In this document: in pieces, positions 1-64,000 of the stretch | Position numbering within the stretch: the stretch's first letter is position 1 | Layout of the letters: the number at the start of each line of letters is the position of its first letter | Source of the DNA: Edaphobacter sp. 4G125 | GTDB lineage: Bacteria; Acidobacteriota; Terriglobia; Terriglobales; Acidobacteriaceae | DNA: 64,000 nucleotides | Assembly (NCBI RefSeq): GCF_014274685.1 | Contig: NZ_CP060393.1 | Location: forward strand, 558,001 to 622,000 | Reading direction: 5' to 3' | Made by a program: the position numbers and the translations under genes | Notes under the pieces: model-generated | The model's database searches: none | The model's input: the letters and a program-made list of their open reading frames with translations, nothing else | What the model was told of the DNA's origin: nothing

Positions 1-124
1 CATGAATCGTAATAAAAAGAAATAAATGCTTGTCAAACGAATCAGAAAGAGTCAATATAGCAAACCATCAACCAGTAATGAGTTGAACATACGCCCTAAA
101 AAGCACATTAGGAGGTCTCCCCCT

Positions 125-3100
125 ATGCCTCTCCTCTCTTTTGCGAATGGAAGGTCATTTTCGTTCTACCGCCCTTCGAAGAGCAGTCCACTACTTTTAC
201 ATTTCGTTTTTCTACTTATTGTTAGCTGTTGTTCCAGTTTGACAGCTCAGACCCTGAACGCAACTTTACGTGGAACGGCTGAGGACAATACCGGTGCCGT
301 TGTGGCTGGAGTAGAGGTCACTCTTCTGGAACCGGCTACCGGGCAGACAGTGCGGCGCGCTACGACGACTGTGAGCGGAGACTTCGAATTCAACGAACTG
401 AAGCCTGGCACTTATGAGTTGCGCGGTACCGCGAAAGGCTTTAGAGCGTTTGTAGCGAAAAACATTGTTCTGGATAGCGGACAGGTTCGGCGTCTGGATA
501 TGCAGTTCGCTCTGGGACAAGCTGAGGAGGAGGTGACGGTATCGGCGGGAGCGGCCGTTATCACTACAGAGTCCTCGACGATTGCCGACCTGTTTACGGC
601 GAAACAGCACGAACAGTCGCCACAGGTCACGGTATATCCGAGCACATGGTATCAGCTGACGACGCTGGCAGGTGTGCAGGGCGGCAAGTATCCTCCGGTC
701 GCCAACGGCGAGCAGCAGTCTCAACAGTCCCAGACGTTCGATGGTATTCCGAATGACCTGAATGGAATCCAGAACAACAATGCCAATTTCTATGAACAGG
801 TGGCGGCGACGCTGTTCAATGCACCAGCGGAAAGCGCAGTTCCAGTGCAGTTGAGCTCGGTCACGAAACGTGGAGCCAATGCCTTTCACGGGAAGGCCAC
901 GTACAGGATCTACAGTTCGGCGCTGAATGCGCAGGGTTATTTTGATACGCAGAAGACGCCTTATCTGCAGCATGAGTGGGACCTTGAGGCATCGGGCCCG
1001 ATCTGGAAAGACCACACCTTCTTTTATGGCGGATGGTTTGCGCAGCGCATTCCTCTGGGCACGTCTTACCGAACGAGCGTTCCGACCACGGCATGGCGGA
1101 ATGGCGTGTTCTCGTCGACGATTATTGATCCCACAACGGGACTGCCGTTTCCGAACAATACGATTCCGGCGAATCGCATCAGTTCGGTTTCAGCAGCGAT
1201 ACAGAACACCTACTACCCCTCTCCGAATGTTGCGACCAATGAACCCGTCAACAACTACTCGTATCAGTTTCCATTCAACAGTGATCTGTATCGCGGAGAC
1301 TGGCCGATTGTGCGTGTCGACCATAATTTGACGAAGAACAACTCCGTGTTCGTCCGCTGGCAGTTGCGACAGACTCCTTATGTTTTGAGTGCCAACGGCA
1401 TCCCTGGGATCTTCTGGACGCGAAATCGAAAACACAGCCAGTGGGCTGCCGGCGACACACATATCTTTTCTCCGACGATTGTGAACAACTTCCGGTTCGG
1501 ATACTCGACAGACAACATCGTGGATGGTGATTCTCAGGGCGGGCAGACTCCGTTTGATGGAAGCAAGGTGCTGACCGCCGTTGGGCTTCAGGGCGCGAAT
1601 CCAAGCAACCTGACAGGGCAAGGTTTTCCGACGATCAACATTACAGGTCTTACTTCCCTGTCAAACGTATCTGGAGGCACCAAGGGGGATAATCATATCC
1701 TTACGCTGAACGATGCCGTCGATTGGCAGCGAGGGAAACATTCATGGAAGTTCGGCGGGAGCTTCATGCACTACCGTAATTTCTACGGAGTGGTTCCGAA
1801 CTACGGAACGTTTGCCTTCGACGGATCCATTACAGGCAAAGGTCTCAACCCAACTGCCGATAATGCCTATGCAGACTTTCTGCTCGGGTTGCCGCAAAAT
1901 AGTCAACGCGTTAATCCTCTTGGAAACCGCGAGATGACACTCAATGAGTATGGCATTTACGCGGAAGACTCCTTCAAGGTGACCCGCAAACTGACGCTAA
2001 ACTACGGTGTGCGTTGGGATCTGTACGGCACACCCTCTGCCGGAGACCACCTGGCCTATAACTGGGACCCGTCAACAGGCAATGTCATTGTTGATTCAAA
2101 GGGCATCGGAAAAGTAAGCCCATTGTATCCATCAAACATCACCGTAGTGCCGGGCCAGGTGCAGGCCATTATGGACAAGAGCAACATTGCTCCCCGCATT
2201 GGCGCAGCATATTCGATCACCGATCATTCAGTTATTCGCGGAGGTTATGGCATCTATACCTCCCGCTTTGATGACGGCAGCGGCAACTTTAACAACTTCC
2301 TACCCATCAATCCGCAACTAGGCTCCACGGGACCGTTTGCGATCAGCGAGAGCTATCAGAACGCAATCACTAACGGGGCTCCGCTACTTTCCTTTCCGAA
2401 TCCCTATCCTTCGAGCACCGCGAGCTCAAAAGCTCCGGGCCAGAGCGTGAATGGATATGAGCGCGGCATCAGCCATGGACGGATTCATCAGTTCAGCGTG
2501 AGTTATGAGCACGAGATTGCGCGAATTGGCCTTCGCGCTTCCTATCTCGGGTCACGCAGCACGGGGTTGAACTACAGCGTGAATGTAGATCTCCCGCGGC
2601 CGGGGACGATTCCTTTCAGCTCAACAGGGACAGACCCAAAAGGGAATCCCTGTAATCCACCAAATCAACAACCCATTTGCATCACAAGACCATTTCCACA
2701 GTTTACTTCTGCCAAGATGCTCAAGTTTGATGGAGGAGCGCACTATGATGCTTTACAACTGGCAGCTAATCGCAGAACGGGCGATCTGACCTTCAGCGGT
2801 AGCTACTCATACACACACAGCACAGTGAACTATCTCGACACGGAGAATCCGTACGATGTGTTGAGCCACTGGACCAATGATGGCGTGACCCGTCGGCACT
2901 ACTCTTCAGTCAGCATGGTGTGGGCATTGCCGTTCGGAAAAAACAAGCGTTATCTGACCAATAGCGGAGACATGGTGAATCGTGCCGTTGGAGGATGGTC
3001 GACCAGTGTAGCAACCTATCTTGCCTCTGGTTTGTGGTTCTCACCTAAATTCGATGGTGTCGATTCATCGAATACGGGAACTGTTGGAGGTCTGCCGGAC

Positions 3101-3460
3101 AAGATAGGCGATCCAACCAGCGTTCCTGGTGGCAAGAATAAAAACAACTGGTTCAATATGGCGGCGTTTGCAGTTCCGCAGCCGGGGCACTTTGGAAATG
3201 CGTTGCCGAACAGTCTGGAAGGGCAACGTCTGTACCAGACACACGTTTCTCTCTCGAAGTCGACTGCAATTACAGAGAGAGTGCACTTCAACTTTGTGAT
3301 GCAGGTATCGAACCTGTTCAATCATCCGCAGTTCCTGAATCCGAGTGGAGATATTTCAACACAAAGTGGAAATCAATTTACGAGTCAGTATGGAACGTTT
3401 GATTCTCTGGAGAGTGGGCAGGTACGGCAGATCACCTTTTTGGGAGGGTTCACCTTCTAA
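125..3460 (+). CDS. TonB-dependent receptor, Oar-like, with carboxypeptidase-regulatory-like domain
   Basis: This outer-membrane receptor probably imports a large substrate, such as an oligosaccharide or peptide, using TonB energy. The substrate cannot be read from the sequence. The ATG at 125 is chosen because AGGAGG lies 9 bases upstream (110-115); an in-frame ATG at 26 lacks such a site. From 125 the protein has 1111 residues, with a hydrophobic signal segment ending near AQT, then a carboxypeptidase-regulatory-like beta-sandwich (GTAEDNTGAVVAGVEVTL), a plug region and a long beta-barrel ending in the aromatic residue F of GGFTF, typical of outer-membrane proteins. The TonB box is not obvious. 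Length and order match the large Oar-like receptors of Acidobacteria. It stands alone before rpiA, with a strong hairpin between them. The family call is firm; the substrate is unknown. Confidence 0.93.
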   Translation: MPLLSFANGRSFSFYRPSKSSPLLLHFVFLLIVSCCSSLTAQTLNATLRGTAEDNTGAVVAGVEVTLLEPATGQTVRRATTTVSGDFEFNELKPGTYELRGTAKGFRAFVAKNIVLDSGQVRRLDMQFALGQAEEEVTVSAGAAVITTESSTIADLFTAKQHEQSPQVTVYPSTWYQLTTLAGVQGGKYPPVANGEQQSQQSQTFDGIPNDLNGIQNNNANFYEQVAATLFNAPAESAVPVQLSSVTKRGANAFHGKATYRIYSSALNAQGYFDTQKTPYLQHEWDLEASGPIWKDHTFFYGGWFAQRIPLGTSYRTSVPTTAWRNGVFSSTIIDPTTGLPFPNNTIPANRISSVSAAIQNTYYPSPNVATNEPVNNYSYQFPFNSDLYRGDWPIVRVDHNLTKNNSVFVRWQLRQTPYVLSANGIPGIFWTRNRKHSQWAAGDTHIFSPTIVNNFRFGYSTDNIVDGDSQGGQTPFDGSKVLTAVGLQGANPSNLTGQGFPTINITGLTSLSNVSGGTKGDNHILTLNDAVDWQRGKHSWKFGGSFMHYRNFYGVVPNYGTFAFDGSITGKGLNPTADNAYADFLLGLPQNSQRVNPLGNREMTLNEYGIYAEDSFKVTRKLTLNYGVRWDLYGTPSAGDHLAYNWDPSTGNVIVDSKGIGKVSPLYPSNITVVPGQVQAIMDKSNIAPRIGAAYSITDHSVIRGGYGIYTSRFDDGSGNFNNFLPINPQLGSTGPFAISESYQNAITNGAPLLSFPNPYPSSTASSKAPGQSVNGYERGISHGRIHQFSVSYEHEIARIGLRASYLGSRSTGLNYSVNVDLPRPGTIPFSSTGTDPKGNPCNPPNQQPICITRPFPQFTSAKMLKFDGGAHYDALQLAANRRTGDLTFSGSYSYTHSTVNYLDTENPYDVLSHWTNDGVTRRHYSSVSMVWALPFGKNKRYLTNSGDMVNRAVGGWSTSVATYLASGLWFSPKFDGVDSSNTGTVGGLPDKIGDPTSVPGGKNKNNWFNMAAFAVPQPGHFGNALPNSLEGQRLYQTHVSLSKSTAITERVHFNFVMQVSNLFNHPQFLNPSGDISTQSGNQFTSQYGTFDSLESGQVRQITFLGGFTF

Positions 3461-3500
3461 TCGTTGTTTGCGTCTGAGGCGTCAAGAAAACGCACCCACA

Positions 3501-3533
3501 TCTTCCATGCAGAAGTTCGCTCTGCATGGAAGA
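3501..3533. repeat. Perfect 13-bp stem hairpin between receptor gene and rpiA
   Basis: The arms 3501-3513 and 3521-3533 are exact inverted complements around a 7-base loop. No T-run follows, so this is not a classic intrinsic terminator. It lies 22 bases before the rpiA start and could end or attenuate readthrough from the receptor gene. Confidence 0.6.
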
Positions 3534-3555
3534 ATGTTGGTGTGAGGTATAGCAG

Positions 3556-4245
3556 ATGACGTCAGAAGAGCAGGCGCGTTTGAAGCAGCAGGCAGCGGAG
3601 CGGGCGTTAGGGCTGGTGGAATCGGGCATGACGGTGGGGCTGGGTTCCGGCTCGACTGCGACGCTGTGGATCAAGCTGCTGGGCGAGAAGGTTCGCAAGG
3701 GTGAACTGAAGATCCGCGCAATTGCCAGTTCGGAAGACAGCGAGAAGCTGGGCCGAAGCTACGGGATTCCATTTACAAATTTTGATGAGACGAAGGAACT
3801 GGACCTAACAGTGGATGGGGCCGACGAAGTTGCGCCGGGACTGGCACTGATCAAAGGCGGCGGAGGCAAGCTGCTGCGGGAGAAGATTGTGGCCAGCGCG
3901 TCGAAGCGATTCGTGGTGGTGGCGGATGGATCAAAGCAGGTGGAGAAGCTGGGGAAATTTCCGTTGCCGGTCGAAGTGATTCCGATGGCTGAGCCGTTGG
4001 TGAATGAGGCGTTGCGGAAGCTTGGGTTTACGCCGAAGGTGCGGGTGAATCCGGATGGGTCGCAGTACATCACAGATGAAGGGAATCTGATTCTGGATTG
4101 TTCCGGCGTGCTGATGGACGATCCTACTGTGATCGGTGCCAAGCTGGATTCGATTGTGGGCGTCGTAGAACACGGGCTCTTTCTGGGGATGGCGAATTTG
4201 GCGCTGATCGCAGAAGAGGGTGGGGTTGTGGAGCGGACGCGCTAG
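3556..4245 (+). CDS. rpiA: Ribose-5-phosphate isomerase A
   Basis: This cytoplasmic enzyme interconverts ribose 5-phosphate and ribulose 5-phosphate in the non-oxidative pentose phosphate pathway. The 229-residue product has the usual RpiA length. It carries the phosphate-binding GLGSGSTATLWIK segment near residue 30, the DGADEV motif near residue 90 with the active-site aspartates, and the KGGGGKLLREKIVA motif containing the catalytic lysine region. The start ATG at 3556 follows a weak GAGG. The gene is convergent with the minus-strand DUF2059/OPT pair, and a palindromic repeat separates them. No sign of transfer or damage is visible. Confidence 0.97.
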   Translation: MTSEEQARLKQQAAERALGLVESGMTVGLGSGSTATLWIKLLGEKVRKGELKIRAIASSEDSEKLGRSYGIPFTNFDETKELDLTVDGADEVAPGLALIKGGGGKLLREKIVASASKRFVVVADGSKQVEKLGKFPLPVEVIPMAEPLVNEALRKLGFTPKVRVNPDGSQYITDEGNLILDCSGVLMDDPTVIGAKLDSIVGVVEHGLFLGMANLALIAEEGGVVERTR

Positions 4246-4262
4246 AGCTTGTATCGATCTGT

Positions 4263-4328
4263 AGTGTCATCCTGCTCAGGGCAGGCTCTCCCGCGGCCCT
4301 TTCGGGCCGCTTCGCTCAGGATGACACT
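4263..4328. repeat. Intergenic palindromic repeat (CAGGATGACACT family), likely bidirectional terminator
   Basis: The ends AGTGTCATCCTG (4263-4274) and CAGGATGACACT (4317-4328) are exact inverted repeats. They enclose a second perfect hairpin, GCGGCCC-TTTC-GGGCCGC (4293-4310). The element sits between the convergent rpiA and DUF2059 genes. Partial relatives occur at 8061, 17601, 21781, 30899 and 34834. Confidence 0.75.
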
Positions 4329-4345
4329 CAGAGAAAATCTAGTGA

Positions 4346-4945
4346 TTATTTGGGTTGAGTTGCTTTGGGCTGGGTCGCAGGCGCGGGCTGGCTGGATTGC
4401 GGTGCAGGCGCCGGGGTAGAGGAGAGCTCCTGCATCTTATGCGCGAAATCTTCGTTGGCCTTCTGGATCTGCGGCTGTACAGTGGTCATCTGCTCATTGA
4501 CCAACTGCATGGTCTTGGTCATCAGCTGTGGCGACTTGGAGATGAACGCCTGGCCGGAGGGTGAGCGGTAGAAGTTGAGGATGCCATCGAGCTCGCTGTC
4601 TGTATAGGTCTCCGTGTAGATGGTGGTGACCTGCGATTTGACTTTATCCCAGGAGACAGCGTCCTGGGTGATCTTCTGGATCTGTGCGATGTAGTCGTCG
4701 ACAGCCTTCTGCTGATCGGGAGTGTAGGGGTGTCGCGCATTCTGCTGAGCTGCGGCCTGCTTCATCCGGGCGGTCATCTGCGTGCTCATCTGCGTCATGA
4801 GCTGATCGAGCTTGGTGATGCGGATGAGCTCCTCAACCTTGGCGTTCTTGGCAGAGTCATTGCCTGATGCGGTGGAGGAAGCGGTTTGCGCGCCCGAAAA
4901 GAGAGGAAGCGAGACCAGGAGTAAGAAGAGGGAGAGACGTTTCAT
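4346..4945 (-). CDS. DUF2059 domain secreted protein
   Basis: The 199-residue product begins with a clear signal peptide (MKRLSLFLLLVSLPLFSGAQ), so it is likely periplasmic. The central part (residues 30-150) matches the DUF2059 pattern: a helical protein with LIRITKLDQLM near the front and FYRSPSGQAFISKSP in the middle. The tail is a Pro/Ala/Gln-rich linker. The function of DUF2059 is not known. Its ATG overlaps the stop of the OPT transporter gene in an ATGA sequence, which suggests translational coupling, so it may assist or accompany that transporter. Confidence 0.85.
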   Translation of the reverse strand: MKRLSLFLLLVSLPLFSGAQTASSTASGNDSAKNAKVEELIRITKLDQLMTQMSTQMTARMKQAAAQQNARHPYTPDQQKAVDDYIAQIQKITQDAVSWDKVKSQVTTIYTETYTDSELDGILNFYRSPSGQAFISKSPQLMTKTMQLVNEQMTTVQPQIQKANEDFAHKMQELSSTPAPAPQSSQPAPATQPKATQPK

Positions 4946-7359
4946 TTGGAGACCTCGTTGGATGAGTCGAGCGGTTTGCGCGCGAAGTAATAAAGGGAGT
5001 AGGCGAGCGCGGCGAACATGAGAACGCTGACCCAGTCGTGGTGAAGGATGTTGTGATCGCTGAACCGAGGGATGGTGCGGTCGGTTGCGGATTCGTAGAG
5101 CTTGGTGGCGACTCCGAGGAGGCCGACGATACCGCCTGCAGCGATGAGTCCGGAGGCGAAGAGAGAGCCGGAGGAGATTTCGGACTCAGCTTCGGGATCG
5201 CGCAGGCAGAAGCTTCTGTCCGGCAGGCCGGTGGCGGTGTCGAGATGGGCCGGGTTGGCGGGATTGAAGTCCGGGTGTTGAGCGAGCCAGGCATCGCGGT
5301 CGCGATTCCAGAGATCGAGCGAGGCTTGAAGCTCTGCTTCGGCGTTGCGCTCGTGGTGCTTCTGGACGGCGCGGTCGACCATCCAGCGTATGACTCCGCC
5401 GACGAAGATGGCGAGCGTAGTACCGATGGAGAGATAGGCTCCGACGGCAAGGGTGAGGGAGCGGATGCCGAGCAGCTCAACCATAATGACCAGCGCGACA
5501 CCGAGCAGGACGAGCGACCAGGGGAGCTTGCGGCTGAGAATTCCATTGATGACAGTGGCCATCAAACGACCCTGTGGCGCGGCGGCCTTTTCACTGCCAA
5601 TACCCTGGACCCACTGGATCTCGATCTGGTGAGTTGAAGGGCTATAGAGGTATTTTCCGTCGGCGAGAACGGAGGAGCCTATGGAGTTGAGGAGAATGTA
5701 ACTGCGTGCGCCGGTTCGTTCAGAGTGATTGGACGAGGAAGTGTCGGTAAGAGTGATATGGTCGCGGGTGAAGTTACCCTGGTTCTGCACGCCGTCGGGA
5801 AGGTGGGAGAGGTCGATTGCGATGGGCTGAGACATTGACTGGAAGGATTCCAGTCCCTTGTTCATTGCGTTCAGCGTGGTGCCGATGGAGAACACGGAGA
5901 TAATGACGCCGATCATGATGGCGATCTGCTGTTTCCAGGGTGTGGCCCCGATGAGGTAGCCGGTTTTGAGGTCCTGCGCGGTATCACCTGCGTTGGAGGC
6001 GGCGATGCAAACGATGCCTCCAACTGTGATGGCGAGGGCTCCGAAGGCAGGAGCAGTCCAGCCTTTAACAAGGAAGATCGCGGCGGTGGCCATGAGGGTA
6101 GCGATGGTCATTCCGGAGACAGGCGAGGCGCTTGAGCCGACAATCCCTACGATGCGTGCTGAGACTGTGACGAAGAGGAATCCGAAGACAACGACCAGCA
6201 AAGAGGCGGCGAGATTGGCGAGGGCTCCGACCTGCGCTCCGGGGACAGGTTTGAATTGAAGGAAGATCCAGAGCAGAAGGACGAGAAGGACGGAGCCTCC
6301 GATGACGACCGACCAGGGGAGATCGCGCTCAGTCCTAGCCGGACGGGCGGAAGCTTCGCGTGGCTGTCCGGAAGAATCCGTATCGGATTTTCTCCCAATG
6401 GAGCGGAAGCCCTCGGCGAGGGCGGCGAGGATGGTGGGGGCGGTGCGGAGCAGAGTGATGAGTCCGCTGCAGGCGACGGCACCGGCGCCCATAGGGCGGA
6501 CATAGGTGATCCAGAGTTCGGAGGGACTCATGTCGCGGATGAGCATGGTGCCGGGGTAGAGCGGCGTGGAGAGATGCGATCCGAAGAAGTAGATGGCCGG
6601 CATGAGGACGAGCCAGGAGAAGACTCCGCCGGCGAGCATGACGGCGGCAACGCGCGCGCCGATGATATAGCCGACGCCGAGATATTCGCTGGTGACGTCG
6701 GCTCGGATGGCTCCGCCTTTGAGGAGATGTTGTTCTCCGAGATCGGGAGAGTAGTTGGGGGTGGAGGGGAAGAGCCCGAAGAGGTTGTCGTTCTGGAAGA
6801 GGGTGTAGAGGCTGCCGAGCCCGAGTCCGAGGAAGACGCGGGAGGCGAAGGAGCCGCCGCGCTCTCCTGCCATGAGGACGTCGGCGCAGGCCGTGCCTTC
6901 GGGATAGGTGAGAGAGCCGTGCTCTTCGACGATGAGTTGTCGACGGAGCGGAATCATGAAGAGGACGCCGAGCCAGCCTCCGAAGAGTGCGAGGGCGAAG
7001 ATGCGCGAGGATTCGAGATCGAAACCGAGGAAGATGAGCGCCGGGAGGGTGAAGATGACTCCCGAGGCGATGGACTGGCCGGCGTTGCCGGTCGTCTGGA
7101 CGATGTTGTTTTCGAGGATGGAAACATCGCGCAGGCGAAAAGCCTTCGCTAATGCGCGGAGGATGGAGATAGAGAGGACGGAGATTGGAATGCTGGCCGC
7201 AACGGTCAATCCAGCCTTGAGTCCGACGTAGACGGTGACGGCTCCGAAGATGATTCCGAAGAAGGCTCCTAGCAAAAGGGCACGGACGGTGAACTCAGGG
7301 CGTGACTCCGTGGCCGGGACGAAGGGACTGAAGGTGGGGCGGGTAGTGGTGGTGGCCAT
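4942..7359 (-). CDS. OPT family oligopeptide transporter
   Basis: This 805-residue polytopic membrane protein belongs to the OPT/YSL superfamily, whose members import small peptides or metal-chelate complexes by proton symport. The N-terminal segment RALLLGAFFGIIFGAVTVYV followed by GLKAGLTVAASIPISVL is typical of the bacterial branch. Many further hydrophobic spans follow, with an extramembrane insert near residues 530-600 and another long loop near residues 680-730 (HPDFNPANPAHLD). Length fits bacterial members that carry the extra loops. It is the first gene of a pair with the DUF2059 gene, joined by an ATGA overlap. The gene-free region upstream holds its presumed promoter. The substrate cannot be inferred. 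Confidence 0.92.
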   Translation of the reverse strand: MATTTTRPTFSPFVPATESRPEFTVRALLLGAFFGIIFGAVTVYVGLKAGLTVAASIPISVLSISILRALAKAFRLRDVSILENNIVQTTGNAGQSIASGVIFTLPALIFLGFDLESSRIFALALFGGWLGVLFMIPLRRQLIVEEHGSLTYPEGTACADVLMAGERGGSFASRVFLGLGLGSLYTLFQNDNLFGLFPSTPNYSPDLGEQHLLKGGAIRADVTSEYLGVGYIIGARVAAVMLAGGVFSWLVLMPAIYFFGSHLSTPLYPGTMLIRDMSPSELWITYVRPMGAGAVACSGLITLLRTAPTILAALAEGFRSIGRKSDTDSSGQPREASARPARTERDLPWSVVIGGSVLLVLLLWIFLQFKPVPGAQVGALANLAASLLVVVFGFLFVTVSARIVGIVGSSASPVSGMTIATLMATAAIFLVKGWTAPAFGALAITVGGIVCIAASNAGDTAQDLKTGYLIGATPWKQQIAIMIGVIISVFSIGTTLNAMNKGLESFQSMSQPIAIDLSHLPDGVQNQGNFTRDHITLTDTSSSNHSERTGARSYILLNSIGSSVLADGKYLYSPSTHQIEIQWVQGIGSEKAAAPQGRLMATVINGILSRKLPWSLVLLGVALVIMVELLGIRSLTLAVGAYLSIGTTLAIFVGGVIRWMVDRAVQKHHERNAEAELQASLDLWNRDRDAWLAQHPDFNPANPAHLDTATGLPDRSFCLRDPEAESEISSGSLFASGLIAAGGIVGLLGVATKLYESATDRTIPRFSDHNILHHDWVSVLMFAALAYSLYYFARKPLDSSNEVSK

Positions 7360-7627
7360 CGCTCAGTTAATTCTTTCTTTGCACATCAAGTGTTGGGATA
7401 ACCCAGACGGGAGTGTAACAGCGGTAGAGGTGGTTTGCGACGACTGGATTGTACTTGTCGTGATCCCACCCTCCCCCTCCTCGATATTCGTGCAAAGTAT
7501 TCAAAATATTATGGTTAGGTCCGTACTTCTTATTTGCTCCCTGTATAAAGTATTGAAAATACAGTGATTGCATTGGGGCCTATCTGCAAAGTATTCGATC
7601 TCCATCGGTTAGATGGTTGGATGGCAC
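7360..7627. other. Gene-poor upstream region of the OPT gene with three AAAGTATT repeats
   Basis: This stretch is lower in G+C than its flanks. AAAGTATT occurs in the same orientation at 7494-7501, 7547-7554 and 7588-7595, spaced 53 and 41 bases apart, close to whole helical turns. A 68-codon minus-strand reading frame covers 7367-7573 but has no recognisable family or strong ribosome site. The stretch probably holds the OPT promoter. Confidence 0.4.
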
Positions 7628-7666
7628 GAAAGAGAAAGCCCGGGATTGGCCCGGGCTTTCTCTTTC
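7628..7666. terminator. Strong 17-bp hairpin, probable terminator
   Basis: Arms 7628-7644 and 7650-7666 (GAAAGAGAAAGCCCGGG and its exact complement) surround the 5-base loop ATTGG. The stem has G+C-rich inner and A/T-rich outer parts on both strands, as in bidirectional intrinsic terminators. No gene directly upstream on either strand explains it, so an unannotated short transcript is possible. Confidence 0.65.
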
Positions 7667-7803
7667 AGCTCTATTTCTATTGTAGCGATTCAGAGGGTAT
7701 GAATCCGCAATCCGCAGTGAATGGGTTAGTGGCTTGGTTTGTTGGAGTTGGCGGTATTTATGGCTTGGAGAGGGCTTGACAGCTGTTGGTGATGAAGTGA
7801 AAT

Positions 7804-7841
7804 ACAGGGATTCTTCGTCGCTCCGCTCCTCAGAATGACGA
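7804..7841. repeat. Partial intergenic repeat (CTCAGAATGACG variant)
   Basis: The segment reads CAGGGATTCTTCGTCGCTCC followed by GCTCCTCAGAATGACG. A close relative occurs at 21698-21740 (AGGGATTCTTCGCCGC and ACTCAGAATGGCG). It belongs to the same broad repeat type as the CAGGATGACAC elements. Confidence 0.55.
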
Positions 7842-7888
7842 GGTGGGGGTGGTTAGGCTTTGCTCGACAGAAATCTGAGAATGACCTC

Positions 7889-8004
7889 AGCGGCTGAAGC
7901 CGCTTTTCCAGTTGATCGCATACGGCATGGCTAAAGCCATGCCCTTAACAAGACGTTCGAGCTTCGCTCGAATGATCCCACAGTCTGGCGATCAAGCCGC
8001 CAGA
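7889..8004. repeat. Array of four different short hairpins (intergenic repeat island)
   Basis: Four perfect inverted repeats follow one another: AGCGGCT-GA-AGCCGCT (7889-7904), GGCATGGCT-AA-AGCCATGCC (7924-7943), TTCGAGC-TTC-GCTCGAA (7956-7972) and TCTGGCG-ATCAAGC-CGCCAGA (7984-8004). The GGCTAAAGCC-type cores resemble dispersed repeats seen between genes in Acidobacteriaceae. No coding sequence is visible here. Confidence 0.6.
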
Positions 8005-8060
8005 TATGGGGCACCCGCTTGACATCTCAATTTCGGCTCGACGAGGTAAGAGCGAAATGC

Positions 8061-8117
8061 AGGCCCCTTCCAGGGCAGGCCCTTCGACTCGCCTGCGACT
8101 CCGCTCAGGGATGACAG
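8061..8117. repeat. Intergenic repeat ending in CTCAGGGATGACAG
   Basis: The segment contains CCAGGGCAGGCCCTTCGACTC and GACTCCGCTCAGGGATGACA, matching parts of the repeat at 21781-21844. It lies just beyond the 3' end of the minus-strand esterase gene. Confidence 0.55.
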
Positions 8118-8132
8118 TTGTTCAGGTGATGT

Positions 8133-9071
8133 TTATTGAAGGATATGGATGGTGTGGAGCCAGGTTTCCACCAGAGTGGGCCATGTGGTTGCGGGGTATT
8201 TCGTTCTTCGGAGACCGAAGGCGTGGCCTCCTTCTGCATAGGAGTGGAACTCCACGGGGACGTTCGCCTTCAAGAGCGCGGCGTAGTAGCTTACGGCGTC
8301 CCAGATGCTGTCGATGTTATCGTTCTCGTTTTGCAGCAGGAACGTCGGCGGAGTCTGGGCGGTGATGTGGTTCGCAATGTCGGGATTCAGCTCGATGGTT
8401 CCTTTCTTAGCGTGAAGATGGCCGGGATATAAGGCCACGGCGAAGTCGGGGCGGCAGCTTACTTTGTCGACAGCATCGACCTCTTTATAGATCCGCTTAT
8501 CGAAGTGAACGCTGGTTGCCGTGACGAGATGGCCGCCTGCAGAGAACCCCAGGACTCCGATTTTGTGGGGATCAATGTTCCACTCGGAGGCGCGCGAACG
8601 GACGAGACTGATGGTTCGTTGCGCGTCTTCCAGAGCAATGGAGGATTGACGCCAGGTTTTCCATTCCGGAACAGATGTAGGCGCAGGTACACGGTACTTC
8701 AGGAGGACGCAGGTGATTCCCTTTGTAGTCAGCCAGTCGCAGACTTCGGAGCCCTCAAGATCGATGGCGAGGATTTCGTATCCTCCGCCGGGAAAAACGA
8801 TGATGGCTGCTCCAGTGTTTTTGCCTTTGGGGGAGTACACGGTCATGGTGGGGAGTGCGACGTGCTCGACCGAGGTCCACGGTTTGCCTGCGACGAATGA
8901 TTCGGGGCCAGTGATTTTCATGGTTTCTGGTGTGGTGGCAGGCTGAGCATCGGGAATTGATCCGGACCAGATGGGGATTTGTGTATGACCAGGGGAGGGC
9001 TGCCACACATTTTGCGCATGGAGCACTCCTGATGCGAAGAGGACGCAAGCGACGAGCAGATTCTTCCTCAT
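8133..9071 (-). CDS. Secreted alpha/beta hydrolase (acetyl-xylan esterase-like)
   Basis: The 312-residue product starts with a signal peptide ending near HAQ (residue 20), so it is exported. It shows the alpha/beta-hydrolase esterase pattern: an oxyanion-hole FPGGGY segment near residue 95, the nucleophile elbow GFSAGG with Ser177, an acidic residue in QNENDN near 250, and the catalytic histidine of EGGHAFG at 283. Similar secreted enzymes deacetylate plant polysaccharides or cleave small esters. Here the substrate is inferred only from family resemblance. The gene stands alone, flanked by repeats downstream and by a divergent ABC exporter operon upstream. Confidence 0.88.
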   Translation of the reverse strand: MRKNLLVACVLFASGVLHAQNVWQPSPGHTQIPIWSGSIPDAQPATTPETMKITGPESFVAGKPWTSVEHVALPTMTVYSPKGKNTGAAIIVFPGGGYEILAIDLEGSEVCDWLTTKGITCVLLKYRVPAPTSVPEWKTWRQSSIALEDAQRTISLVRSRASEWNIDPHKIGVLGFSAGGHLVTATSVHFDKRIYKEVDAVDKVSCRPDFAVALYPGHLHAKKGTIELNPDIANHITAQTPPTFLLQNENDNIDSIWDAVSYYAALLKANVPVEFHSYAEGGHAFGLRRTKYPATTWPTLVETWLHTIHILQ

Positions 9072-9274
9072 GAAGACCGCCTATTCAGTTGGGATATACG
9101 GAGCCAGAACGGAGTGGTCGTCTGGTAAGGCACAGTCTAGTGGCGATCTTCGCGGTGGATTTCTGTGGATTCCGGATGAACCTAAGAGGTAACGAGTAAG
9201 CTCTCGTTCGCGGGAGAGTATTCCCTGATTCCGAGAGCTCTTGATGAGCTCCGGCATATCGACGTGAATTCCTG

Positions 9275-9317
9275 TTGTCTTAATAGTCGTAATCCGATAT
9301 AGTCGAAAACCGACATA
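9275..9317 (+). promoter_or_regulatory. Promoter with overlapping repeats, ABC exporter operon
   Basis: TTGTCT (9275-9280) and TATAGT (9298-9303) are separated by 17 bases and fit -35 and -10 boxes. TAGTCG occurs twice (9284-9289 and 9300-9305), and TATAGTCG-AAAA-CCGACATA (9298-9317) is an imperfect inverted repeat over the -10 box. This layout suggests control by a repressor that is not encoded next to it. Confidence 0.5.
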
Positions 9318-9339
9318 AGATCGTCGGAGAGCAAACGTG

Positions 9340-10113
9340 ATGCTTGAGCTCAAAAGTCTTTACAAATACTTCCGAGGGATTCCGGCGATCGAAGATGTCT
9401 CCTTCAGCGTGGCGGCTGGTGAGATCGTTGGATTTCTGGGCCCAAACGGAGCTGGCAAATCAACCACCGTTAAGATCGTCACCGGAATGTTGCGACCGGA
9501 TGCCGGACACGTCTTTTATGAAGGTCACGATATCCGCAATGACATGGTGGCCTTCCGTCGCGTAATCGGCTATGTGCCAGAGGAGGCCCATCTCTACGGC
9601 TACATGTCGGGGCTCGAATATCTGCAATTTGTTGGCAGGCTCCGTGGCTTCACGGAAGCGTTGATCGAAGCCAAGGCCACAAGCCTGCTCAAGCTTCTCC
9701 ATCTCGAATCGTCACAACATTCACCGATTTCCAGCTACTCCAAAGGGATGCGTCAACGAGTACTGATTGCTGCTGCTCTTCTGCACGATCCGCAGTTACT
9801 GATTTTTGACGAGCCTCTTTCCGGACTCGATGTGATTTCCGCACGTCTTCTCAAAGACCTGATGGAGCTTCTTGCGGCACAAGGGAAAGCCGTTCTGTAT
9901 ATCTCGCACGTGCTGGAAGTGGTGGAACAGGTTTGCCAACGAGTTGTGGTGATTGGAAGAGGCAAGATTCTGGCCGATGCACCGCCTTCCGAGTTGACGC
10001 GACTGATGAGTCTCCCCAATCTCGAAAGCGTTTTTACGCAGTTGGTTCGGCAGCAAGATACTACAGCCGTTGCTCGGCGGATCGTCGAGGTTATGCGCAA
10101 TGGCCATGCGTAA
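9340..10113 (+). CDS. ABC transporter ATP-binding protein
   Basis: This cytoplasmic ATPase powers the membrane protein encoded immediately downstream. The 257-residue product has a Walker A GPNGAGKST near residue 40, the ABC signature YSKGMRQRV, Walker B LLIFDEPLSGLD, and the H-loop YISHVLE. It resembles the CcmA/YtrB/NatA-type ATPases of ABC-2 exporters. The ATG at 9340 has GGAGAG 8 bases upstream; a GTG at 9337 is possible too. Its end overlaps the next gene by 14 bases, so the two are probably translated together. Substrate unknown. Confidence 0.93.
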   Translation: MLELKSLYKYFRGIPAIEDVSFSVAAGEIVGFLGPNGAGKSTTVKIVTGMLRPDAGHVFYEGHDIRNDMVAFRRVIGYVPEEAHLYGYMSGLEYLQFVGRLRGFTEALIEAKATSLLKLLHLESSQHSPISSYSKGMRQRVLIAAALLHDPQLLIFDEPLSGLDVISARLLKDLMELLAAQGKAVLYISHVLEVVEQVCQRVVVIGRGKILADAPPSELTRLMSLPNLESVFTQLVRQQDTTAVARRIVEVMRNGHA

Positions 10114-11971
10114 ATTCATCCAGCGTCTGTTGATGTCGGAGCGAGAGGTTCTCCCTTTACAAGCACAGGCTAGCCTCGGACCGATGCGCGAGCCGGAGCG
10201 GAGCCAGTTTGCGCATCTGCTCCGTCACTTCCTTGAGCGATTTTTCAATCCCGAAACTGCGTCTCCGGATGGAGATGCCAAAGCTCGCCTCGTTCAGGTT
10301 GCAGCGGCGGTGGGGCTTCCGGGATTTGTGGTTGCGATTTACTTGTGGCCGGTCTACCACCAATTCATCCCTTCTCTCCAAAACCATCGGGTTCCGGGTC
10401 CGCCGTCCTATTGGCTTCAGGTGAATCACCACTTCTTCTTTGTGGTCTATTCCTTCGTGGTCATGGGCATCATAACGGTCTTCGAATGGGACCTCTTTTT
10501 CCCTGATCTGCTGGACATCCTGGTTCTTAAAACTCTGCCGGTAACGGACCGCAGAACGTTTCTGGCTCGCGTGACTGCGATTGTGATTCTTCTTGGCGGC
10601 TTCTTGTTCGATGCCAATGTATTTGCGACGCTCGTATTGCCATCGGCGATCGATCCCCCTAACTGGCTGCGCTTTATGGCAGGTCATATTTTGGCGTGTG
10701 GCGGAAGTGGATTGTTTGCCGCCGGTTCAATCCTGGCTGTGGAGTGCGTTATGCTCTCCGTTCTGGGAGAGCGATATTTCCGTCGCGTCTCATTGTTCCT
10801 GCAGTGCTTCCTGATTTCAGCACTGCTCGTAATTTTGTTATTGTTTCCGGTGTTCTCGGGTGTTGTACCCCATCTATTGCAATCGGGCAGTTGGTACGTC
10901 CGCTGCATTCCTCCGCTTTGGTTCCTCGGCATTTATCAGCGTCTGATGGAAGGACCGGCCGCGCTGCCGATCTACGGTCAGCTTGCACGAATCGGTTCTT
11001 TCGCTACGCTCGTTGTATTCGCGATTGCGGTTGCAACCTATCCGCTTGCCTATCTTCGGAAGACACGCCAGCTTGTTGAAGGCTCCGCTTCGCATCGGGG
11101 ACGGAAAGGGGCTTTTGGGGCTATAGCACGCATCCTCCATGCCACGATTGTTCGTAACCCTGAACAGCGCGCTATTTTTCATTACATTACGCAAACCATA
11201 TTTCGTGTTCCACGTTACCGTATCTATCTTGTTCTTTATGGGGGAGTGGGCTTATCTATTGTCGTTGCCAGTGTTCTGCGCTTTTCGATTGCAAATGAGC
11301 AGATTCACATGGTGGTTTCTACTGACGGTTTGCGTGCTTCGGTCGGCATCGTAGCCTTCTGGGCAATTACGGGTCTACATCTGGCCTTCCTTTCGCCAGG
11401 CAACCATCAGGGGAGTTGGATCTTCCATCATGTACATGGAAGGCCGCCGGAAATTGGCGCAGCACTGGAACAACTAAGCGCTGCCAAAATCTGGGCGTTT
11501 CTCTTTGTGGCCCTCCTGACTGGCAGCGCGCTCCTCATGACTTATGGCATCGCTCCACAAAATTTTCAAACGTGGCGTGTGGTTACTGCTCAAGTCCTTG
11601 TTGCTATCGGTTTCTGTCTGTTGTTGACAGATCTCTTTTTTCTCCATGTCACGACAATTGCCTTTACAGGTGAACCAACCGCTGAATCACCAAGTTTGGC
11701 GATGACGGTTGCAAAGTATTTCACTTTCTTTCCGATCGTTGTATGGCTTTCGGTTTCGTTGGGGCCGTGGATCGAGAATCGTGGCTGGCACTATATTGCG
11801 ATTTTGGCTGGCCTTTTCGTGGCGCACCGGCTGATCGAGCTGCGCCACTATGAAGTCGTTCGTTACCATTGCCAGTATTTTGACCCGAACAATCGCGAGA
11901 ATCTGTTTCTCCTGCAACTTGACCTACGTGAGTATGGGGTTGGTTCAAGGCTCGGAAAAATCCAGCAATAG
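10100..11971 (+). CDS. Large multi-spanning membrane protein, probable ABC exporter permease
   Basis: The 623-residue product has about ten hydrophobic spans and a cytoplasmic N-terminal segment of roughly 70 residues. I recognise no standard permease motif. Its gene overlaps the end of the ATPase gene, so I infer that it is the membrane partner. The ATG at 10100 (MAMRKF) or 10106 is used. Two halves are visible: spans at about residues 65-290 and again at about 370-600, separated by a basic stretch (RKTRQLVEGSASHRGRKG). The convergent MFS gene begins 71 bases after its stop. A perfect GATGGCC-CCA-GGCCATC hairpin at 11974-11990 lies in that gap. Confidence 0.75.
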   Translation: MAMRKFIQRLLMSEREVLPLQAQASLGPMREPERSQFAHLLRHFLERFFNPETASPDGDAKARLVQVAAAVGLPGFVVAIYLWPVYHQFIPSLQNHRVPGPPSYWLQVNHHFFFVVYSFVVMGIITVFEWDLFFPDLLDILVLKTLPVTDRRTFLARVTAIVILLGGFLFDANVFATLVLPSAIDPPNWLRFMAGHILACGGSGLFAAGSILAVECVMLSVLGERYFRRVSLFLQCFLISALLVILLLFPVFSGVVPHLLQSGSWYVRCIPPLWFLGIYQRLMEGPAALPIYGQLARIGSFATLVVFAIAVATYPLAYLRKTRQLVEGSASHRGRKGAFGAIARILHATIVRNPEQRAIFHYITQTIFRVPRYRIYLVLYGGVGLSIVVASVLRFSIANEQIHMVVSTDGLRASVGIVAFWAITGLHLAFLSPGNHQGSWIFHHVHGRPPEIGAALEQLSAAKIWAFLFVALLTGSALLMTYGIAPQNFQTWRVVTAQVLVAIGFCLLLTDLFFLHVTTIAFTGEPTAESPSLAMTVAKYFTFFPIVVWLSVSLGPWIENRGWHYIAILAGLFVAHRLIELRHYEVVRYHCQYFDPNNRENLFLLQLDLREYGVGSRLGKIQQ

Positions 11972-11973
11972 AA

Positions 11974-11990
11974 GATGGCCCCAGGCCATC
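11974..11990. repeat. Small hairpin between convergent genes
   Basis: GATGGCC and GGCCATC form a 7-bp stem around CCA. There is no T-run, so its role as a terminator is uncertain. Confidence 0.4.
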
Positions 11991-12042
11991 AGTGACAATC
12001 TGAACCGATGTTTTCCGGATACATCTTAGAAGTCATAAGAGA

Positions 12043-13626
12043 TCAATCTTCACAGGGGCGATCACCGCAGGTAACTTCCAGAAGAGGATTTGAGGTTAGG
12101 TTTTGATTGACTTTCAAAGGAGCGAAGATCACAAAGCTCGCGGCGGCCAGAATCCAAACACCAATTCCTCCATACAACATGACAAGCCCAAAACCATGCA
12201 CGAGCGCAGTATGAACAATCGATCCAGATGGATCGAAGGAAGACAGTTCTGGAAAACCTTGTTTGAGGGAAGCAAAGTTTCCAGCCGCGATCTTTTCTGC
12301 GAGCGAACGTAATCGTGAGGAGTCCAGAGATTGAGGAAGTGTGCTCTTCAGATAAGACAACACGCCTTCGACCAGGATGAATCCCATCAAAGCAATGTTG
12401 ATGGCCAGAGTGATCAAACGTGCGCTCATGTCGATCCCCGATGCCATTCCCGCGCGAGTGCTGGGAACCGAGCCCGTGGTTGTATTTGTTACGGGGGTAT
12501 TGGTCATGCCGAGTCCGATGCCAGCCAGCAAACAGCCAGGGAGCATGGTAAGTCGGCTTGGGTGAGGCAAGTTGCTACCAAACTTCATCAAGATGAAGCC
12601 CAGTCCAATGGTGAACATGCCTGCGGGAATTACGACTCCGGGTCGATATTTATGTGCAAGCCGCTCCGCTACCGGGGGAACAATCAGTGTGGGCAATGTG
12701 TAGGCCAGTAGCGACAATCCAGCAGCAACGCTGCCATAACCCAGAGCGCTTTGGAAAAAGATCGGCAGATAGATCATGAATGGCCAGAAGCTAAAGTTCA
12801 TACCCATTGAGCCAAGAAGAGCGCCGGAAAAATTGCGAATCCTGAAGACAGAGAAATCAAACATAGGGTGAGGATTTCTCTTTTCGACGAAGAGAAAGAC
12901 GAGGAAACTAACAGCAGAAGCAACGATGATGCCGATCGCGGCGGGACTGTTGAAGCCGAGATCGGGACCCTGCGTAATGAAGTACGCCAATCCAAAGACT
13001 GCCAGCGAAAGCGTGACGATGCCCGCTGTGTCCAGTTTTTCTGCATGCGGATCGCGCGATTCCTGAACGCCACTGAAAACAAGAATCAAGGTGATGGCCG
13101 AAAGAACGACGTGGACCAGGAAGACCCATTGCCAGTTGGATACGGCGATAATCATGCCGCCGATGATAGGTCCGAACCCGAGCCCAATCCCGAAAATGAT
13201 GCCCCATGCACCGAAGGCTTTGACCCGCTCCTTACCTTCCTGAAATTGGTGAGAGAGCACGGCCACCTGGCAGATCAACATGGTTCCGCCACCCATTCCC
13301 TGGAGGAACCGACTCATGATCAGCATAGAAGCACTCTGGGCCAAGCCGCAGAGTAGAGATGTGATGCCGAACGCGGCGATACCGATGATGAAGATGCGCC
13401 GCCGTCCAAACCGGTCAGCCAGCGTTCCTGTTGCCATCAGAACGGTCGTGCAGGCAATGGTGTAGGCATTCATAATCCATTGCATGCCTTTGAAATCGCT
13501 GTGCAGGACTGTTTCAAGAGTTGGCAGGATCACGGGAACACTGGAGATTTCCAGACCGAACATCAGCGATGCCAAGCAAACAGCAGCCAGAGCGACGGTA
13601 TTCTTGCGAGCAGGGGACAGCGTCAT
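12043..13626 (-). CDS. MFS multidrug efflux transporter, DHA2 (14-span) family
   Basis: This 527-residue inner-membrane protein is a drug:proton antiporter of the EmrB/QacA type. The N-terminal half has the family's motif pattern around ISSVPVILPTLE in span 1 and motif A, GTLADRFGRRRIF, between spans 2 and 3. MSRFLQGMGGGTMLI fits motif B near span 4, and a motif C-like glycine-rich stretch FGIGLGFGPIIGG follows in span 5. The length fits 14 spans. It is divergent from a LysR gene, 102 bases apart, and the shared region carries ATGA/TCAT half-sites. I infer that LysR controls it. Drug specificity is unknown. Confidence 0.92.
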   Translation of the reverse strand: MTLSPARKNTVALAAVCLASLMFGLEISSVPVILPTLETVLHSDFKGMQWIMNAYTIACTTVLMATGTLADRFGRRRIFIIGIAAFGITSLLCGLAQSASMLIMSRFLQGMGGGTMLICQVAVLSHQFQEGKERVKAFGAWGIIFGIGLGFGPIIGGMIIAVSNWQWVFLVHVVLSAITLILVFSGVQESRDPHAEKLDTAGIVTLSLAVFGLAYFITQGPDLGFNSPAAIGIIVASAVSFLVFLFVEKRNPHPMFDFSVFRIRNFSGALLGSMGMNFSFWPFMIYLPIFFQSALGYGSVAAGLSLLAYTLPTLIVPPVAERLAHKYRPGVVIPAGMFTIGLGFILMKFGSNLPHPSRLTMLPGCLLAGIGLGMTNTPVTNTTTGSVPSTRAGMASGIDMSARLITLAINIALMGFILVEGVLSYLKSTLPQSLDSSRLRSLAEKIAAGNFASLKQGFPELSSFDPSGSIVHTALVHGFGLVMLYGGIGVWILAAASFVIFAPLKVNQNLTSNPLLEVTCGDRPCED

Positions 13627-13652
13627 TCGCTCATCTTAGGCAGCTTTTCTCT

Positions 13653-13698
13653 ATGACGGAAATGATCTTAATTTGTGTCATTTATGAGCAACGATCAT
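13653..13698. promoter_or_regulatory. LysR-type operator cluster in the MFS/LysR divergent region
   Basis: ATGA or TCAT half-sites occur at 13653, 13662, 13678, 13684 and 13695. TCATTTATGA (13678-13687) is a perfect palindrome. ATGAGCAACGATCAT (13684-13698) fits the T-N11-A pattern expected of LysR-family regulators. Confidence 0.55.
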
Positions 13699-13705
13699 CT
13701 ATTAA

Positions 13706-13751
13706 ATGGTTATGGATTTTGATTAGGGATGGCTATGGATTTTGATCCGGG
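13706..13751 (+). repeat. Tandem duplication of the LysR start region (2 x 23 bp)
   Basis: Copies 13706-13728 and 13729-13751 match at 20 of 23 positions. Each begins with ATGG-TATGGATTTTGAT. The first copy forms a six-codon frame (MVMDFD) that stops at TAG 13724-13726, two bases before the ATG of the gene. The two frames differ by one base shift. Confidence 0.8.
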
Positions 13752-14670
13752 ACTCTTGCGCGCCTTTGTTGCAGTTAAAGAAGTTGGCGGATTCACACGA
13801 GCAGGTCAGCGGTTGAATCTCACGCAATCTGCCATCAGCCATCAAATTCGACGCCTGGAAGAACAGGTAGGCCGACAGTTGCTGCATCGCACGACGCGGC
13901 ACCTCACATTAACCGAGGATGGCGAGGAATTTCTTCGTCATGCTGTGCAGATACTATCTTCGCTGGATGCATTGGCGCAGCGCTTTCAGCCTTCGCCCGT
14001 TACGGGTGTTGTGCGCTTCGGTGTGCCGGAGAGTTTTATGGGCGATCGGCTGCCGCCGCTGCTGTGCCAGTTTGCTCGCGCATTTCCTTCTGTTCGTCTC
14101 GACGTCAGTGTTACGACTTATCTCGATCTGCGCACCATGATCGAAGCCGATGAGCTGGACCTTGCAGTGGTGCTAGCCACGACAGACAAAAAGAACGAGT
14201 TGGTATTGCGTCGAACGCAGTTTGTATGGGTGGCCGCGGAAACCTTTGAAACCTCATCTGGCTCACTTCCTCTCGCGCTCGCTCCTGCACAATGCGTAAA
14301 CCGGCAGGTTGGTCTTCGGGCTTTAGCAGAGACGTCTGTTGAATGGCATGTCGTCTTCACTTCGCCCAGTCAACAAGGTCTACGCGCGGCAGTGCTCGCA
14401 GGACTTGGTGTTACGGTACTGACACGCGAGGATGTTGAGCCGGGCATGAAGATTGTCGATGGCCAATATGGTTTGCCACCTCTGCCAAAGGTCAATTTTG
14501 CTCTGGTCTGGGGCCAGAGCGGACAGACATTGGCCGCCCGAGAGTTCGCCCAAATGATTCTGAATATGCCGCCAACACCTCGCTTGCCGACTCTCAAGAG
14601 TCGCATTGAGAACGGAAAAGGAACTACAGCAAAAGCGACGAACCAGATCAACCGTGGTTCAGTCCAATAG
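13729..14670 (+). CDS. LysR family transcriptional regulator
   Basis: The 313-residue product has an N-terminal winged helix-turn-helix (about residues 5-65: LLRAFVAVKEVGGFTRAGQR, then LTQSAISHQIRRLE) followed by a periplasmic-binding-protein-like effector domain (about 90-295). Such regulators usually activate a divergent gene in response to a small molecule; here the divergent gene is an MFS efflux pump. The start may be ATG 13729 or 13735. The 46-bp start region is a tandem duplication, and its first copy is a short dead-end frame. A perfect palindrome terminator follows the gene. The ligand is unknown. Confidence 0.93.
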   Translation: MAMDFDPGLLRAFVAVKEVGGFTRAGQRLNLTQSAISHQIRRLEEQVGRQLLHRTTRHLTLTEDGEEFLRHAVQILSSLDALAQRFQPSPVTGVVRFGVPESFMGDRLPPLLCQFARAFPSVRLDVSVTTYLDLRTMIEADELDLAVVLATTDKKNELVLRRTQFVWVAAETFETSSGSLPLALAPAQCVNRQVGLRALAETSVEWHVVFTSPSQQGLRAAVLAGLGVTVLTREDVEPGMKIVDGQYGLPPLPKVNFALVWGQSGQTLAAREFAQMILNMPPTPRLPTLKSRIENGKGTTAKATNQINRGSVQ

Positions 14671-14682
14671 CAATCATCGCTT

Positions 14683-14714
14683 GCGGGAGCAGATATCTGC
14701 TCCCGCGCGTTTTT
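14683..14714 (+). terminator. Intrinsic terminator after LysR gene
   Basis: GCGGGAGC-AGATATCT-GCTCCCGC (14683-14706) is a perfect 24-base palindrome, followed by GCGTTTTTA. It sits between the convergent LysR and PEP-CTERM genes. Confidence 0.8.
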
Positions 14715-15393
14715 ATACGATTTCCTTCCGGCGGCGCCAGAGAGCAGCCATGCCCGACAGGCCCGTTCCAAACAGAAAGAGCGTACCTGGTTCGGGTACA
14801 GGCGATGCAGTGACATCCACGGCATAAGCCAGCCCATCTATATTGTTCGGGCTGAAAGGAACACTGTTAAAAGAGTCGTTGAGCTGGTAGCCGCCCAATT
14901 GACCATCACTCCACAAGTCGACGGTGTACCCTCCTGCCACGTTGAAGGCCATTCCGTAGACGTCAAAGTAACCGCCATAAAACGCCAGTGCGTCAGTACA
15001 CACGGCTGGCGAGTCCGCATCCGGCCAGAAAAGGTTGTCGTAGGAAAATCCGGCGCTGGTGAAGGCAGGAGCACCGAAGGTGTTTGGCGCCGCAGGAGGG
15101 GAGAGGTTGAATGTAGGCGGGGGAGCAAAATTTAATCCTGTGATCGCCCCCGAAATGTTGTTCGCCGCATCGGAGAATGTCCCTGTGATTCCCGTTACCG
15201 TCGATGCGCCGAGAGGACCGGTGTTGGAGACCGTGATGAGTCCCGAGGCATCGATGCCGGTTGTATTGTTTATCGAAAAGTAATAGACGGTATCCGCTCT
15301 AGCGCCCTGTGTCAGCCCCAGGGTGGTGATCAGCGCAATCGCCGTGAGCAAAATTGTGCGATATGGCTTGGCAAGAAAGACATGGTTTTTCAT
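14713..15393 (-). CDS. PEP-CTERM sorting domain protein
   Basis: The 226-residue secreted protein has a signal peptide ending near GARA (residue 33) and a Gly/Asn/Thr-rich, low-charge middle. The C-terminal tripartite PEP-CTERM signal runs VPEPGT, then a hydrophobic span, then the basic end WRRRKEIV. Proteins with this tail are processed by an exosortase and placed at or beyond the cell surface, often together with exopolysaccharide. No exosortase gene lies in the window. The body has no domain I recognise. A GACCTC-TTTT-GAGGTC hairpin (15412-15427) lies just upstream in the leader region. It is convergent with the LysR gene. Confidence 0.88.
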   Translation of the reverse strand: MKNHVFLAKPYRTILLTAIALITTLGLTQGARADTVYYFSINNTTGIDASGLITVSNTGPLGASTVTGITGTFSDAANNISGAITGLNFAPPPTFNLSPPAAPNTFGAPAFTSAGFSYDNLFWPDADSPAVCTDALAFYGGYFDVYGMAFNVAGGYTVDLWSDGQLGGYQLNDSFNSVPFSPNNIDGLAYAVDVTASPVPEPGTLFLFGTGLSGMAALWRRRKEIV

Positions 15394-15411
15394 AAGTTGA
15401 GACCTTTCAGG

Positions 15412-15427
15412 GACCTCTTTTGAGGTC
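15412..15427. repeat. Small hairpin in the PEP-CTERM leader
   Basis: GACCTC-TTTT-GAGGTC is a perfect 6-bp stem 19 bases upstream of the PEP-CTERM start codon. It may affect translation of that gene, but its role is not shown. Confidence 0.35.
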
Positions 15428-15509
15428 GGAGACTTTACTGCGGGTGCAGCCTAGCACTCAGGGGTTGCGAGTTTCCCGCAACCTTTCGTGGTGTTTTCGT
15501 GAGGTTTTT

Positions 15510-15671
15510 ATGAAGGAGGCTACGAAGCAGATTCCATTCGCTGATGCGATCCGAAACTTTCTTGATCGGGGATATAATTGGCACGCTCTTCCTGCCATGG
15601 GGCATGGTTGGCGCTGTGGCTCGACTATGGATTCCGCTGCAGAGCAGCGGTTATCGGCGAAGGTACGCTGA
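15510..15671 (+). CDS. Possible short upstream reading frame before the winged-helix/TPR gene
   Basis: A 53-codon frame starts with ATG at 15510 and ends with TGA at 15669-15671, whose last base is the first base of the next gene's ATG. The product (MKEATKQIPFADAIRNFLDR at the start) matches no family I know. The one-base stop/start overlap could couple translation, but a chance frame is just as likely. Confidence 0.25.
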   Translation: MKEATKQIPFADAIRNFLDRGYNWHALPAMGHGWRCGSTMDSAAEQRLSAKVR

Positions 15672-17560
15672 TGATCTACCGCTTCGGAGACTTCGAGCTT
15701 CGCGAAGAAGATTTCTCTCTCATCCACAATGGATCGCGTGTTGCGCTTGAGCCCAAAACTCTTTTGGTTCTGCTCCATCTGGTTAAACACGCGGGGCATC
15801 TGGTCGAGAAAAGCAGCCTACTGGACACCGTATGGGCAAATACCTTTGTAGAAGAGAACACCTTAGCGCGGGCCATTACCGTCTTACGTCATGAACTCGG
15901 CGATAGTCCACGGGATCCCAAGTTTATCCAGACGATTCCGACCCGTGGCTATCGTTTTATCGCCGCTGTGGAGGCGCAGGCGGCCCTCTCCTCGTCCGTA
16001 CCGCCAGTAGCAGATACCTTTATGCAGCCTGCTACTACCGCGAGTACCTCATCGAACCCGCAGCCGATACGCAGGTGGCTGCCAGAGATGGTTGCTATCG
16101 CCGTGCTTTTTGTCCTCATCGCTACGGCGTTCATGTTTTTCTGGCCGTGGCATAGAACGAATGCCGTTGTGCGCCCCGCATTGATCTCGATAGCCGTGCT
16201 TCCTATACAGAATCGTACCGGGGAACCGTCGCTGGATTATGTTTCGGATGGAATGACGCAGAACACCATCCAGGCTTTGGCAGGTATTTCCGGCTTGCGC
16301 GTTATTGGAAGCACGACGGCCTTCCACTTTCGAGATACCACCCAGGATGCGCAGAGCATCGGACATACGCTGGGAGTCAATGCGGTCCTGGTGGGGCGGC
16401 TGCAACGAAACCAGGACAGACTGGTCCTGAATATGGAGTTGAACCAGACGAGTGACAACACAATTCTTCTGAGCCATCAGTACTTATCCGATCTCGCGAA
16501 CCTTCGCGATGTACAGGCCGACCTTCTTCACGATACTTTGCAGGCGCTTTCATTTGATACTGCGAGGCTCGGTGGCCAATCTCCACTTCGTCCACACACG
16601 GACAATCCGGGAGCGTACGAGGAGAACCTTCGTGGAGAGGCGCTTATCCGGACTGATTCCCATCAGGCATTCCGTGAGGCGATTGGACATTTCCAGAACG
16701 CCACACAGATGGATTCTCAGTTCGATCGCGCATGGTCCGATCTCGCTGCGGCCCATCTCTTTTTGGGAATCTATTATGAGTCGCCTCTCGATCACATGCC
16801 GATTGCGCGGCGTGCAGCTCAGAGGGCGCTTGAACTTAACCCTTCTCTGCCGGAAGCTCACGGCTCATTGGGTGTGATCGATCTGCTTTACGACTGGGAC
16901 TCTGCCAGCGCTGCTTCTGAGCTCGAAAAGGAAGGAGCTTTGCGTTCAGCAATGAGTCTCCTTGCCTGTTCTGTTCATCTACGCGAACAAGCCGGGCAGG
17001 CTCGTAGCGCAGAAGAGGAAGTACGCCGTCTGTTATCGTACGATCCTCAGTCAGAGATGCTGATTTCGGAGTTGGGATGCGCAGCTTACTACGAGCATCA
17101 CTTCGATGATGCAGTCCGCTCCTACCGCTCCGCGATAGAACTCGCTCCCAGCTCACCGTTACCTTATCTCGGGCTGGGGCGATCCTTGACGGAACTCGGA
17201 CACGATCAGGAGGCGGTAGAAGTGCTGGACTCTTTTGCAAAACGCAATGGATTCGCTCCACCAATTCTTCTTGCCGAATCGGGCTATACGTGTGCTGTTT
17301 CAGGCCATCCGGATGCTGCTATGCAGCGTATGCATGCACTCGAAAAACAGGCGAAATCCATGTATGTGGACCCCTATCTGTTCGCACTGATCTATCACGG
17401 ACTCCACGACCACGATCAGACGATCTTCTGGCTCAAGAAAGCGGCTGCCGTCCATTCTGCGCTTCTGTTCTCCGTTCTCAGTGATCCGATGTGGCAGAAT
17501 GCCCAAGCAGATCCTCAGTTTATGGCCATCGTCGAAACGATGAAGTCCAAAAGCAATTGA
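15671..17560 (+). CDS. Membrane-anchored winged-helix regulator with TPR domain (CadC/ToxR-like)
   Basis: The 629-residue product starts with an OmpR/PhoB-type DNA-binding winged helix (residues 1-100, ending in TIPTRGYRFIAAVE). After a linker comes one transmembrane span (139-160). Next is a periplasmic TolB-like domain (IAVLPIQNRTGEPSLDYVSD onward) and then tetratricopeptide repeats (about 330-620). This order is common in Acidobacteria and resembles one-component membrane regulators of the CadC/ToxR kind, which sense outside the membrane and bind DNA inside. The ATG at 15671 is preferred because the domain begins exactly there and GAAGG lies 8 bases upstream. Longer starts upstream lack support. 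Target genes are unknown. Confidence 0.87.
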   Translation: MIYRFGDFELREEDFSLIHNGSRVALEPKTLLVLLHLVKHAGHLVEKSSLLDTVWANTFVEENTLARAITVLRHELGDSPRDPKFIQTIPTRGYRFIAAVEAQAALSSSVPPVADTFMQPATTASTSSNPQPIRRWLPEMVAIAVLFVLIATAFMFFWPWHRTNAVVRPALISIAVLPIQNRTGEPSLDYVSDGMTQNTIQALAGISGLRVIGSTTAFHFRDTTQDAQSIGHTLGVNAVLVGRLQRNQDRLVLNMELNQTSDNTILLSHQYLSDLANLRDVQADLLHDTLQALSFDTARLGGQSPLRPHTDNPGAYEENLRGEALIRTDSHQAFREAIGHFQNATQMDSQFDRAWSDLAAAHLFLGIYYESPLDHMPIARRAAQRALELNPSLPEAHGSLGVIDLLYDWDSASAASELEKEGALRSAMSLLACSVHLREQAGQARSAEEEVRRLLSYDPQSEMLISELGCAAYYEHHFDDAVRSYRSAIELAPSSPLPYLGLGRSLTELGHDQEAVEVLDSFAKRNGFAPPILLAESGYTCAVSGHPDAAMQRMHALEKQAKSMYVDPYLFALIYHGLHDHDQTIFWLKKAAAVHSALLFSVLSDPMWQNAQADPQFMAIVETMKSKSN

Positions 17561-17600
17561 ACCAGCAGGCAAAGGGCGCGCGAGTGTTCTGATTTACAGC

Positions 17601-17633
17601 GCCATTGCTTCGGAATGTTGCTCAGGATGACAC
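17601..17633. repeat. Partial intergenic repeat (GCTCAGGATGACACA)
   Basis: The segment GCCATTGCTTCGGAATGTTG followed by CTCAGGATGACACA matches the right end of the repeats at 4263 and 21781. It lies between the winged-helix/TPR gene and the TetR promoter. Confidence 0.5.
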
Positions 17634-17656
17634 ATTAAATTTTTTTTCAATTCATA

Positions 17657-17690
17657 TATACAGCGTATAGGTTTAAGTATACAGTGTATA
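17657..17690 (+). promoter_or_regulatory. Twin palindromic operators of the TetR gene
   Basis: TATAC-AGC-GTATA (17657-17669) and TATAC-AGT-GTATA (17678-17690) are two near-identical palindromes with centres 21 bases apart, two helical turns. The second ends one base before the GTG start. TATACA at 17678-17683 could also be the -10 box, which would place transcription start at or next to the GTG. Self-repression by the encoded TetR protein is the simplest reading. Confidence 0.7.
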
Positions 17691-17691
17691 C

Positions 17692-18276
17692 GTGGATGAC
17701 AAGAGCACAACTTCGCAGCAGATTTACCAATCTGCGCTTCATATTCTTGAGGCTGAGGGACCCCAGGCTGTAAGTATGCGTCGCGTGGCCAAAGAAGCCG
17801 GCATCACCGCCATGGCCATCTACCACCACTTTCCCAGCCGCGAGGCTCTTCTGGACGCAGTAGTGCAATCTGAGTTCGAGAAGCTCGTTGAATTCTTTGG
17901 CCGGTCGAATGGAAAGCGTAGTTTTGAAGCGGCGATGATTCACATCATGGATGGGTATATCGATTATGCCCTCGCCCATCCGCGCATCTTCGACTACGTT
18001 TTCGCGGCTCCTCGCCAAGGAGCCCGGCGTTTTCCTGACGACTTCCGCGCGCGGAAATCGCCGACCCTGAATCTTACGTTCGACGTCGTTTCTTCTTGGA
18101 TCAAGCTCGGCAAGCTCAAGCGCGATGATGCCTGGGAGATCTCGATGGAACTCTGGGCGCTCGCTCACGGCTACCTCGCGCTTTGGAGAGGAGGCCGATT
18201 CGATTTGCCGGAAGACGAATTTCGCAAGCTCGTTCACCGTTCCGTTCGGAGGTTGTTGTATGGATTGGCACGCTAA
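17692..18276 (+). CDS. TetR/AcrR family transcriptional regulator
   Basis: The 194-residue product has the TetR helix-turn-helix at residues 10-55 (AVSMRRVAKEAGITAMAIYH then HFPSREALLDAVV) and a helical C-terminal ligand domain with a WHG-like end. A GTG start at 17692 is used. No Shine-Dalgarno sequence is visible, and the promoter -10 box would lie only 8 bases upstream, so the message may be leaderless. Two palindromes cover this region. The stop overlaps the start of the N-acyltransferase-like gene by 17 bases, so TetR probably controls that gene together with itself. The inducer is unknown. Confidence 0.92.
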   Translation: MDDKSTTSQQIYQSALHILEAEGPQAVSMRRVAKEAGITAMAIYHHFPSREALLDAVVQSEFEKLVEFFGRSNGKRSFEAAMIHIMDGYIDYALAHPRIFDYVFAAPRQGARRFPDDFRARKSPTLNLTFDVVSSWIKLGKLKRDDAWEISMELWALAHGYLALWRGGRFDLPEDEFRKLVHRSVRRLLYGLAR

Positions 18277-19723
18277 TTCTCTACGCCGTGCAACAGTGAT
18301 TTTAGGTGCGACTGTGTTGACGGCAGGCGCGTTCTTTTTGTCGTTCGGGTTTCATCGCGTTTGGTGGCTGGTGTGGCTCGCGCCGCTTCCTGTGCTTCTG
18401 GTGGCTCCGAGGCTGCGCATTTGGCAGACATTCACCATTGCTCTGGTTGCACGCGCGCTCGGGACACTCAACGTCTGGAACTATCTGTACCACGTCGTTC
18501 AATTCCCGCTCTGGCTCGTATTGGTCACGGTTCTGGTTCCGGCAGCTTTGTTCGCTTTAGCGGTAGTGTTCTATCGCGGGCTGCTGCGGAACGATCATCC
18601 ATGGCTCGCCACGGTTGCATTTCCTGTGACTATCGTGGCGGGGGAGTATCTTTTCAGCCTTTCCCAAGGCACGTTTTTCAATACCGGTTACACACAATTG
18701 GAGAACCTTCCTGTTCTCCAACTTGCGGCGATTGCAGGCCTTTGGGGAATCAGTTTCAGCGTCAACCTGTTTTCGTCCGGGACGGCTGCACTCGCTTCCG
18801 TGCCATCCAAAGAACGCGTTCGTATCGCTGTTACTCTCGCTGTTTTTTATGTCGGTATTTTTTCCTACGGTGCGATGCGCCTATACACTACGCCTCAAGA
18901 CTCACAATCAGTTCTTGTTGGGCTAGTTGAAACTCACGCCGGACCGAATATCTTTCCTGCGGACGCCCAACCCACGATGGCCCTGATGCAGGAGTATGCC
19001 GCTCAGGTTGAGCCGCTCGCTGCTCAAGGTGCACGGTTCATCGTATTCCCTGAGATGTCAGCACTGGTTCCCGACTCTACTTTGTCCCAGGTCGACGAAC
19101 TCTTTCAGCGTGCAGCGCGCGCCGCGAATGTGCAGATTCTTCTCGGCGTGCTTCACATTACCAATCACGCGGGCTACAACGAAGGCCGACTTTATTCCTC
19201 GACAGGCGAGATCGAGACGGTCTATCGCAAACATCACCTGGTTCCCACGTGGGAGAGCCGCAGCACGCCGGGTACTGAGTTATCGGTGCTTCCTCAGCCA
19301 GTGGGAAGAATCGGTATCGAAATTTGCAGGGATATGGACTATCCCGAGTTGGCTCGCCGCTATGGGAAGCAGCAAGTAGGACTCGTCCTGGTACCTGCCT
19401 GGGACCAAGGAGTGAACGTCGATGCCGCCTGGCACGGACACCTGTCTTTGATGCGAGGTGTAGAAAACGGCTTCACCATGGTGCGCGATGCGAAGGATGG
19501 CCTCCTTACAGTCAGCGATGATCGCGGCCGCATTCTTGACGAAAAGCCAACCCGTTCCGACGGAGCTTTGGTCACTATGCTGGCCACCGTTCCGGTGCAT
19601 CATGATTCCACCCTCTATCAGAAATGGGGAGACTGGTTCGCGTGGGTGGACCTTATCGCATTGGTTGCGTTGCTTGCGTTCTGCGTGGCCAACCTGAAGC
19701 AATCGGCTACAGTCGCCGGATGA
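18260..19723 (+). CDS. Apolipoprotein N-acyltransferase-like membrane enzyme
   Basis: The 487-residue product has about six N-terminal membrane spans (residues 10-205), a carbon-nitrogen hydrolase domain (about 215-445) and a last span near 462-479. The nitrilase-type triad is present: Glu265 in FPEMS, Lys324 in YRKHHLVP and Cys356 in IEICRDMD. This order is that of Lnt, which adds the third acyl chain to lipoproteins in the inner membrane. The ATG at 18260 has GGAGG 7 bases upstream and overlaps the TetR gene. Because it is paired with a TetR regulator, I infer an inducible paralogue or relative with another acyl donor or acceptor. The housekeeping Lnt is not in the window. Confidence 0.8.
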   Translation: MDWHANSLRRATVILGATVLTAGAFFLSFGFHRVWWLVWLAPLPVLLVAPRLRIWQTFTIALVARALGTLNVWNYLYHVVQFPLWLVLVTVLVPAALFALAVVFYRGLLRNDHPWLATVAFPVTIVAGEYLFSLSQGTFFNTGYTQLENLPVLQLAAIAGLWGISFSVNLFSSGTAALASVPSKERVRIAVTLAVFYVGIFSYGAMRLYTTPQDSQSVLVGLVETHAGPNIFPADAQPTMALMQEYAAQVEPLAAQGARFIVFPEMSALVPDSTLSQVDELFQRAARAANVQILLGVLHITNHAGYNEGRLYSSTGEIETVYRKHHLVPTWESRSTPGTELSVLPQPVGRIGIEICRDMDYPELARRYGKQQVGLVLVPAWDQGVNVDAAWHGHLSLMRGVENGFTMVRDAKDGLLTVSDDRGRILDEKPTRSDGALVTMLATVPVHHDSTLYQKWGDWFAWVDLIALVALLAFCVANLKQSATVAG

Positions 19724-19893
19724 GTGCTAGATGTAGAGGTATCGCTGCGGCTTCTGGAATGAGCGATCGCGTCCTGATCCTCTGAATAAATAAAGGCGCC
19801 CGGTCAATTGAGCGTATTCTCGCGAAAGCACACATCGAGGTTGACTTGCTACCAAGAAGTCAATTTGCCGAACGTTGTGTTTTGTCTGTTAGC

Positions 19894-20358
19894 ATGCCAG
19901 CCATGAATAAACTCTCCCCATTTCTCTGGTTCGACGACAATGCAGAAGAAGCCGCTGAATTTTACCTGAGCATATTTCCACATGCGCGCAAGGTTGGTGA
20001 GCTGCGTTCTAAAGGAGTTGGTCCCTGGCCCGTGGGTAAGATTGCTACGATCACGATCGAGCTTGAAGGGCAGGAGATGGTTTTCATGAACGGTGGTCCT
20101 GCGCATCCGCTTACTCCAGCGATCTCGTTTTTCATACGCTGCGACACGCAGGAAGAGATCGACGACTACTGGGACAAGTTGATGGCAGGTGGCGGGAAAC
20201 CCATGGCCTGCAGTTGGCTTACCGATCGTTTCGGTTTGTGCTGGCAGATCGTTCCGCGCAATATCGAGGAACTGATCAACCACCCAAAGGCTATGGAAGC
20301 CATGATGGGAATGATCAAGCTGGATCTGCATGCGCTTGAAGCGGCTGCGCGCGACTGA
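19894..20358 (+). CDS. VOC superfamily protein (PhnB-like, 3-demethylubiquinone methyltransferase-type domain)
   Basis: The 154-residue cytoplasmic protein has the PhnB-like glyoxalase fold pattern: SPFLWFDDNAEEAAEFYLSI at the front, MVFMNGGP in the middle, and GGKPMACSWLTDRFGLCWQI followed by VPR near the end. The usual metal-binding residues are only partly conserved in this branch, and many members have no known reaction. The start may be ATG 19894 or 19903; neither has a clear ribosome site. A small SnoaL-like gene follows 55 bases later in the same direction. Confidence 0.88.
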   Translation: MPAMNKLSPFLWFDDNAEEAAEFYLSIFPHARKVGELRSKGVGPWPVGKIATITIELEGQEMVFMNGGPAHPLTPAISFFIRCDTQEEIDDYWDKLMAGGGKPMACSWLTDRFGLCWQIVPRNIEELINHPKAMEAMMGMIKLDLHALEAAARD

Positions 20359-20413
20359 CAGGCTTAATCTGCAAACAGATGAACATGGAAGCCAGGCAGC
20401 ATTGGAGGAGTCC

Positions 20414-20803
20414 ATGGAAGACGAAGAGAAACGAATACGTGAAGCTCTGAATGCGCACTGGCAGGCATCAGCAGTCGGCGATGCAAGCGCGGAACACGAC
20501 ATCTACGATAATGATGTCATTTGTGACTATCCCCAGTCGGGCGAGCGAATCCTCGGACGAAGTAATTTGCAGGCTTTGCGGAGCCATCATCCCGGCAAGC
20601 CGTCAGGTTTTAATGTCAAAAGGATTTTTGGGAAAGATGACCTCTGGATCACGGAATACAGAATCACCTACCAGGGGAAGCCTGCATACACTGTGAGCAT
20701 TATGGAGTTCTGCAACGGTAAGGTCGTGCATGAGACGCAGTATTTCGCGGATCCCTTCGAGGCACCGGCCTGGCGAAGCCAATGGGTTCAGCCGATCGCA
20801 TGA
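20414..20803 (+). CDS. SnoaL/NTF2-like family protein
   Basis: The 129-residue product has the cone-shaped NTF2 fold pattern: a helical start (EEKRIREALNAHWQASAVGD), the DVICDYPQSGERI strand region and a C-terminal HETQYFADPFEAPAWRSQWV segment. Members include cyclases, isomerases and binding proteins, so no reaction can be given. The ATG at 20414 has GGAGGAG 4 bases upstream, which rules out the longer frame. It may be co-transcribed with the VOC gene. Confidence 0.82.
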   Translation: MEDEEKRIREALNAHWQASAVGDASAEHDIYDNDVICDYPQSGERILGRSNLQALRSHHPGKPSGFNVKRIFGKDDLWITEYRITYQGKPAYTVSIMEFCNGKVVHETQYFADPFEAPAWRSQWVQPIA

Positions 20804-20971
20804 TGCCGGGTTTATGGTTCGAGCACTGGTTTATGTTCCAGTATCGGTAGCCGACCTTTCTGTGCCAATTCCATTTTCGGTTCGTGCGCCCCTTGATGGC
20901 TGGTCTACACTACCAATGACGGCTCTCCGTCAGACCTTCTCTGGCTCGATGGGGAACGCCTGAGGACTACC

Positions 20972-21685
20972 ATGCAGCAGTCCCTGCCTACCGGAGTTCC
21001 TGCTCTCGCTGTTCCCCACTTCTATGTCATCGGCCGTCAGCCGCTCCGACCCGGTGCCATCCTGCTCGCGATTGTTGTGGCTTTCGTTGCGCTCTCTTCG
21101 GTCCTCTATGCTTTGAGTCACACCGGACACGTGCATCTCGTCTCCGACAGCTCCGGTGTTGCGCGTTCGGCGGGCGCTACCTCGGGAGCGGATCAGAGAG
21201 ACGAGGATGACGATCCCAACCAGATTGATACCATCGTTCTCGGTGATCCTGCCGATGCTCCAGTACCAGCGCGCAAGGGCGATCACGTTAGTCCTGTTCA
21301 TCCTTTTGTGATCGTTCACCTGCCGCGCTTTGGCGAGCAGGTCGGGCTGATTCCTGATACTCCCTCTGGTCACCTGCTCTATAACTGGCTTGCTGCTTTC
21401 AATCAGGCAAGCTATCCCGCGCTTGGGAACGCTTTACCGAATGTCGCGCTCGCCTCCGCGACTGCTGCACAGATGGAGCTTCGGCAACAGACCGGGGGGT
21501 TTACTCTACTCTCGGCGAAAGAGGTCCAGCCTGGGGTGCTGGTCTTCCGGCTCCGCGATCAGACTCCGGCGGCGACTGAGGTCCTGGGCACGCTGCAGGT
21601 GATTCCAAACTCGAATCCTGCTGCTATCGCGAGCTTCAGCCTACGTGCAGTTCCCTCACCTCACAGGGCTGTTGGGAATCCATGA
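20972..21685 (+). CDS. Single-span membrane protein, unknown function
   Basis: The 237-residue product has one hydrophobic span near residues 28-48, an acidic linker (RDEDDDPNQ) and an extracytoplasmic C-terminal domain. The end of that domain (FNQASYPAL ... ELRQQTGGFTLLSAKEV ... SFSLRAVP) resembles the small domain found in front of S41 peptidase or serine-hydrolase domains in soil bacteria. Here no catalytic part follows. This resemblance is from pattern memory only. The gene is followed by two repeat elements. A good ribosome site is not visible. Confidence 0.6.
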   Translation: MQQSLPTGVPALAVPHFYVIGRQPLRPGAILLAIVVAFVALSSVLYALSHTGHVHLVSDSSGVARSAGATSGADQRDEDDDPNQIDTIVLGDPADAPVPARKGDHVSPVHPFVIVHLPRFGEQVGLIPDTPSGHLLYNWLAAFNQASYPALGNALPNVALASATAAQMELRQQTGGFTLLSAKEVQPGVLVFRLRDQTPAATEVLGTLQVIPNSNPAAIASFSLRAVPSPHRAVGNP

Positions 21686-21697
21686 CAATTTGAAATG

Positions 21698-21740
21698 TCC
21701 AGGGATTCTTCGCCGCTGCGCGACTCAGAATGGCGCGGCG
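21698..21740. repeat. Intergenic repeat (ACTCAGAATGGCG variant)
   Basis: The segment AGGGATTCTTCGCCGC through ACTCAGAATGGCG closely matches the element at 7804-7841. Confidence 0.55.
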
Positions 21741-21780
21741 TAAGAGAATGCTGCTGCCACGACAAACTGCAAATCCTTCC

Positions 21781-21844
21781 CATTCGACTCGCTCAGGGCA
21801 GGCTCTGCGACATTGCTTGGCAATGCCTCCGCTCAGGATGACAC
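21781..21844. repeat. Intergenic repeat (CTCAGGATGACAC) that supplies a gene's stop codon
   Basis: It contains GCTCAGGGCAGGCTCT and ends in GCTCAGGATGACAC, both shared with the element at 4263-4328. On the minus strand its end reads GTGTCATCCTGA and provides the last codons and stop of the membrane protein gene at 21833. Confidence 0.65.
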
Positions 21845-22402
21845 TTCGTTGGTAGCCTTTGAGCCGAAGAGGGTGTGGCGTAGCAACACGGCGATTGCGC
21901 AGGCCATCAGGAAGAACATTGGGCCGGTGAAGAGGAAGCGGTCGAGGGCCCAGCGGTTGTCGAAGAGAGCTGGCGTCTGAGCGTTGAGGGTTCCGAAGAA
22001 TCGGGCAGTGCGGCCTACGGTGTTGTTGCTTCCAATGACGCTGGCGTTGCGTGATTGCCAGGTAAAGAAGCGGATCAGGAAGGCGATGGTGACGGGAAGC
22101 CACGCTAGGTAGATTGCCGGGATGGAATCTTGCTCTACGACTCGGGAGAGGCCGGGTGCGATCTCGATAACAGCTTTTCGGAGACGACCGAAGGGGATGA
22201 GGCCGAGGATGAATCCGGAGACAGCAAAGATAGGAAGGAAGTAGTTGAGGAGAAAAACTGCCTGGTTAAGGTTGGACCAGTGCATTTTGGTCGCGACTGC
22301 CCAGGTGGGAAGGACGAAGATCCAGGCGAACTTGATGGCAAGTGTGGCGACGAGGATGTATAGAAAGAGGCACTTGGCGCACCAGGTGACGATACGAGAC
22401 AT
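21833..22402 (-). CDS. Multi-spanning membrane protein, unknown function
   Basis: The 189-residue product has four likely spans (about residues 8-33, 48-70, 94-112 and 155-175) with a polar loop around 113-150 (SRNASVIGSNNTVGRTARFF). I recognise no family. Its last three codons (V-S-S) and TGA stop lie inside a dispersed repeat, so the original end may have been altered by insertion of that repeat. It is 43 bases downstream of the trmO stop on the same strand and could be transcribed with it. Confidence 0.65.
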   Translation of the reverse strand: MSRIVTWCAKCLFLYILVATLAIKFAWIFVLPTWAVATKMHWSNLNQAVFLLNYFLPIFAVSGFILGLIPFGRLRKAVIEIAPGLSRVVEQDSIPAIYLAWLPVTIAFLIRFFTWQSRNASVIGSNNTVGRTARFFGTLNAQTPALFDNRWALDRFLFTGPMFFLMACAIAVLLRHTLFGSKATNEVSS

Positions 22403-22445
22403 GGTTCAAGGTGTAGCACAGTTGCCGGCGAGGTGGATATTCCTG

Positions 22446-22937
22446 TTATTCGGTGCGAAGAACAGGTTTGATGTCTATGACGGGTGTGCCGTCGATCGCT
22501 TCGAGCGGGCCTACTTTTAGCCCATCTTTTTTGTTGATCTCAAAGACAGTGACTTTGTGCATTCCGATCGGGTTGGGGCGATCGGGCGAGCGTGTAGCGA
22601 AGACTCCGGTGAGCGGATTGGCAGCGTTGTTGCGCGGATGGGTTTTGAGCGTTGCACGGTCGGCAAGATGGAGCCAGGTGAAAACGAGGATTTCTGCGCC
22701 GGTGCTTAAACCGTCGATCGCTTCAATAAACTCTGATGAAATTTGCAACCAGGCATTTGGGGAGCCCTCGTTCCCTTGTCGTGGAGCGTTGCGGCGATCG
22801 GTTAGCTCAGACCGGACAACTCCAATGGGGTGAATTGCATAGGTATCGGATTGAATCACAAGGTTGTCTCGCTCGTTGTCGCGGTTAGCAGGTTGATCTA
22901 ACAGATTAGGAGGGTATATGGAGAGATGCACCCCCAT
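22446..22937 (-). CDS. trmO: tRNA (N6-threonylcarbamoyladenosine37-N6)-methyltransferase TrmO
   Basis: This enzyme methylates the t6A base at position 37 of certain tRNAs using S-adenosylmethionine. The TrmO/TsaA fold is seen in YAIHPIGVVRSE near the start and in the hallmark ATRSPDRPNPIGMHKV segment. The LVFTWLH-like strand lies between them. The ATG at 22937 gives 163 residues; a GTG giving VIQSDTYAIHP is also possible because the conserved domain begins there, and a longer frame runs to 22988. It is divergent from comF. No damage is seen. Confidence 0.9.
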   Translation of the reverse strand: MGVHLSIYPPNLLDQPANRDNERDNLVIQSDTYAIHPIGVVRSELTDRRNAPRQGNEGSPNAWLQISSEFIEAIDGLSTGAEILVFTWLHLADRATLKTHPRNNAANPLTGVFATRSPDRPNPIGMHKVTVFEINKKDGLKVGPLEAIDGTPVIDIKPVLRTE

Positions 22938-23095
22938 GGGGAGTGGCGCTCGCAGGCAAGACCGAATTATACTGCGCTTAGCAAACACAGAAATTGTTCT
23001 GTGACAGGCGAGTGAGGTGCGTCTTCAGCCAACGCTGGATAGACAATTCGCTCGGGAGTGCTCAAGGAGCTCCGCCGGGAGGACCGCCGGGCGGG

Positions 23096-23998
23096 GTGGA
23101 GGAATGGCGCGCTGTGTCCCGCGTGCTGAAGAGTCCGGGTCCAATAGTTCGGGCAGTATTCGATGATCTGGTAACAACCTTCTTTCCAGCCGATTGCAGG
23201 GTCTGTGGGGGACCGCTGACGAGCGCTGGGCGTTCTCCTTTATGCGATGCATGTGTGAACGATCTGCGCGAGCAGACAGGGGCGTTGTGTTCCTGCTGCG
23301 GTGAGGCGCTCGATCTGGATGGTCTCCGATTCACGCAACAGTTTGAGAACAATAACGTCTTGTGCACGCCTTGCAGGATGGTTCCTCCGGAGTTTGAGCG
23401 GGCTGCTGCATGGGGTGTTTATAGCGATGGGATGCGTGAGGCGATCCATCTACTGAAGTACGAGAGAGTAGAGGGAGCTGCGAAGCCGCTGGGTGAGTTG
23501 CTGGCCCGGGTAATCGAGACGATGTATACGGCAGGAATGGGACGCGATCTCGCAGTAGTCGCAGTGCCGCTGTCTGCGACCAAGCAGCGGAGACGTGGGT
23601 ACAACCAATCGGTGCTGCTGGCCGATGAAGCGATGCGGAAGCTGAGACGCCGCGAAGAGTGGCAGTTGAAGATTGCGCATGAAGCGATGATTCGAGTGCG
23701 CGAGACGGAGAGCCAGTTTGGATTGAGTACCCATGCGCGCAGAAGGAATCTGCGTGGGGCCTTCGAGGTGATCGATCCTGCGGTTGTGAACGGGCGAGAG
23801 ATTTTGCTGATCGATGACATTTACACGACTGGAGCGACGGCGCGGGAGTGTGCGCGGGTGCTTCGCAGGGCTGGAGCCACAAAGGTATGGGTAGCGACGG
23901 TGGCTCGGGCTCAGAGAGAGATGGTTGCAAGTTGGGATAGAGGAGCGGAGGCAGCTGCTGGGTGGAATTTAGACCGGCAGATACGAAGGATGGATTGA
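23096..23998 (+). CDS. comF: ComF family phosphoribosyltransferase-like protein
   Basis: ComF-like proteins act in DNA uptake or repair in naturally competent bacteria. Two zinc-binding cysteine pairs (CRVCGGPL, CDAC, CSCCGEAL and CTPCR) lie in the first third. A type I phosphoribosyltransferase domain follows, with SATKQRRRGYNQS and the PRPP-binding loop ILLIDDIYTTGATA. The start is unclear: GTG 23096 is used, but a TTG at 22994 would add 34 residues rich in Gly and Pro, and the conserved part begins only at VFDDLVTTFFPADC. The HNH gene follows 15 bases later, so the two are probably co-transcribed. No other competence gene is in the window. Confidence 0.9.
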   Translation: MEEWRAVSRVLKSPGPIVRAVFDDLVTTFFPADCRVCGGPLTSAGRSPLCDACVNDLREQTGALCSCCGEALDLDGLRFTQQFENNNVLCTPCRMVPPEFERAAAWGVYSDGMREAIHLLKYERVEGAAKPLGELLARVIETMYTAGMGRDLAVVAVPLSATKQRRRGYNQSVLLADEAMRKLRRREEWQLKIAHEAMIRVRETESQFGLSTHARRRNLRGAFEVIDPAVVNGREILLIDDIYTTGATARECARVLRRAGATKVWVATVARAQREMVASWDRGAEAAAGWNLDRQIRRMD

Positions 23999-24013
23999 CC
24001 GGAGGGCAGGACG

Positions 24014-24673
24014 ATGCAATCGAGTAAGTTTCGCAAGCAAGGGATGATCGGGAAGCGGCACGCGGGACATGTGGCGATCAAGACCGGACGCGTGCTGACC
24101 GGGGTGGAGGTGCGGGCGGGGGTCTTTCGCCAGCCGGCGATGCAGACTCCCGTGCTGGTGCTGAATGCATCGTATGAGCCGATCAATATCTGCGGAGCGC
24201 GACGGGCGCTGGTGCTGGTTCTGAAGGGAGTCGCGCGCACCGAAGAAGAGCAGGGACAGATGCTGCATGCGGCGCGAGTACAGGTCCCAATGCCGAGCGT
24301 GATTCGCTTGCTGGAGTACAGGAGGATTCCGCATCAGACTCGAGCGCTCTCGCGAAAGAACATTCTGCTGCGCGATCGCAACTGCTGCCAGTACTGCGAG
24401 ACAGTCCTGACCGCTGCGGAGTTGACGCTGGACCATGTGATTCCTCGGTCACGAGGCGGTACTTCTACGTGGGAGAACCTGGTGGCCTGCTGCCATGATT
24501 GCAACCGCAGGAAGGGCAATTCGATGTTGCATGAGTTGACGGACATGAAGCTGAAGCGCGAGCCGCGACCGTTTTCGCTGCATACTTCGCGACACATTAT
24601 GCGCATGATCGGAAGTGCGGATGCTGCGTGGCGGAAGTATCTCTACTTCGAGCACACGGAGCCGGCAGCGTAG
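24014..24673 (+). CDS. HNH endonuclease domain protein
   Basis: The 219-residue product has an HNH nuclease domain in its second half: CQYCE, then [13 protein letters not shown] (catalytic DH), then [15 protein letters not shown] with the Asn and second cysteine pair. The front half ([20 protein letters not shown]) is the conserved extension of the common bacterial single-copy HNH family, whose role is not settled. GGAGGG lies 8 bases upstream of ATG 24014. It follows comF closely, which may hint at a role in DNA processing, but this is inference. Confidence 0.9.
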
Positions 24674-24686
24674 GTCAGAGCGCTGT

Positions 24687-26393
24687 TCAGCGGGATTTCG
24701 GCATCAGTAGAGTGATGTTCCCGTAGACAACCTGCGGGGTGTAGTGTGCATGGATGTAGTTATCCAGCGCGGTGACTCCGCTGGAGTATTGGCTCTGGTT
24801 GGGTTCGATGGTGTTGTCCCAGGTGGAGTTGAGGACGATGACAGGCGGATCAAGACGCTGCATGGAGTCGATGATCTGGTTCTGGATGGGGCGCGTGGTC
24901 TGGACGCCGGGGTGGAGATCGTACCAGCGGGTAATGGACCGGCGCGCGGAGAGGAAGTAGAGGCGGACATCGTTCCAGAAGATGCGATCATGGCGTCCGT
25001 CGCCAACGTAGATAGGCTGGTCCGGGGAGCTGCGGCGATCGATCGCTGTGACAGCCTGGGCGACCGTGGGCTCAATGAGGATGCAGCGGGCACGGCTCAG
25101 CTCGGCCGATGGATGGCAGCGGTGATAGAAGGAGTCGGGTGCGTTTGGGTGAACGGTGTCGTGGAGGTTGAGCCGGGCGAAGCCGACGAGATGCGAAAGT
25201 ACCGGCAGCGTGCAGAGTGCGAGATAGGCAGAGGTGATGTAGAGCGAAACCGTGATGCGCCGGTCGAGTTGCGAGAGATGTCCGAAGAGGACGGCCAGCA
25301 CAGTGAGGCAGACGATGATGCTCTGAATCATTTGGACTGGACCTACGCGAATGAGCCCTTTAACGAAGAAGAGCGAGGCCAGGAGAAACAGCAGAGAGAA
25401 AGTCTGACGCTGCCACGTTGTGGGAAAGATGCGGGACTGCCGTGAGGTGAGCAGGCAAAGCAGTGCCGTAATCATCAGCAGGATAGGGAAGAAGACGATC
25501 AGGGATTCAACGGCGATTCGCCCATCCCACGAGAAAGGATGATGGAGCTGTTGCAGAGTTTCTGCAGAGAGAAATGGCAGACTTCGGACCTTGGGATAGA
25601 TCACTCCGGGAACATAGAAGAGATCGTAGAAGAGGTTCTGAAAACCTGCATGCCATAGGATGACGCCATAAACCGGCCCGGCGACAAGGACGACACCCGT
25701 GAGATAGATCAGGAGTTGTTTCCCGAGTATGGCGAGAAGTTCGCGAGGGGGCGTTCCAGTGCGGCTCTGTACGATGATCCAGATCATCATCAATAGTTCG
25801 GCAAAGCAGATGTAAAAGCCAGAGTCGTGACGAAAGATCGTTGCGACGCTTACAAATAAGCCTGCCCAGAAGAGAGGATGCATAGAGTCGCGGGATTGAA
25901 GAAAACGGCTGAAGAAGATGCAGCTGATGAGTGAAGCCAGCATCGCAGGATAGACCGGAAAGTTATAAGCCGGGTAATAAATACAGGCGAGCCAGATGAT
26001 GACAGCTGCAAAGGCAGCGAAGGCCCATCGTGCAGGTGTGAGCAGACGAGCCAGCACGAAGCAGGCGCAGGCAATCCCGGCGCGGATGATTGCGTCATAA
26101 AAACGCCCGGTAAGGATGCTGGTTCCAAAGATTTTGAAGAATCCTGCGAGGAGATAAAACTGCGCTGGACCATACATGGTCCAAAAATCCCGATACGGAA
26201 GGTCGCTGTGAAGAACCCGGTCAGCTCCGTAGAGTGAAAGGAACTCATCGTAAGGACCACAGGTTCGTTTGAAGGCGATGACCTGGATGAGAAGTGCCAA
26301 CAAAAAGAGTCCACAGAGCGTTATTGCGTTCTGGAACGCGGGAGAGCGGTTTTGAACGACAGAAGGGCTGCTGGTTGTAGACGTTGCGATCAA
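24687..26393 (-). CDS. GT-C fold membrane glycosyltransferase-like protein
   Basis: This 568-residue protein has about ten or more spans and resembles the ArnT/PMT (GT39-like) group, which moves sugars from polyprenyl-phosphate carriers outside the inner membrane. The first periplasmic loop carries the acidic GPYDEFLSLYGADRVL segment, where GT-C enzymes place a catalytic Asp, and the FWTMYGPAQFYLLAGFFKIF helix follows. The C-terminal domain is soluble. It begins with TTG at 26393 inside a TTGA overlap with the stop of the FAD oxidoreductase gene, so the two are translationally coupled. Donor and acceptor are unknown. Confidence 0.78.
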   Translation of the reverse strand: MIATSTTSSPSVVQNRSPAFQNAITLCGLFLLALLIQVIAFKRTCGPYDEFLSLYGADRVLHSDLPYRDFWTMYGPAQFYLLAGFFKIFGTSILTGRFYDAIIRAGIACACFVLARLLTPARWAFAAFAAVIIWLACIYYPAYNFPVYPAMLASLISCIFFSRFLQSRDSMHPLFWAGLFVSVATIFRHDSGFYICFAELLMMIWIIVQSRTGTPPRELLAILGKQLLIYLTGVVLVAGPVYGVILWHAGFQNLFYDLFYVPGVIYPKVRSLPFLSAETLQQLHHPFSWDGRIAVESLIVFFPILLMITALLCLLTSRQSRIFPTTWQRQTFSLLFLLASLFFVKGLIRVGPVQMIQSIIVCLTVLAVLFGHLSQLDRRITVSLYITSAYLALCTLPVLSHLVGFARLNLHDTVHPNAPDSFYHRCHPSAELSRARCILIEPTVAQAVTAIDRRSSPDQPIYVGDGRHDRIFWNDVRLYFLSARRSITRWYDLHPGVQTTRPIQNQIIDSMQRLDPPVIVLNSTWDNTIEPNQSQYSSGVTALDNYIHAHYTPQVVYGNITLLMPKSR

Positions 26394-27733
26394 ACAGGAA
26401 GCTCCATGGTGTGCGAAGGGCCTGGCACATGCTTAGGTGCAGATTCGGGCTCAGGGATAGCACGGGCCATGGCGCGGCCAAGACGTACGCTTTCAGCAAT
26501 GCCACGATCCTCTGGATAGTAGTAGCAAGTGTCGGCGATCTGTAATCCCGCGATGGGAGTTTGAACTGGAGGAATCTTCGAGGCGAATCCGGGTTCGCAT
26601 ATGGGTTGTCCATAGCGAAGACGGGCGACATGTGTACCGAGGATGTCAGCGGAGGTGAGGTTGGGATTGAGTCTCTGGAGACAACCGAAGCTTTCAGTCA
26701 GGAGACGTTCTTCTGGCCAGGAGAACTTTTCGTTAGTAGTGGGCATGTAATAGGGAACATAGACGATGGAGTTGTCGAGATCGCGGCGCAGGTTGGAGAG
26801 CTCAACGACCCCTGGAATCGTGAGGTTAGGGACGGAGACGTTGACCCAGAAGTGCGAGGTGGCGGGTCGACGCAGCTTGAAGACAACACAAATGACTCCG
26901 ATGTTCTGGATCGCGCGATAACGCTGCTTCCAATCCTCGGGTAAATCGGGGACCATGTCGGCGATATAAGGCGTCGGCATCGTGGAGATAACGAAATCGC
27001 CAGAAAAACTGCGTTCAGGGGTATCAATGCCGGTGACTCGATTGTTCTGTGTGGTGACACGCTGTACAGGGGATCTGAGGTGAAGCTTTCCGCCTGCGGA
27101 TTCAAAAGAGCGCACGAGAGCGTCGATCAGAGTTTGGGAGCCTCCCTCGATGTAGCCGAGTTGCTCCTGCATGATGCTGGAACGTGAACGACCGATACGG
27201 CGGATGCGCGTCCAAATCCAGGCGGCGGAGATGTTGTCGGCGTATTCGTAGAACTTGAACTCCAGAAGTGTCTTCCAGAAACGTCGATAGGCGTCTTCTC
27301 CGCACCAACGGATGATCCACTCCTTGGCGGACGTATTCTCAAGCTCTGGCCATTGATCGCGGCGAGTACTGATGAAGGCGAGCAGCCCATAACGCAGTTT
27401 GGAGATGAGGGGTGCGTTGGGAAGGCGGAGCAAGGCAAGCGGGTTTCCCCAGGGATGAAGCTGTCCATCGGTATAGAACCCCATGGTGGTGGTTTGCCAA
27501 CGGAGGCTGTCCTCCAGCCCGAGCTCGCGAAGGAGGTCGAAAGTTGGGTAGTCTGTGCGGCAGACGAAGTGGTAGAAGCGTTCGATGGAATCGCCATCGA
27601 AGTTGAAGTGTGCGGCCATGCCTCCGGGTTCTGGAGCAGCCTCCACCAGGTCGACCTCATGGCCGTCGCGAATCGCCTGCCAAGCTGCAGCAAGGCCCAT
27701 GACACCAGCACCAATCACAAGGACTTTCGCCAT
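26390..27733 (-). CDS. FAD-dependent NAD(P)-binding oxidoreductase (UDP-galactopyranose mutase/amine oxidase-like)
   Basis: The 447-residue cytoplasmic protein begins with a classic FAD-binding Rossmann motif, VLVIGAGVMGLAAAW, followed by an acidic strand end (LVEAAPEPGGMA). The family includes protoporphyrinogen oxidase-like and UDP-galactopyranose mutase-like flavoproteins. The C-terminal FAD motif is seen as GLQIADTCYYYPEDRGIAES. ATG 27733 is used, since the Rossmann motif begins directly after it and AAAGG lies 7 bases upstream. Its coupling to a membrane glycosyltransferase suggests a role in building a surface glycan or glycolipid, possibly by modifying a sugar or a lipid carrier. Confidence 0.85.
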   Translation of the reverse strand: MAKVLVIGAGVMGLAAAWQAIRDGHEVDLVEAAPEPGGMAAHFNFDGDSIERFYHFVCRTDYPTFDLLRELGLEDSLRWQTTTMGFYTDGQLHPWGNPLALLRLPNAPLISKLRYGLLAFISTRRDQWPELENTSAKEWIIRWCGEDAYRRFWKTLLEFKFYEYADNISAAWIWTRIRRIGRSRSSIMQEQLGYIEGGSQTLIDALVRSFESAGGKLHLRSPVQRVTTQNNRVTGIDTPERSFSGDFVISTMPTPYIADMVPDLPEDWKQRYRAIQNIGVICVVFKLRRPATSHFWVNVSVPNLTIPGVVELSNLRRDLDNSIVYVPYYMPTTNEKFSWPEERLLTESFGCLQRLNPNLTSADILGTHVARLRYGQPICEPGFASKIPPVQTPIAGLQIADTCYYYPEDRGIAESVRLGRAMARAIPEPESAPKHVPGPSHTMELPV

Positions 27734-27976
27734 AACGAAACCTTTGTTCCAAGGTAGTAAAGTGCCCACTTACGGAAATCGAACAATTCTGGAGGCCGGA
27801 ATCAAGTGGTGTCGTCAAAAACTCTTCTAGGGGAGGACTGCCAGGTGCTTGATGGATGCCAATATGACCAGTCTGGAGTTGGATGCAAATCAGGGAATTA
27901 CGGTTTGCCTTGCAGGTTGCGATTTATGATGGTGCAGGTTATTGAATTGCTTAACAAATCGGTCTGTGGAGGATGA

Positions 27977-29038
27977 ATGCAAACCAATAAACGAAAACAA
28001 TGGAGCGCAATTCTTTTTGGTATCGCTGTAGTTGTTCTGGTGTGGCATTCGAAGACTCCCACGGAGGCCGATGCGGTAATGGCCGCTTCAAAGCTGGCAG
28101 CAGCAGGCTCGGGAATTCCGGGCGCGGCAGGCGCAGCGGGATCAAGCTCTGGTCCGCACATTGCTGGTTGCCCGATTTTTCCTGCGGACAATGTGTGGAA
28201 TACGCCGATCGATGCTCTGAAGAAGGACAAGCACTCCGATGACTATATTCAGCGGATGGGACCGGCGCTGGTGATTCATCCCAACTTTGGATCTGAGCCT
28301 ACGAACGGCATTCCAATCACGATTACCAAGTCAAATCGTGCGCGGATTCCGATTACGTTTACCTATGGAGATGAGAGCGATCCCGGACACTATCCCACTC
28401 CGGAGGGTGCACTTGTCGAGGGAGGATGGAACTCACCTGAGGACTCAGACCGGCACGTGATTATGGTGGATGAAGGGCGTTGCGTGTTGACCGAACTGGG
28501 TGGCGTGGTGAAACAGAAAGACGGAAGCTGGGGTGCGGGAGCAGGCATCAAGATGGATCTGACCAGCAATGCGCTGCGCGCCCCGGATAAAACTTCGACG
28601 GACGCGGCGGGGTTGCCGGTAATTGCGGGTCTGTTGCGATACGACGAGGTTGCTTCCGGGGAAGTCAAGCACGCGATCCGGTTTACGACGCCGAAGACGC
28701 AGAGAGCCTATGTGTGGCCGGCACGACACTTCGCTTCACGGCTTACTGACCCAAGCTATCCTCCAATGGGGCAGCGGTTCCGCTTGCGGGCCGATTTTGA
28801 TATCTCCGGCTTCTCCAAGGAGAACCAGGTCATCCTGAAGGGATTGAAGAAGTACGGCATGATCCTGTCGGACAATGGCGGACCGTGGTTTATTATCGGC
28901 GAGCCGGACAAGCGATGGAGCGACAGCGACCTGGCTAAACTGAAGAGCATCAAAGGCGAGAACTTTGAGGCAGTCGATGAGTCTGACTGGCAGATGCTGG
29001 CCGATTCAGGGCGCGTAGACCCGGTTGCTTTGCGCTAA
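27977..29038 (+). CDS. Secreted or membrane-anchored protein, unknown function
   Basis: The 353-residue product has an N-terminal hydrophobic segment (AILFGIAVVVLVW, residues 11-23) and an Ala/Gly-rich linker. A large extracytoplasmic domain follows, starting CPIFPADNVWNTPID and including HPNFGSEPTNGIPI, GALVEGGWNSPEDSDRHVIM and YGMILSDNGGPWFIIGEPD. I have seen this pattern in proteins of Acidobacteria and Myxococcota but know no function for it. It stands alone; upstream it is divergent from the oxidoreductase gene by 243 bases. Confidence 0.75.
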   Translation: MQTNKRKQWSAILFGIAVVVLVWHSKTPTEADAVMAASKLAAAGSGIPGAAGAAGSSSGPHIAGCPIFPADNVWNTPIDALKKDKHSDDYIQRMGPALVIHPNFGSEPTNGIPITITKSNRARIPITFTYGDESDPGHYPTPEGALVEGGWNSPEDSDRHVIMVDEGRCVLTELGGVVKQKDGSWGAGAGIKMDLTSNALRAPDKTSTDAAGLPVIAGLLRYDEVASGEVKHAIRFTTPKTQRAYVWPARHFASRLTDPSYPPMGQRFRLRADFDISGFSKENQVILKGLKKYGMILSDNGGPWFIIGEPDKRWSDSDLAKLKSIKGENFEAVDESDWQMLADSGRVDPVALR

Positions 29039-29065
29039 ATCAAACGAAGGTGGTGGGAGAGAACG

Positions 29066-29326
29066 ATGGCATACACCGAGAGTTATACGTGTGACGTCTG
29101 CGGTAACGCGAAAGAATCGGATGGATGGTGGCTGGCCTGGATCGATTGTTTTCCGGGCCGCTCTCCGGAGGAAGATCAGCCGCTGATCAAATTGACGCGA
29201 TGGCAGTCGTACCATGCACATTCGGATGGCGTGAAGCACCTGTGCGGAGCACGGTGCGCAGGAACCCTGATGGATCGGTGGATGATGGAGCAGCATGCCG
29301 ATCCTGACGCACACTGCGCGACGTAG
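29066..29326 (+). CDS. Small zinc-ribbon-like protein
   Basis: The 86-residue product has one CxxC pair at the front (CDVCG, residues 9-13) and a second pair near the end (CGARCAGTLMDRW), which fits a small metal-binding ribbon. It is Trp-rich (GWWLAWIDCF). The start ATG has GGGAGAG just upstream. It lies 27 bases after the secreted protein gene and is likely in the same message. Function unknown. Confidence 0.7.
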   Translation: MAYTESYTCDVCGNAKESDGWWLAWIDCFPGRSPEEDQPLIKLTRWQSYHAHSDGVKHLCGARCAGTLMDRWMMEQHADPDAHCAT

Positions 29327-29412
29327 AAAAGCCGGCCAGTCTGCGATGACATGTTGCGGGACAGTCGCAGGCTAGTCTTTATTAATTTAGTGAATAAAAA
29401 GTTATCTCTGAC

Positions 29413-29482
29413 TTGACAGGAATGTATTGTCCAGTTATTTAACTAATAAGTTAATTAACTTTAAGGTTAAATAATTGGACAA
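29413..29482 (+). promoter_or_regulatory. ArsR promoter with nested palindromic operator
   Basis: TTGACA (29413-29418) and TATTTA (29436-29441) are 17 bases apart. TTGTCCAGTTATTTAAC (29427-29443) and GTTAAATAATTGGACAA (29466-29482) are inverted repeats matching at 16 of 17 positions. Their centre holds the perfect palindrome AAGTTAATTAACTT (29448-29461). The right arm covers the TTG start codon, so binding would block both transcription start and the start of translation. Confidence 0.75.
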
Positions 29483-29831
29483 CTCTCTTGATCGAGCGTT
29501 TGCAGCCCTGGCGGATCCAACGCGGCGAGCCATTCTGGCGAAACTGACGCTGGGAGAGACTTCTGTGACGGAGCTGGCCGAGCCGTTCGAGATGAGTCTG
29601 CCTGCGATCTCGCGACACCTGAAAGTGCTTGAGAAGGCGAAGCTGATTTCACGGGGTCGCGATGCGCAGTGGAGACCTTGCCGGATCGAACCGCAGGGAT
29701 TGAAAGAGATTGCCGAATGGATGGAACATTACCGTCGCTTCTGGTCCGAGAGCCTGGACCGGATGGAACTTTACGTCGCCAAACTGCAAGCGGCGGAGAA
29801 GACAAAGAAGAGAACGAACCGGAAGCAATAG
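29475..29831 (+). CDS. ArsR family transcriptional regulator
   Basis: The 118-residue product has the ArsR winged helix-turn-helix (LADPTRRAILAKL, then EMSLPAISRHLKVLEKAKLI). It lacks the classic ELCVCD metal box, so it is probably one of the non-metal ArsR proteins often paired with AHSA1-domain proteins. The start is TTG 29475, with TTAAGG 8 bases upstream and no in-frame ATG nearby. A long palindrome covers its promoter and start, so it likely represses itself and the AHSA1 gene at 30108. The C-terminal tail is rich in Lys and Arg. Confidence 0.92.
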   Translation: MDNSLDRAFAALADPTRRAILAKLTLGETSVTELAEPFEMSLPAISRHLKVLEKAKLISRGRDAQWRPCRIEPQGLKEIAEWMEHYRRFWSESLDRMELYVAKLQAAEKTKKRTNRKQ

Positions 29832-29865
29832 CTTGTGAACTCAAAAATTGATTGAGGAGTCGAAG

Positions 29866-30036
29866 ATGAGCAGTGCCGGTCTTTCGAAATTGCGGTTAGA
29901 GCAAATGCATCAAGTGTTGTCCGGACACATCGAGCGCCAGGAAATGCCTGGATTGGTTGCGCTGGTGAGCCACGGTGATGAGGTTCATGTGGAGGAGCTT
30001 GGGACGCTGGCGTTCGACACCAAAGGTGTTCAGTGA
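29866..30036 (+). pseudogene. Truncated serine hydrolase (beta-lactamase family) N-terminus
   Basis: The 56-codon frame (GLSKLRLEQMHQVLSGHIER, then MPGLVALVSHGDEVHVEELG) matches the first part of class C beta-lactamase-like serine hydrolases, which normally run 350-450 residues with SxxK and YxN motifs. It stops at 30034-30036 before any catalytic motif, and the AHSA1 gene follows 71 bases later. It has a good ribosome site (GAGGAG). I infer a remnant left by an internal deletion. Confidence 0.65.
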
Positions 30037-30107
30037 TTTCTGGACATTGGCCTATGCAGCGATGGAATAAAGAGAAGTCGCGAATTGAATTACGAAAGGA
30101 CGAGAGT

Positions 30108-30569
30108 ATGGCAGTGGAGAAGGTTATAGATATGACAGATCGAGAGATTTCGGATACGCGAATCGTGGATGCCACGCGGGAGCTGTTATGGACGATATGG
30201 ACGGAACCTGAGCATGTTATTCAGTGGTGGGGGCCGGAAGGTTTTACCAACACAACCGAGAAGATGGATGTGCGAGCGGGCGGGGAGTGGAACCATGTGA
30301 TGCATGGTCCGGATGGCACGGACTACATCAACAGAATTGTCTATCGCGAGGTGGTTAAACCGGAGAAGCTGGTATTCGATCACATCTCGGTTCCATATCA
30401 CCGCACAACGGTTGTGTTTGAGGATATCGGTGGCGGGAAGACGAAGCTGAGCTTCCACATGATCTTCGATACGACGGAGGAGAAGCGTTATGTCGCAGAG
30501 AAGTTCAAGGCGGAAAGCGGCTTGAAGCAGACGCTGAATCGTATGGAAGAATACCTGGCTAGACAGTAG
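30108..30569 (+). CDS. AHSA1/SRPBCC domain protein
   Basis: The 153-residue protein has the helix-grip fold of the AHSA1 group: RIVDATRELLWTIWTEPEHV, then QWWGPEGFTNTTEKMDVRAG, then GEWNHVMHGPDG and a C-terminal helix (GLKQTLNRMEEYLA). These proteins bind hydrophobic ligands; few have a known role. ATG 30108 is chosen, with AAAGGA 7 bases upstream. ArsR/AHSA1 pairs are frequent in soil bacteria, and the palindrome upstream of arsR probably controls this gene too. Confidence 0.9.
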   Translation: MAVEKVIDMTDREISDTRIVDATRELLWTIWTEPEHVIQWWGPEGFTNTTEKMDVRAGGEWNHVMHGPDGTDYINRIVYREVVKPEKLVFDHISVPYHRTTVVFEDIGGGKTKLSFHMIFDTTEEKRYVAEKFKAESGLKQTLNRMEEYLARQ

Positions 30570-30680
30570 CCCACCCCCCAGGGGGTGATTCGCGTAAGAA
30601 GCCTGGTTTCAGCATTTTATGAAATTTGAACAAGGTAAAATATAGAAACCAAGCGGTTTAACCCTAAAAATATAGATTCC

Positions 30681-30723
30681 AAAAGAGTTATCCCCCGTGT
30701 TGGTAACGGGGGATAACTCTTTT
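30681..30723. terminator. Bidirectional intrinsic terminator
   Basis: AAAAGAGTTATCCCCCGT (30681-30698) and its exact 18-base complement (30706-30723) flank a 7-base loop. A-run and T-run ends make it usable in either direction. It would end the ArsR/AHSA1 message. Confidence 0.85.
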
Positions 30724-30898
30724 GTCTTTCGAGCTGTTTTAAGAGTAGCAGGTGGGATGGGGTGATTTTGCAGATTTTTGTGACTCTATCTTGTTTGGAT
30801 TGAAGTATTTGTAATTTTTGGGGGCTTGACAGGTTTTTCGCTCCAGTCAGGCGGCTTCGTCGTCGAACCTGGAGCACCCGTGCAATCGTGCGATGAAC

Positions 30899-30990
30899 AC
30901 AGGGACTCTTCCCTTTCGATTCGCTCAAGGTCAGGTATTTGGGGAGAGAAGCAGGTTCCTCGACTCCGCTGCGCTATGCCTGGAATGGCA
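30899..30990. repeat. Degenerate copy of the intergenic repeat
   Basis: ACAGGGACTCTTCCC, TTCGATTCGCTCAAGGTCAG and CTCGACTCCGCTGCGC match pieces of the elements at 7804, 8061 and 21781, but the GGATGACAC end is lost. Confidence 0.4.
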
Positions 30991-31120
30991 CCTCTAGAGA
31001 TTCCACATGACACCCTCATGAATATGAAACATGTGGATAGACATAGGACAGATGTGAGATGCCGGTGCTCCCCAAGGAATGAGAAGATGCATTAGAAACA
31101 CTTCACAGGAGAAGGAAACG

Positions 31121-31573
31121 ATGAAGAAGCTGTATTCACTGATGCAAAAGCGCGGTCTTATTCTGGCCGGGGTTATCGCGGTCTGTGCTTCGGGCAGTGC
31201 GTTTGCCCAGAACAAGGCCATCGACTTTAAGCCGGGCAATCCTTTTAGTGATGGAGTCGTTGCGGGCAATACGCTTTATGTTGCCGGTCAGCAGGGTCCG
31301 GATGCGAATGGGAAGGTCACCGGAACCGACATCACTGTGCAGACGCGCAACGCGATTGCTGCGGTGAAGAAGGTGGTGGAGAAGGCCGGCTTCAAGATGT
31401 CGGATATCGTCTCTGTGACGGTGTATGTGACGGACCTGAACGATGTGAAGAAGATGAACGAGGTCTACATCAAGGATATGCCGGACCCGAAGCCAGCCCG
31501 CGCGACAGTGCAGGTTGCAGGTCTGATCGGCGGAGCCCGGATCGAGATCGCCGCAATTGCTGTGAAGCACTAA
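31121..31573 (+). CDS. Secreted RidA family protein
   Basis: RidA proteins hydrolyse reactive enamine/imine intermediates released by PLP enzymes. The 150-residue product has the YjgF/RidA pattern: FSDGVVAGNTLYVAGQQGPD, QTRNAIAAVKKVVEKAG, VTVYVTDLNDVKKMNEVY and the end ARATVQVAGLIGGARIEIAA with the active-site Arg of RATVQV. Unlike the usual cytoplasmic type, it has a signal peptide (residues 1-29, ending AFAQ), so it acts in the periplasm. AGGAGAAGGA precedes ATG 31121. A terminator follows. Confidence 0.92.
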   Translation: MKKLYSLMQKRGLILAGVIAVCASGSAFAQNKAIDFKPGNPFSDGVVAGNTLYVAGQQGPDANGKVTGTDITVQTRNAIAAVKKVVEKAGFKMSDIVSVTVYVTDLNDVKKMNEVYIKDMPDPKPARATVQVAGLIGGARIEIAAIAVKH

Positions 31574-31593
31574 GCAATCGCTCTGGTGTAGAA

Positions 31594-31620
31594 AAAGCCC
31601 TCCTCGCGGAGGGCTTTCTG
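31594..31620 (+). terminator. Intrinsic terminator after RidA gene
   Basis: AAAGCCCTCC-TCGC-GGAGGGCTTT (31594-31617) forms a 10-bp stem with A- and T-rich ends. It sits between the convergent RidA and small-protein genes and can serve both. Confidence 0.85.
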
Positions 31621-31648
31621 CTTGTAAATGTGAAGAGGAGGTGGCGAA

Positions 31649-31843
31649 CTAGCCTTGCGATTCGCCCTCTTCTTTCTTGCCGAGAAAGTTTTCGAGCGCA
31701 CCCTTAATGGCGTCAGTACCCTCGAAGCCTGCAACCGCTGCGGCACCTTCCTCGAGGATATTTGCGTTCGGGTTCAGCTTCTTTACGCCTTCAATGGCGG
31801 CTACAGCACCTGCAACTTTTTCTGCTTCGTCCATCAAACCCAT
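31649..31843 (-). CDS. Small acidic protein, unknown function
   Basis: The 64-residue product (MGLMDEAEKVAGAVAAIEGV at the start) is Ala/Glu/Gly-rich, probably helical, with an acidic tail. It has a good ribosome site (GGAGAC before the ATG) and lies alone behind a terminator. No family is recognised, but codon use and the ribosome site support a real gene. Confidence 0.6.
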   Translation of the reverse strand: MGLMDEAEKVAGAVAAIEGVKKLNPNANILEEGAAAVAGFEGTDAIKGALENFLGKKEEGESQG

Positions 31844-31950
31844 GGAATGTCTCCTTCCGAATTGACTGAACCGTACCCTGACCTGAGGGTAGGGGGAGAA
31901 TCATAAATGAACATTGCTGGATTTGAATATGAGGCTGCCCTGGCGATGGT

Positions 31951-32592
31951 CTACGTCTGCCTATCCTGCTGAATCAGTTCGTAGTAGCGGGATTCGGGTG
32001 CGGCGCAGGAATGACAGAGGATGCGGCCTTTGGGATCGATAGCGTTGCGGTCGTAGTTGATCCCTTCGCCGCAGAGAGCGCAGGCGATGCGAGCGGATTT
32101 GTAGCCCGGCATTTCGCGGGGATGGATGGGGACGCGGACCCACTGCTCGTGAAAGAGTTCAGCATCGGGAAGCTCGCGATAGGCGAGCATCTGTTGCTGG
32201 TTCTTGTTTTCGATCTGTGGGTAAAGCTCGCGGGCACGTTGCTTGGAGGACTCGAGCGCCGAGATGCGGATGCCTTTGTAAGCGGGAGTTCCATCGGATT
32301 GCGGCGCGAGTTGGTGGTTGAGGTCGACGAAAGTCGCAGCCATCTTTCCCCAGTCGCGGAACTTGAGAGCGCGTTTGCCGAGACGGCATCCGGTGACGAC
32401 GGCAATGGCGTCGGTGGCGCAGCGGTCGATTTCGACGAAGGTGACGAGGCGTTTGCGGTCGGTGGTGCGGGGTTCGACGATGCCGAGGCGCTGACAGCCG
32501 AGCATAGCTAGGCGGACGCCGAGGATCTGTCCGGCGCAGAGATGGCCGTGGGCGAGTTCGGCCTGGCGCATGAGATCGTCGAAGGATTCCAT
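31951..32592 (-). CDS. FmdE family protein with C-terminal zinc ribbon
   Basis: The 213-residue product starts with the FmdE pattern (HGHLCAGQILGVRLAMLGCQ and FVEIDRCATDAIAVVTGCRLGKRAL), which is named after a formylmethanofuran dehydrogenase operon protein but is widespread in bacteria without that pathway. The C-terminal part has two cysteine pairs (CALCGEGINY and CHSCAAPE) forming a zinc ribbon. The His and Cys of the first motif may bind a metal. Its actual role is unknown. It is divergent from the MarC gene. Confidence 0.85.
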   Translation of the reverse strand: MESFDDLMRQAELAHGHLCAGQILGVRLAMLGCQRLGIVEPRTTDRKRLVTFVEIDRCATDAIAVVTGCRLGKRALKFRDWGKMAATFVDLNHQLAPQSDGTPAYKGIRISALESSKQRARELYPQIENKNQQQMLAYRELPDAELFHEQWVRVPIHPREMPGYKSARIACALCGEGINYDRNAIDPKGRILCHSCAAPESRYYELIQQDRQT

Positions 32593-32669
32593 GAAGAGAT
32601 GATACGGGGGATGCGATATTGTTGCAGGGGGCCGCTGAAGTAAGAAAACAGCCGTACGTGGAGGGAATC

Positions 32670-33359
32670 GTGGGCGTCTTATGGAAGCACTTTGCGCTGG
32701 GATTCAGCGCCCTGTTACCGTTGGTGAATCCGCTGGGATCGGCGCTGGTGTTTCTGGGAATTGTGGGGCTGCAGCCAGCTTCGGTGTACCGTTCGCTGGC
32801 TCGTCAGATTGCGGTGAACATGGTGCTGTTCTTCGCGGTGATTGAGCTGATCGGATCGTACCTGCTGTCGTTCTTCGGAATCTCACTGCCGATTGTGCAG
32901 CTTGCGGGAGGCGTGGTGGTGGCAGCGATCGGTTGGGGAGTGTTGAACCAGCCCGATGCCGAAGATGCGAAACGGACAGCAAGTATTCAGATCGCATCCA
33001 CGGAAGACGATGCGCAGCAGCGATGGGGAGCGAAGACGTTTTATCCCCTGATGTTTCCGATCACAGCGGGTCCAGGATGTCTTGTCGTCATGCTGACGTT
33101 GAGCGCGCACACGATGGAGGGAGACAGCCTGACTGAAACTGTGCTCGCGCGCATTGGGTTGCTGCTGGCAGTCGTGTTGTTGAGTGTGTTGGTCTATGTC
33201 TGCTATGCATCGGCTCCTAAGCTTGCGTCGAAGATCTCTCCTGCAACAACTCATGGAATTCTGCGTGTGATCGCATTCATCCTGCTATGCATCGGAGTGC
33301 AGATCGCATGGAAGGGGTTGGAGTCGTTGATCAAGCCACTGCTGATGCTGCGGAGTTAA
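32670..33359 (+). CDS. MarC family integral membrane protein
   Basis: This inner-membrane protein has six likely spans in 229 residues. The family signature is seen in LWKHFALGFSALLPLVNPLG at the start and in TFYPLMFPITAGPGCLVVML in the middle, where the second half repeats the first. MarC proteins have no proven transport substrate. The GTG at 32670 fits the usual family start and has GGAGGG close upstream; a TTG at 32619 with GGGGGA 7 bases upstream is the alternative. It is divergent from the FmdE-like gene and convergent with the oxidoreductase gene. Confidence 0.9.
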   Translation: MGVLWKHFALGFSALLPLVNPLGSALVFLGIVGLQPASVYRSLARQIAVNMVLFFAVIELIGSYLLSFFGISLPIVQLAGGVVVAAIGWGVLNQPDAEDAKRTASIQIASTEDDAQQRWGAKTFYPLMFPITAGPGCLVVMLTLSAHTMEGDSLTETVLARIGLLLAVVLLSVLVYVCYASAPKLASKISPATTHGILRVIAFILLCIGVQIAWKGLESLIKPLLMLRS

Positions 33360-33365
33360 AGGCCT

Positions 33366-34304
33366 CTATGAGGCAGGAGCGATCGTCACAACGACCTTGC
33401 CGTGGCCGGAACGATGAGAGGAAGAGTTGGAGTAGATTTCCGCAGCCTGAGAGAACGGAACGGCGGCATCGACGAAGGTGACGAGTTTGCTGGTATCGAT
33501 GAGTGCGGCGATCTCCATGAGCTGGCGCTGGTGCGGTTTGACGATGAAGAAGGCGTGTTGAATGCGTGGGTCCTGAGAGGATTCCTTGTCGGAACTGATG
33601 GTGACAGCAAAGCGGCCGGGTTTCAGGAGAGGGAAGGAACGGAGAAGAGCATCGCCGCCTACGGTATCGAAGACGATGTCGACGGGCTGAGAGATGGCAT
33701 CTTCGAAGCGGGTGGTGTGATAGTCGATGACCTCGTCGGCTCCAAGGCGGCGGACGAGGTCGAAGTTGTGCGCAGAGGCGGTAGCGATGACGTGGGCTCC
33801 GTGGAGGTGCGCGATCTGCACGGCGAAGATCCCAACCGCTCCTGCGCCTCCGTGGATGAGGACGCGATCGCCGGGATGAAGGTGACCGTGCTCGAAGAGT
33901 CCCTGCCATGCGGTAAGGGCGCTGATGGGAATGGTCGCGGCCTGAATCGGTGTGAGTGTGAGAGGGGCAGGAGCGATGGAAGAGGCCTCGGTGAGGCAGT
34001 ACTCTGCGAGCGCACCGGCGGCGAACCAGTCATTCATGCCAAAGACAGCCTGGTCGAGGGTGAAATCATGGGTGCCTTCACCGAGAGCAGCGACGGTCCC
34101 GGAAAATTCATGGCAGGGGATGGCACCCGTGCGCGGCTGGCCGGATGAAGTGTGCGTTGTGGGATACCAATCGAGCTCGGTCGGAGTGATGGCGGTAGCA
34201 GAGATGCGGACAAGAACCTGTCCGGGACCGGGCTGAGGTGCGGGGACGGTGGTTTCAATCAACCGGGGCGAGGCGTTGGAATCTGCAAGGCGCAAGGCTT
34301 TCAT
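33366..34304 (-). CDS. NADP-dependent medium-chain oxidoreductase (quinone oxidoreductase-like)
   Basis: The 312-residue product belongs to the zinc-free medium-chain dehydrogenase group. The GroES-like start includes PQPGPGQVLVRISATAITPT and CHEFSGTVAALG. The nucleotide-binding motif is DRVLIHGGAGAVGIFAVQIA, followed by the ADEVIDYHTT strand. Members reduce quinones or alkenals with NADPH. ATG 34304 has GGAG 6 bases upstream. It ends 6 bases from the convergent MarC stop. Confidence 0.9.
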   Translation of the reverse strand: MKALRLADSNASPRLIETTVPAPQPGPGQVLVRISATAITPTELDWYPTTHTSSGQPRTGAIPCHEFSGTVAALGEGTHDFTLDQAVFGMNDWFAAGALAEYCLTEASSIAPAPLTLTPIQAATIPISALTAWQGLFEHGHLHPGDRVLIHGGAGAVGIFAVQIAHLHGAHVIATASAHNFDLVRRLGADEVIDYHTTRFEDAISQPVDIVFDTVGGDALLRSFPLLKPGRFAVTISSDKESSQDPRIQHAFFIVKPHQRQLMEIAALIDTSKLVTFVDAAVPFSQAAEIYSNSSSHRSGHGKVVVTIAPAS

Positions 34305-34343
34305 GAAAGGCTCCAATGCTGGCAAGATGCAACGAGGCTGATG

Positions 34344-34532
34344 TTATTTACGCAGAGCGCGACGAATCTTTTGATCGGTGTTGTATTGGCTAAGAGCGTA
34401 CACGGCCCAGATGGTTGCCGGAATCCAACCAAGAAGGGTGACCTGCAGAACAAGACAGATCATTCCGGCGAAGGGTCGCCCGATGGTAAAGAAGGTAAGC
34501 CAGGGAAGTAGAAACGCAATGATGAGTCTCAC
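34344..34532 (-). CDS. YqaE/Pmp3 family small membrane protein
   Basis: The 62-residue proteolipid has two spans with the family pattern FLLPWLTFFTIGRPFAGMI and LVLQVTLLGWIPATIWAVYAL, followed by a short basic tail. Pmp3-like proteins influence membrane potential and stress tolerance in other organisms. It lies 39 bases upstream of the oxidoreductase start on the same strand and may share its message. Confidence 0.88.
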   Translation of the reverse strand: MRLIIAFLLPWLTFFTIGRPFAGMICLVLQVTLLGWIPATIWAVYALSQYNTDQKIRRALRK

Positions 34533-34948
34533 GATAAGCCTCTCTTCAGAGGAAGTGTCTTATTTTGTTTTAGATGCTCGACAGGGCGCAAGGTTACTGA
34601 AAGTGAAAAGACCCTGCTCGCGCTGTTAGATTCAGTTTCTTACTGTCTTCGTTGTCTTTTGATGTTTGTACCATCAATGACGATACTTCGCCTTACGGTT
34701 GATGCGACAGATTGCGATTGAAGGTTTTGTGTTGGTAGCTTTGCGGGAGCGATTGGTGTGGGTTTGGTCATCGATCCGCTGGAGGCGTTACGGGCGGAGT
34801 AGTCCGGCTTAGTTTGAGGTGTGTGAACGAACCGCAGGTCCTTCGACTTCGTAGTTCGCAGAGAAACGCGCACCACTCCGTTCAGGATGACAATTTTAGG
34901 TGAATCCGCAATTAAGGTAAGTCGATGGACACAGCTTTTGGCCAGCCG
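34533..34948. other. Gene-free stretch
   Basis: No supported gene is seen. A 78-codon minus-strand frame (34640-34876) overlaps a degenerate repeat (34834-34893) and has no clear ribosome site. The promoter of the Pmp3-like gene should lie near 34540-34600. Confidence 0.5.
34834..34893. repeat. Degenerate intergenic repeat (CCGTTCAGGATGACA)
   Basis: GCAGGTCCTTCGACTTCG and CCACTCCGTTCAGGATGACA match the ends of the elements at 8061 and 21781. Confidence 0.5.
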
Positions 34949-35644
34949 TCAATTGCTGTCATCGTTGTCCCCCTCTTCGATGATGGAGGAGGTCCCGACG
35001 ACATCGTAGGTCGTGGCCTGTCCCCCGGTGGGCTGGATGGTGACGCGCAGGGGGAGGCGCTCCCATTTTGCGGACTGGCAGACAGGAATGAAATGGTTGG
35101 GCTCGGGCCAGCGGCCAATCGCTTTTTGTACTACAGGACGGCGAGCTCCAAGTTGGGCGACAACGACGTAGAGATTTCCGCCTCTGGTCGTGGTATTGGT
35201 GCCACAGTAGGCAGCATAGTCGCGGAACCATATGGCATCGGAGACCAGAGGATCGAAGTTCGGAAGATGCAGAGCGGTGATGTGGCCGGTGACGCGGTCA
35301 ACCGTGATCCAGGGACCGGGTTGCCAGATCCAGCGCGGGGCAGAGTCTGAAGGCAGAGCATCGTTGATGCGTAGAGCCCGCCGGATCGCAAAGGTTCGAT
35401 CGGTGATGTCGTGCGTTTCGCCGGTTGTCCACTCTTTTTGACGGCCATCGATGATGAGGGGGCGAACTTTGATGGTGGAAGTCTGGTCGAGTTTTTCTTC
35501 CGGGGTGGCATCGGGCTGGGTGTAGGAGACGCGACGCGCTGCTCCCAGGGCCACGGTGTGGATCTTTGGGCCAGCAGAAAATGCAGGCGTGGACAGGAAG
35601 ACAGGGATCAGGCAGAGAAATCGCGCAGGGAATCTCAAGTGCAT
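34949..35644 (-). CDS. Secreted protein, unknown function
   Basis: From ATG 35644 the product has 231 residues with a signal peptide (FLCLIPVFLSTPAFSAG). The mature part includes KIHTVALGAARRVSYT, a DGRQKEWTTGETHDITDR segment and PRWIWQPGPWITVDRVTGHI. Three Trp-rich strands and a C-terminal beta-rich end suggest a soluble periplasmic or surface domain. I recognise no named family, though similar proteins occur in Acidobacteriaceae. It is alone, divergent from the bactofilin gene. Confidence 0.7.
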   Translation of the reverse strand: MHLRFPARFLCLIPVFLSTPAFSAGPKIHTVALGAARRVSYTQPDATPEEKLDQTSTIKVRPLIIDGRQKEWTTGETHDITDRTFAIRRALRINDALPSDSAPRWIWQPGPWITVDRVTGHITALHLPNFDPLVSDAIWFRDYAAYCGTNTTTRGGNLYVVVAQLGARRPVVQKAIGRWPEPNHFIPVCQSAKWERLPLRVTIQPTGGQATTYDVVGTSSIIEEGDNDDSN

Positions 35645-36000
35645 TTCCAGTAAGAAAGGATATAAAGCAGAAATCCAGTGAAAATATGTACGGCAGCGTT
35701 CAGAGAAAGTGGGGACATGGTATCCAAATTGGGTTTGGATGTGGAGAGATGTGCCTGCCACTTTCGTGGAAGGTGGAACAAAAGGGGTTACAGAGGGAAG
35801 AAAATTCATCGGAAAGGGAAAGAGCTTCCCGAGAGTGTTGAAGGAGATTCAAAAACTGTGGAATTCCCTGTGAATGTTGGTTAATTCGCAGTGTGCCGCG
35901 GAGTAGTATCGTTGACAACAGGGTGCGTCGCAAGATGTGTACCCAGATGGAGCCCGTAGAGGGGTCATCTCCAGCAGTGAGGAAAGGAATAGAGACAGAT
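35645..36000. other. Divergent intergenic region before bactofilin gene
   Basis: No gene is seen. TTGACA at 35912-35917 may be a -35 box for the bactofilin gene, but no good -10 box lies at the right distance. AGGAAAGGAA near 35981 is the probable ribosome site region. Confidence 0.4.
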
Positions 36001-36522
36001 ATGTGGAAACCGAATCAGCCGGGAAGCAATAGCCCCTCCACCCCAGAACCGTCGCGGCCGACTCCGCCATCGCCGAGCTACGAGGCTCCGCGTGCGGCAG
36101 CACCCAGCACGACCAATGCCGCTCCTGGAACGGGCGAACAGGCGACGATCGGCAAATCGCTGGTTGTTAAGGGCGAGGTAACAGGTTCTGAGTCACTGTA
36201 CATCGACGGCAAGGTGGAAGGAGCGATCAACCTTCCGGGCAACCGCGTTACCGTAGGGCGGAATGGCCAGGTGGCGGCGAACATTGTCGCTCGCGAAGTC
36301 GTGGTGCTGGGCAAGGTGCGTGGCAACTGCCAGGCCAGCGACCGCGTGGATATCCGCAGCGAAGGTTCGCTGACAGGCGACGTGATTGCTGCGCGCATCT
36401 CCATTGAAGATGGTGCTTTCTTCAAGGGCGGCATCGATATCCGCAAGCCCGGCGGCACCGATCTGAAGGGCGGAACCGCGCAGGCCGCGTCGACGACAGA
36501 GCCAGCAGCAGTCCAGGCCTAA
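36001..36522 (+). CDS. Bactofilin family polymer-forming protein
   Basis: Bactofilins assemble without nucleotides into filaments that shape cells or place envelope enzymes. The 173-residue product has a Pro/Ser-rich disordered head (residues 1-45). The beta-helix core (about 48-145) shows six-residue turns such as GKSLVVKGEVTGSESLYIDG, VEGAINLPGNRVTVG and GSLTGDVIAARISIEDGAFF, and a Gly/Ala-rich tail follows. ATG 36001 is used; a longer frame from 35893 has no clear homology. No M23 peptidase gene, a common partner, is next to it. A strong terminator follows. Confidence 0.92.
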   Translation: MWKPNQPGSNSPSTPEPSRPTPPSPSYEAPRAAAPSTTNAAPGTGEQATIGKSLVVKGEVTGSESLYIDGKVEGAINLPGNRVTVGRNGQVAANIVAREVVVLGKVRGNCQASDRVDIRSEGSLTGDVIAARISIEDGAFFKGGIDIRKPGGTDLKGGTAQAASTTEPAAVQA

Positions 36523-36535
36523 ATTGTTTGTTTGA

Positions 36536-36567
36536 AAAAGTGGCTCCCTGCGCGGGAGCCACTTTTG
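36536..36567 (+). terminator. Intrinsic terminator after bactofilin gene
   Basis: AAAAGTGGCTCCC-TGCGC-GGGAGCCACTTTT forms a perfect 13-bp stem (36536-36548 with 36554-36566). It also serves the convergent DUF2752 gene. Confidence 0.9.
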
Positions 36568-36570
36568 TGT

Positions 36571-36987
36571 TTAAAGGTTTCGCGCGATGGTAAAGATGAT
36601 GGCAACTGCAAATGCTGAGTAGAGGATCGTCTGCGGAATCCGCGGGCATTGGAGCGGCTTGCGCGCAAAGATGATCCAGCCGGCGATTACAGGAAGGCTG
36701 AGCGTAGTGAGCGCATTGAAACGGAGAGCTTCCAGCAGATGCCCGCGAAGAAGTGCGGCGATTGCGCGCGTGGTTCCGCAGCCAGGGCAGAGAATGCCGA
36801 GGTAGTGATGAATGGGGCACTGCGGATAGAGGAACGCATACTGTTCGGGCGGGAAGCGCAGAAGTAGTATGACGATAAGAGACGCGGAGATGATTACGGC
36901 GGCGAATAAAAGACTGGAGCGGCTGTCCTGATCGGAAGTCTTCACTCCGGGTGCCGGAATATTAATCCTCCGTGCAGCTGTATCCAT
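36571..36987 (-). CDS. DUF2752 membrane protein
   Basis: The 138-residue product has three likely spans and the family mark CPIHHYLGILCPGCGTTRAI near residue 57-76. The function of DUF2752 is unknown; the CPGCG cysteines may bind metal or form a disulfide. The gene starts 6 bases after the stop of the GYF-domain membrane protein gene, so the two are one transcription unit, a pairing seen in other bacteria. Confidence 0.88.
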   Translation of the reverse strand: MDTAARRINIPAPGVKTSDQDSRSSLLFAAVIISASLIVILLLRFPPEQYAFLYPQCPIHHYLGILCPGCGTTRAIAALLRGHLLEALRFNALTTLSLPVIAGWIIFARKPLQCPRIPQTILYSAFAVAIIFTIARNL

Positions 36988-36993
36988 GACGAT

Positions 36994-37701
36994 TTAGAAC
37001 CCGCTGCGATAACGAAGTGCCTGTTTCATGGCATTGATGCGATTGAAGTGGTACTGGAAGTAGAGCCCGCCAAAGAAGAAGGTCATGATCGGACCGAGGC
37101 GAAGTCCGACGGGGTCTGCGCTGTTGTAGTGACGCTCCAGTGAATCGCGCATAGAGAAACGGTAGAGGATCACCAGAACAAAGACTGCGATGCTGATGAG
37201 GGCGGAGAGCAACGAGGGGTGACGATGGCCAGTGTGCAGCATCATCATATTCGCTCGCATGGAGACGCCTCCATTGAGGAACGACAGAATTGCGTAGCCA
37301 ATAAAGTACGGGAAAGCCTTTGTTTGTGGTTCGATGCGCTTCATCCAGAGCACCTGGACGAAGTCCCAGATCACGGAGAAGAGGCCGCAGGTAAAGATCG
37401 TAAACAGTAGGACCAGCACCCAGTGAAGATTAGGGGGATCGGGATAGGGCGAGACTGCATAGCCGCCGGGCTGCTCATACGCGGCGACAGGAGGGACATA
37501 CGCAGGCGGGACGGGCGCTCCGGGAAAGGGCGTGCCTGCGGTTGCCGGGTTGAGAATCTGTGCGACGGGAATCCAGTCGGCCATCTCGTCGGATTTCGCA
37601 AGGTCGGTGAGGAGGATGTTGCCAGTCGTGACGTATCGCTGCAGGTCCTCAAGAGTATAAGGACCGTAGGTCTGGCCAGCGCGAGAGATCATGTAGGGCA
37701 T
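36994..37701 (-). CDS. GYF_2 (DUF4339) domain membrane protein
   Basis: The 235-residue product starts with a GYF_2 domain (MISRAGQTYGPYTLEDLQRY to DWIPVAQIL, residues 4-50), usually a protein-protein contact module. A Pro-rich linker follows, then four likely spans (about 95-215) resembling DUF4234-type membrane regions. It is the first gene of a pair with the DUF2752 gene. Function unknown; it may recruit partners to the membrane. Confidence 0.82.
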   Translation of the reverse strand: MPYMISRAGQTYGPYTLEDLQRYVTTGNILLTDLAKSDEMADWIPVAQILNPATAGTPFPGAPVPPAYVPPVAAYEQPGGYAVSPYPDPPNLHWVLVLLFTIFTCGLFSVIWDFVQVLWMKRIEPQTKAFPYFIGYAILSFLNGGVSMRANMMMLHTGHRHPSLLSALISIAVFVLVILYRFSMRDSLERHYNSADPVGLRLGPIMTFFFGGLYFQYHFNRINAMKQALRYRSGF

Positions 37702-37899
37702 GAGGTGACTCCTGGTATCTGCAAGACAGATGAGAACACGGCAGAGCCGTCAAAACAAATACTTTCGGCGAGTTCCGTTAATGATTGAGGTGGGCAATGA
37801 GGGCAGCCGGAAAATCGCGGCACGTGCCGTATGAAGCATCGTTCGAGCTTCTTTTGGAGCTATGGTCCAGGCGATAAACGAAGTCGGCGGAAAAGAGTG

Positions 37900-38505
37900 T
37901 CAGGATTCCTTTGCCTCACGCCACATAAAGCGATTATTGAGCCCGAAGATTGCTTCTTGTGCAATCACGTTGAATCCTTCGGACTCATAAAGCCGCACGT
38001 TTTTGTCGACTTCGGCTTCGAGGTAAGCAGGGACATGGTCCTGGTCGGCCTTCTCGAGAAACGCACGCAGTAAGGCTCTTCCGATGCCGCGTCCTTGAAA
38101 TGCTGGAAGGATGCCGAGAGGGCCGATATGCCAATGGGGCTTCTGCGGATCGTACTTTACCCAGGTGCCGATAAGCTCCATCGCTTTGGGCATGGAGGTC
38201 CCCAGGGCCTGATACATGGCTGGCCCTGTACTTTTCTGTTCAGCAGCGTCCATTTGGCAATGGGGCCACTGTGCAGCGTTGAGGACTCCAGCGATCTGCC
38301 CGGAGATCTCTGCGACCAGCACATAGCTGTATCGCCGGCCCAGCTTGGCGAAGTTCGCTATCGCGTGCATTGCGTGTTGCGCCTTTGCGGTATCGCCGTT
38401 GGTGATCGCTCCCATATTCGGGTTATCGGCAAAGGCCAAGCTAATGACGTTGCAGGCTGCTTCCAGCTCGCCCGCAAGCATCGGGCGGATGGTGATGCTC
38501 TCCAT
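37900..38505 (-). CDS. GNAT family N-acetyltransferase
   Basis: The 201-residue cytoplasmic protein has the GNAT acetyl-CoA binding motif LGILPAFQGRGIGRALLRAF and the C-terminal LYESEGFNVIAQE strand-helix. The N-terminal part (TIRPMLAGELEAACNVISLAF) is typical. The acetyl acceptor is unknown. ATG 38505 is used; ATG 38523 has a ribosome-like AGGAG directly touching it, which is too close. The DinB gene upstream is on the same strand. Confidence 0.88.
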   Translation of the reverse strand: MESITIRPMLAGELEAACNVISLAFADNPNMGAITNGDTAKAQHAMHAIANFAKLGRRYSYVLVAEISGQIAGVLNAAQWPHCQMDAAEQKSTGPAMYQALGTSMPKAMELIGTWVKYDPQKPHWHIGPLGILPAFQGRGIGRALLRAFLEKADQDHVPAYLEAEVDKNVRLYESEGFNVIAQEAIFGLNNRFMWREAKES

Positions 38506-38585
38506 CGTTTTCTCTCTGCTCATCTCCTACTTCGATACACCAACCAACAGTTCGATTCAAGGAGAGGTTTTCCTCAACGGAAGGT

Positions 38586-39125
38586 TTATTTGACTCCCTT
38601 CGAGGGGTCCCACGATCCCTGTTCCTTCCGGACGAAGACGATCTGCCCGATGTGGTAGGCGTTGTGGGTTCCAACGTGGGCGATGAGCGAGGCGTTTTTT
38701 GCGATGGTTGCGTCATCGGCTGCTTCGACGGCCTTCTCCCAGTCGGTCATGACCTGGTCGAATTGCTTGACGAGATCATTCCACTGCTTTGGGGTGAAGT
38801 TATTGAAGGTCTCGTCGTTGTTTCCATTGAACTGAGCGGTCTTCTCGCCTTTGAAATCCATGAGAGCGCGCTTATCCCAGAAAACGAGGTGATAAGTAAG
38901 CTGGCCGACAGAGTGGTTGCCTTTGCCGTCGGTCCATTTCGCCTGCTCGGCGGTGAGGCCGTGGATGGCGGTATTGCCGGAGGCGAACCAATCCTGGGAG
39001 TTGTGGGTGGTGCGAAGCTGCTCTAACAGGACGCCTTTGAGGGTTGTCGGTGGCTTTGGCGCAGGCGACTGTGCTGCGGCGGCGAATGTGAAAAGACAGA
39101 TCGCAAAGCTGAAGACGATTTTCAT
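38586..39125 (-). CDS. Secreted DinB-like (DUF664/metal-binding) protein
   Basis: The 179-residue product has a signal peptide (residues 1-19, ending FAAAAQ) and a DinB-like four-helix bundle. Three histidines fit the metal-binding pattern of this superfamily: one in QLTYHLVFWDKRAL and two in HVGTHNAYHIGQIVFVRKEQ. Cytoplasmic DinB-like enzymes include thiol transferases; secreted forms are not well understood. A GNAT gene lies downstream on the same strand. Confidence 0.85.
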   Translation of the reverse strand: MKIVFSFAICLFTFAAAAQSPAPKPPTTLKGVLLEQLRTTHNSQDWFASGNTAIHGLTAEQAKWTDGKGNHSVGQLTYHLVFWDKRALMDFKGEKTAQFNGNNDETFNNFTPKQWNDLVKQFDQVMTDWEKAVEAADDATIAKNASLIAHVGTHNAYHIGQIVFVRKEQGSWDPSKGVK

Positions 39126-39204
39126 GCAGGGGAGCCTCCTCGGAAGAACGAATGCGCCTGCTAGTGTAGGAGTTTGATAGGAATTCGGGAAATATAGCGT
39201 GGTC

Positions 39205-39216
39205 GTTTTCGCTAAA
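39205..39216 (+). promoter_or_regulatory. GTTWYCGSTAAM operator copy, upstream of metallo-beta-lactamase-like gene
   Basis: GTTTTCGCTAAA fits the 12-bp motif shared with the MIOX and receptor upstream regions. It lies about 90 bases before the start codon and 3 bases from a LytTR-type box. Confidence 0.55.
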
Positions 39217-39218
39217 TA

Positions 39219-39232
39219 TTGTGACGAACGGC
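39219..39232 (-). promoter_or_regulatory. LytTR-type box (GCCGTTCGTCACAA) upstream of metallo-beta-lactamase-like gene
   Basis: The minus strand reads GCCGTTCGTCACAA, identical over 14 bases to the box at 48689-48702. The CCGTTCGTC core matches the known AlgR recognition sequence. Only one clear copy is present here. Confidence 0.55.
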
Positions 39233-39307
39233 GCAGGTACCGAGAAGGGCACTAGATGTACTGATGTTCACAGAAAAATCCTCCAGGAAGAGTGCCATGC
39301 TTTGCGC

Positions 39308-40186
39308 ATGACCCGGTTGAACTCTTCTACGCGCTTCCATTTTTTATCCGTACTGTTTATGTTTGCCGTTCTGCTGGCGGGGAAGGCAGTGGCTCAGAAT
39401 CCCGAATGGACAGAGCCGTTTCCTCCGCATCGCATTGCAGACAATCTCTATTACGTGGGGAGCAAGGACCTGGCCTCGTACCTTGTGGTCACACCAGAGG
39501 GCAATATCCTGATCAACAGCAACCTTGAAAGTTCGGTGCCGCAGATCAAGGCGAGCGTTGAGAAGCTCGGGTTCAAGTTCAGCGACACAAAGATCCTACT
39601 AATTAGCCATGCACACTTCGATCACGACGCTGGAAGCGCCACGATCAAGCGGTTGACGGGCGCGAAATACATGGTGATGGACGCCGACGTTCCTGTGGTG
39701 GAGGACGGGGGAAAGAGCGACTTTGCCTATGGCCGGGATAAGCGCAATTGGTACAAGCCTGCGAAGGTCGATCGAGTTTTGCATGATGGTGATGAAGTCC
39801 GTCTGGGTGGGGCCATTCTGGTGGCACACAAAACATCCGGACATACAAAGGGGTGTACGACCTGGACGATGCGGGTAAACGATAACGGGAAGACAGAAGA
39901 TGTGGTGATCGTCGGGAGCACCACCGTAAATCCCGGATACAGGCTGGCGAAGAATCCAAGCTATCCCGGTATTACGGCGGACTATGAGAAGACCTTTCAG
40001 ACCCTTAAATCCTTGCACTGCGATATTTTCCTGGGAGCCCATGGCAGCTATTACGGGTTGGAGGAGAAGTATGCGCGCCTCAAAAAGGGCGACCATGAGG
40101 CATTTGTCGATCCAGCCGGATATACGGCGTTTATTGCTGACCGGGAAAGGGTTTTCCGCCAGGAACTAGCTCGGCAGTTGCGATAA
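39308..40186 (+). CDS. Subclass B3-type metallo-beta-lactamase fold hydrolase
   Basis: The 292-residue product has a signal peptide ending AVAQ (residue 30). Zinc ligands of the B3 pattern are all present: His101, His103, Asp105 and His106 in SHAHFDHD, His179 in SGHTKGC and His245 in GAHGSYYG. The ASYLVVTPEGNILINSNLES segment is typical of B3 enzymes. It could hydrolyse beta-lactams, but many soil homologues act on other rings or esters. The ATG at 39308 is used because the signal peptide begins there. Upstream lie a 12-bp operator motif and a LytTR-type box, so it is probably controlled with the MIOX/receptor genes. Confidence 0.88.
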   Translation: MTRLNSSTRFHFLSVLFMFAVLLAGKAVAQNPEWTEPFPPHRIADNLYYVGSKDLASYLVVTPEGNILINSNLESSVPQIKASVEKLGFKFSDTKILLISHAHFDHDAGSATIKRLTGAKYMVMDADVPVVEDGGKSDFAYGRDKRNWYKPAKVDRVLHDGDEVRLGGAILVAHKTSGHTKGCTTWTMRVNDNGKTEDVVIVGSTTVNPGYRLAKNPSYPGITADYEKTFQTLKSLHCDIFLGAHGSYYGLEEKYARLKKGDHEAFVDPAGYTAFIADRERVFRQELARQLR

Positions 40187-40221
40187 CGAGACAGGCAGCA
40201 GATTTTTTGCAGAAAGTTATC

Positions 40222-40233
40222 GTTTCCGCTTGC
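40222..40233 (+). promoter_or_regulatory. Degenerate operator copy at the MIOX -35 region
   Basis: GTTTCCGCTTGC matches GTTWYCGSTAAM at 9 of 12 positions and overlaps the proposed -35 box TTGCCA (40230-40235). Confidence 0.35.
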
Positions 40234-40269
40234 CAACCGTTCTCTGGAGGGCCTATAGTTACCGCTAAC
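40230..40269 (+). promoter_or_regulatory. MIOX promoter with overlapping palindromic operator
   Basis: TTGCCA (40230-40235) and TATAGT (40254-40259) are 18 bases apart. GTTACCGCTAAC (40258-40269), a full match to the shared motif with arms GTTA/TAAC, overlaps the -10 box and the expected transcription start. This is the layout of a repressor site. Confidence 0.65.
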
Positions 40270-40296
40270 TAAGTGCTGCGCCCGGAGGAATAGAAG

Positions 40297-41160
40297 ATGG
40301 CCGTCACAACAGTCGCACCGAATGCTCCCCTTGGAAAAGACATGGAGGAGTGGGACGAGTTTTTGCAGGGCCGCTACCAGGAAGGCAAGAGCCAGGAGGA
40401 GTTTCGCCAGTACGACGAGAAGGCGAACCCCGGAGTAGCGGAGTTCTACCGGCTGAACCACCATCACCAGACCTTTGACTACGTGATGGGGAAGGAAAAG
40501 GAGTACTTCAGTCTGAAGAAAGGCAAGAAGTCGATCTGGGAGGCGGCCGAGTTTTTGAACACGCTGGTCGACGACAGCGATCCTGATACAGATCTTACCC
40601 AGATTGAGCATCTGCTCCAGACCTCGGAGGCAATTCGCAAGGATGGCCATCCTCGCTGGTTTGTACTGACGGGCTTTGTCCACGATCTCGGCAAGGTGCT
40701 ATGCCTGTACGGCGAGCCTCAGTGGGGCGTGGTGGGAGATACCTTCCCGGTGGGCTGCGCATACTCGGACCAGATTGTGTTTCCGGAGTACTTCAAGGCG
40801 AACCCGGATTACAACAACTCGAAGTACAACACGAAGTATGGCATCTACGAACCCAATTGCGGTCTGGACAACGTACATATGTCGTTCGGCCACGATGGGT
40901 ACATCTATGAAGTGATGAAGCCGTACCTGCCGGACTCGTCGCTGGCAATGCTGCGGTATCACTCGTTCTATGCCTGGCACCGTCATGGAGCTTACGAGCA
41001 CCTGATGAACGAGAAGGACAAGGAGAGCTTGCACTGGGTCAACCAGTTCAATCCGTATGACCTCTACTCCAAGGGGCATACCAAGCCAAATATGAAGGAG
41101 TTGAAGCCTTACTACGACGACCTGTTCGCGGAGTTCTTCCCCGAAAAGATCGACTGGTAA
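40297..41160 (+). CDS. Myo-inositol oxygenase (MIOX)
   Basis: This diiron enzyme cleaves myo-inositol with O2 to give D-glucuronate. The 287-residue product has the length of animal and plant MIOX. The iron ligands of the known enzyme are all seen: His104, His129 and Asp130 in FVHDLGK, His199 in FGHDGY, His222 in [11 protein letters not shown] and Asp255 in NPYDLY. GGAGGAAT lies 8 bases before the ATG. The gene has its own promoter with an operator motif, and an intrinsic terminator follows. It is oriented like the TonB receptor and phospholipase C genes downstream. MIOX is far less frequent in bacteria than inositol dehydrogenase routes. Confidence 0.96.
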
Positions 41161-41201
41161 GCGCTGCGCGTCCGTCTACAGTCTCAAAACGGTATCCTGA
41201 G

Positions 41202-41235
41202 AGTCCCGGGTATTTGTTGAAGCCCGGGACTTTTT
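41202..41235 (+). terminator. Intrinsic terminator after MIOX gene
   Basis: AGTCCCGGG (41202-41210) pairs with CCCGGGACT (41223-41231) around a 12-base loop, followed by a T-run to 41235. Confidence 0.85.
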
Positions 41236-41250
41236 GCGTTTGAGAGAAGA

Positions 41251-41262
41251 GTTACCGCTTAT
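41251..41262 (+). promoter_or_regulatory. Partial operator copy upstream of TonB receptor
   Basis: GTTACCGCTTAT matches the GTTWYCGSTAAM motif at 10 of 12 positions and shares AGTTACCGCT with the MIOX operator. Confidence 0.4.
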
Positions 41263-41343
41263 TTACCGGAGATTTACAAAGAACCGGCATGATGGATTCA
41301 TACGCTTTTTTCGGCTATTGCGAGCTCTGTTCAGGTGGTCAGC

Positions 41344-41355
41344 GTTTCCGCTAAA
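41344..41355 (+). promoter_or_regulatory. Operator copy upstream of TonB receptor
   Basis: GTTTCCGCTAAA fits the 12-bp motif at every position. Confidence 0.55.
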
Positions 41356-41409
41356 TGATTTTTATTTTCAAGATAAACACTTTATTCAAATCTATTTACC
41401 ATGTGCATT

Positions 41410-41433
41410 CCGATAATCCAAGTTATCGGTAAC
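41410..41433 (+). promoter_or_regulatory. Operator copy with extended inverted repeat upstream of TonB receptor
   Basis: GTTATCGGTAAC (41422-41433) fits the 12-bp motif fully. It also takes part in CCGATAA-TCCAAG-TTATCGG (41410-41429), a 7-bp inverted repeat. It lies 14 bases before the TTGACA box. Confidence 0.6.
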
Positions 41434-41602
41434 GTAAAGTATTTTCATTGACAGCGATCCAACGCAGTCAGTAGTGTTTTGCCGGAACCTCAAAAAACAG
41501 AGCTGTCGCTTTGGGAATAACAGAGACAGACACAGACATAGCTAATGGTTCGGCAAAAAACCTAACCGACGGGAACAACAGGTGATGCAAGAGAGGCACA
41601 TC

Positions 41603-44600
41603 ATGACGACACAGATCGAAGAACTTCGATTCCCTCCCAGGAATCTTCAACAACCAATCCAACGGATACTCGGCTTTAAGACAAAGGCGCTATTAACTTT
41701 GATCGCCGCAGTATGGTTCGTGCTCGGTGGAACCGCAGCGTGGGCGCAGTTTGAATCGGCCTCGGTGCTTGGTTATGTCAAGGACAGCTCCGGAGCGGCC
41801 GTTCCCAGCAGCAACGTCACCCTAACGAACGCTTCAACCGGAATCCAGCAGACCAAGGCGACGGACTCCGAAGGAAAGTTTGAGTTTGCCAGCGTTCAGC
41901 CGGGCAACTACCAGATCACCGCTGAGGCCCAAGGCTTCAGCCGTGCCGTGACAGAGACCTTCTCGGTATTGACCAATGCCCGTCAGCGCGTCGACGTAAC
42001 GTTGAAGGCCGGTTCGGTTTCCGAAGAAGTTACAGTTACCTCGGCAGCGCAGCTTCTGGACACGGAGACCAGCTCGCACTCGACGGTCATCGGTACCAAA
42101 CAGGTTGAAGACCTTCCTCTGAACGGCCGCTCGTATGCGGACCTGGTGCTGCTGGTTCCGGGTGCACGCAAGTCGCTGCTTGAGAACACGACGACGTCGA
42201 GCCGCGAGGGTTCGTTCAACATCAACGGTCAGCGTTCGGCCTTCAACAACTATCTGCTCGACGGTCTGGACAACAATAACTACGGCACCTCGAACCAGGG
42301 CTTCGCCAACGAGAATATTCCGCCTTCGCCGGATGCCGTCAACGAGTTCCGCGTTGAGACCAACAACTACTCGGCTGAGTACGGTCGCAGCCCCGGTGCC
42401 GTGATCAACGCATCGGTCCGTCGCGGCACGAATCAGTTCCACGGCCGCGCCTGGGACTATATTCGCAATACCAATTTCAACGCTATTGGACCGTTTCTGG
42501 CTACTGGTGCCACCAAGCCCAAGTTCATCCGCAACCAGTTTGGCGGAACCTTCGGCGGCCCTATCTGGAAGGACCACACCTTCTTCTTCGCCGACTACGA
42601 GGGTGTGCGGCAGATCTTCAACAACGCCAACGCTACCTCCACGCTCCCCTCTAACAACCAGCGCAACGGCCTGTTCTATCTGAACGACGATACCTCAAAT
42701 CCGAACAACGCCATTCCGCTACAGAACCCGATTACCGGCAAAAAGTACCTGGGCCAGATTCCGACTGCGGATATGACGCCGTTCGCACGCGCTGTTATTG
42801 GCGCCTTGCCCACAGCTAACAACTCGGCCATCCTGTCCAACAACTTTGCCATCACTCCTCGCGGCATCATCAACGACGACAAAGGTGACGGCCGCGTCGA
42901 TCACACTTTCAACGACCGCTGGACCGTTTTCGGCCGCTACAGCCAGCATCAGGGCTATATCTTCGATCCTCCCAGCATCCCCGGACGCGCGGGCGGAAAC
43001 TCGAATGGCAATGTCAACATCAAGAACAAGAACATCGCTGGTGGTGTTACCTGGACGATCGCGGCCAACAAGCTGCTCGACATCCGCTTTGGCTGGTCGA
43101 AGAACGAAGGCGGCAAGTTCCCCATCGGCCAGGGACAGAGCTCGCTGCTGGTTGAGAACGGAATCACTGATGGTCTTCCCACCGACCCGCTCGTTGTCCG
43201 CTCGTTGAACGCGCAGTCAGTCACCGGTTATTCGCAGTTTGGAGCACAGCCGTCGAACCCTCAGTTCCAGAATCCAACAATCTACAACCCGAAGGCCAAC
43301 TTTACCTGGATCAAGAGCAAACACTCCATGAAGTTCGGCTACGAGTGGCAGGCCGTCAACACGGTACTGAACGACTTCAATCCCAGCTATGGCCAGGACA
43401 ACTATCAAGGCCAGTACGCAGCTGATAAGTCAACCAACGGCGGTAACCCGGTAAACACCGCCATAGCCGGTGGTGCGCCGTCGCTGAATTCGCAGCTGCA
43501 GCAGGCGCAGAACCTTGCCGACTTCATGTTCGGCAACCGTTCTGCCTACTCCATCACCACCTACGCTGTCGTCAACCTGCGTCAGCGGTACAACTTCATG
43601 TACTTCCAGGACGACATCAAGGTGTCGCCCAAGCTGACCATCAACGCCGGTCTACGCTATGAGATCGTCACGCCGCAGTATGAAAAGGACAACCGTCTCT
43701 CGAACTTCGACCCGGCGACCAAGTCGCTGATCCACGCTCGCAACGGCGGCATCTACAGTCGTTCACTGGTCAACACCCCGCTGAACAACTGGGCTCCTCG
43801 CTTTGGCTTTGCCTACTCGGCTGACGATAAAACGGTCATCCGTGGCGGCTACGGTATCGTCTACACGCAGTGGAACCGTGCCGGTGGCGAGAACAACCTC
43901 ACCTATAACGGACCTGATGTCGTCAACGCAAACATCTCTCCGCAGGTCGCTCCGACAGCAGCATCGCTCTGCCAGAACGACACGCAGCTGCAATCCTCCT
44001 GCTTCCGTCAGACCCAGCAGGGCTACGCGTCGAACCTGACCACCGCAGCCTACTTCAACCCGTTGAACGTGCTCTCACGCTACATTCCGAAGAACTTCCA
44101 GACTGGTTACGTGCAGCAGTATCAGTTCGGCGTTCAGCGCCAGTTGCCCTATGGCATCACGGCTGACTTGGCTTATGTGGGCAATAAGGGCACACACATG
44201 CAGATTCTGGCCGACTACAACCAGGGCACTCCCTGCCGCGGTACCGGTTGCGCTACGACCTTGCAGCCTCGCCGTCCGATCTCGAACTTCGCCGGCATCG
44301 AGGTGGCATGGGGCGGAGGTTCAGCTAACTACAACTCGTTGCAGTTCAAGCTCGAGAAGCGTGCATCCAAGGGCCTCTACCTGCTGAACTCCTTCACCTG
44401 GAGCCGCTACTTCGATATCTCCTCGGGTCACCTCGAGACCTCGAACGGCGACACCTCTCGCGTCAACTTCGCCAACCCCAGCCGCGACTACGGCCCGGGA
44501 GGGTACGATCAACCTCTGGCCGACACACTCTCCATCGTTTATGACCTTCCTTATGGTCACGGACATCGCTGGGGTGGATCCTCGGGTCGCCTGATGAACA

Positions 44601-45097
44601 CTGTAGTCGGCGGATGGCAACTTACGCTGATCAACACGATGACCAGCGGTTTGCCACTGAACGTCACCTACTCGCTCTCTAACTCGAACCCGATGTATGT
44701 CTCGGATCTGGTTAACTACCGTCCTTACCGCGTAGCTGGCCAGCCTCTCTACGGCAAGACCAAGACCAAGACCGCAACAGCCCTATCGGGTTACTTCAAC
44801 AACAGCGCCTTCCTGCTTCCCACTGATTCGTCGATCAGCTCGGCTGATCCTTGGGGTAGCGCATCCCGTAATCTTGCACGTTCCAACGCCTTCTACCAAG
44901 CCGACCTCGGCCTTCACAAGGCATTTCCACTTTGGAACGACACGTCAAACTTCGACTTCCGGGCCGAAGCTTTCAACGTGCTAAACAAAGTCAACTATAT
45001 GGGTGCCAACACCACTTTCGGTGGTTCGAGCTTCGGCCAGATCACTACCGCATTTCCGGCACGTCAGCTGCAGCTTGCCGCGAAGATTATCTTCTAA
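41603..45097 (+). CDS. TonB-dependent receptor, Oar-like
   Basis: The 1164-residue outer-membrane receptor has a signal segment (LLTLIAAVWFVLGGTAAWAQ), a carboxypeptidase-regulatory-like domain (GYVKDSSGAAVPSSNVTLTN), and a plug with EEVTVTSAAQLLDTETSS, LPLNGRSYADLVLLVPG and FNINGQRSAFNNYLLDGLDN. The large barrel ends in LQLAAKIIF. ATG 41603 has GAGAGG 6 bases upstream; GTG 41582 and ATG 41585 are alternatives. It lies between MIOX and a secreted phospholipase C. I infer that it may import a product of phosphoinositide or inositol-polyol breakdown. Its codon use is strongly biased to C-ending codons, unlike the first receptor gene, which suggests high expression. Confidence 0.94.
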   Translation: MTTQIEELRFPPRNLQQPIQRILGFKTKALLTLIAAVWFVLGGTAAWAQFESASVLGYVKDSSGAAVPSSNVTLTNASTGIQQTKATDSEGKFEFASVQPGNYQITAEAQGFSRAVTETFSVLTNARQRVDVTLKAGSVSEEVTVTSAAQLLDTETSSHSTVIGTKQVEDLPLNGRSYADLVLLVPGARKSLLENTTTSSREGSFNINGQRSAFNNYLLDGLDNNNYGTSNQGFANENIPPSPDAVNEFRVETNNYSAEYGRSPGAVINASVRRGTNQFHGRAWDYIRNTNFNAIGPFLATGATKPKFIRNQFGGTFGGPIWKDHTFFFADYEGVRQIFNNANATSTLPSNNQRNGLFYLNDDTSNPNNAIPLQNPITGKKYLGQIPTADMTPFARAVIGALPTANNSAILSNNFAITPRGIINDDKGDGRVDHTFNDRWTVFGRYSQHQGYIFDPPSIPGRAGGNSNGNVNIKNKNIAGGVTWTIAANKLLDIRFGWSKNEGGKFPIGQGQSSLLVENGITDGLPTDPLVVRSLNAQSVTGYSQFGAQPSNPQFQNPTIYNPKANFTWIKSKHSMKFGYEWQAVNTVLNDFNPSYGQDNYQGQYAADKSTNGGNPVNTAIAGGAPSLNSQLQQAQNLADFMFGNRSAYSITTYAVVNLRQRYNFMYFQDDIKVSPKLTINAGLRYEIVTPQYEKDNRLSNFDPATKSLIHARNGGIYSRSLVNTPLNNWAPRFGFAYSADDKTVIRGGYGIVYTQWNRAGGENNLTYNGPDVVNANISPQVAPTAASLCQNDTQLQSSCFRQTQQGYASNLTTAAYFNPLNVLSRYIPKNFQTGYVQQYQFGVQRQLPYGITADLAYVGNKGTHMQILADYNQGTPCRGTGCATTLQPRRPISNFAGIEVAWGGGSANYNSLQFKLEKRASKGLYLLNSFTWSRYFDISSGHLETSNGDTSRVNFANPSRDYGPGGYDQPLADTLSIVYDLPYGHGHRWGGSSGRLMNTVVGGWQLTLINTMTSGLPLNVTYSLSNSNPMYVSDLVNYRPYRVAGQPLYGKTKTKTATALSGYFNNSAFLLPTDSSISSADPWGSASRNLARSNAFYQADLGLHKAFPLWNDTSNFDFRAEAFNVLNKVNYMGANTTFGGSSFGQITTAFPARQLQLAAKIIF

Positions 45098-45120
45098 CGG
45101 GCTGCACGTTTTCTTCCTGC

Positions 45121-45156
45121 GGCGCCGTGTCATGATGAACGGCGCCGCCGTTTTTT
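45121..45156 (+). terminator. Intrinsic terminator between receptor and phospholipase C genes
   Basis: GGCGCCG (45121-45127) pairs with CGGCGCC (45140-45146), followed by GCCG and six T. It lies between two same-strand genes only 91 bases apart, so it may set the ratio of the two products by partial readthrough. Confidence 0.75.
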
Positions 45157-45188
45157 GCAGATAGACTCGAACCATGAGAGGAGCAACG

Positions 45189-46328
45189 ATGTTTCGAAGC
45201 GCACTAACAGTTATGGCTGGCACTGCAGTTTTCACCGCTGGTGCCGCAATAGCGCAAACGACACAAGCCGCGCAGGACAAGATCGTGAAGATTAACCAGA
45301 TTCAGGTGATCGGATCGCATAACAGCTACCATGCCGGGTTTGCTCCCAGCGAGCGGAAGTATCTGGAGATGAAGAATCCGAAGGCACTGCGTTCGCTCGA
45401 TTACATTCACGCTCCGCTTCCTGCCCAGCTCGATGGTGGTGTACGTCAGATCGAGATCGATGTCTTTGCCGATACCAAAGGAGGGCGTTATTCGCATCTG
45501 GCTATTGATGATGCGGCCGTCAAGGCAGGCCTTCCTGCTGATCCTAACTTCGATCCCAATCACGAAATGGACAAACCTGGATTCAAGGTCATGCACATCC
45601 AGGGCGTCGATCAGCGGAGCACCTGCCGCACCTTTATTCTCTGCCTCACGCAGGTACGGGAGTGGTCGAAGAAGCACCCACAGCACCTTCCCATCTTCAT
45701 CCTGGTCGAGACGAAAGACGATGAGAAAACCGAGCCCGGCAGAGTCCCGACGGAGCCGTTTACCCCACAGGTCTTCGATGCTCTCGATGCAGAGATCCGT
45801 TCGGTTTTTCAGCCCAACGAGATCATCACTCCCGACGACGTGCGCGGCAATGCCACAACCCTCGAAGCCGCCGTTCTGGCAGGCCACTGGCCGACGCTGG
45901 AGAAAGCACGGGGACGCGTCCTCTTCCTGATGGACCAGCATAAGGCCGGGCCGGCCTATACCCAGGGTCATCCTTCTCTCAAGGGGCGCATCCTGTTTAC
46001 GAACTCCGATCCGGGAAAACCGGATGCTGCTTTTGTTGAGCAGAACGAAGGTACTCGTGAAGCCATCGATGCTCTGGTGAAGAAGGGCTATCTGGTTCGT
46101 ACACGCTCCGACGAAGGTACGGAAGCCGCACGCACGAACGATACAAGACGGCGCGATCTGGTGCTAAGCAGTGGAGCCCAGATGATCAGTACCGACTATC
46201 CTCCCGCGGAGCCTTCGCAGTGGACCTCTTACGTTGTGAAGTTTCCTGACCATTTGGTGGCTCGCTGCAATCCGGCCAACAAGCCTGCTGGATGTGTCGA
46301 CCAGTTACTTGAGCCCGCTCACAAATAA
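45189..46328 (+). CDS. Secreted Ca2+-dependent phosphoinositide phospholipase C
   Basis: The 379-residue product has a signal peptide ending AIAQ. The TIM-barrel PI-PLC pattern is present: catalytic His in IQVIGSHNSYH, then LDYIHAPLPAQLDGGVRQIE followed by IDVF with acidic metal ligands, then the second His in FKVMHIQGVDQRSTC, and LPIFILVETKDD. Such enzymes cleave phosphatidylinositol or its phosphates to diacylglycerol and inositol phosphates. ATG 45189 is chosen because AGAGGAG lies close upstream; ATG 45174 is the alternative. There is little room for a separate promoter after the receptor terminator. Together with MIOX it suggests use of inositol lipids from eukaryotes or other bacteria. 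Confidence 0.88.
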   Translation: MFRSALTVMAGTAVFTAGAAIAQTTQAAQDKIVKINQIQVIGSHNSYHAGFAPSERKYLEMKNPKALRSLDYIHAPLPAQLDGGVRQIEIDVFADTKGGRYSHLAIDDAAVKAGLPADPNFDPNHEMDKPGFKVMHIQGVDQRSTCRTFILCLTQVREWSKKHPQHLPIFILVETKDDEKTEPGRVPTEPFTPQVFDALDAEIRSVFQPNEIITPDDVRGNATTLEAAVLAGHWPTLEKARGRVLFLMDQHKAGPAYTQGHPSLKGRILFTNSDPGKPDAAFVEQNEGTREAIDALVKKGYLVRTRSDEGTEAARTNDTRRRDLVLSSGAQMISTDYPPAEPSQWTSYVVKFPDHLVARCNPANKPAGCVDQLLEPAHK

Positions 46329-46332
46329 ATCA

Positions 46333-46357
46333 GGCTTCATGCCACTGGCATGAAGCC
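46333..46357. terminator. Hairpin between convergent phospholipase C and LytTR genes
   Basis: GGCTTCATGCC-ACT-GGCATGAAGCC is a perfect 11-bp stem. There is no long T-run on either strand, so it may act with other factors. Confidence 0.6.
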
Positions 46358-46377
46358 CATAGATCTGCTGGCTGGGG

Positions 46378-47130
46378 TTAGCGCTCCAGCCAGTTTTTTA
46401 TGCGTGAGCGATAGGTGCGGCTCATCGGAATCTTTTGACCATTGACCAGATGGACACCATATTCGCCATCTACCTCGGGTCGAACCTCTTTGACATATTT
46501 TAAATTCACGATAGAGGAACGATGGACGCGGAGGAAGACGTTCGGGTCCAGCTTCTCTTCGATGCGTGTCATGGTTTCCCGCAACAGATGAGATTCTGTC
46601 TGTGTACAGATGCGAACGTAGTTTTCTTCTGCGCCAATCCAACAGATCTCCGAGACGGGAAGAAACAGGATGCGCCCCTTCGATTTGAAGACGATACGTG
46701 TCGTATAGGGTGACCCATTCGGGTTTTTTGGTACAGTGGCGTTCGGATTCTGCTTCACGGCTTTGATCTGATCAAGCGCGCGCTGCGTGGCCGAGCGGAA
46801 GCGCTCCAGGGTGAAGGGCTTCAGCAGGTAGTCCACAGCATGAATCTCAAAAGCGCGCAGGGCGTAGCGATCATAGGCCGTCGTAAAGATGATGCACGGC
46901 ATGGTGGGGGCTCCGGCTGCCGAGAGCTGACCCACGACATCGAATCCATCCATATCGGGCATCCGGACATCGAGAAAAAGGAGATCGGGTTTCGTCGCGC
47001 GCACCAGCTCGATTGTTTCGGCTGCGGACGCACCTTCCCCTACAACATCGATCTCGGGAAACTCACGTAACAACTGGCGAAGCTTTTGCCGTGCCAGTAC
47101 CTCATCATCTGCCAGGACTGCCTGAATCAT
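46378..47130 (-). CDS. LytTR family response regulator
   Basis: The 250-residue product has a receiver domain (residues 1-120) with acidic pocket ADDE, phosphoacceptor Asp in LLFLDVRMPDMDG, and KPF near 107. A LytTR DNA-binding domain (about 145-248) follows, with ISEICWIGAEENYV-like strands and HRSSIVNLKYVKEV. LytTR proteins bind pairs of direct repeats. The ATG at 47130 overlaps the kinase stop by one base (TGATG), so both are translated together. It is convergent with the phospholipase C gene. LytTR-type boxes occur upstream of its own unit and upstream of the metallo-beta-lactamase-like gene. Confidence 0.95.
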   Translation of the reverse strand: MIQAVLADDEVLARQKLRQLLREFPEIDVVGEGASAAETIELVRATKPDLLFLDVRMPDMDGFDVVGQLSAAGAPTMPCIIFTTAYDRYALRAFEIHAVDYLLKPFTLERFRSATQRALDQIKAVKQNPNATVPKNPNGSPYTTRIVFKSKGRILFLPVSEICWIGAEENYVRICTQTESHLLRETMTRIEEKLDPNVFLRVHRSSIVNLKYVKEVRPEVDGEYGVHLVNGQKIPMSRTYRSRIKNWLER

Positions 47131-48221
47131 CACGCACCGTATCCTGTTGGCTGTATCGCTGCATGTTCTGCAAAGCGAAGCGGAAATGTTATGACGACCT
47201 GTACCTGGCTTTCATCAATCTCCTTAATCAAAAGCGAATGATGATCGCCGTAATGCATCTTGAGACGGTCCCGAACATTGGCCAAACCAACTCCTCTGCC
47301 GGGAATTCTTCTTGCAGGCTGAATCCCTACTCCTGAGTTCGTCACGCTCAGGCGAAGAGCCGAACCTACCGGGATGGCTTCAATTGCGATCGTGCCATGC
47401 GAGCTGATCCGCGAAAGCCCATGTGCAAATGCATTCTCTACGATGGGCTGAAGGATCATGGTCGGAACGATGGCGTCGTGCACATGGGGATCGATATTGA
47501 TCCTCTGCTGTACGCGCCCGTCAAACCTGCGACCCTGCATGGCCAGGTACATCTCAATGAACTCCATCTCATCGCTTAATGGGATGAACTGCGACTCCCC
47601 GCGATGCAAGGTAATACGCAATAGCTGGCTCAGTTGTTCCAGCATTAAATCTGCGGCAGCCACATCGGTCCTCATCAGGCTGGAGATACCGTTCATCGTA
47701 TTGAACAGAAAATGCGGATTCAGCTGCATTCGCAGTGCCCTCATCTGTGCCTGAAGCAATTGAGCCTGTAACTGCGAGGCCATACGCTCTTTCTCGCGAT
47801 AACTCTGGTAGTAACCAATCCCGCGAAACAGAAAGAAGGCAGACCAGAAGAGCACCAGGCTGTCGATCAACTCAACATCGAGATGGAACAACAGCCGTTG
47901 CAAAAACGGCATCGGTGGTCTTCCCATCGGCAGTTTTGGAAAGAGCAGAACCCAAATCACCTCCTCCACCACACTGGCCAGAAGGCTCAATGGGAAGAAG
48001 AGACACAGAATGGTTTTGAGGTTCGCGGTATTGATCCGCGATCTCAACGTCCACCATAAAATCCAGCACAGGACTCCCCAGATGAAGTACTGCACTCCCC
48101 AGGCCTCTGCCAACAGGCTCAGTTTGACATGCTCATTCCACGAGCGTGAGTAGATCCATTCCTGCAAGGCGAACAAGAGGCCAAGCGACACTGCTCCTGA
48201 GATAAAGAGGAGCGGATGCAT
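47130..48221 (-). CDS. LytS-type sensor histidine kinase (His_kinase family)
   Basis: The 363-residue inner-membrane kinase has four likely spans (about 4-22, 40-58, 69-94 and 117-134) without a large periplasmic domain. A coiled linker and the H-box RMQLNPHFLFNTMNGI with His170 follow, then an ATPase domain with ILQPIVENAFAHGL (N-box), NSGVG and GVGLANVRDRL. Kinases of this kind sense membrane state or small hydrophobic or peptide signals. GTG 48224 directly before ATG 48221 is an alternative start. A 45-residue peptide gene lies 112 bases upstream on the same strand. Confidence 0.94.
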   Translation of the reverse strand: MHPLLFISGAVSLGLLFALQEWIYSRSWNEHVKLSLLAEAWGVQYFIWGVLCWILWWTLRSRINTANLKTILCLFFPLSLLASVVEEVIWVLLFPKLPMGRPPMPFLQRLLFHLDVELIDSLVLFWSAFFLFRGIGYYQSYREKERMASQLQAQLLQAQMRALRMQLNPHFLFNTMNGISSLMRTDVAAADLMLEQLSQLLRITLHRGESQFIPLSDEMEFIEMYLAMQGRRFDGRVQQRINIDPHVHDAIVPTMILQPIVENAFAHGLSRISSHGTIAIEAIPVGSALRLSVTNSGVGIQPARRIPGRGVGLANVRDRLKMHYGDHHSLLIKEIDESQVQVVITFPLRFAEHAAIQPTGYGA

Positions 48222-48335
48222 CACCAGAGGCTGGCCGGTTTCGTTCTTCCAACGCTTGAAGGTCAGGGGCGTAGTCCTCGATCTTTCTTCTCTACACCAA
48301 CCGTCCCAGTTGCGCTTTCATGCGCTCAACAAAGC

Positions 48336-48473
48336 TCATTGATCGCAATCCTGAGTCGCGGAAGATTGCGGCTGATCGCAGAAAGAAGTGGAATGGCTCG
48401 AGGGGAGATAGACCACTGTCGCGAAGAGCAGCAGAGAGATCAGGATGGATTGTTTCAGAGATAGAAAACGCAT
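48336..48473 (-). CDS. 45-residue membrane or secreted peptide upstream of the LytS/LytTR pair
   Basis: The frame starts with ATG 48473 behind a strong GGAGGA ribosome site (9 bases upstream), which supports translation. The product has a basic start (MRFLSLK), one hydrophobic segment (residues 8-27) and a polar tail with two cysteines (SFC and DC). It could be a cleaved signal peptide plus an 18- to 20-residue secreted peptide, or a single-span protein. No homologue is known to me. Its place before a multi-span LytS-like kinase recalls peptide-signalling loci, but this is inference. Confidence 0.55.
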   Translation of the reverse strand: MRFLSLKQSILISLLLFATVVYLPSSHSTSFCDQPQSSATQDCDQ

Positions 48474-48650
48474 CGCAAATTCCTCCGGACGAATCAGCAG
48501 CAGCCCAAGTCGAGCCTTTATAAGACTCGCTGTTTGTTCTTTTACTCTTAAAAATAGATCGGGCCCGGTTAATGCATGGACGTAACAGAGTATCGCTCTG
48601 TCATCCACGATCTCCTGGAAGAAGGCAGTGTTTCATGGCAGAAAAGGCGT

Positions 48651-48702
48651 TCTATATCGTCAAAAATCGCTGTTCGTCACAATTTTCTGCCGTTCGTCAC
48701 AA
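48651..48702 (-). promoter_or_regulatory. LytTR-type direct repeats and promoter of the peptide-kinase-regulator unit
   Basis: GCTGTTCGTCACAA (48669-48682) and GCCGTTCGTCACAA (48689-48702) are direct repeats 20 bases apart that differ at one base. On the minus strand, TATAGA (48656-48651) is a likely -10 box, which places the nearer repeat over the -35 position, as expected for an activator. The repeats match the AlgR core CCGTTCGTC. Confidence 0.65.
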
Positions 48703-48738
48703 ATCTAGCTATCTTTAGCCCAGATACTAAAAGCAATT

Positions 48739-49878
48739 TTATTGCGCTGGGGTGAGGATTCCCACGCCTCGGCCGGTAAGTTCATGGATCAACTCCACTT
48801 CGCGTTGGCGATAAGGGCTTCCGTCCTGACGAAAGACCTCGTGGAACCAGATTGTCGGCTGAGAAAGAACATAGGGATGCTGCCAGGAGTCCCAGGGAAA
48901 GTAAGTCTGGGTTTTTCCTGCCACAAGCCCCCAATTAATGGCCGCTACGTTTAGTTTTTTCGCGAGAGGGAGAATTGTGTCGAAGGTACTGCCACTCCCT
49001 CTCGCCATGTATTCGGTGCATAAGATAGGGCGGTGCAGCGGCTCAAGCGATCGAACGCGGGCTTCAAATTCTTCAGGCCAGCCATAGTTATGGAAGGTAA
49101 TGATGTCGCTTTCGGCGAGCTGAATTTTCGTCATCGGCGATTCCTTAGCCGGATCACTCCAGTCGCCAGCCCATACGCCGCTGGTGAGCGGTTGAGTCGG
49201 TTGAGCGGATCTCGCCCACGCAAAGACCTTCGGGAGCAGAGCGGCTACGAGCTCGGGCTTGTTCTTCGGTTCCTGAAAGCGTCCGCCGTTGGTATTGTCT
49301 GGTTCATTCCACAGGTCCCAGGCGAGGACACGGTCGTCCTTTCCAAAGGCAGAGACAATTCCGACGACATACTCCTTGAGCTTGGGCTCGTAAGAAGGAT
49401 CGGAGAGCTCTGCAGCGCCGGGGCTCTGGACCCAGCCCGAGTTGTGGACACCGGGAATCGGCGGATGCTGAGGGCCGAGATGCGGGTTGGGCTCCCAGCA
49501 GGAATCGAACAGCACGAGAATCGGACGGATATGGTGCCTGGATGCGATTGCAAGAAAAGTGTCGAGGCGCTTGACGAACCCCTTCGGGTCCTGCTGCCAG
49601 AGCTGGTCCTGCAGGAAGACGCGCATGGTGTTCATGCCGATGGATTCGGCCAGGCCGAGTTCACGGTCGTTGATGGTTGGGTTGAAGGTCGCTGCCTGGA
49701 ACATCTCCAGCTGATTGATCGCGTCCGAGGGCACGTAATTGGCTCCGACGATCCAAGGCTGGCGAGCATACCAGGCGTTGGCCTGTTCTTCAGTCCAGCG
49801 GGACTGACCCTGTGTTGTGGAGCCAATCAGAAAGGTGAGAAGAAAGGAAAGGGCAACAAATCGCATCGGCGCCATCAT
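48739..49878 (-). CDS. Secreted glycoside hydrolase, clan A (GH5-like)
   Basis: The 379-residue product has a signal peptide (FVALSFLLTFLIGSTTQGQ) and a TIM-barrel hydrolase pattern. AWDLWNEPDNT holds the acid/base Glu, and PILCTEYMARG holds the nucleophile Glu; the order fits GH5 and related families. The HNSGWVQSPG and FHNYGWPEEFE segments line the cleft. Likely substrates are plant or microbial beta-glycans, but specificity cannot be read. The start may be ATG 49878, 49875 or 49866; no clear ribosome site decides. It lies upstream of the LytTR unit on the same strand, with 265 bases between its stop and the peptide start. Confidence 0.85.
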   Translation of the reverse strand: MMAPMRFVALSFLLTFLIGSTTQGQSRWTEEQANAWYARQPWIVGANYVPSDAINQLEMFQAATFNPTINDRELGLAESIGMNTMRVFLQDQLWQQDPKGFVKRLDTFLAIASRHHIRPILVLFDSCWEPNPHLGPQHPPIPGVHNSGWVQSPGAAELSDPSYEPKLKEYVVGIVSAFGKDDRVLAWDLWNEPDNTNGGRFQEPKNKPELVAALLPKVFAWARSAQPTQPLTSGVWAGDWSDPAKESPMTKIQLAESDIITFHNYGWPEEFEARVRSLEPLHRPILCTEYMARGSGSTFDTILPLAKKLNVAAINWGLVAGKTQTYFPWDSWQHPYVLSQPTIWFHEVFRQDGSPYRQREVELIHELTGRGVGILTPAQ

Positions 49879-50101
49879 ACGCGAATGTGGCAGAGAATAC
49901 CTTTACATAAAGCCTCTTAGCGCTGCCTGAACAGAAGAAAACACTATACGAACAGCATGGAGAGTGGGATTATCTGAAGACTGCATTTTGGAAACCGTTT
50001 GCGACATACAACGATGCCAGGCCGAGGCTGGGGACTGCGTCAGAACATGGATGTCTCTGCCAGCATCGGCGAAGATAAGAGCAGGAAAGGACAGCAAACG
50101 A

Positions 50102-51193
50102 ATGAAGTGGCAGAGATGGGTGGGCATGATCGGGCTGGTTGGGTGGATGAGTCTGGCTGGCTGGTGCCAAAGTCCCAAAGGAGTCGTCGGAAAGCTGAAG
50201 GTCTACTTCGTGGATGTGGAGGGAGGGCAAGCTACCTTATTTGTCACTCCTGCCAGTCAGTCGCTGCTGATTGATACAGGTTGGGGGGACAACGAGGGGC
50301 GTGACGCCGATCGAATTGCGGCAGTAGCCAAAGATGCCGGGCTGAAGAAGATCGACTATGTGCTCATCACCCACTTTCATGAAGATCACGTTGGCGGAAT
50401 TCCACAGCTCCTTGATCGGGTGAAGGTGGGAGCCTTTATCGATCACGGTTCGAACCGCGAGGATGCGCCCGCAGCGCAGCGGGGGTATGCGACATACGAG
50501 AAGGAAATCGCTGCCAACAAGATCAAGCGCATTATCGCCAAACCCGGCGACGTGCTTCCTATCGTGGGAATGAAGGCCGTCGTTGTCAGCGCCGATGGCG
50601 AACTGATCAGCGCTTCGCTCGAAGGAGGAGGAGCAGTCAATCCCTTTTGCAAGGATGCGGAGACCAGACCAGCCGATACGACCGAGAACTCCCGTTCCCT
50701 GGGGGTGCAGATCACATTTGGCAAGTTGCGCCTGCTGGATCTGGGTGACCTGACCTGGGACAAGGAGATGGAGCTTGTCTGTCCGGCGAATAAGCTGGGC
50801 CGGATGGATGTCTATATCGTTTCGCACCACGGATGGGACCACAGCTCGAGCCCTGCGATGGTGGATGCAATCAGTCCGCGAGTGGCCATCATGGACAATG
50901 GAGAGCGCAAGGGGGGCTCAGCTTCGGTTCTGGATACCATTCAGAAATCTCCTGGGCTGGAGACGCTCTGGCAGCTCCATTTCTCCGAAGAAGGCGGCGA
51001 AGAACACAATACGGAAGATGAGTACATCGCCAATCTGGAAGGGCAGGAGAACGGCAATTTTCTGGAATTGATCAGTGCGGGGGATGGCACCTTCGATGTT
51101 TTCAACTCCAGAACCGGCAAGATGAAACGTTACGGATCTACTCCATCGCCAAGCGTTGCTCCGCATATCTCCGCACCGGACGTGAACCCGTGA
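50102..51193 (+). CDS. Secreted metallo-beta-lactamase fold hydrolase (ComEC C-terminal-like)
   Basis: The 363-residue product has a signal segment (GMIGLVGWMSLAGWCQ) and a metallo-beta-lactamase fold like the C-terminal part of ComEC. KVYFVDVEGGQATLFVTPAS begins the domain, VLITHFHEDHVGGIPQLL binds the metals, LLDLGDLTWD follows and VSHHGWDHSS is near the end. Proteins of this type degrade DNA or small phosphodiesters outside the cytoplasm. ATG 50102 is used since the signal segment starts there. It is divergent from the glycoside hydrolase gene; an IclR gene follows on the same strand. Confidence 0.87.
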   Translation: MKWQRWVGMIGLVGWMSLAGWCQSPKGVVGKLKVYFVDVEGGQATLFVTPASQSLLIDTGWGDNEGRDADRIAAVAKDAGLKKIDYVLITHFHEDHVGGIPQLLDRVKVGAFIDHGSNREDAPAAQRGYATYEKEIAANKIKRIIAKPGDVLPIVGMKAVVVSADGELISASLEGGGAVNPFCKDAETRPADTTENSRSLGVQITFGKLRLLDLGDLTWDKEMELVCPANKLGRMDVYIVSHHGWDHSSSPAMVDAISPRVAIMDNGERKGGSASVLDTIQKSPGLETLWQLHFSEEGGEEHNTEDEYIANLEGQENGNFLELISAGDGTFDVFNSRTGKMKRYGSTPSPSVAPHISAPDVNP

Positions 51194-51235
51194 AATGATC
51201 GACAGACCCTAAGGCTTTTGTTACCTTTGTGGGAA

Positions 51236-52090
51236 ATGCGATCTGCTGCAGCTCGACCCGTAAACGTTAAACCCCAGGGAAAACGCTATTATCCGACGCC
51301 CGCGCTCGAGAAGGGGCTGGACATTCTTGAGCTCTTTGCCAGCAACCCTGAAGGGATGACTGTCAGCGAGGTGGCGCGTCGGTTGAACCGCACGATGTCG
51401 GAGATCTTCCGCATGCTGCTTTGCCTGGAGCATCGCGGATATCTAGCGCAGTCGGCCAGCAAGGATCGCTATCACCTGACACTGCGATTGTTCCGGTTGG
51501 GGCAGGAGCATCCTCCGACTAAGCGCATGGTCACCGAGGCGCTTCCGGTGATGCATGCGGTCGCTCATAAGCTGCGTCAGTCCTGCCATCTTGGAGTCCT
51601 CGATGGAGGTCACGTCGTCATCCTGGCGCAGGTGGACTCCCCGGAATCTACCGGATTTTATGTTAAGGTCGGTTCGAAGGTAGACCTGATGCACGCCGCA
51701 ACGGGCCATGTCATCCTGGCTCACCAGACCCCTGATGCCTGCGAACGCGCGATCCAGGAATGGGTACGGGAGACGGACAAGAAGAAGCCCGCCGATCTGG
51801 ACGATCATCTCGAGAAGATTCGCTCCCGCGGTTATGAGCGTCGGGCGAGTTATGAGGTGACAGGAGTCGTAAATATTAGCTTCCCCGTCTTGAACTCGCA
51901 GGGCAATGCGATCGCCGGACTGACGGTGCCTTACGTGAAACGGATTGAAGACACGGTCAGCGTTCAAGAGATCATTGATGCGCTAAGCGAGGCCAGTCGC
52001 CAGATCTCTGAGGCGATGGGCGCTTCGACAGAAGAGCCACTCCAAAAGCCGTCGGACGCGCCAAAGAAATCTTCCCGATCCAAGAAGTAG
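51236..52090 (+). CDS. IclR family transcriptional regulator
   Basis: The 284-residue product has an N-terminal winged helix (ALEKGLDILELFASNPEGMT, then VSEVARRLNRTMSEIFRMLL) and an IclR effector domain (about 95-255: CHLGVLDGGHVVILAQVDSP, VGSKVDLMHAATGHVILAHQ). The tail is rich in Lys and Ser. IclR proteins commonly govern carbon-source catabolism, binding small acids or sugars. ATG 51236 is used; a TTG at 51218 is the alternative. Its targets are not evident, though the nearby inositol and glycan genes are possible. Confidence 0.93.
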   Translation: MRSAAARPVNVKPQGKRYYPTPALEKGLDILELFASNPEGMTVSEVARRLNRTMSEIFRMLLCLEHRGYLAQSASKDRYHLTLRLFRLGQEHPPTKRMVTEALPVMHAVAHKLRQSCHLGVLDGGHVVILAQVDSPESTGFYVKVGSKVDLMHAATGHVILAHQTPDACERAIQEWVRETDKKKPADLDDHLEKIRSRGYERRASYEVTGVVNISFPVLNSQGNAIAGLTVPYVKRIEDTVSVQEIIDALSEASRQISEAMGASTEEPLQKPSDAPKKSSRSKK

Positions 52091-52186
52091 CACAAAGGGA
52101 CCCAGGTTCTTCCCTTTGCTCGCTCTACGGCAAATACGAGGGGCGTTTTGTTCCGCAATGCTGGTCAGCGTTTAGGCGCGATAAGT

Positions 52187-52200
52187 GTCCGAAAGTGGAC
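52187..52200 (+). promoter_or_regulatory. Candidate enhancer site for the sigma-54 activator
   Basis: GTCC-GAAAGT-GGAC forms a short inverted repeat about 85 bases upstream of the -24 box of the efflux operon. The position suits an upstream activator site; the sequence itself is weak evidence. Confidence 0.35.
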
Positions 52201-52271
52201 GGTTAGTTTCGTTTGCGGACGCCAGACCTCTCCGTCTCTCTTGTAAGTAATTGAAAAGACATTATTGGGAA

Positions 52272-52287
52272 TGGCAGCGCGGTTGCG
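52272..52287 (+). promoter_or_regulatory. Sigma-54 (-24/-12) promoter of the efflux operon
   Basis: TGGCAGC-GCGG-TTGCG matches the consensus TGGCACG-N4-TTGCW at TGGCA and TTGC with exact spacing. Transcription would start near 52298, only about 5 bases before ATG 52303, so the first gene's message would have almost no leader. Confidence 0.7.
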
Positions 52288-52302
52288 ATCTGTATTGTCG
52301 CA

Positions 52303-53562
52303 ATGGACATTCAGAGACCAGATATCAAGAAGAAGAAGGTTCGGCGGCAGTGGATCGTCGGCGGGATTGCGGTGCTGGTACTGGCGACCGCGGGTTTTTT
52401 CGTTTCCAAGCTGAAGCCGGCTGCGCCAACCGTGGATCGGGCGACGGTGTGGACTGACACGGTGAAGCAGGGGCCGCTGCTGCGGCAGGTACGTGGACCA
52501 GGATCACTGGTTCCGCGCGAGGATAAGATTCGGCTGATTCCCTCCGAGACGGAGGCGACGGTGGTGCGAATTCGTGTTCTACCGGGTGCGAAGGTCGAGC
52601 CGAACACTATTTTGATGGATCTTGTTGATCCGACCGTGCAGCAGGAGTTGCTGGATGCTCAGCTGCAGTTGAAGGCCGCGCAGACCGACCTGACCAACCT
52701 GAAGGCAAAGCTGCAGAGCGACTTGATGACCCAGAAGGCCGGAGCCGCAACCGTAAGCGCGGACTATAACCAGGCGAAGCTGCAGGCCCAGACGGATAAG
52801 TCGCTGTATGACCTGGGCGTCATCAGCGGCCTGACGTATAACGCTTCGAAGGGCAAGGCCGATGAGCTGACCACGCGCGATGAGATTGAGAAGGAACGCC
52901 TTGTGGTGAACGAGAGGGCGATTGCAACCCAGATTGCGGTGCAGCAGACGAAGGTGGAGCAGGCACAGGCGCTCTTGGCCCTGAAACAGAAGCAACAGGA
53001 TGCGCTGAGCGTAAAGGCGGGGATTAGCGGCGTGCTGTCGGATATGTCGCACCAGGTGGGTGAGCATGTGGCTCCGGGAACGACGTTGGCGAAGGTTATT
53101 CAGCTGGATCAACTGAAGGCCAGCCTGAAGATCGCGGAGACGCAGGCAAGAGACATCCAGATCGGACAGCCCTCGGAGATCGATACACATAACGGCGTGA
53201 TTGAAGGCAAGGTTATGAGAATTGATCCCGCAGTCGTGAACGGAACCGTGACAGTTGACGTAGAACTGGAAGGCGCGCTGCCGCAGGGCGCTCGTCCTGA
53301 CCTGAGTGTGGATGGGACGATCGATCTGGATCGCATGGCTAATGTGCTGTATGTCGGACGGCCAGCATTCGGAAATGAGAACAGCATGATCAGCCTCTTC
53401 AAGCTGAGTCCGGATGGAAAGACCGCGGTACGGGTTCCGGTGAAGGTTGGCAAGGCTTCCGTGAATGCAATTCAGGTGATTGAAGGATTGCAGAGCGGGG
53501 ATACCGTCATCCTTTCGGACATGAGCCGATGGGATAACACCGACAGGATTCGCCTGGAGTAA
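52303..53562 (+). CDS. HlyD/MacA-type periplasmic adaptor of an efflux pump
   Basis: The 419-residue membrane-fusion protein has an N-terminal anchor span (residues 17-35), lipoyl-like halves (about 65-100 and 240-275), a long alpha-helical hairpin (about 110-235, rich in Gln, Lys and Ala) and beta-barrel parts. It would join the ABC permease to the TolC-like channel across the periplasm. No ribosome site is visible before ATG 52303. A sigma-54 promoter lies immediately upstream. The gene starts an eight-gene same-strand run ending with the kinase at 62655. Confidence 0.92.
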   Translation: MDIQRPDIKKKKVRRQWIVGGIAVLVLATAGFFVSKLKPAAPTVDRATVWTDTVKQGPLLRQVRGPGSLVPREDKIRLIPSETEATVVRIRVLPGAKVEPNTILMDLVDPTVQQELLDAQLQLKAAQTDLTNLKAKLQSDLMTQKAGAATVSADYNQAKLQAQTDKSLYDLGVISGLTYNASKGKADELTTRDEIEKERLVVNERAIATQIAVQQTKVEQAQALLALKQKQQDALSVKAGISGVLSDMSHQVGEHVAPGTTLAKVIQLDQLKASLKIAETQARDIQIGQPSEIDTHNGVIEGKVMRIDPAVVNGTVTVDVELEGALPQGARPDLSVDGTIDLDRMANVLYVGRPAFGNENSMISLFKLSPDGKTAVRVPVKVGKASVNAIQVIEGLQSGDTVILSDMSRWDNTDRIRLE

Positions 53563-53591
53563 CGGAAGAAGAGAGAAAAAGGAGAGAGCGA

Positions 53592-54302
53592 ATGGCGGAG
53601 TCAATTATCGAGATCGAGCAGCTGACGAAGATCTTCTACACGGATGAGATCGAGACACACGCGCTTTCAGGCGTGCATCTACAAATCAATCGCGGAGAGT
53701 ATGTGGCGATGTCAGGGCCTTCCGGCTGCGGCAAGTCGACGCTGCTTTCAATCATCGGGTTGCTGGATACACCGACCGGCGGACGCTACCAATTAAATGA
53801 CAAAGAAGTGGCCAACCTGGACTTCGCCGACCGATCGCGGATTCGCAACCAGGAGATCGGTTTTATCTTCCAGAGCTTCAATCTGATTGGCGATCTCAGC
53901 GTGGCGGAGAATGTAGAACTTCCGCTGACGTATCGTGCGGGCATGCCTGCGGCCGAACGTCAGAAGAGAGTCAAAGAGTCTCTGGAGCGGGTGAACATGG
54001 CCCATCGGATGCGGCACTATCCAGCGCAGCTCTCGGGTGGTCAGCAGCAGAGAGTCGCTGTAGCCCGTGCACTGGCAGGTTCGCCTTCAATCCTGCTCGC
54101 GGACGAGCCTACAGGAAATCTCGACTCGAAGAATGGCGAGGCCGTGATGAAGTTGCTGAAGGAACTGCATGACGAAGGAGCGACGATCTGCATGGTGACG
54201 CACGATCCGCGTTTTGCCGCGCACGCGGAGCGTCAGATTCATCTGTTCGATGGCAAGGTGGTTGCGGAAGGAGAGCTAAGCCAGTTGATGGCGGAGGCGT
54301 AG
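53592..54302 (+). CDS. ABC transporter ATP-binding protein (MacB/LolD-like), first copy
   Basis: The 236-residue ATPase has Walker A GPSGCGKSTLLS, Q-loop GFIFQSFNLI, signature LSGGQQQRVAVARAL, Walker B ILLADEPTGNLD and H-loop MVTHDPR. It belongs to the MacB/LolD/FtsE group, which works with FtsX-like permeases to drive extrusion or envelope work rather than transmembrane import. A GGAGAGAGCG ribosome site precedes it. The small membrane protein gene starts 2 bases after its stop. Confidence 0.95.
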   Translation: MAESIIEIEQLTKIFYTDEIETHALSGVHLQINRGEYVAMSGPSGCGKSTLLSIIGLLDTPTGGRYQLNDKEVANLDFADRSRIRNQEIGFIFQSFNLIGDLSVAENVELPLTYRAGMPAAERQKRVKESLERVNMAHRMRHYPAQLSGGQQQRVAVARALAGSPSILLADEPTGNLDSKNGEAVMKLLKELHDEGATICMVTHDPRFAAHAERQIHLFDGKVVAEGELSQLMAEA

Positions 54303-54304
54303 TC

Positions 54305-54649
54305 ATGATCCGTGGAGTGATCCAGGAAATAAGGCAGATCGGGTACGAGATGCCGGCGTTTACCGCAGCGTTTCTACTGCTGTTCGCGCTGTGCATCGGA
54401 GTCCGTTGCGCCATCTTCTACGAGGCGGATGGAGAGCAGCTGCGGTTTATTGCCGATCGAAACGGTGTAAGGAGCGATGTAAAGACGGACATGGAGGGAG
54501 ATCCGATGCAGCGAATGTATGCGCGGGTCGAGTGTCCGGTTAAGATTCCCGGGGTCACAGTGATCGTCGGTTTACGCCAATACAGCATGGAGCTAAGTGT
54601 CCCGATTGCCAGCTTTCGCGCACTGATCCGAGATGAGCAGCGAATATAG
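54305..54649 (+). CDS. Small single-span membrane protein in the efflux operon, unknown function
   Basis: The 114-residue product has one span near residues 18-38 (AFTAAFLLLFALCIGVRCAI) and a soluble C-terminal domain (YEADGEQLRFIADRNGVRSD and GVTVIVGLRQYSMELSVPIA). Its start lies 2 bases after the ATPase stop, so it is clearly part of the operon. No family is recognised. It may be an accessory subunit of the pump. Confidence 0.65.
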   Translation: MIRGVIQEIRQIGYEMPAFTAAFLLLFALCIGVRCAIFYEADGEQLRFIADRNGVRSDVKTDMEGDPMQRMYARVECPVKIPGVTVIVGLRQYSMELSVPIASFRALIRDEQRI

Positions 54650-54709
54650 CTTGTCATCGTTTTCCACGAGAGTATTTCAGACGTGTAATGAGCAATCGAA
54701 GGAGTGAGC

Positions 54710-57262
54710 ATGAACCGATTGATGCAGGACGTAAAGTTTGCGCTGCGGCAGCTGCGAAAGGCCCCGGGGTTCACAATCACGGCTGTCATCACGCTTGCTC
54801 TGGGAATTGGAGCAAACGCGGCGATCTTTACGCTTGTTCATGCGGTTTTGCTGAAGAACCTTCCGGTTGCGGATCCTTCCTTGCTAGTTCGGGTTGGTGA
54901 TCGAGATGACTGCTGTGTGAATGGTGGAGTGCCGGATGAGAACAACTATTCCATCTTCGCCTCGGAGTTGTATGAACATCTCCGCGATAATTCGCCCGAG
55001 TTTGAAAACCTTGCGGCGATGCAGGCGGGTGTCGGAGACGGTGGGATCACAGCGCGAAGTGCACGCCCAGGCGATCTGCCAAAGGCGATGCGGGGAGAGA
55101 TGGTCACGGGCAATTATTTTCAGGTTCTCGGCCTGAATCCCTATGCGGGCAGATTGATCGTGCCTTCGGATGATGTTCCTGGTGCGCCGATGGGCGTGGT
55201 GATGAGTTATCAGGCTTGGCAGCGCGATTACGGATCGGATCCATCCGTGGTGGGGAGCAAGTTCACATTGAACACATATCCCGTGACGATCCTCGGTATC
55301 ACTCCGCCTGCGTTCTACGGAGACCGCATGACGGATTCTCCTCCGGACTTCTATATTCCGATGGTTCTCGAGCCTCAACTGGGGCCTGCTTATCCGACAA
55401 GCCTTCTGCACCGCCGAGGAGCAAATTGGCTCTATCTACTGGGCAAGGTTAAACCGGGCACGAACGTTGCGCAGCTTCAGGCAAAGATGAGTGCTTCGCT
55501 GCGGAATTATCTGGCGACACTGGATAACTACAAGAAAGAAGGGATGGCCAAGAACCTTGCCGATTCGCATGTAGTGCTGACACCTGGAGGCGCAGGCATT
55601 GCCAATATGCAGCAGGAGTTCGGTAAGGGGTTACGGCTTCTGATCACGATCTCGGCGTTGGTGTTGTTGATTGCCTGCGCGAACATTGCCAACCTTGTGC
55701 TGGTGCGCGGTATGGCGCGTCGTGCAGAGACTTCGATTCGCATGGCGCTGGGTGCGCAGAGAAAGAGACTGATTCGGCAGATGCTCACGGAGAGCATTGT
55801 GCTGTCATGCATCGGCGGTTTTGCGGGATTACTGATTGCTTTCGGAGGGACAAAGCTGTTGTTGGCCATGGCGTTCCCACAGGCCACGAGCCTTCCGATT
55901 GAGGCGAGTCCTTCGCTTGTGGTGCTGGCATTTGCCTTTGGGTTGTCATTGCTGACAGGACTGGTTTTTGGAATTGCTCCAGCCTGGATCACATCACATT
56001 CGCAGCCGGCTGAGGCTCTGCGTGGATCGAATCGATCGACAGGTGACAGTGCTGGATGGTTGCAGAAGTCGCTGGTGATTCTGCAAGCGGCACTTTCGCT
56101 GGTGTTGCTGGTTGGCGCTGGTCTGATGGCGAAGAGTCTGAATAAACTGCAGAACCAGGACTTCGGCGTGATCACTGAGAATCGTGTGGTCGCGCACTTC
56201 AGCCCAGAGAATGCTGGCTACAAACAGGAACAACTCCAGGCACTCTACGACAGGATCGATCAGAACCTCCATGCATTACCAGGTGTGGAGAAGGCATCTC
56301 TTTCGCTCTACACACCGTTGGAAGGAAATAACTGGGGTGAGGGCGTGTTTATTCAGGGGCGTCCAGAACCCAGAGTGGGAGATCACATTGGCGCCTCATG
56401 GCTGAGGGTGAGTCCGGAGTACTTCGACATCGTGGGCCATCGTGTACTTCGCGGGCGCGGAGTAACCGTGCACGATACGGCGACGTCAGCTCCCGTGGTT
56501 GTCGTGAATGAGACATTTGTGAAGAAGTTCTTTCCGCATGGAGAGGATCCGATTGGAGCGCACTTTGGTGTATCCGGTATGGAGAGTGTAGGCGACTGGG
56601 AGATTGTAGGAGTTGTCTCAGACATCAAATACAACAATCTGCGAAATCCAACCCGGCCGATGTACTTCCGTCCACTATTGCAGGTTGCGCACACTAAGCC
56701 GGAAGACGATATCCGATCGCTTTATGCCGGAGCGATCATGTTGCAGACCAAAGGACAAGTGGACGGGTTGGAATCGCAGATACGCAGAACGCTCGCCAAC
56801 ATTGATCCCAATCTGACGATCACGCGATACGAGACCTTCGCAGAACAGATCCACGGACAGTTCAATCAGGAGCGATTGATTGCCCGGCTCACATTAATGT
56901 TTGGCCTGCTGGCCCTGATTCTTGCCTCTGTTGGTTTGTATGGAGTGACGGCGTATTCCGTAGCGAGGCGTACACCGGAGATTGGCGTGCGGATGGCGTT
57001 AGGTGCAAACCGCAGCAGCGTGGTCGGCATGGTGCTAAAAGAAGCGATGCTACAGGCAGGTATCGGTCTTGCAATTGGAATTCCGGTGGCATGGATATGT
57101 GCGAGGTTTGTGCAGTCACAACTGTATGGTGTAGGTGGGCACGATGCGATGGTTCTGGCAGGAGCAATTCTAGTGCTGGTATGCGCGGCATGCATTGCTG
57201 GGTTGATTCCAGCACAACGAGCGGCATCGACAGATCCGGTAAAGGCGCTGCGAACAGAATAA
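54710..57262 (+). CDS. MacB/FtsX-type duplicated ABC permease (ADOP-like)
   Basis: The 850-residue permease contains two copies of the MacB core plus FtsX domain. The first begins with MQDVKFALRQLRKAPGFTIT, with spans at about 22-45, 315-340, 375-395 and 410-430; the second begins near WLQKSLVILQAALSLVLL, with final spans near 735-845. This fits the duplicated permeases common in Acidobacteria. Such mechanotransmission permeases use ATP to move the periplasmic domain and push substrates out through TolC. ATG 54710 has AAGGAG 6 bases upstream. Flanking ATPase genes lie on both sides. Substrate unknown. Confidence 0.93.
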   Translation: MNRLMQDVKFALRQLRKAPGFTITAVITLALGIGANAAIFTLVHAVLLKNLPVADPSLLVRVGDRDDCCVNGGVPDENNYSIFASELYEHLRDNSPEFENLAAMQAGVGDGGITARSARPGDLPKAMRGEMVTGNYFQVLGLNPYAGRLIVPSDDVPGAPMGVVMSYQAWQRDYGSDPSVVGSKFTLNTYPVTILGITPPAFYGDRMTDSPPDFYIPMVLEPQLGPAYPTSLLHRRGANWLYLLGKVKPGTNVAQLQAKMSASLRNYLATLDNYKKEGMAKNLADSHVVLTPGGAGIANMQQEFGKGLRLLITISALVLLIACANIANLVLVRGMARRAETSIRMALGAQRKRLIRQMLTESIVLSCIGGFAGLLIAFGGTKLLLAMAFPQATSLPIEASPSLVVLAFAFGLSLLTGLVFGIAPAWITSHSQPAEALRGSNRSTGDSAGWLQKSLVILQAALSLVLLVGAGLMAKSLNKLQNQDFGVITENRVVAHFSPENAGYKQEQLQALYDRIDQNLHALPGVEKASLSLYTPLEGNNWGEGVFIQGRPEPRVGDHIGASWLRVSPEYFDIVGHRVLRGRGVTVHDTATSAPVVVVNETFVKKFFPHGEDPIGAHFGVSGMESVGDWEIVGVVSDIKYNNLRNPTRPMYFRPLLQVAHTKPEDDIRSLYAGAIMLQTKGQVDGLESQIRRTLANIDPNLTITRYETFAEQIHGQFNQERLIARLTLMFGLLALILASVGLYGVTAYSVARRTPEIGVRMALGANRSSVVGMVLKEAMLQAGIGLAIGIPVAWICARFVQSQLYGVGGHDAMVLAGAILVLVCAACIAGLIPAQRAASTDPVKALRTE

Positions 57263-57271
57263 GAGGTCATC

Positions 57272-57979
57272 ATGATTGAGCTGAGGAACATTGAGCGCAG
57301 CTACAAAGCTGGGCATACAGAGACATGGGTTTTGCGCCGCATCAACCTGACGATTCAGCCGTGGGAATTTGTGACCATTATGGGGCCGTCGGGAGCGGGC
57401 AAATCCTCGCTGTTGAATGTGTTGGGCATGCTGGACGACCAGTGGAAGGGTGAGTTCGATTTCGATGGCGAGGCCGTTCATCGGATGAACCGCAAGCAGC
57501 GCGCCGACCTGGCGCGCAGACGCATCGGCATGGTCTTTCAGAGCTATCACCTGCTGGACGATCTGACGGTCGCGGAGAACATCGACCTTCCGCTCTCGTA
57601 CAAGGACATTCCTCGAGCGGAGCGCCAGGGTATGGTGGCCGATACTCTGGACCGATTCCAGATTGTGGGCAAGAAGGATCTGTATCCACATCAGCTCTCG
57701 GGCGGACAGCAGCAACTGGTAGGAATTGCGCGCGCGATGATCCACAAGCCGTCGCTGTTGCTAGCTGATGAACCCACGGGAAATCTGCAATCGAAACAAG
57801 CGAAGGAGATCATGGAGATGTTCCGGCAGTTGAATGAGGAAGGCACGACGATCGTACAAGTGACACATTCGGAGGCCAATGCTGCCTATGGCACGCGCAC
57901 GATCGAGCTGCGGGACGGATGGGTCTACTCCGATACAGCGGGTACGGTTGCCGGTGCGGCCGAGGAGGTGAACCAGTGA
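57272..57979 (+). CDS. ABC transporter ATP-binding protein (MacB/LolD-like), second copy
   Basis: The 235-residue ATPase has Walker A GPSGAGKSSLLN, Q-loop GMVFQSYHLLD, signature LSGGQQQLVGIARAM (with Leu replacing the usual Arg), Walker B LLLADEPTGNL and H-loop VTHSEA, where Ser replaces the usual Asp. It differs clearly from the first ATPase of the operon, so the pump may use a heterodimer of two ATPases or two permease halves may prefer different partners. Its stop overlaps the GTG of the TolC-like gene. Confidence 0.94.
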   Translation: MIELRNIERSYKAGHTETWVLRRINLTIQPWEFVTIMGPSGAGKSSLLNVLGMLDDQWKGEFDFDGEAVHRMNRKQRADLARRRIGMVFQSYHLLDDLTVAENIDLPLSYKDIPRAERQGMVADTLDRFQIVGKKDLYPHQLSGGQQQLVGIARAMIHKPSLLLADEPTGNLQSKQAKEIMEMFRQLNEEGTTIVQVTHSEANAAYGTRTIELRDGWVYSDTAGTVAGAAEEVNQ

Positions 57980-59850
57980 GGAGTTTCTTTCCCCGTTCTG
58001 TGAGTGCATTTCTTCTGCTCGCGATTCCCTCGTGGGGACAGGCGACACAGGCCCCAACGCTGCGGCTGGATATTCCGCACTCCCACAACCCAATTAATGC
58101 CTATCGAGCCACGCTGGTACCGGAGCCGAACCTGGCGAATACTCCGCGGATCGACACACTGGTGCATGATGGCGTGCTGGAGCTAAGCCTGAAAGATGCG
58201 ATCTTGCTGGCGCTGGAGAACAATCTCGACCTTGCGATTGCGCGATACAACATTCCTATCGCCGAGGCGGACATCCTTCGTACACGCGCTGGCGCTTCAT
58301 TCCGTGGTGTGAATACAGGCGTGGTCCAGAATACGCCTGGAGGCGGCGCTGGAGGGTTTGGCTCGGGAGCGAGCGGTGCTGGAGCTGGAGGAACCTCGAG
58401 CGGTGCCGGCGGCGCTGGTTCGGGAGCGTCAGGATTGGTGACCTCAACGCTCGGTGCAGGAACCAATGTCCCATCGTTCGATCCGTCATTAACTGGGACG
58501 TTTAATAATGAGCACTACACTCAGCCACTCTCGAATATTTCAATCTATGGCGTTCCTTTGTTACAACAGAATACGACGGAGGGAAATCTTAGCTATACGC
58601 AGGCTTTCCCAACCGGGACAACATTATCAGCGGTGTTTCAAAACAATCGCGGGGCGACGAACAGCCCAAGAAGCTATCTGAATCCAACGTTGAATACTTA
58701 CTATCACATTGCTTTGCAGCAGCAGTTGTTGGCAGGATTTGGTTTTGGCCCTAATCTTCGTTATCTGCGAATTGCGAAGAACAACCAGAAGATTTCTGAT
58801 CAGGCGTTCAAGCTACAGGTAATTACGACGATCACGCAGATCGCTAATATGTATTGGGATTTGGTCGCCGCTTACGAAGACGCAGGCGTGAAGAACCGCG
58901 CACTCGATTTCGCAAAGCAGACGCTGGATAGCGGACGCAAGCAGCTTGCCCTGCAGGCGATTCCGGCAATGGATGTGATGAAGGATGAAGCTGAGGTTGC
59001 GAACCGCGAACAGGACCTTACGATTGCGAAGACAACCCTTCAGTTCCAGGAACTTCTGATGAAGAATGCTCTGACCAAAAATCTGGATGATCCTATCCTG
59101 GAGGCGATGCCGGTTCGTCCCACTGATTCAAGTGCAACGATGAATACTCAGACGGGGGGCTCAACCGAGGAAGATATTGTGCTTGCCTTACGCGATCGGA
59201 TTGAATTGAGCGAATCGAACATCGATCTCGAAAACCGCGAGATCAGCCGCAGTGCAGCCCGTAATGCATTGTTGCCCACGGTTGCATTGACTGCGTTCTA
59301 CGGTGGAACCGGCCTTGCGGGACCACAGAATCCCGCTGCGGGAATTCCTTCAACTGCACCTCCCGATTGGGGTGGAGCATTACATAATGCGTTCAATAAT
59401 TCTGCTCCGGACTACTATGTGGGACTTTCTCTCAATGTGCCAATTCGCAACCGTGTAGCAAAATCAGATCAGTACAGGTCGGAGTTGGAGACTCGGCAGG
59501 CCGAACTGCGTTTGCAACAACTGAAGAAGCAGATTCGCATCGAAGTTCGCAATGCGGAGTATGCGTTGGAACAGAGTAAAGCGCGTGTGGAATCCGCCCG
59601 CAAGGCGCGCGATCTGGCTCAGAAGACATTCGATATCACGGCGAAGGAACAGGAGCTGGGTGCAGGTTCCAACTATCAAACCCTGACGGCGCGCCGTGAT
59701 TTGTCGGCAGCCGAGTCGGCCTTGGTGGCAGCGATGACGGCATACCAGAAGGCGAAGATCGAATTAGATCGCTCGTTAGGGACGACGCTGGATGCGAACC
59801 AAATTTCGATAGAATCGGCGAGGACGGGTGTTGCCCCGAGCGGTCAGTAA
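57976..59850 (+). CDS. TolC family outer-membrane efflux protein
   Basis: The 624-residue product has a signal peptide (FLLLAIPSWGQA) and two outer-membrane efflux domains typical of TolC (LELSLKDAILLALENNLDLA near 68, and ENREISRSAARNALLPTVAL near 425, with coiled-coil stretches). Residues 121-153 are an unusual Gly/Ser/Ala-rich insert. GTG 57976 forms a GTGA overlap with the stop of the ATPase gene and has GGAGGTG upstream, so translation is coupled. It would form the outer-membrane duct of the pump. Its length exceeds classic TolC by about 130 residues, largely through the insert and the early domain. Confidence 0.92.
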   Translation: MRSFFPRSVSAFLLLAIPSWGQATQAPTLRLDIPHSHNPINAYRATLVPEPNLANTPRIDTLVHDGVLELSLKDAILLALENNLDLAIARYNIPIAEADILRTRAGASFRGVNTGVVQNTPGGGAGGFGSGASGAGAGGTSSGAGGAGSGASGLVTSTLGAGTNVPSFDPSLTGTFNNEHYTQPLSNISIYGVPLLQQNTTEGNLSYTQAFPTGTTLSAVFQNNRGATNSPRSYLNPTLNTYYHIALQQQLLAGFGFGPNLRYLRIAKNNQKISDQAFKLQVITTITQIANMYWDLVAAYEDAGVKNRALDFAKQTLDSGRKQLALQAIPAMDVMKDEAEVANREQDLTIAKTTLQFQELLMKNALTKNLDDPILEAMPVRPTDSSATMNTQTGGSTEEDIVLALRDRIELSESNIDLENREISRSAARNALLPTVALTAFYGGTGLAGPQNPAAGIPSTAPPDWGGALHNAFNNSAPDYYVGLSLNVPIRNRVAKSDQYRSELETRQAELRLQQLKKQIRIEVRNAEYALEQSKARVESARKARDLAQKTFDITAKEQELGAGSNYQTLTARRDLSAAESALVAAMTAYQKAKIELDRSLGTTLDANQISIESARTGVAPSGQ

Positions 59851-59864
59851 CGGAAGAGGTTTTC

Positions 59865-61268
59865 ATGGTGGGAGAAGAAGCGGCAAAGGACACGCGGACA
59901 GCGAATCAGGAAGCTCCGTGCAGACTGCTTGTCGCGGACGATCAGCCTCATATTCTTGAGGCTCTTCATCTTTTGTTGCAGCCCGAAGGGTATGAATTCG
60001 AGATGGTGCGGACTCCAGCCCTGGCGCTGGAAGCCCTCACCCGCGAGAGTTTTGACGGAGTGCTTGTCGATCTGAACTATACCCGTGACACGACTTCAGG
60101 CGAGGAAGGGCTGGAACTCGTCGCCCGTATTCGTGAGATCGATTCCCAGGTGCCTATTGTCGTGATGACGGCATGGGGCAATATCGATCTCGCCGTGAAG
60201 GCGATGCGGAGGGGTGCGGGAGACTTCATTCAGAAGCCGTGGGAGAACGCCCGACTGTTGAGCGTCTTGCGCACTCAGGTAGAGCTTTACCGCAGTCAGC
60301 GCCGTGCGCAATGGCTGGAGGCGGAGAACAGGATTCTACGTGCGTCCGGCACCCCCGACTTTATTGCTTCGGCTCCCGCAATGCGTTCGGTCGTCGAGAC
60401 CATTGCAAGAATCGGTCCTTCGGATGCCAATGTCCTTATTACAGGCGAGCATGGCACCGGGAAAGAGGTTGTTGCACAGACGCTGCACCGGCTCTCCTCT
60501 CGTGCCGATCGAACCCTGGTTGCGGTCAACACGGGAGCTTTGCCTGAAGGAACCTTCGAGAGCGAACTGTTTGGCCACATGAAAGGAGCTTTTACGGACG
60601 CGCGTGCGGACCGCATCGGAAGGTTTGAGCTCGCTAATCATGGCACGTTATTTCTCGATGAGATTGCTAACATCCCCGTGCGGCAGCAGGCCAAGCTGCT
60701 TCGCGTTCTGGAGACTGGTGAGATGGAGCGCGTAGGCTCATCGAAGACGCAGCGGATCAATGTGAGGATTATCTCCGCAACCAACGCTGATCTACGTGCG
60801 GAGTGCGCTGCAGGAAGGTTTCGCGAGGATTTACTATTTCGGTTGAATACGGTTGAGATTCAGCTGCCTCCGTTACGTGATCGCCGTGAAGATATTCCCG
60901 CACTGGCCGCGCACTTTATGGCGCGTCACGCTACGCGGTATCGTCGACAACTTCAGAGATTTGACGCGGCTGCGATGCAACAGATTCTGCAATACAGCTG
61001 GCCGGGAAACGTTCGCGAGCTCGACCATACGATTGAAAGGGCGGTCCTGATGGCACGCGGAGAACGAATCGAGGCGGCAGACCTTGGTTTGCACACTCCC
61101 CGAAGCGTATCTGGACAGAGTCTTGAGGAGATGAGTCTCGAGACGGTAGAGGCGGTCCTGATTCGCAAAGCACTTGCGCGCGCCAATGGGAATGTCAGTC
61201 AGGCGGCTGATGCACTTGGCTTGAGTCGCGGCGCGCTCTATCGTCGTATTGAGAAATATGGCCTCTGA
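59865..61268 (+). CDS. Sigma-54-dependent response regulator (NtrC family)
   Basis: The 467-residue product has a receiver domain (residues 18-140; phosphoacceptor Asp69 in GVLVDLN, Thr/Ala in VVMTAWG, Lys in QKPW) and a central AAA+ domain (about 170-395; Walker A GEHGTGKE, Walker B GTLFLDEIAN). A Fis-type helix-turn-helix ends it (GNVSQAADALGLSRGALYRR). The loop that touches sigma-54 reads GAFTDA instead of the usual GAFTGA. GGAAGAGG precedes ATG 59865. It most likely activates the -24/-12 promoter at 52272 that drives its own operon. It overlaps the kinase gene by 11 bases. Confidence 0.95.
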   Translation: MVGEEAAKDTRTANQEAPCRLLVADDQPHILEALHLLLQPEGYEFEMVRTPALALEALTRESFDGVLVDLNYTRDTTSGEEGLELVARIREIDSQVPIVVMTAWGNIDLAVKAMRRGAGDFIQKPWENARLLSVLRTQVELYRSQRRAQWLEAENRILRASGTPDFIASAPAMRSVVETIARIGPSDANVLITGEHGTGKEVVAQTLHRLSSRADRTLVAVNTGALPEGTFESELFGHMKGAFTDARADRIGRFELANHGTLFLDEIANIPVRQQAKLLRVLETGEMERVGSSKTQRINVRIISATNADLRAECAAGRFREDLLFRLNTVEIQLPPLRDRREDIPALAAHFMARHATRYRRQLQRFDAAAMQQILQYSWPGNVRELDHTIERAVLMARGERIEAADLGLHTPRSVSGQSLEEMSLETVEAVLIRKALARANGNVSQAADALGLSRGALYRRIEKYGL

Positions 61269-62655
61269 TCCACGACCGCGTTCGAGACCCGAGCGAATCC
61301 CTCTGGGGGGAACGCGAAGGCGGGTTGGTTTCGAGCGTCGGTTTCGCCTATGGCTATTTCTGACGGGCGTACCCACTCTGGTGCTGTCCTGGGTGCTGTT
61401 GCATCAGGCGAAAGTCGATAGTGCGATCCAGTGGATATTGCTCCTGCTGATTGCAGGAGTATGGGCGTTTCTAGTGTCAGTGCTGATGGAGCAGCTCATC
61501 CGACCACTCCAGACCCTTGCGAATGTTGTAGCGGCCTTGCGGGAGGATGATTACTCCTTTCGTGCTCGCGGGGCGATACGCAATGATGCGATGGGAGATC
61601 TTGCGCTTGAGATCAATGCTCTGGCCGGTATGTTGCAGGGGCAGCGTGCCGGAGCACTGGAAGCGATGGCTCTTGTGGAGCATGTTTTGAATGCGATGCA
61701 GTCTCCTGTTTTGGCATTCGACCCGTATGGGAAGCTGAAGTTGATGAACGCTGCAGCAGAACAAATGCTGGGTCTGAAGGCAAACGAAGCGATCGGCAAC
61801 TCTGCGGAGGAGTTTGAGCTTTCGTATCTGCTCGATGCAGAGGATGATGACCTGTTTTCGCGAGGCAGCGGACAGCAGGCAGCGCGATGGATCGTGAAGC
61901 GTGCCAGCTTTCGCCTGCGTGGCGTTCCTCATACGCTGGTGGTACTTGCGGATGTCAGTGCCGCGCTGCGAGAAGAGGAGCGACTGGCATGGGCTCGGTT
62001 GATCCGCGTATTGGCACACGAAATCAACAACTCTCTGGCTCCGATCAAATCCATTGCTGAAAGCCTGCGAGGGAGAATCGCAGCCTCTCTCCCCAAAGCC
62101 CAGCAGAACGACTTTGAACGAGGTCTAGAGGTCATTGAGAATCGCGCCGAGTCGCTCAATCGCTTCCTTCAGGCCTATCGGCAACTGATGGGCCTTCCGG
62201 CTCCACGACTTGAACCTGTCTCCATAGGTCCACTGATTGCCCGGGTTGCTCAGTTGGAGACGCGGCTTGATGTGCAGATAGAGAAGGGCGCTGAGATTAC
62301 GCTCTCGATGGATGTGGATCAAATTCAACAGGCGCTGATCAATCTTGTGCGGAACGCCGCAGAAGCTGCTTTGAGTCCTGATGCTCAGAACAATGGGTCT
62401 GCTTGTGTTGCGATCAGTTGGAAGATCCTGAAAGACGATGTCGTGATCGGAATTGAAGATAACGGTCCTGGTTTGACGAATACCAGTAACCTCTTCGTGC
62501 CTTTTTATACGACTAAGCCTAACGGCACCGGTATTGGACTAGCCCTGGCGCAACAGATCGCACAGGCTCATCATGGAACGGTGGAGCTTCACAATCGAGC
62601 TGAAGCCCTGCACGGATGCAGGGCCGAGCTCAGACTTCCGCGGCGAAACGATTAA
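61258..62655 (+). CDS. Sensor histidine kinase with HAMP and PAS domains
   Basis: The 465-residue kinase has two spans (about 33-50 and 57-80) with almost no periplasmic loop, a HAMP-like region (81-135), a PAS domain (about 140-255, LNAMQSPVLAFDPYGKLKLM) and a HisKA/HATPase core. The H-box reads RVLAHEINNSLAPIKSIAES, followed by N-box INLVRNAAEAA, DNGPGL and GTGIGLALAQQI. It is the partner of the sigma-54 regulator. The lack of a large sensor domain suggests sensing inside the membrane or cytoplasm. ATG 61258 is used. Its last 4 bases overlap the end of the convergent RraA-like gene. Confidence 0.93.
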   Translation: MASDPRPRSRPERIPLGGTRRRVGFERRFRLWLFLTGVPTLVLSWVLLHQAKVDSAIQWILLLLIAGVWAFLVSVLMEQLIRPLQTLANVVAALREDDYSFRARGAIRNDAMGDLALEINALAGMLQGQRAGALEAMALVEHVLNAMQSPVLAFDPYGKLKLMNAAAEQMLGLKANEAIGNSAEEFELSYLLDAEDDDLFSRGSGQQAARWIVKRASFRLRGVPHTLVVLADVSAALREEERLAWARLIRVLAHEINNSLAPIKSIAESLRGRIAASLPKAQQNDFERGLEVIENRAESLNRFLQAYRQLMGLPAPRLEPVSIGPLIARVAQLETRLDVQIEKGAEITLSMDVDQIQQALINLVRNAAEAALSPDAQNNGSACVAISWKILKDDVVIGIEDNGPGLTNTSNLFVPFYTTKPNGTGIGLALAQQIAQAHHGTVELHNRAEALHGCRAELRLPRRND

Positions 62656-63587
62656 TCTCCATGTCCTTCGCGGCGAGCGAGCTCTGCTTTGAACTCATCG
62701 CGGGTCATCTTCAATTTTTCCGGATGCTGATCGATCCATTTTGCAAATGCCTGGTATTTTGCGCGGTTCCAGCCACCTTCGAACTCTGCTCCATTCTTTC
62801 CGGCGGCATTCAGCTCGAAATTAAAGGCGTCCTCAAGATTGGTGAACTCGGCCGAGGCAACCGCGGCAGAGGCGAGAACCGCGGGAACGAAGAGGATCCC
62901 ATCCTGCTTTGCGATCACCAGGTCACCGGGAAGCACCGTTGCCCGGCCGATGCGGATCGGCGCGTTGATCGAGGTCAACGTCATGTCCTTCCATGCAGAA
63001 GGATCGCTGGCGCGGTAAAAACCATTCAGATCCGGAATCTTTTTGTTCTCTTCTACGTCGCGAATTCCCGCATCGAAGACGAAGCCAGTATGCGAGTGTG
63101 CGGCGATTCCGCTGCCGAGGTTCGATCCGATCAACGTTCCCTCGACGATCTTTCCAAATCCGTCCGCCACATACACATCGCCATTCTGAAGCTCATTGAT
63201 GGGCCACATGTTGTTTCCGCCTGTCCTGCCTTCCTTCTTGCCCTCATCTTTGATCGCAGAGACCATGTCGGGGCGAGCAGGCATGTACTGGGCGGTCAGA
63301 GCGCGTCCGGCCATCGGCTTCTCGATGTGCAGCGCCTGCCATCCACCTTCATACTGACAGTGGTATCCATGCTCGGTGAGATAGTCCCATAGGTCTTCAA
63401 GAGTGACGTCGAGAGCACGCTGCAGGAGAGAGTCGGGAATCTTAGGACGTCCATCTGGGAACCGCTCCCCTTTCCACCCCGAGGTGTAAAAGAGGATCTG
63501 CTCTTTTGTGGTCTTCACCTGCGCTGAAAGAGAGGCGGTGCAGAATATCGCGAAGAAACAAAATGTAGAGAGAAGAATACGTCGCAA
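62652..63587 (-). CDS. Secreted RraA family protein (HMG aldolase/demethylmenaquinone methyltransferase-like fold)
   Basis: The 311-residue product has a signal peptide (FFAIFCTASLSAQ). The RraA/HMG-aldolase fold is seen in VTLEDLWDYLTEHGY, GRALTAQYMPARPDMVSAI, NGDVYVADGFGKIVEGTLIG, GFVFDAGIRDVEE and INAPIRIGRATVLPGDLVIA followed by KQDGILFVP. Family members act as aldolases, decarboxylases or RNase E inhibitors; a secreted form cannot be the RNase inhibitor. The GxxxxD and D-R motifs that bind metal and substrate are present. It overlaps the kinase gene tail to tail by 4 bases. Confidence 0.87.
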   Translation of the reverse strand: MRRILLSTFCFFAIFCTASLSAQVKTTKEQILFYTSGWKGERFPDGRPKIPDSLLQRALDVTLEDLWDYLTEHGYHCQYEGGWQALHIEKPMAGRALTAQYMPARPDMVSAIKDEGKKEGRTGGNNMWPINELQNGDVYVADGFGKIVEGTLIGSNLGSGIAAHSHTGFVFDAGIRDVEENKKIPDLNGFYRASDPSAWKDMTLTSINAPIRIGRATVLPGDLVIAKQDGILFVPAVLASAAVASAEFTNLEDAFNFELNAAGKNGAEFEGGWNRAKYQAFAKWIDQHPEKLKMTRDEFKAELARREGHGD

Positions 63588-63750
63588 GTGGACACCCCTT
63601 AGAGATGATGTTCAATATTCCTGATGCTTCCAGGACACTCATCGCAACAGAGGCAATCCGTGCCTCTTGCCTTGGAAGAGCTTCTAGCCAGCGTGAAAAA
63701 ACTATCACACTGCATCGGCAAACACCACGGACAGAAAGCCGAGCTTAAAT

Positions 63751-63798
63751 AAAAAATCCCTTAGAAGTCGCCTGTTTTCAGACGGCCTTCTAAGGGAT
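63751..63798 (-). terminator. Intrinsic terminator of the right-edge TonB receptor gene
   Basis: ATCCCTTAGAAG (read on the minus strand from 63798) pairs exactly with its complement at 63756-63767, with a smaller inner hairpin between. On the minus strand it is followed by a run of six T. Confidence 0.85.
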
Positions 63799-63817
63799 CC
63801 CAGAACGAACGATATGT

Positions 63818-64000
63818 CTAGAACGTAATCTTCGCAGCCATCTGCAATTGTCGTGGAGTGCTTGTGATGCTTGTCACAAAGCCCGCGTTCGAGTTGCCGA
63901 TCGTCGTTCCAGGAGCGGCCAGAATCTGAGCGTTGTACACATTGAAAGCTTCGGCTCGCAGTTCAAGCTGGATCTGATCGTGCAATGGAGTGACTTTGAT
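63818..64000 (-). CDS. TonB-dependent receptor, C-terminal end (partial)
   Basis: Only the last 60 codons lie in the window, and the gene runs off the right edge. The translation ends RAEAFNVYNAQILAAPGTT and later RQLQMAAKITF, with a final aromatic residue. It matches the ends of the other two receptors (FRAEAFNVLNKVNY and RQLQLAAKIIF in the second), so it is a third Oar-like outer-membrane receptor. A terminator follows its stop. Confidence 0.85.
   Translation of the reverse strand: MKVTPLHDQIQLELRAEAFNVYNAQILAAPGTTIGNSNAGFVTSITSTPRQLQMAAKITF

Follow-up and report, generated by a model that had tools for sequence, protein, structure and literature searches.

A conserved LytTR-type direct-repeat pair before a peptide-lytS-lytTR unit of Edaphobacter sp. 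4G125, a probable autoregulatory operator

Two short direct repeats lie in the genome of the soil acidobacterium Edaphobacter sp. 4G125 (Acidobacteriaceae), in the gap between a GH5-like gene (48739-49878, minus strand) and a minus-strand unit that encodes a small peptide, a LytS-type histidine kinase and a LytTR response regulator (coordinates refer to the window, the 64,000-nucleotide stretch that was analyzed). The question raised by this arrangement is whether the repeats are the site at which the regulator controls its own unit and, if so, in which direction. The answer reached here is that they are quite probably an operator bound by the operon's own LytTR regulator. Autoregulatory LytTR direct repeats are an element of an already known kind, of which this pair is a new instance.

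The repeat pair and the unit behind it

On the plus strand, the 14-mers GCTGTTCGTCACAA (48669-48682) and GCCGTTCGTCACAA (48689-48702) are spaced 20 bp start to start, just where a first-pass annotation of this DNA had reported two repeats 20 bases apart. In the sense of the operon (minus strand) the pair reads TTGTGACGAACGGC-agaaaa-TTGTGACGAACAGC, with the operon-distal half-site, TTGTGACGAACGGC, at 48689..48702 and the operon-proximal half-site, TTGTGACGAACAGC, at 48669..48682. The annotation had also likened the core of the repeats to the recognition sequence of AlgR, and this likeness to the core of AlgR sites in Pseudomonas aeruginosa, CCGTTCGTC (PMC4064291), is borne out, with an exact copy of the core at 48690-48698 and a copy with one mismatch, CTGTTCGTC, in the proximal half. 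In the usual LytTR layout, two repeats, each some 9-11 bp long, are separated by 10-13 bp (PMC4847170, PMC11347149). The present pair matches this layout, its direct repeats standing about two helical turns apart, and is linked to a regulator gene with a LytTR domain (PF04397, 98.2 bits). The spacing and the CCGTTCGTC core fit sites of the LytTR/AlgR type. The resemblance to AlgR extends to the pairing of a LytS/AlgZ-type kinase with a LytTR regulator, but AlgR sites do not, as a rule, come in pairs with a fixed two-turn spacing, and the targets differ.

The regulator, presumably the protein that binds the repeats, is encoded at 46378..47133 (minus strand; PF00072 and PF04397), and its start overlaps the stop of the kinase gene. 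Its nearest named model is BtsR: among the 25 NCBIfam models listed for it, BtsR and LytR come nearest, both below cut-off, and no AlgR model is included. A structure query with the LytTR domain gave 3d6w as the only good match. The host genome (4.25 Mb in one contig) contains two LytTR genes in total. The kinase is present in 22 of 62 genomes of the genus and in further Acidobacteriaceae; the named relatives are Edaphobacter and other members of that family.

The kinase gene (47130..48266, minus strand; PF06580 and PF02518) is drawn here from a CTG codon at 48266, whereas open reading frame finding placed the start at a GTG 14 codons later (48224). The CTG is kept in 28 orthologues, including all 22 of the Edaphobacter group and six from outside the genus, and is mostly preceded by a GAGG-type ribosome site. 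Because the codon is conserved and in-frame stops occur shortly before it in four loci (L043, L137, L044 and L205), translation of lytS probably starts at the CTG rather than at the GTG.

The first gene of the unit (48336..48473, minus strand) encodes a signal-peptide-like protein of 45 amino acids. Counterparts of 39-54 amino acids were found in eight relatives, with a common core around LISLLLFAAVAYLPSSH and variable tails. Pairwise dN/dS values of 0.10-0.24, taken only from pairs without saturated synonymous sites, point to purifying selection, and the peptide is therefore probably translated. In other orthologues its place before lytS is occupied by a Sel1-repeat protein. The N-terminus of that protein in E. 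aggregans (MQLLRIPTSLSIALLACVLYLPSLHA) resembles the 45-amino-acid peptide, and so the peptide is probably a remnant, namely the signal-peptide end, of a Sel1-repeat gene, an origin judged by eye.

Conservation of the repeats among orthologous loci

The first-pass annotation had proposed a comparison with orthologous loci, and the repeats came through that comparison well. We scanned the 2 kb upstream of 40 lytS-lytTR loci, besides the window's own, for TGTGAC[C/G]A (TGTGACSA). It turned up in operon orientation in 32 of the 40 loci and in the reverse orientation in 2, while dinucleotide shuffles gave a mean of 1.96 and a maximum of 6; these counts come from related species, and the 40 loci are not independent observations. 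A more tolerant pattern for the whole pair matched 19 of the 40 loci (shuffles: mean 0.05, maximum 1), and the spacing between the halves is 21 bp in 15 of the orthologous pairs and 20 bp in 3. Within the Acidobacteriaceae the motif is retained even where kinase identity has fallen to about 50%; the pair in one bog metagenome-assembled genome (L131), for example, reads TGTGACCAATCGC-atgtctcc-TGTGACCAACAGC. The half-site was not found in three of the 40 orthologous loci scanned (L044, L198 and L148), and several loci, including that of the close relative L205, have no clear second half at 20-21 bp.

The motif is also absent from all 18 paralogous LytTR loci, searched up to 1.5 kb upstream and including the other LytTR gene of the host genome. 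The orthologue footprint and these motif-free paralogous loci together support a LytTR-type element that belongs to this particular operon. The presence of the sites, their conservation, spacing and strand, and their association with the operon are established; binding by the regulator, the position of the promoter and the sign of regulation are what we infer.

The two halves are not equally conserved, the distal one being near-invariant across the orthologues and the proximal one degenerate. This asymmetry resembles that of the sites for YpdB at yhjX of E. coli, where a strong A site is followed in tandem by a weak B site (PMC4847170), and of the two halves the distal one is likely to bind strongly and the proximal one more weakly. 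YpdB belongs to another LytS/LytTR system, but it acts on a transporter gene and its half-site, GGCATTTCAT, is unlike the one in the window. The footprint yields a concrete operator consensus, TTTGTGACSARYNGC, with a period of 20-21 bp.

Promoter, sign of regulation and competing readings

The model we favor for the locus is that the LytTR response regulator would bind both repeats, paired at a distance of two helical turns, with the distal half probably serving as the strong site, and that the bound protein would control transcription of its own unit, that is, of the small secreted or membrane peptide, the kinase and the regulator. The first-pass annotation went further and proposed self-activation from a promoter with a TATAGA -10 box (48651..48656, minus strand; TCTATA on the plus strand) and the proximal repeat at its -35 position. 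The geometry is as described, with GTGACG of the proximal repeat overlapping the -35 position at four of six matches to TTGACA and an 18-nt spacer, but the box itself is weak and unconserved. A promoter scan of 48200-48760 found none, and no conserved -10 position emerged over 18 orthologous pairs (the best mean, -4.48, falls under the 95% shuffle level of -3.69). Better conserved than TATAGA is a second block, located 65-100 bp downstream of the pair (48575..48605, minus strand), which reads GATRACRGAANCGTAT...GTCCAT in relatives and GATGACAGAGCGATACTCTGTTACGTCCATG here; it is a possible candidate for a promoter or leader element. In some other loci a block resembling it, CGATAAC, is found again close to the Sel1 gene.

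Known LytTR systems offer precedents for either sign. Repeats located upstream of the -35 usually activate, and Streptococcus mutans LytTR operons with such repeats activate themselves (PMC6193735). The LytTR Regulatory System (LRS) operons of this species, HdrR and BrsR, share with the present locus a direct-repeat pair with a period of about 21 bp before the regulator's own operon (PMC6193735). The partner in those systems is an inhibitory membrane protein, however, whereas the partner here is a histidine kinase with His_kinase and HATPase_c domains, and the regulator here has a receiver domain. In the opposite direction, CoxC of Afipia carboxidovorans represses through LytTR repeats that overlap the -35 (PMC11347149). 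CoxC sites resemble the present ones as direct repeats with two-turn spacing near a -35, and an array of three is found also in the relative E. aggregans; the CoxC half-site is TTNNNGCN, though, and CoxC, for which repression has been shown, is a one-component membrane sensor. With activation from upstream pairs and repression by CoxC both on record, either sign is plausible, while autoregulation as such is well supported. The first proposal holds in that the repeats belong to this operon, and its positive sign goes beyond what the sequence can tell.

Negative autoregulation, in which the regulator would cover the -35 region and repress its own operon, is the most serious of the competing readings, though still a minority one. 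The CoxC precedent speaks for it, as does the location of the proximal repeat, which would sit on the -35 if TATAGA is indeed the -10; the half-sites, in their AlgR-like orientation (GTTCGTCAC), furthermore point away from the lytS-lytTR operon. Yet TATAGA is unsupported as a promoter by either the scan or the orthologues, and most LytTR regulators activate, those of S. mutans activating their own operons from repeats upstream of the -35 (PMC6193735). A positive loop, operating while the kinase is active, seems likelier to us than repression.

It is improbable that a different regulator binds the repeats and merely happens to control the operon. The TGTGA part does recall a CRP half-site, and such pairs also occur at TonB-dependent receptor genes in other genomes, but the repeats are direct and stand at LytTR spacing, and their core matches the site of a LytTR protein; a CRP-like reading is ruled out because the halves are not inverted. 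Furthermore, strict pairs (GTGACSA-N13/14-GKGAYSARYNGC) occur in 10 of the 22 genus genomes that have the lytS-lytTR system and in 1 of the 40 without it, an excess to which the operon's own sites contribute, and the dinB-like and uvrD-like sites considered below are found only in genomes with the system. A chance repeat or an unselected duplication might be suspected from the mere two copies in the window's gap and from the incomplete pair of the close relative L205, but conservation far above the shuffled and opposite-strand controls effectively refutes this reading.

Sites elsewhere and a possible wider system

If the repeats are an operator for the LytTR regulator, the same protein probably acts at a few other genes as well, notably a dinB-like gene and a uvrD-like intergenic region, which would make up a small candidate regulon. 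The initial annotation, correct about the pair, had missed the conserved half-sites at both of these places. A third half-site in the window, an exact GCCGTTCGTCACAA (39219..39232, minus strand), reads toward a gene of the DinB superfamily about 100 bp downstream (38586..39125, minus strand; PF12867; signal-peptide-like N-terminus), and its AlgR-like orientation (GTTCGTCAC) points toward that gene. Nine genomes of the clade, counting that of the window, possess the gene, and all nine keep this half-site; it is missing in 18 other dinB-like orthologues, nine of them from genomes without the system.

The strict pair occurs at two places only in the host genome, the lytS-lytTR operon and a site (G000:C1:1321406-1321438; L082 5007-5039) flanked by a uvrD-like helicase gene and by a small divergent gene whose product of 112 amino acids has no Pfam match. 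Of the 17 genomes examined that carry the system, 12 have the uvrD pair, as against 0 of 12 without the system, although the 12 carriers seem to form one clade and phylogeny may account for part of the pattern. Several matches in the wider scan of the genus fell inside genes, and only intergenic, recurring ones were therefore used. With candidate targets named and orthologues available in named Edaphobacter strains, binding, sign and signal become directly testable.

Some relatives show related arrangements. In two loci of the E. lichenicola type (L045 and L046), pairs stand before the Sel1-lytS-lytTR operon and beside a divergent gene for a TonB-dependent receptor. E. aggregans has three half-sites spaced 20 and 21 bp apart (L088 5031-5083; G034:C1:115930-115982), which precede a gene for a TonB-dependent receptor by about 220 bp, and similar pairs lie near such genes in three further genomes (G030, G018 and G066), all of which carry this lytS-lytTR.

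A much bolder proposal, which we regard as doubtful, is a three-part system common to the acidobacterial family. In it, a Sel1-repeat protein that is secreted, and of which one lineage keeps only the conserved signal-peptide-like protein of 39-54 amino acids, would act with a LytS kinase translated from the conserved CUG start, and the LytTR protein would control itself together with TonB-dependent receptors, the DinB-like protein and the uvrD-like helicase. If this were true, the kinase would have in the short peptide a functional partner or a signal, and not a piece of debris. Among the papers searched, judged by title and opening lines of abstract, none dealt with a LytTR regulon of Acidobacteria.

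The TonB-dependent receptor gene that neighbors the unit in the window itself (41582-45097) was also considered as a target and was rejected, since no such site is present there. Rfam and tRNA scans of the 64,000-nt window gave no matches. The region before this receptor gene (41410-41500, plus strand) does contain a palindrome of the LacI-operator type, CGTTATCGGTAACG (also written GTTATCGGTAAC), which is accompanied by a TTGACA-like box and is partly conserved in related loci.
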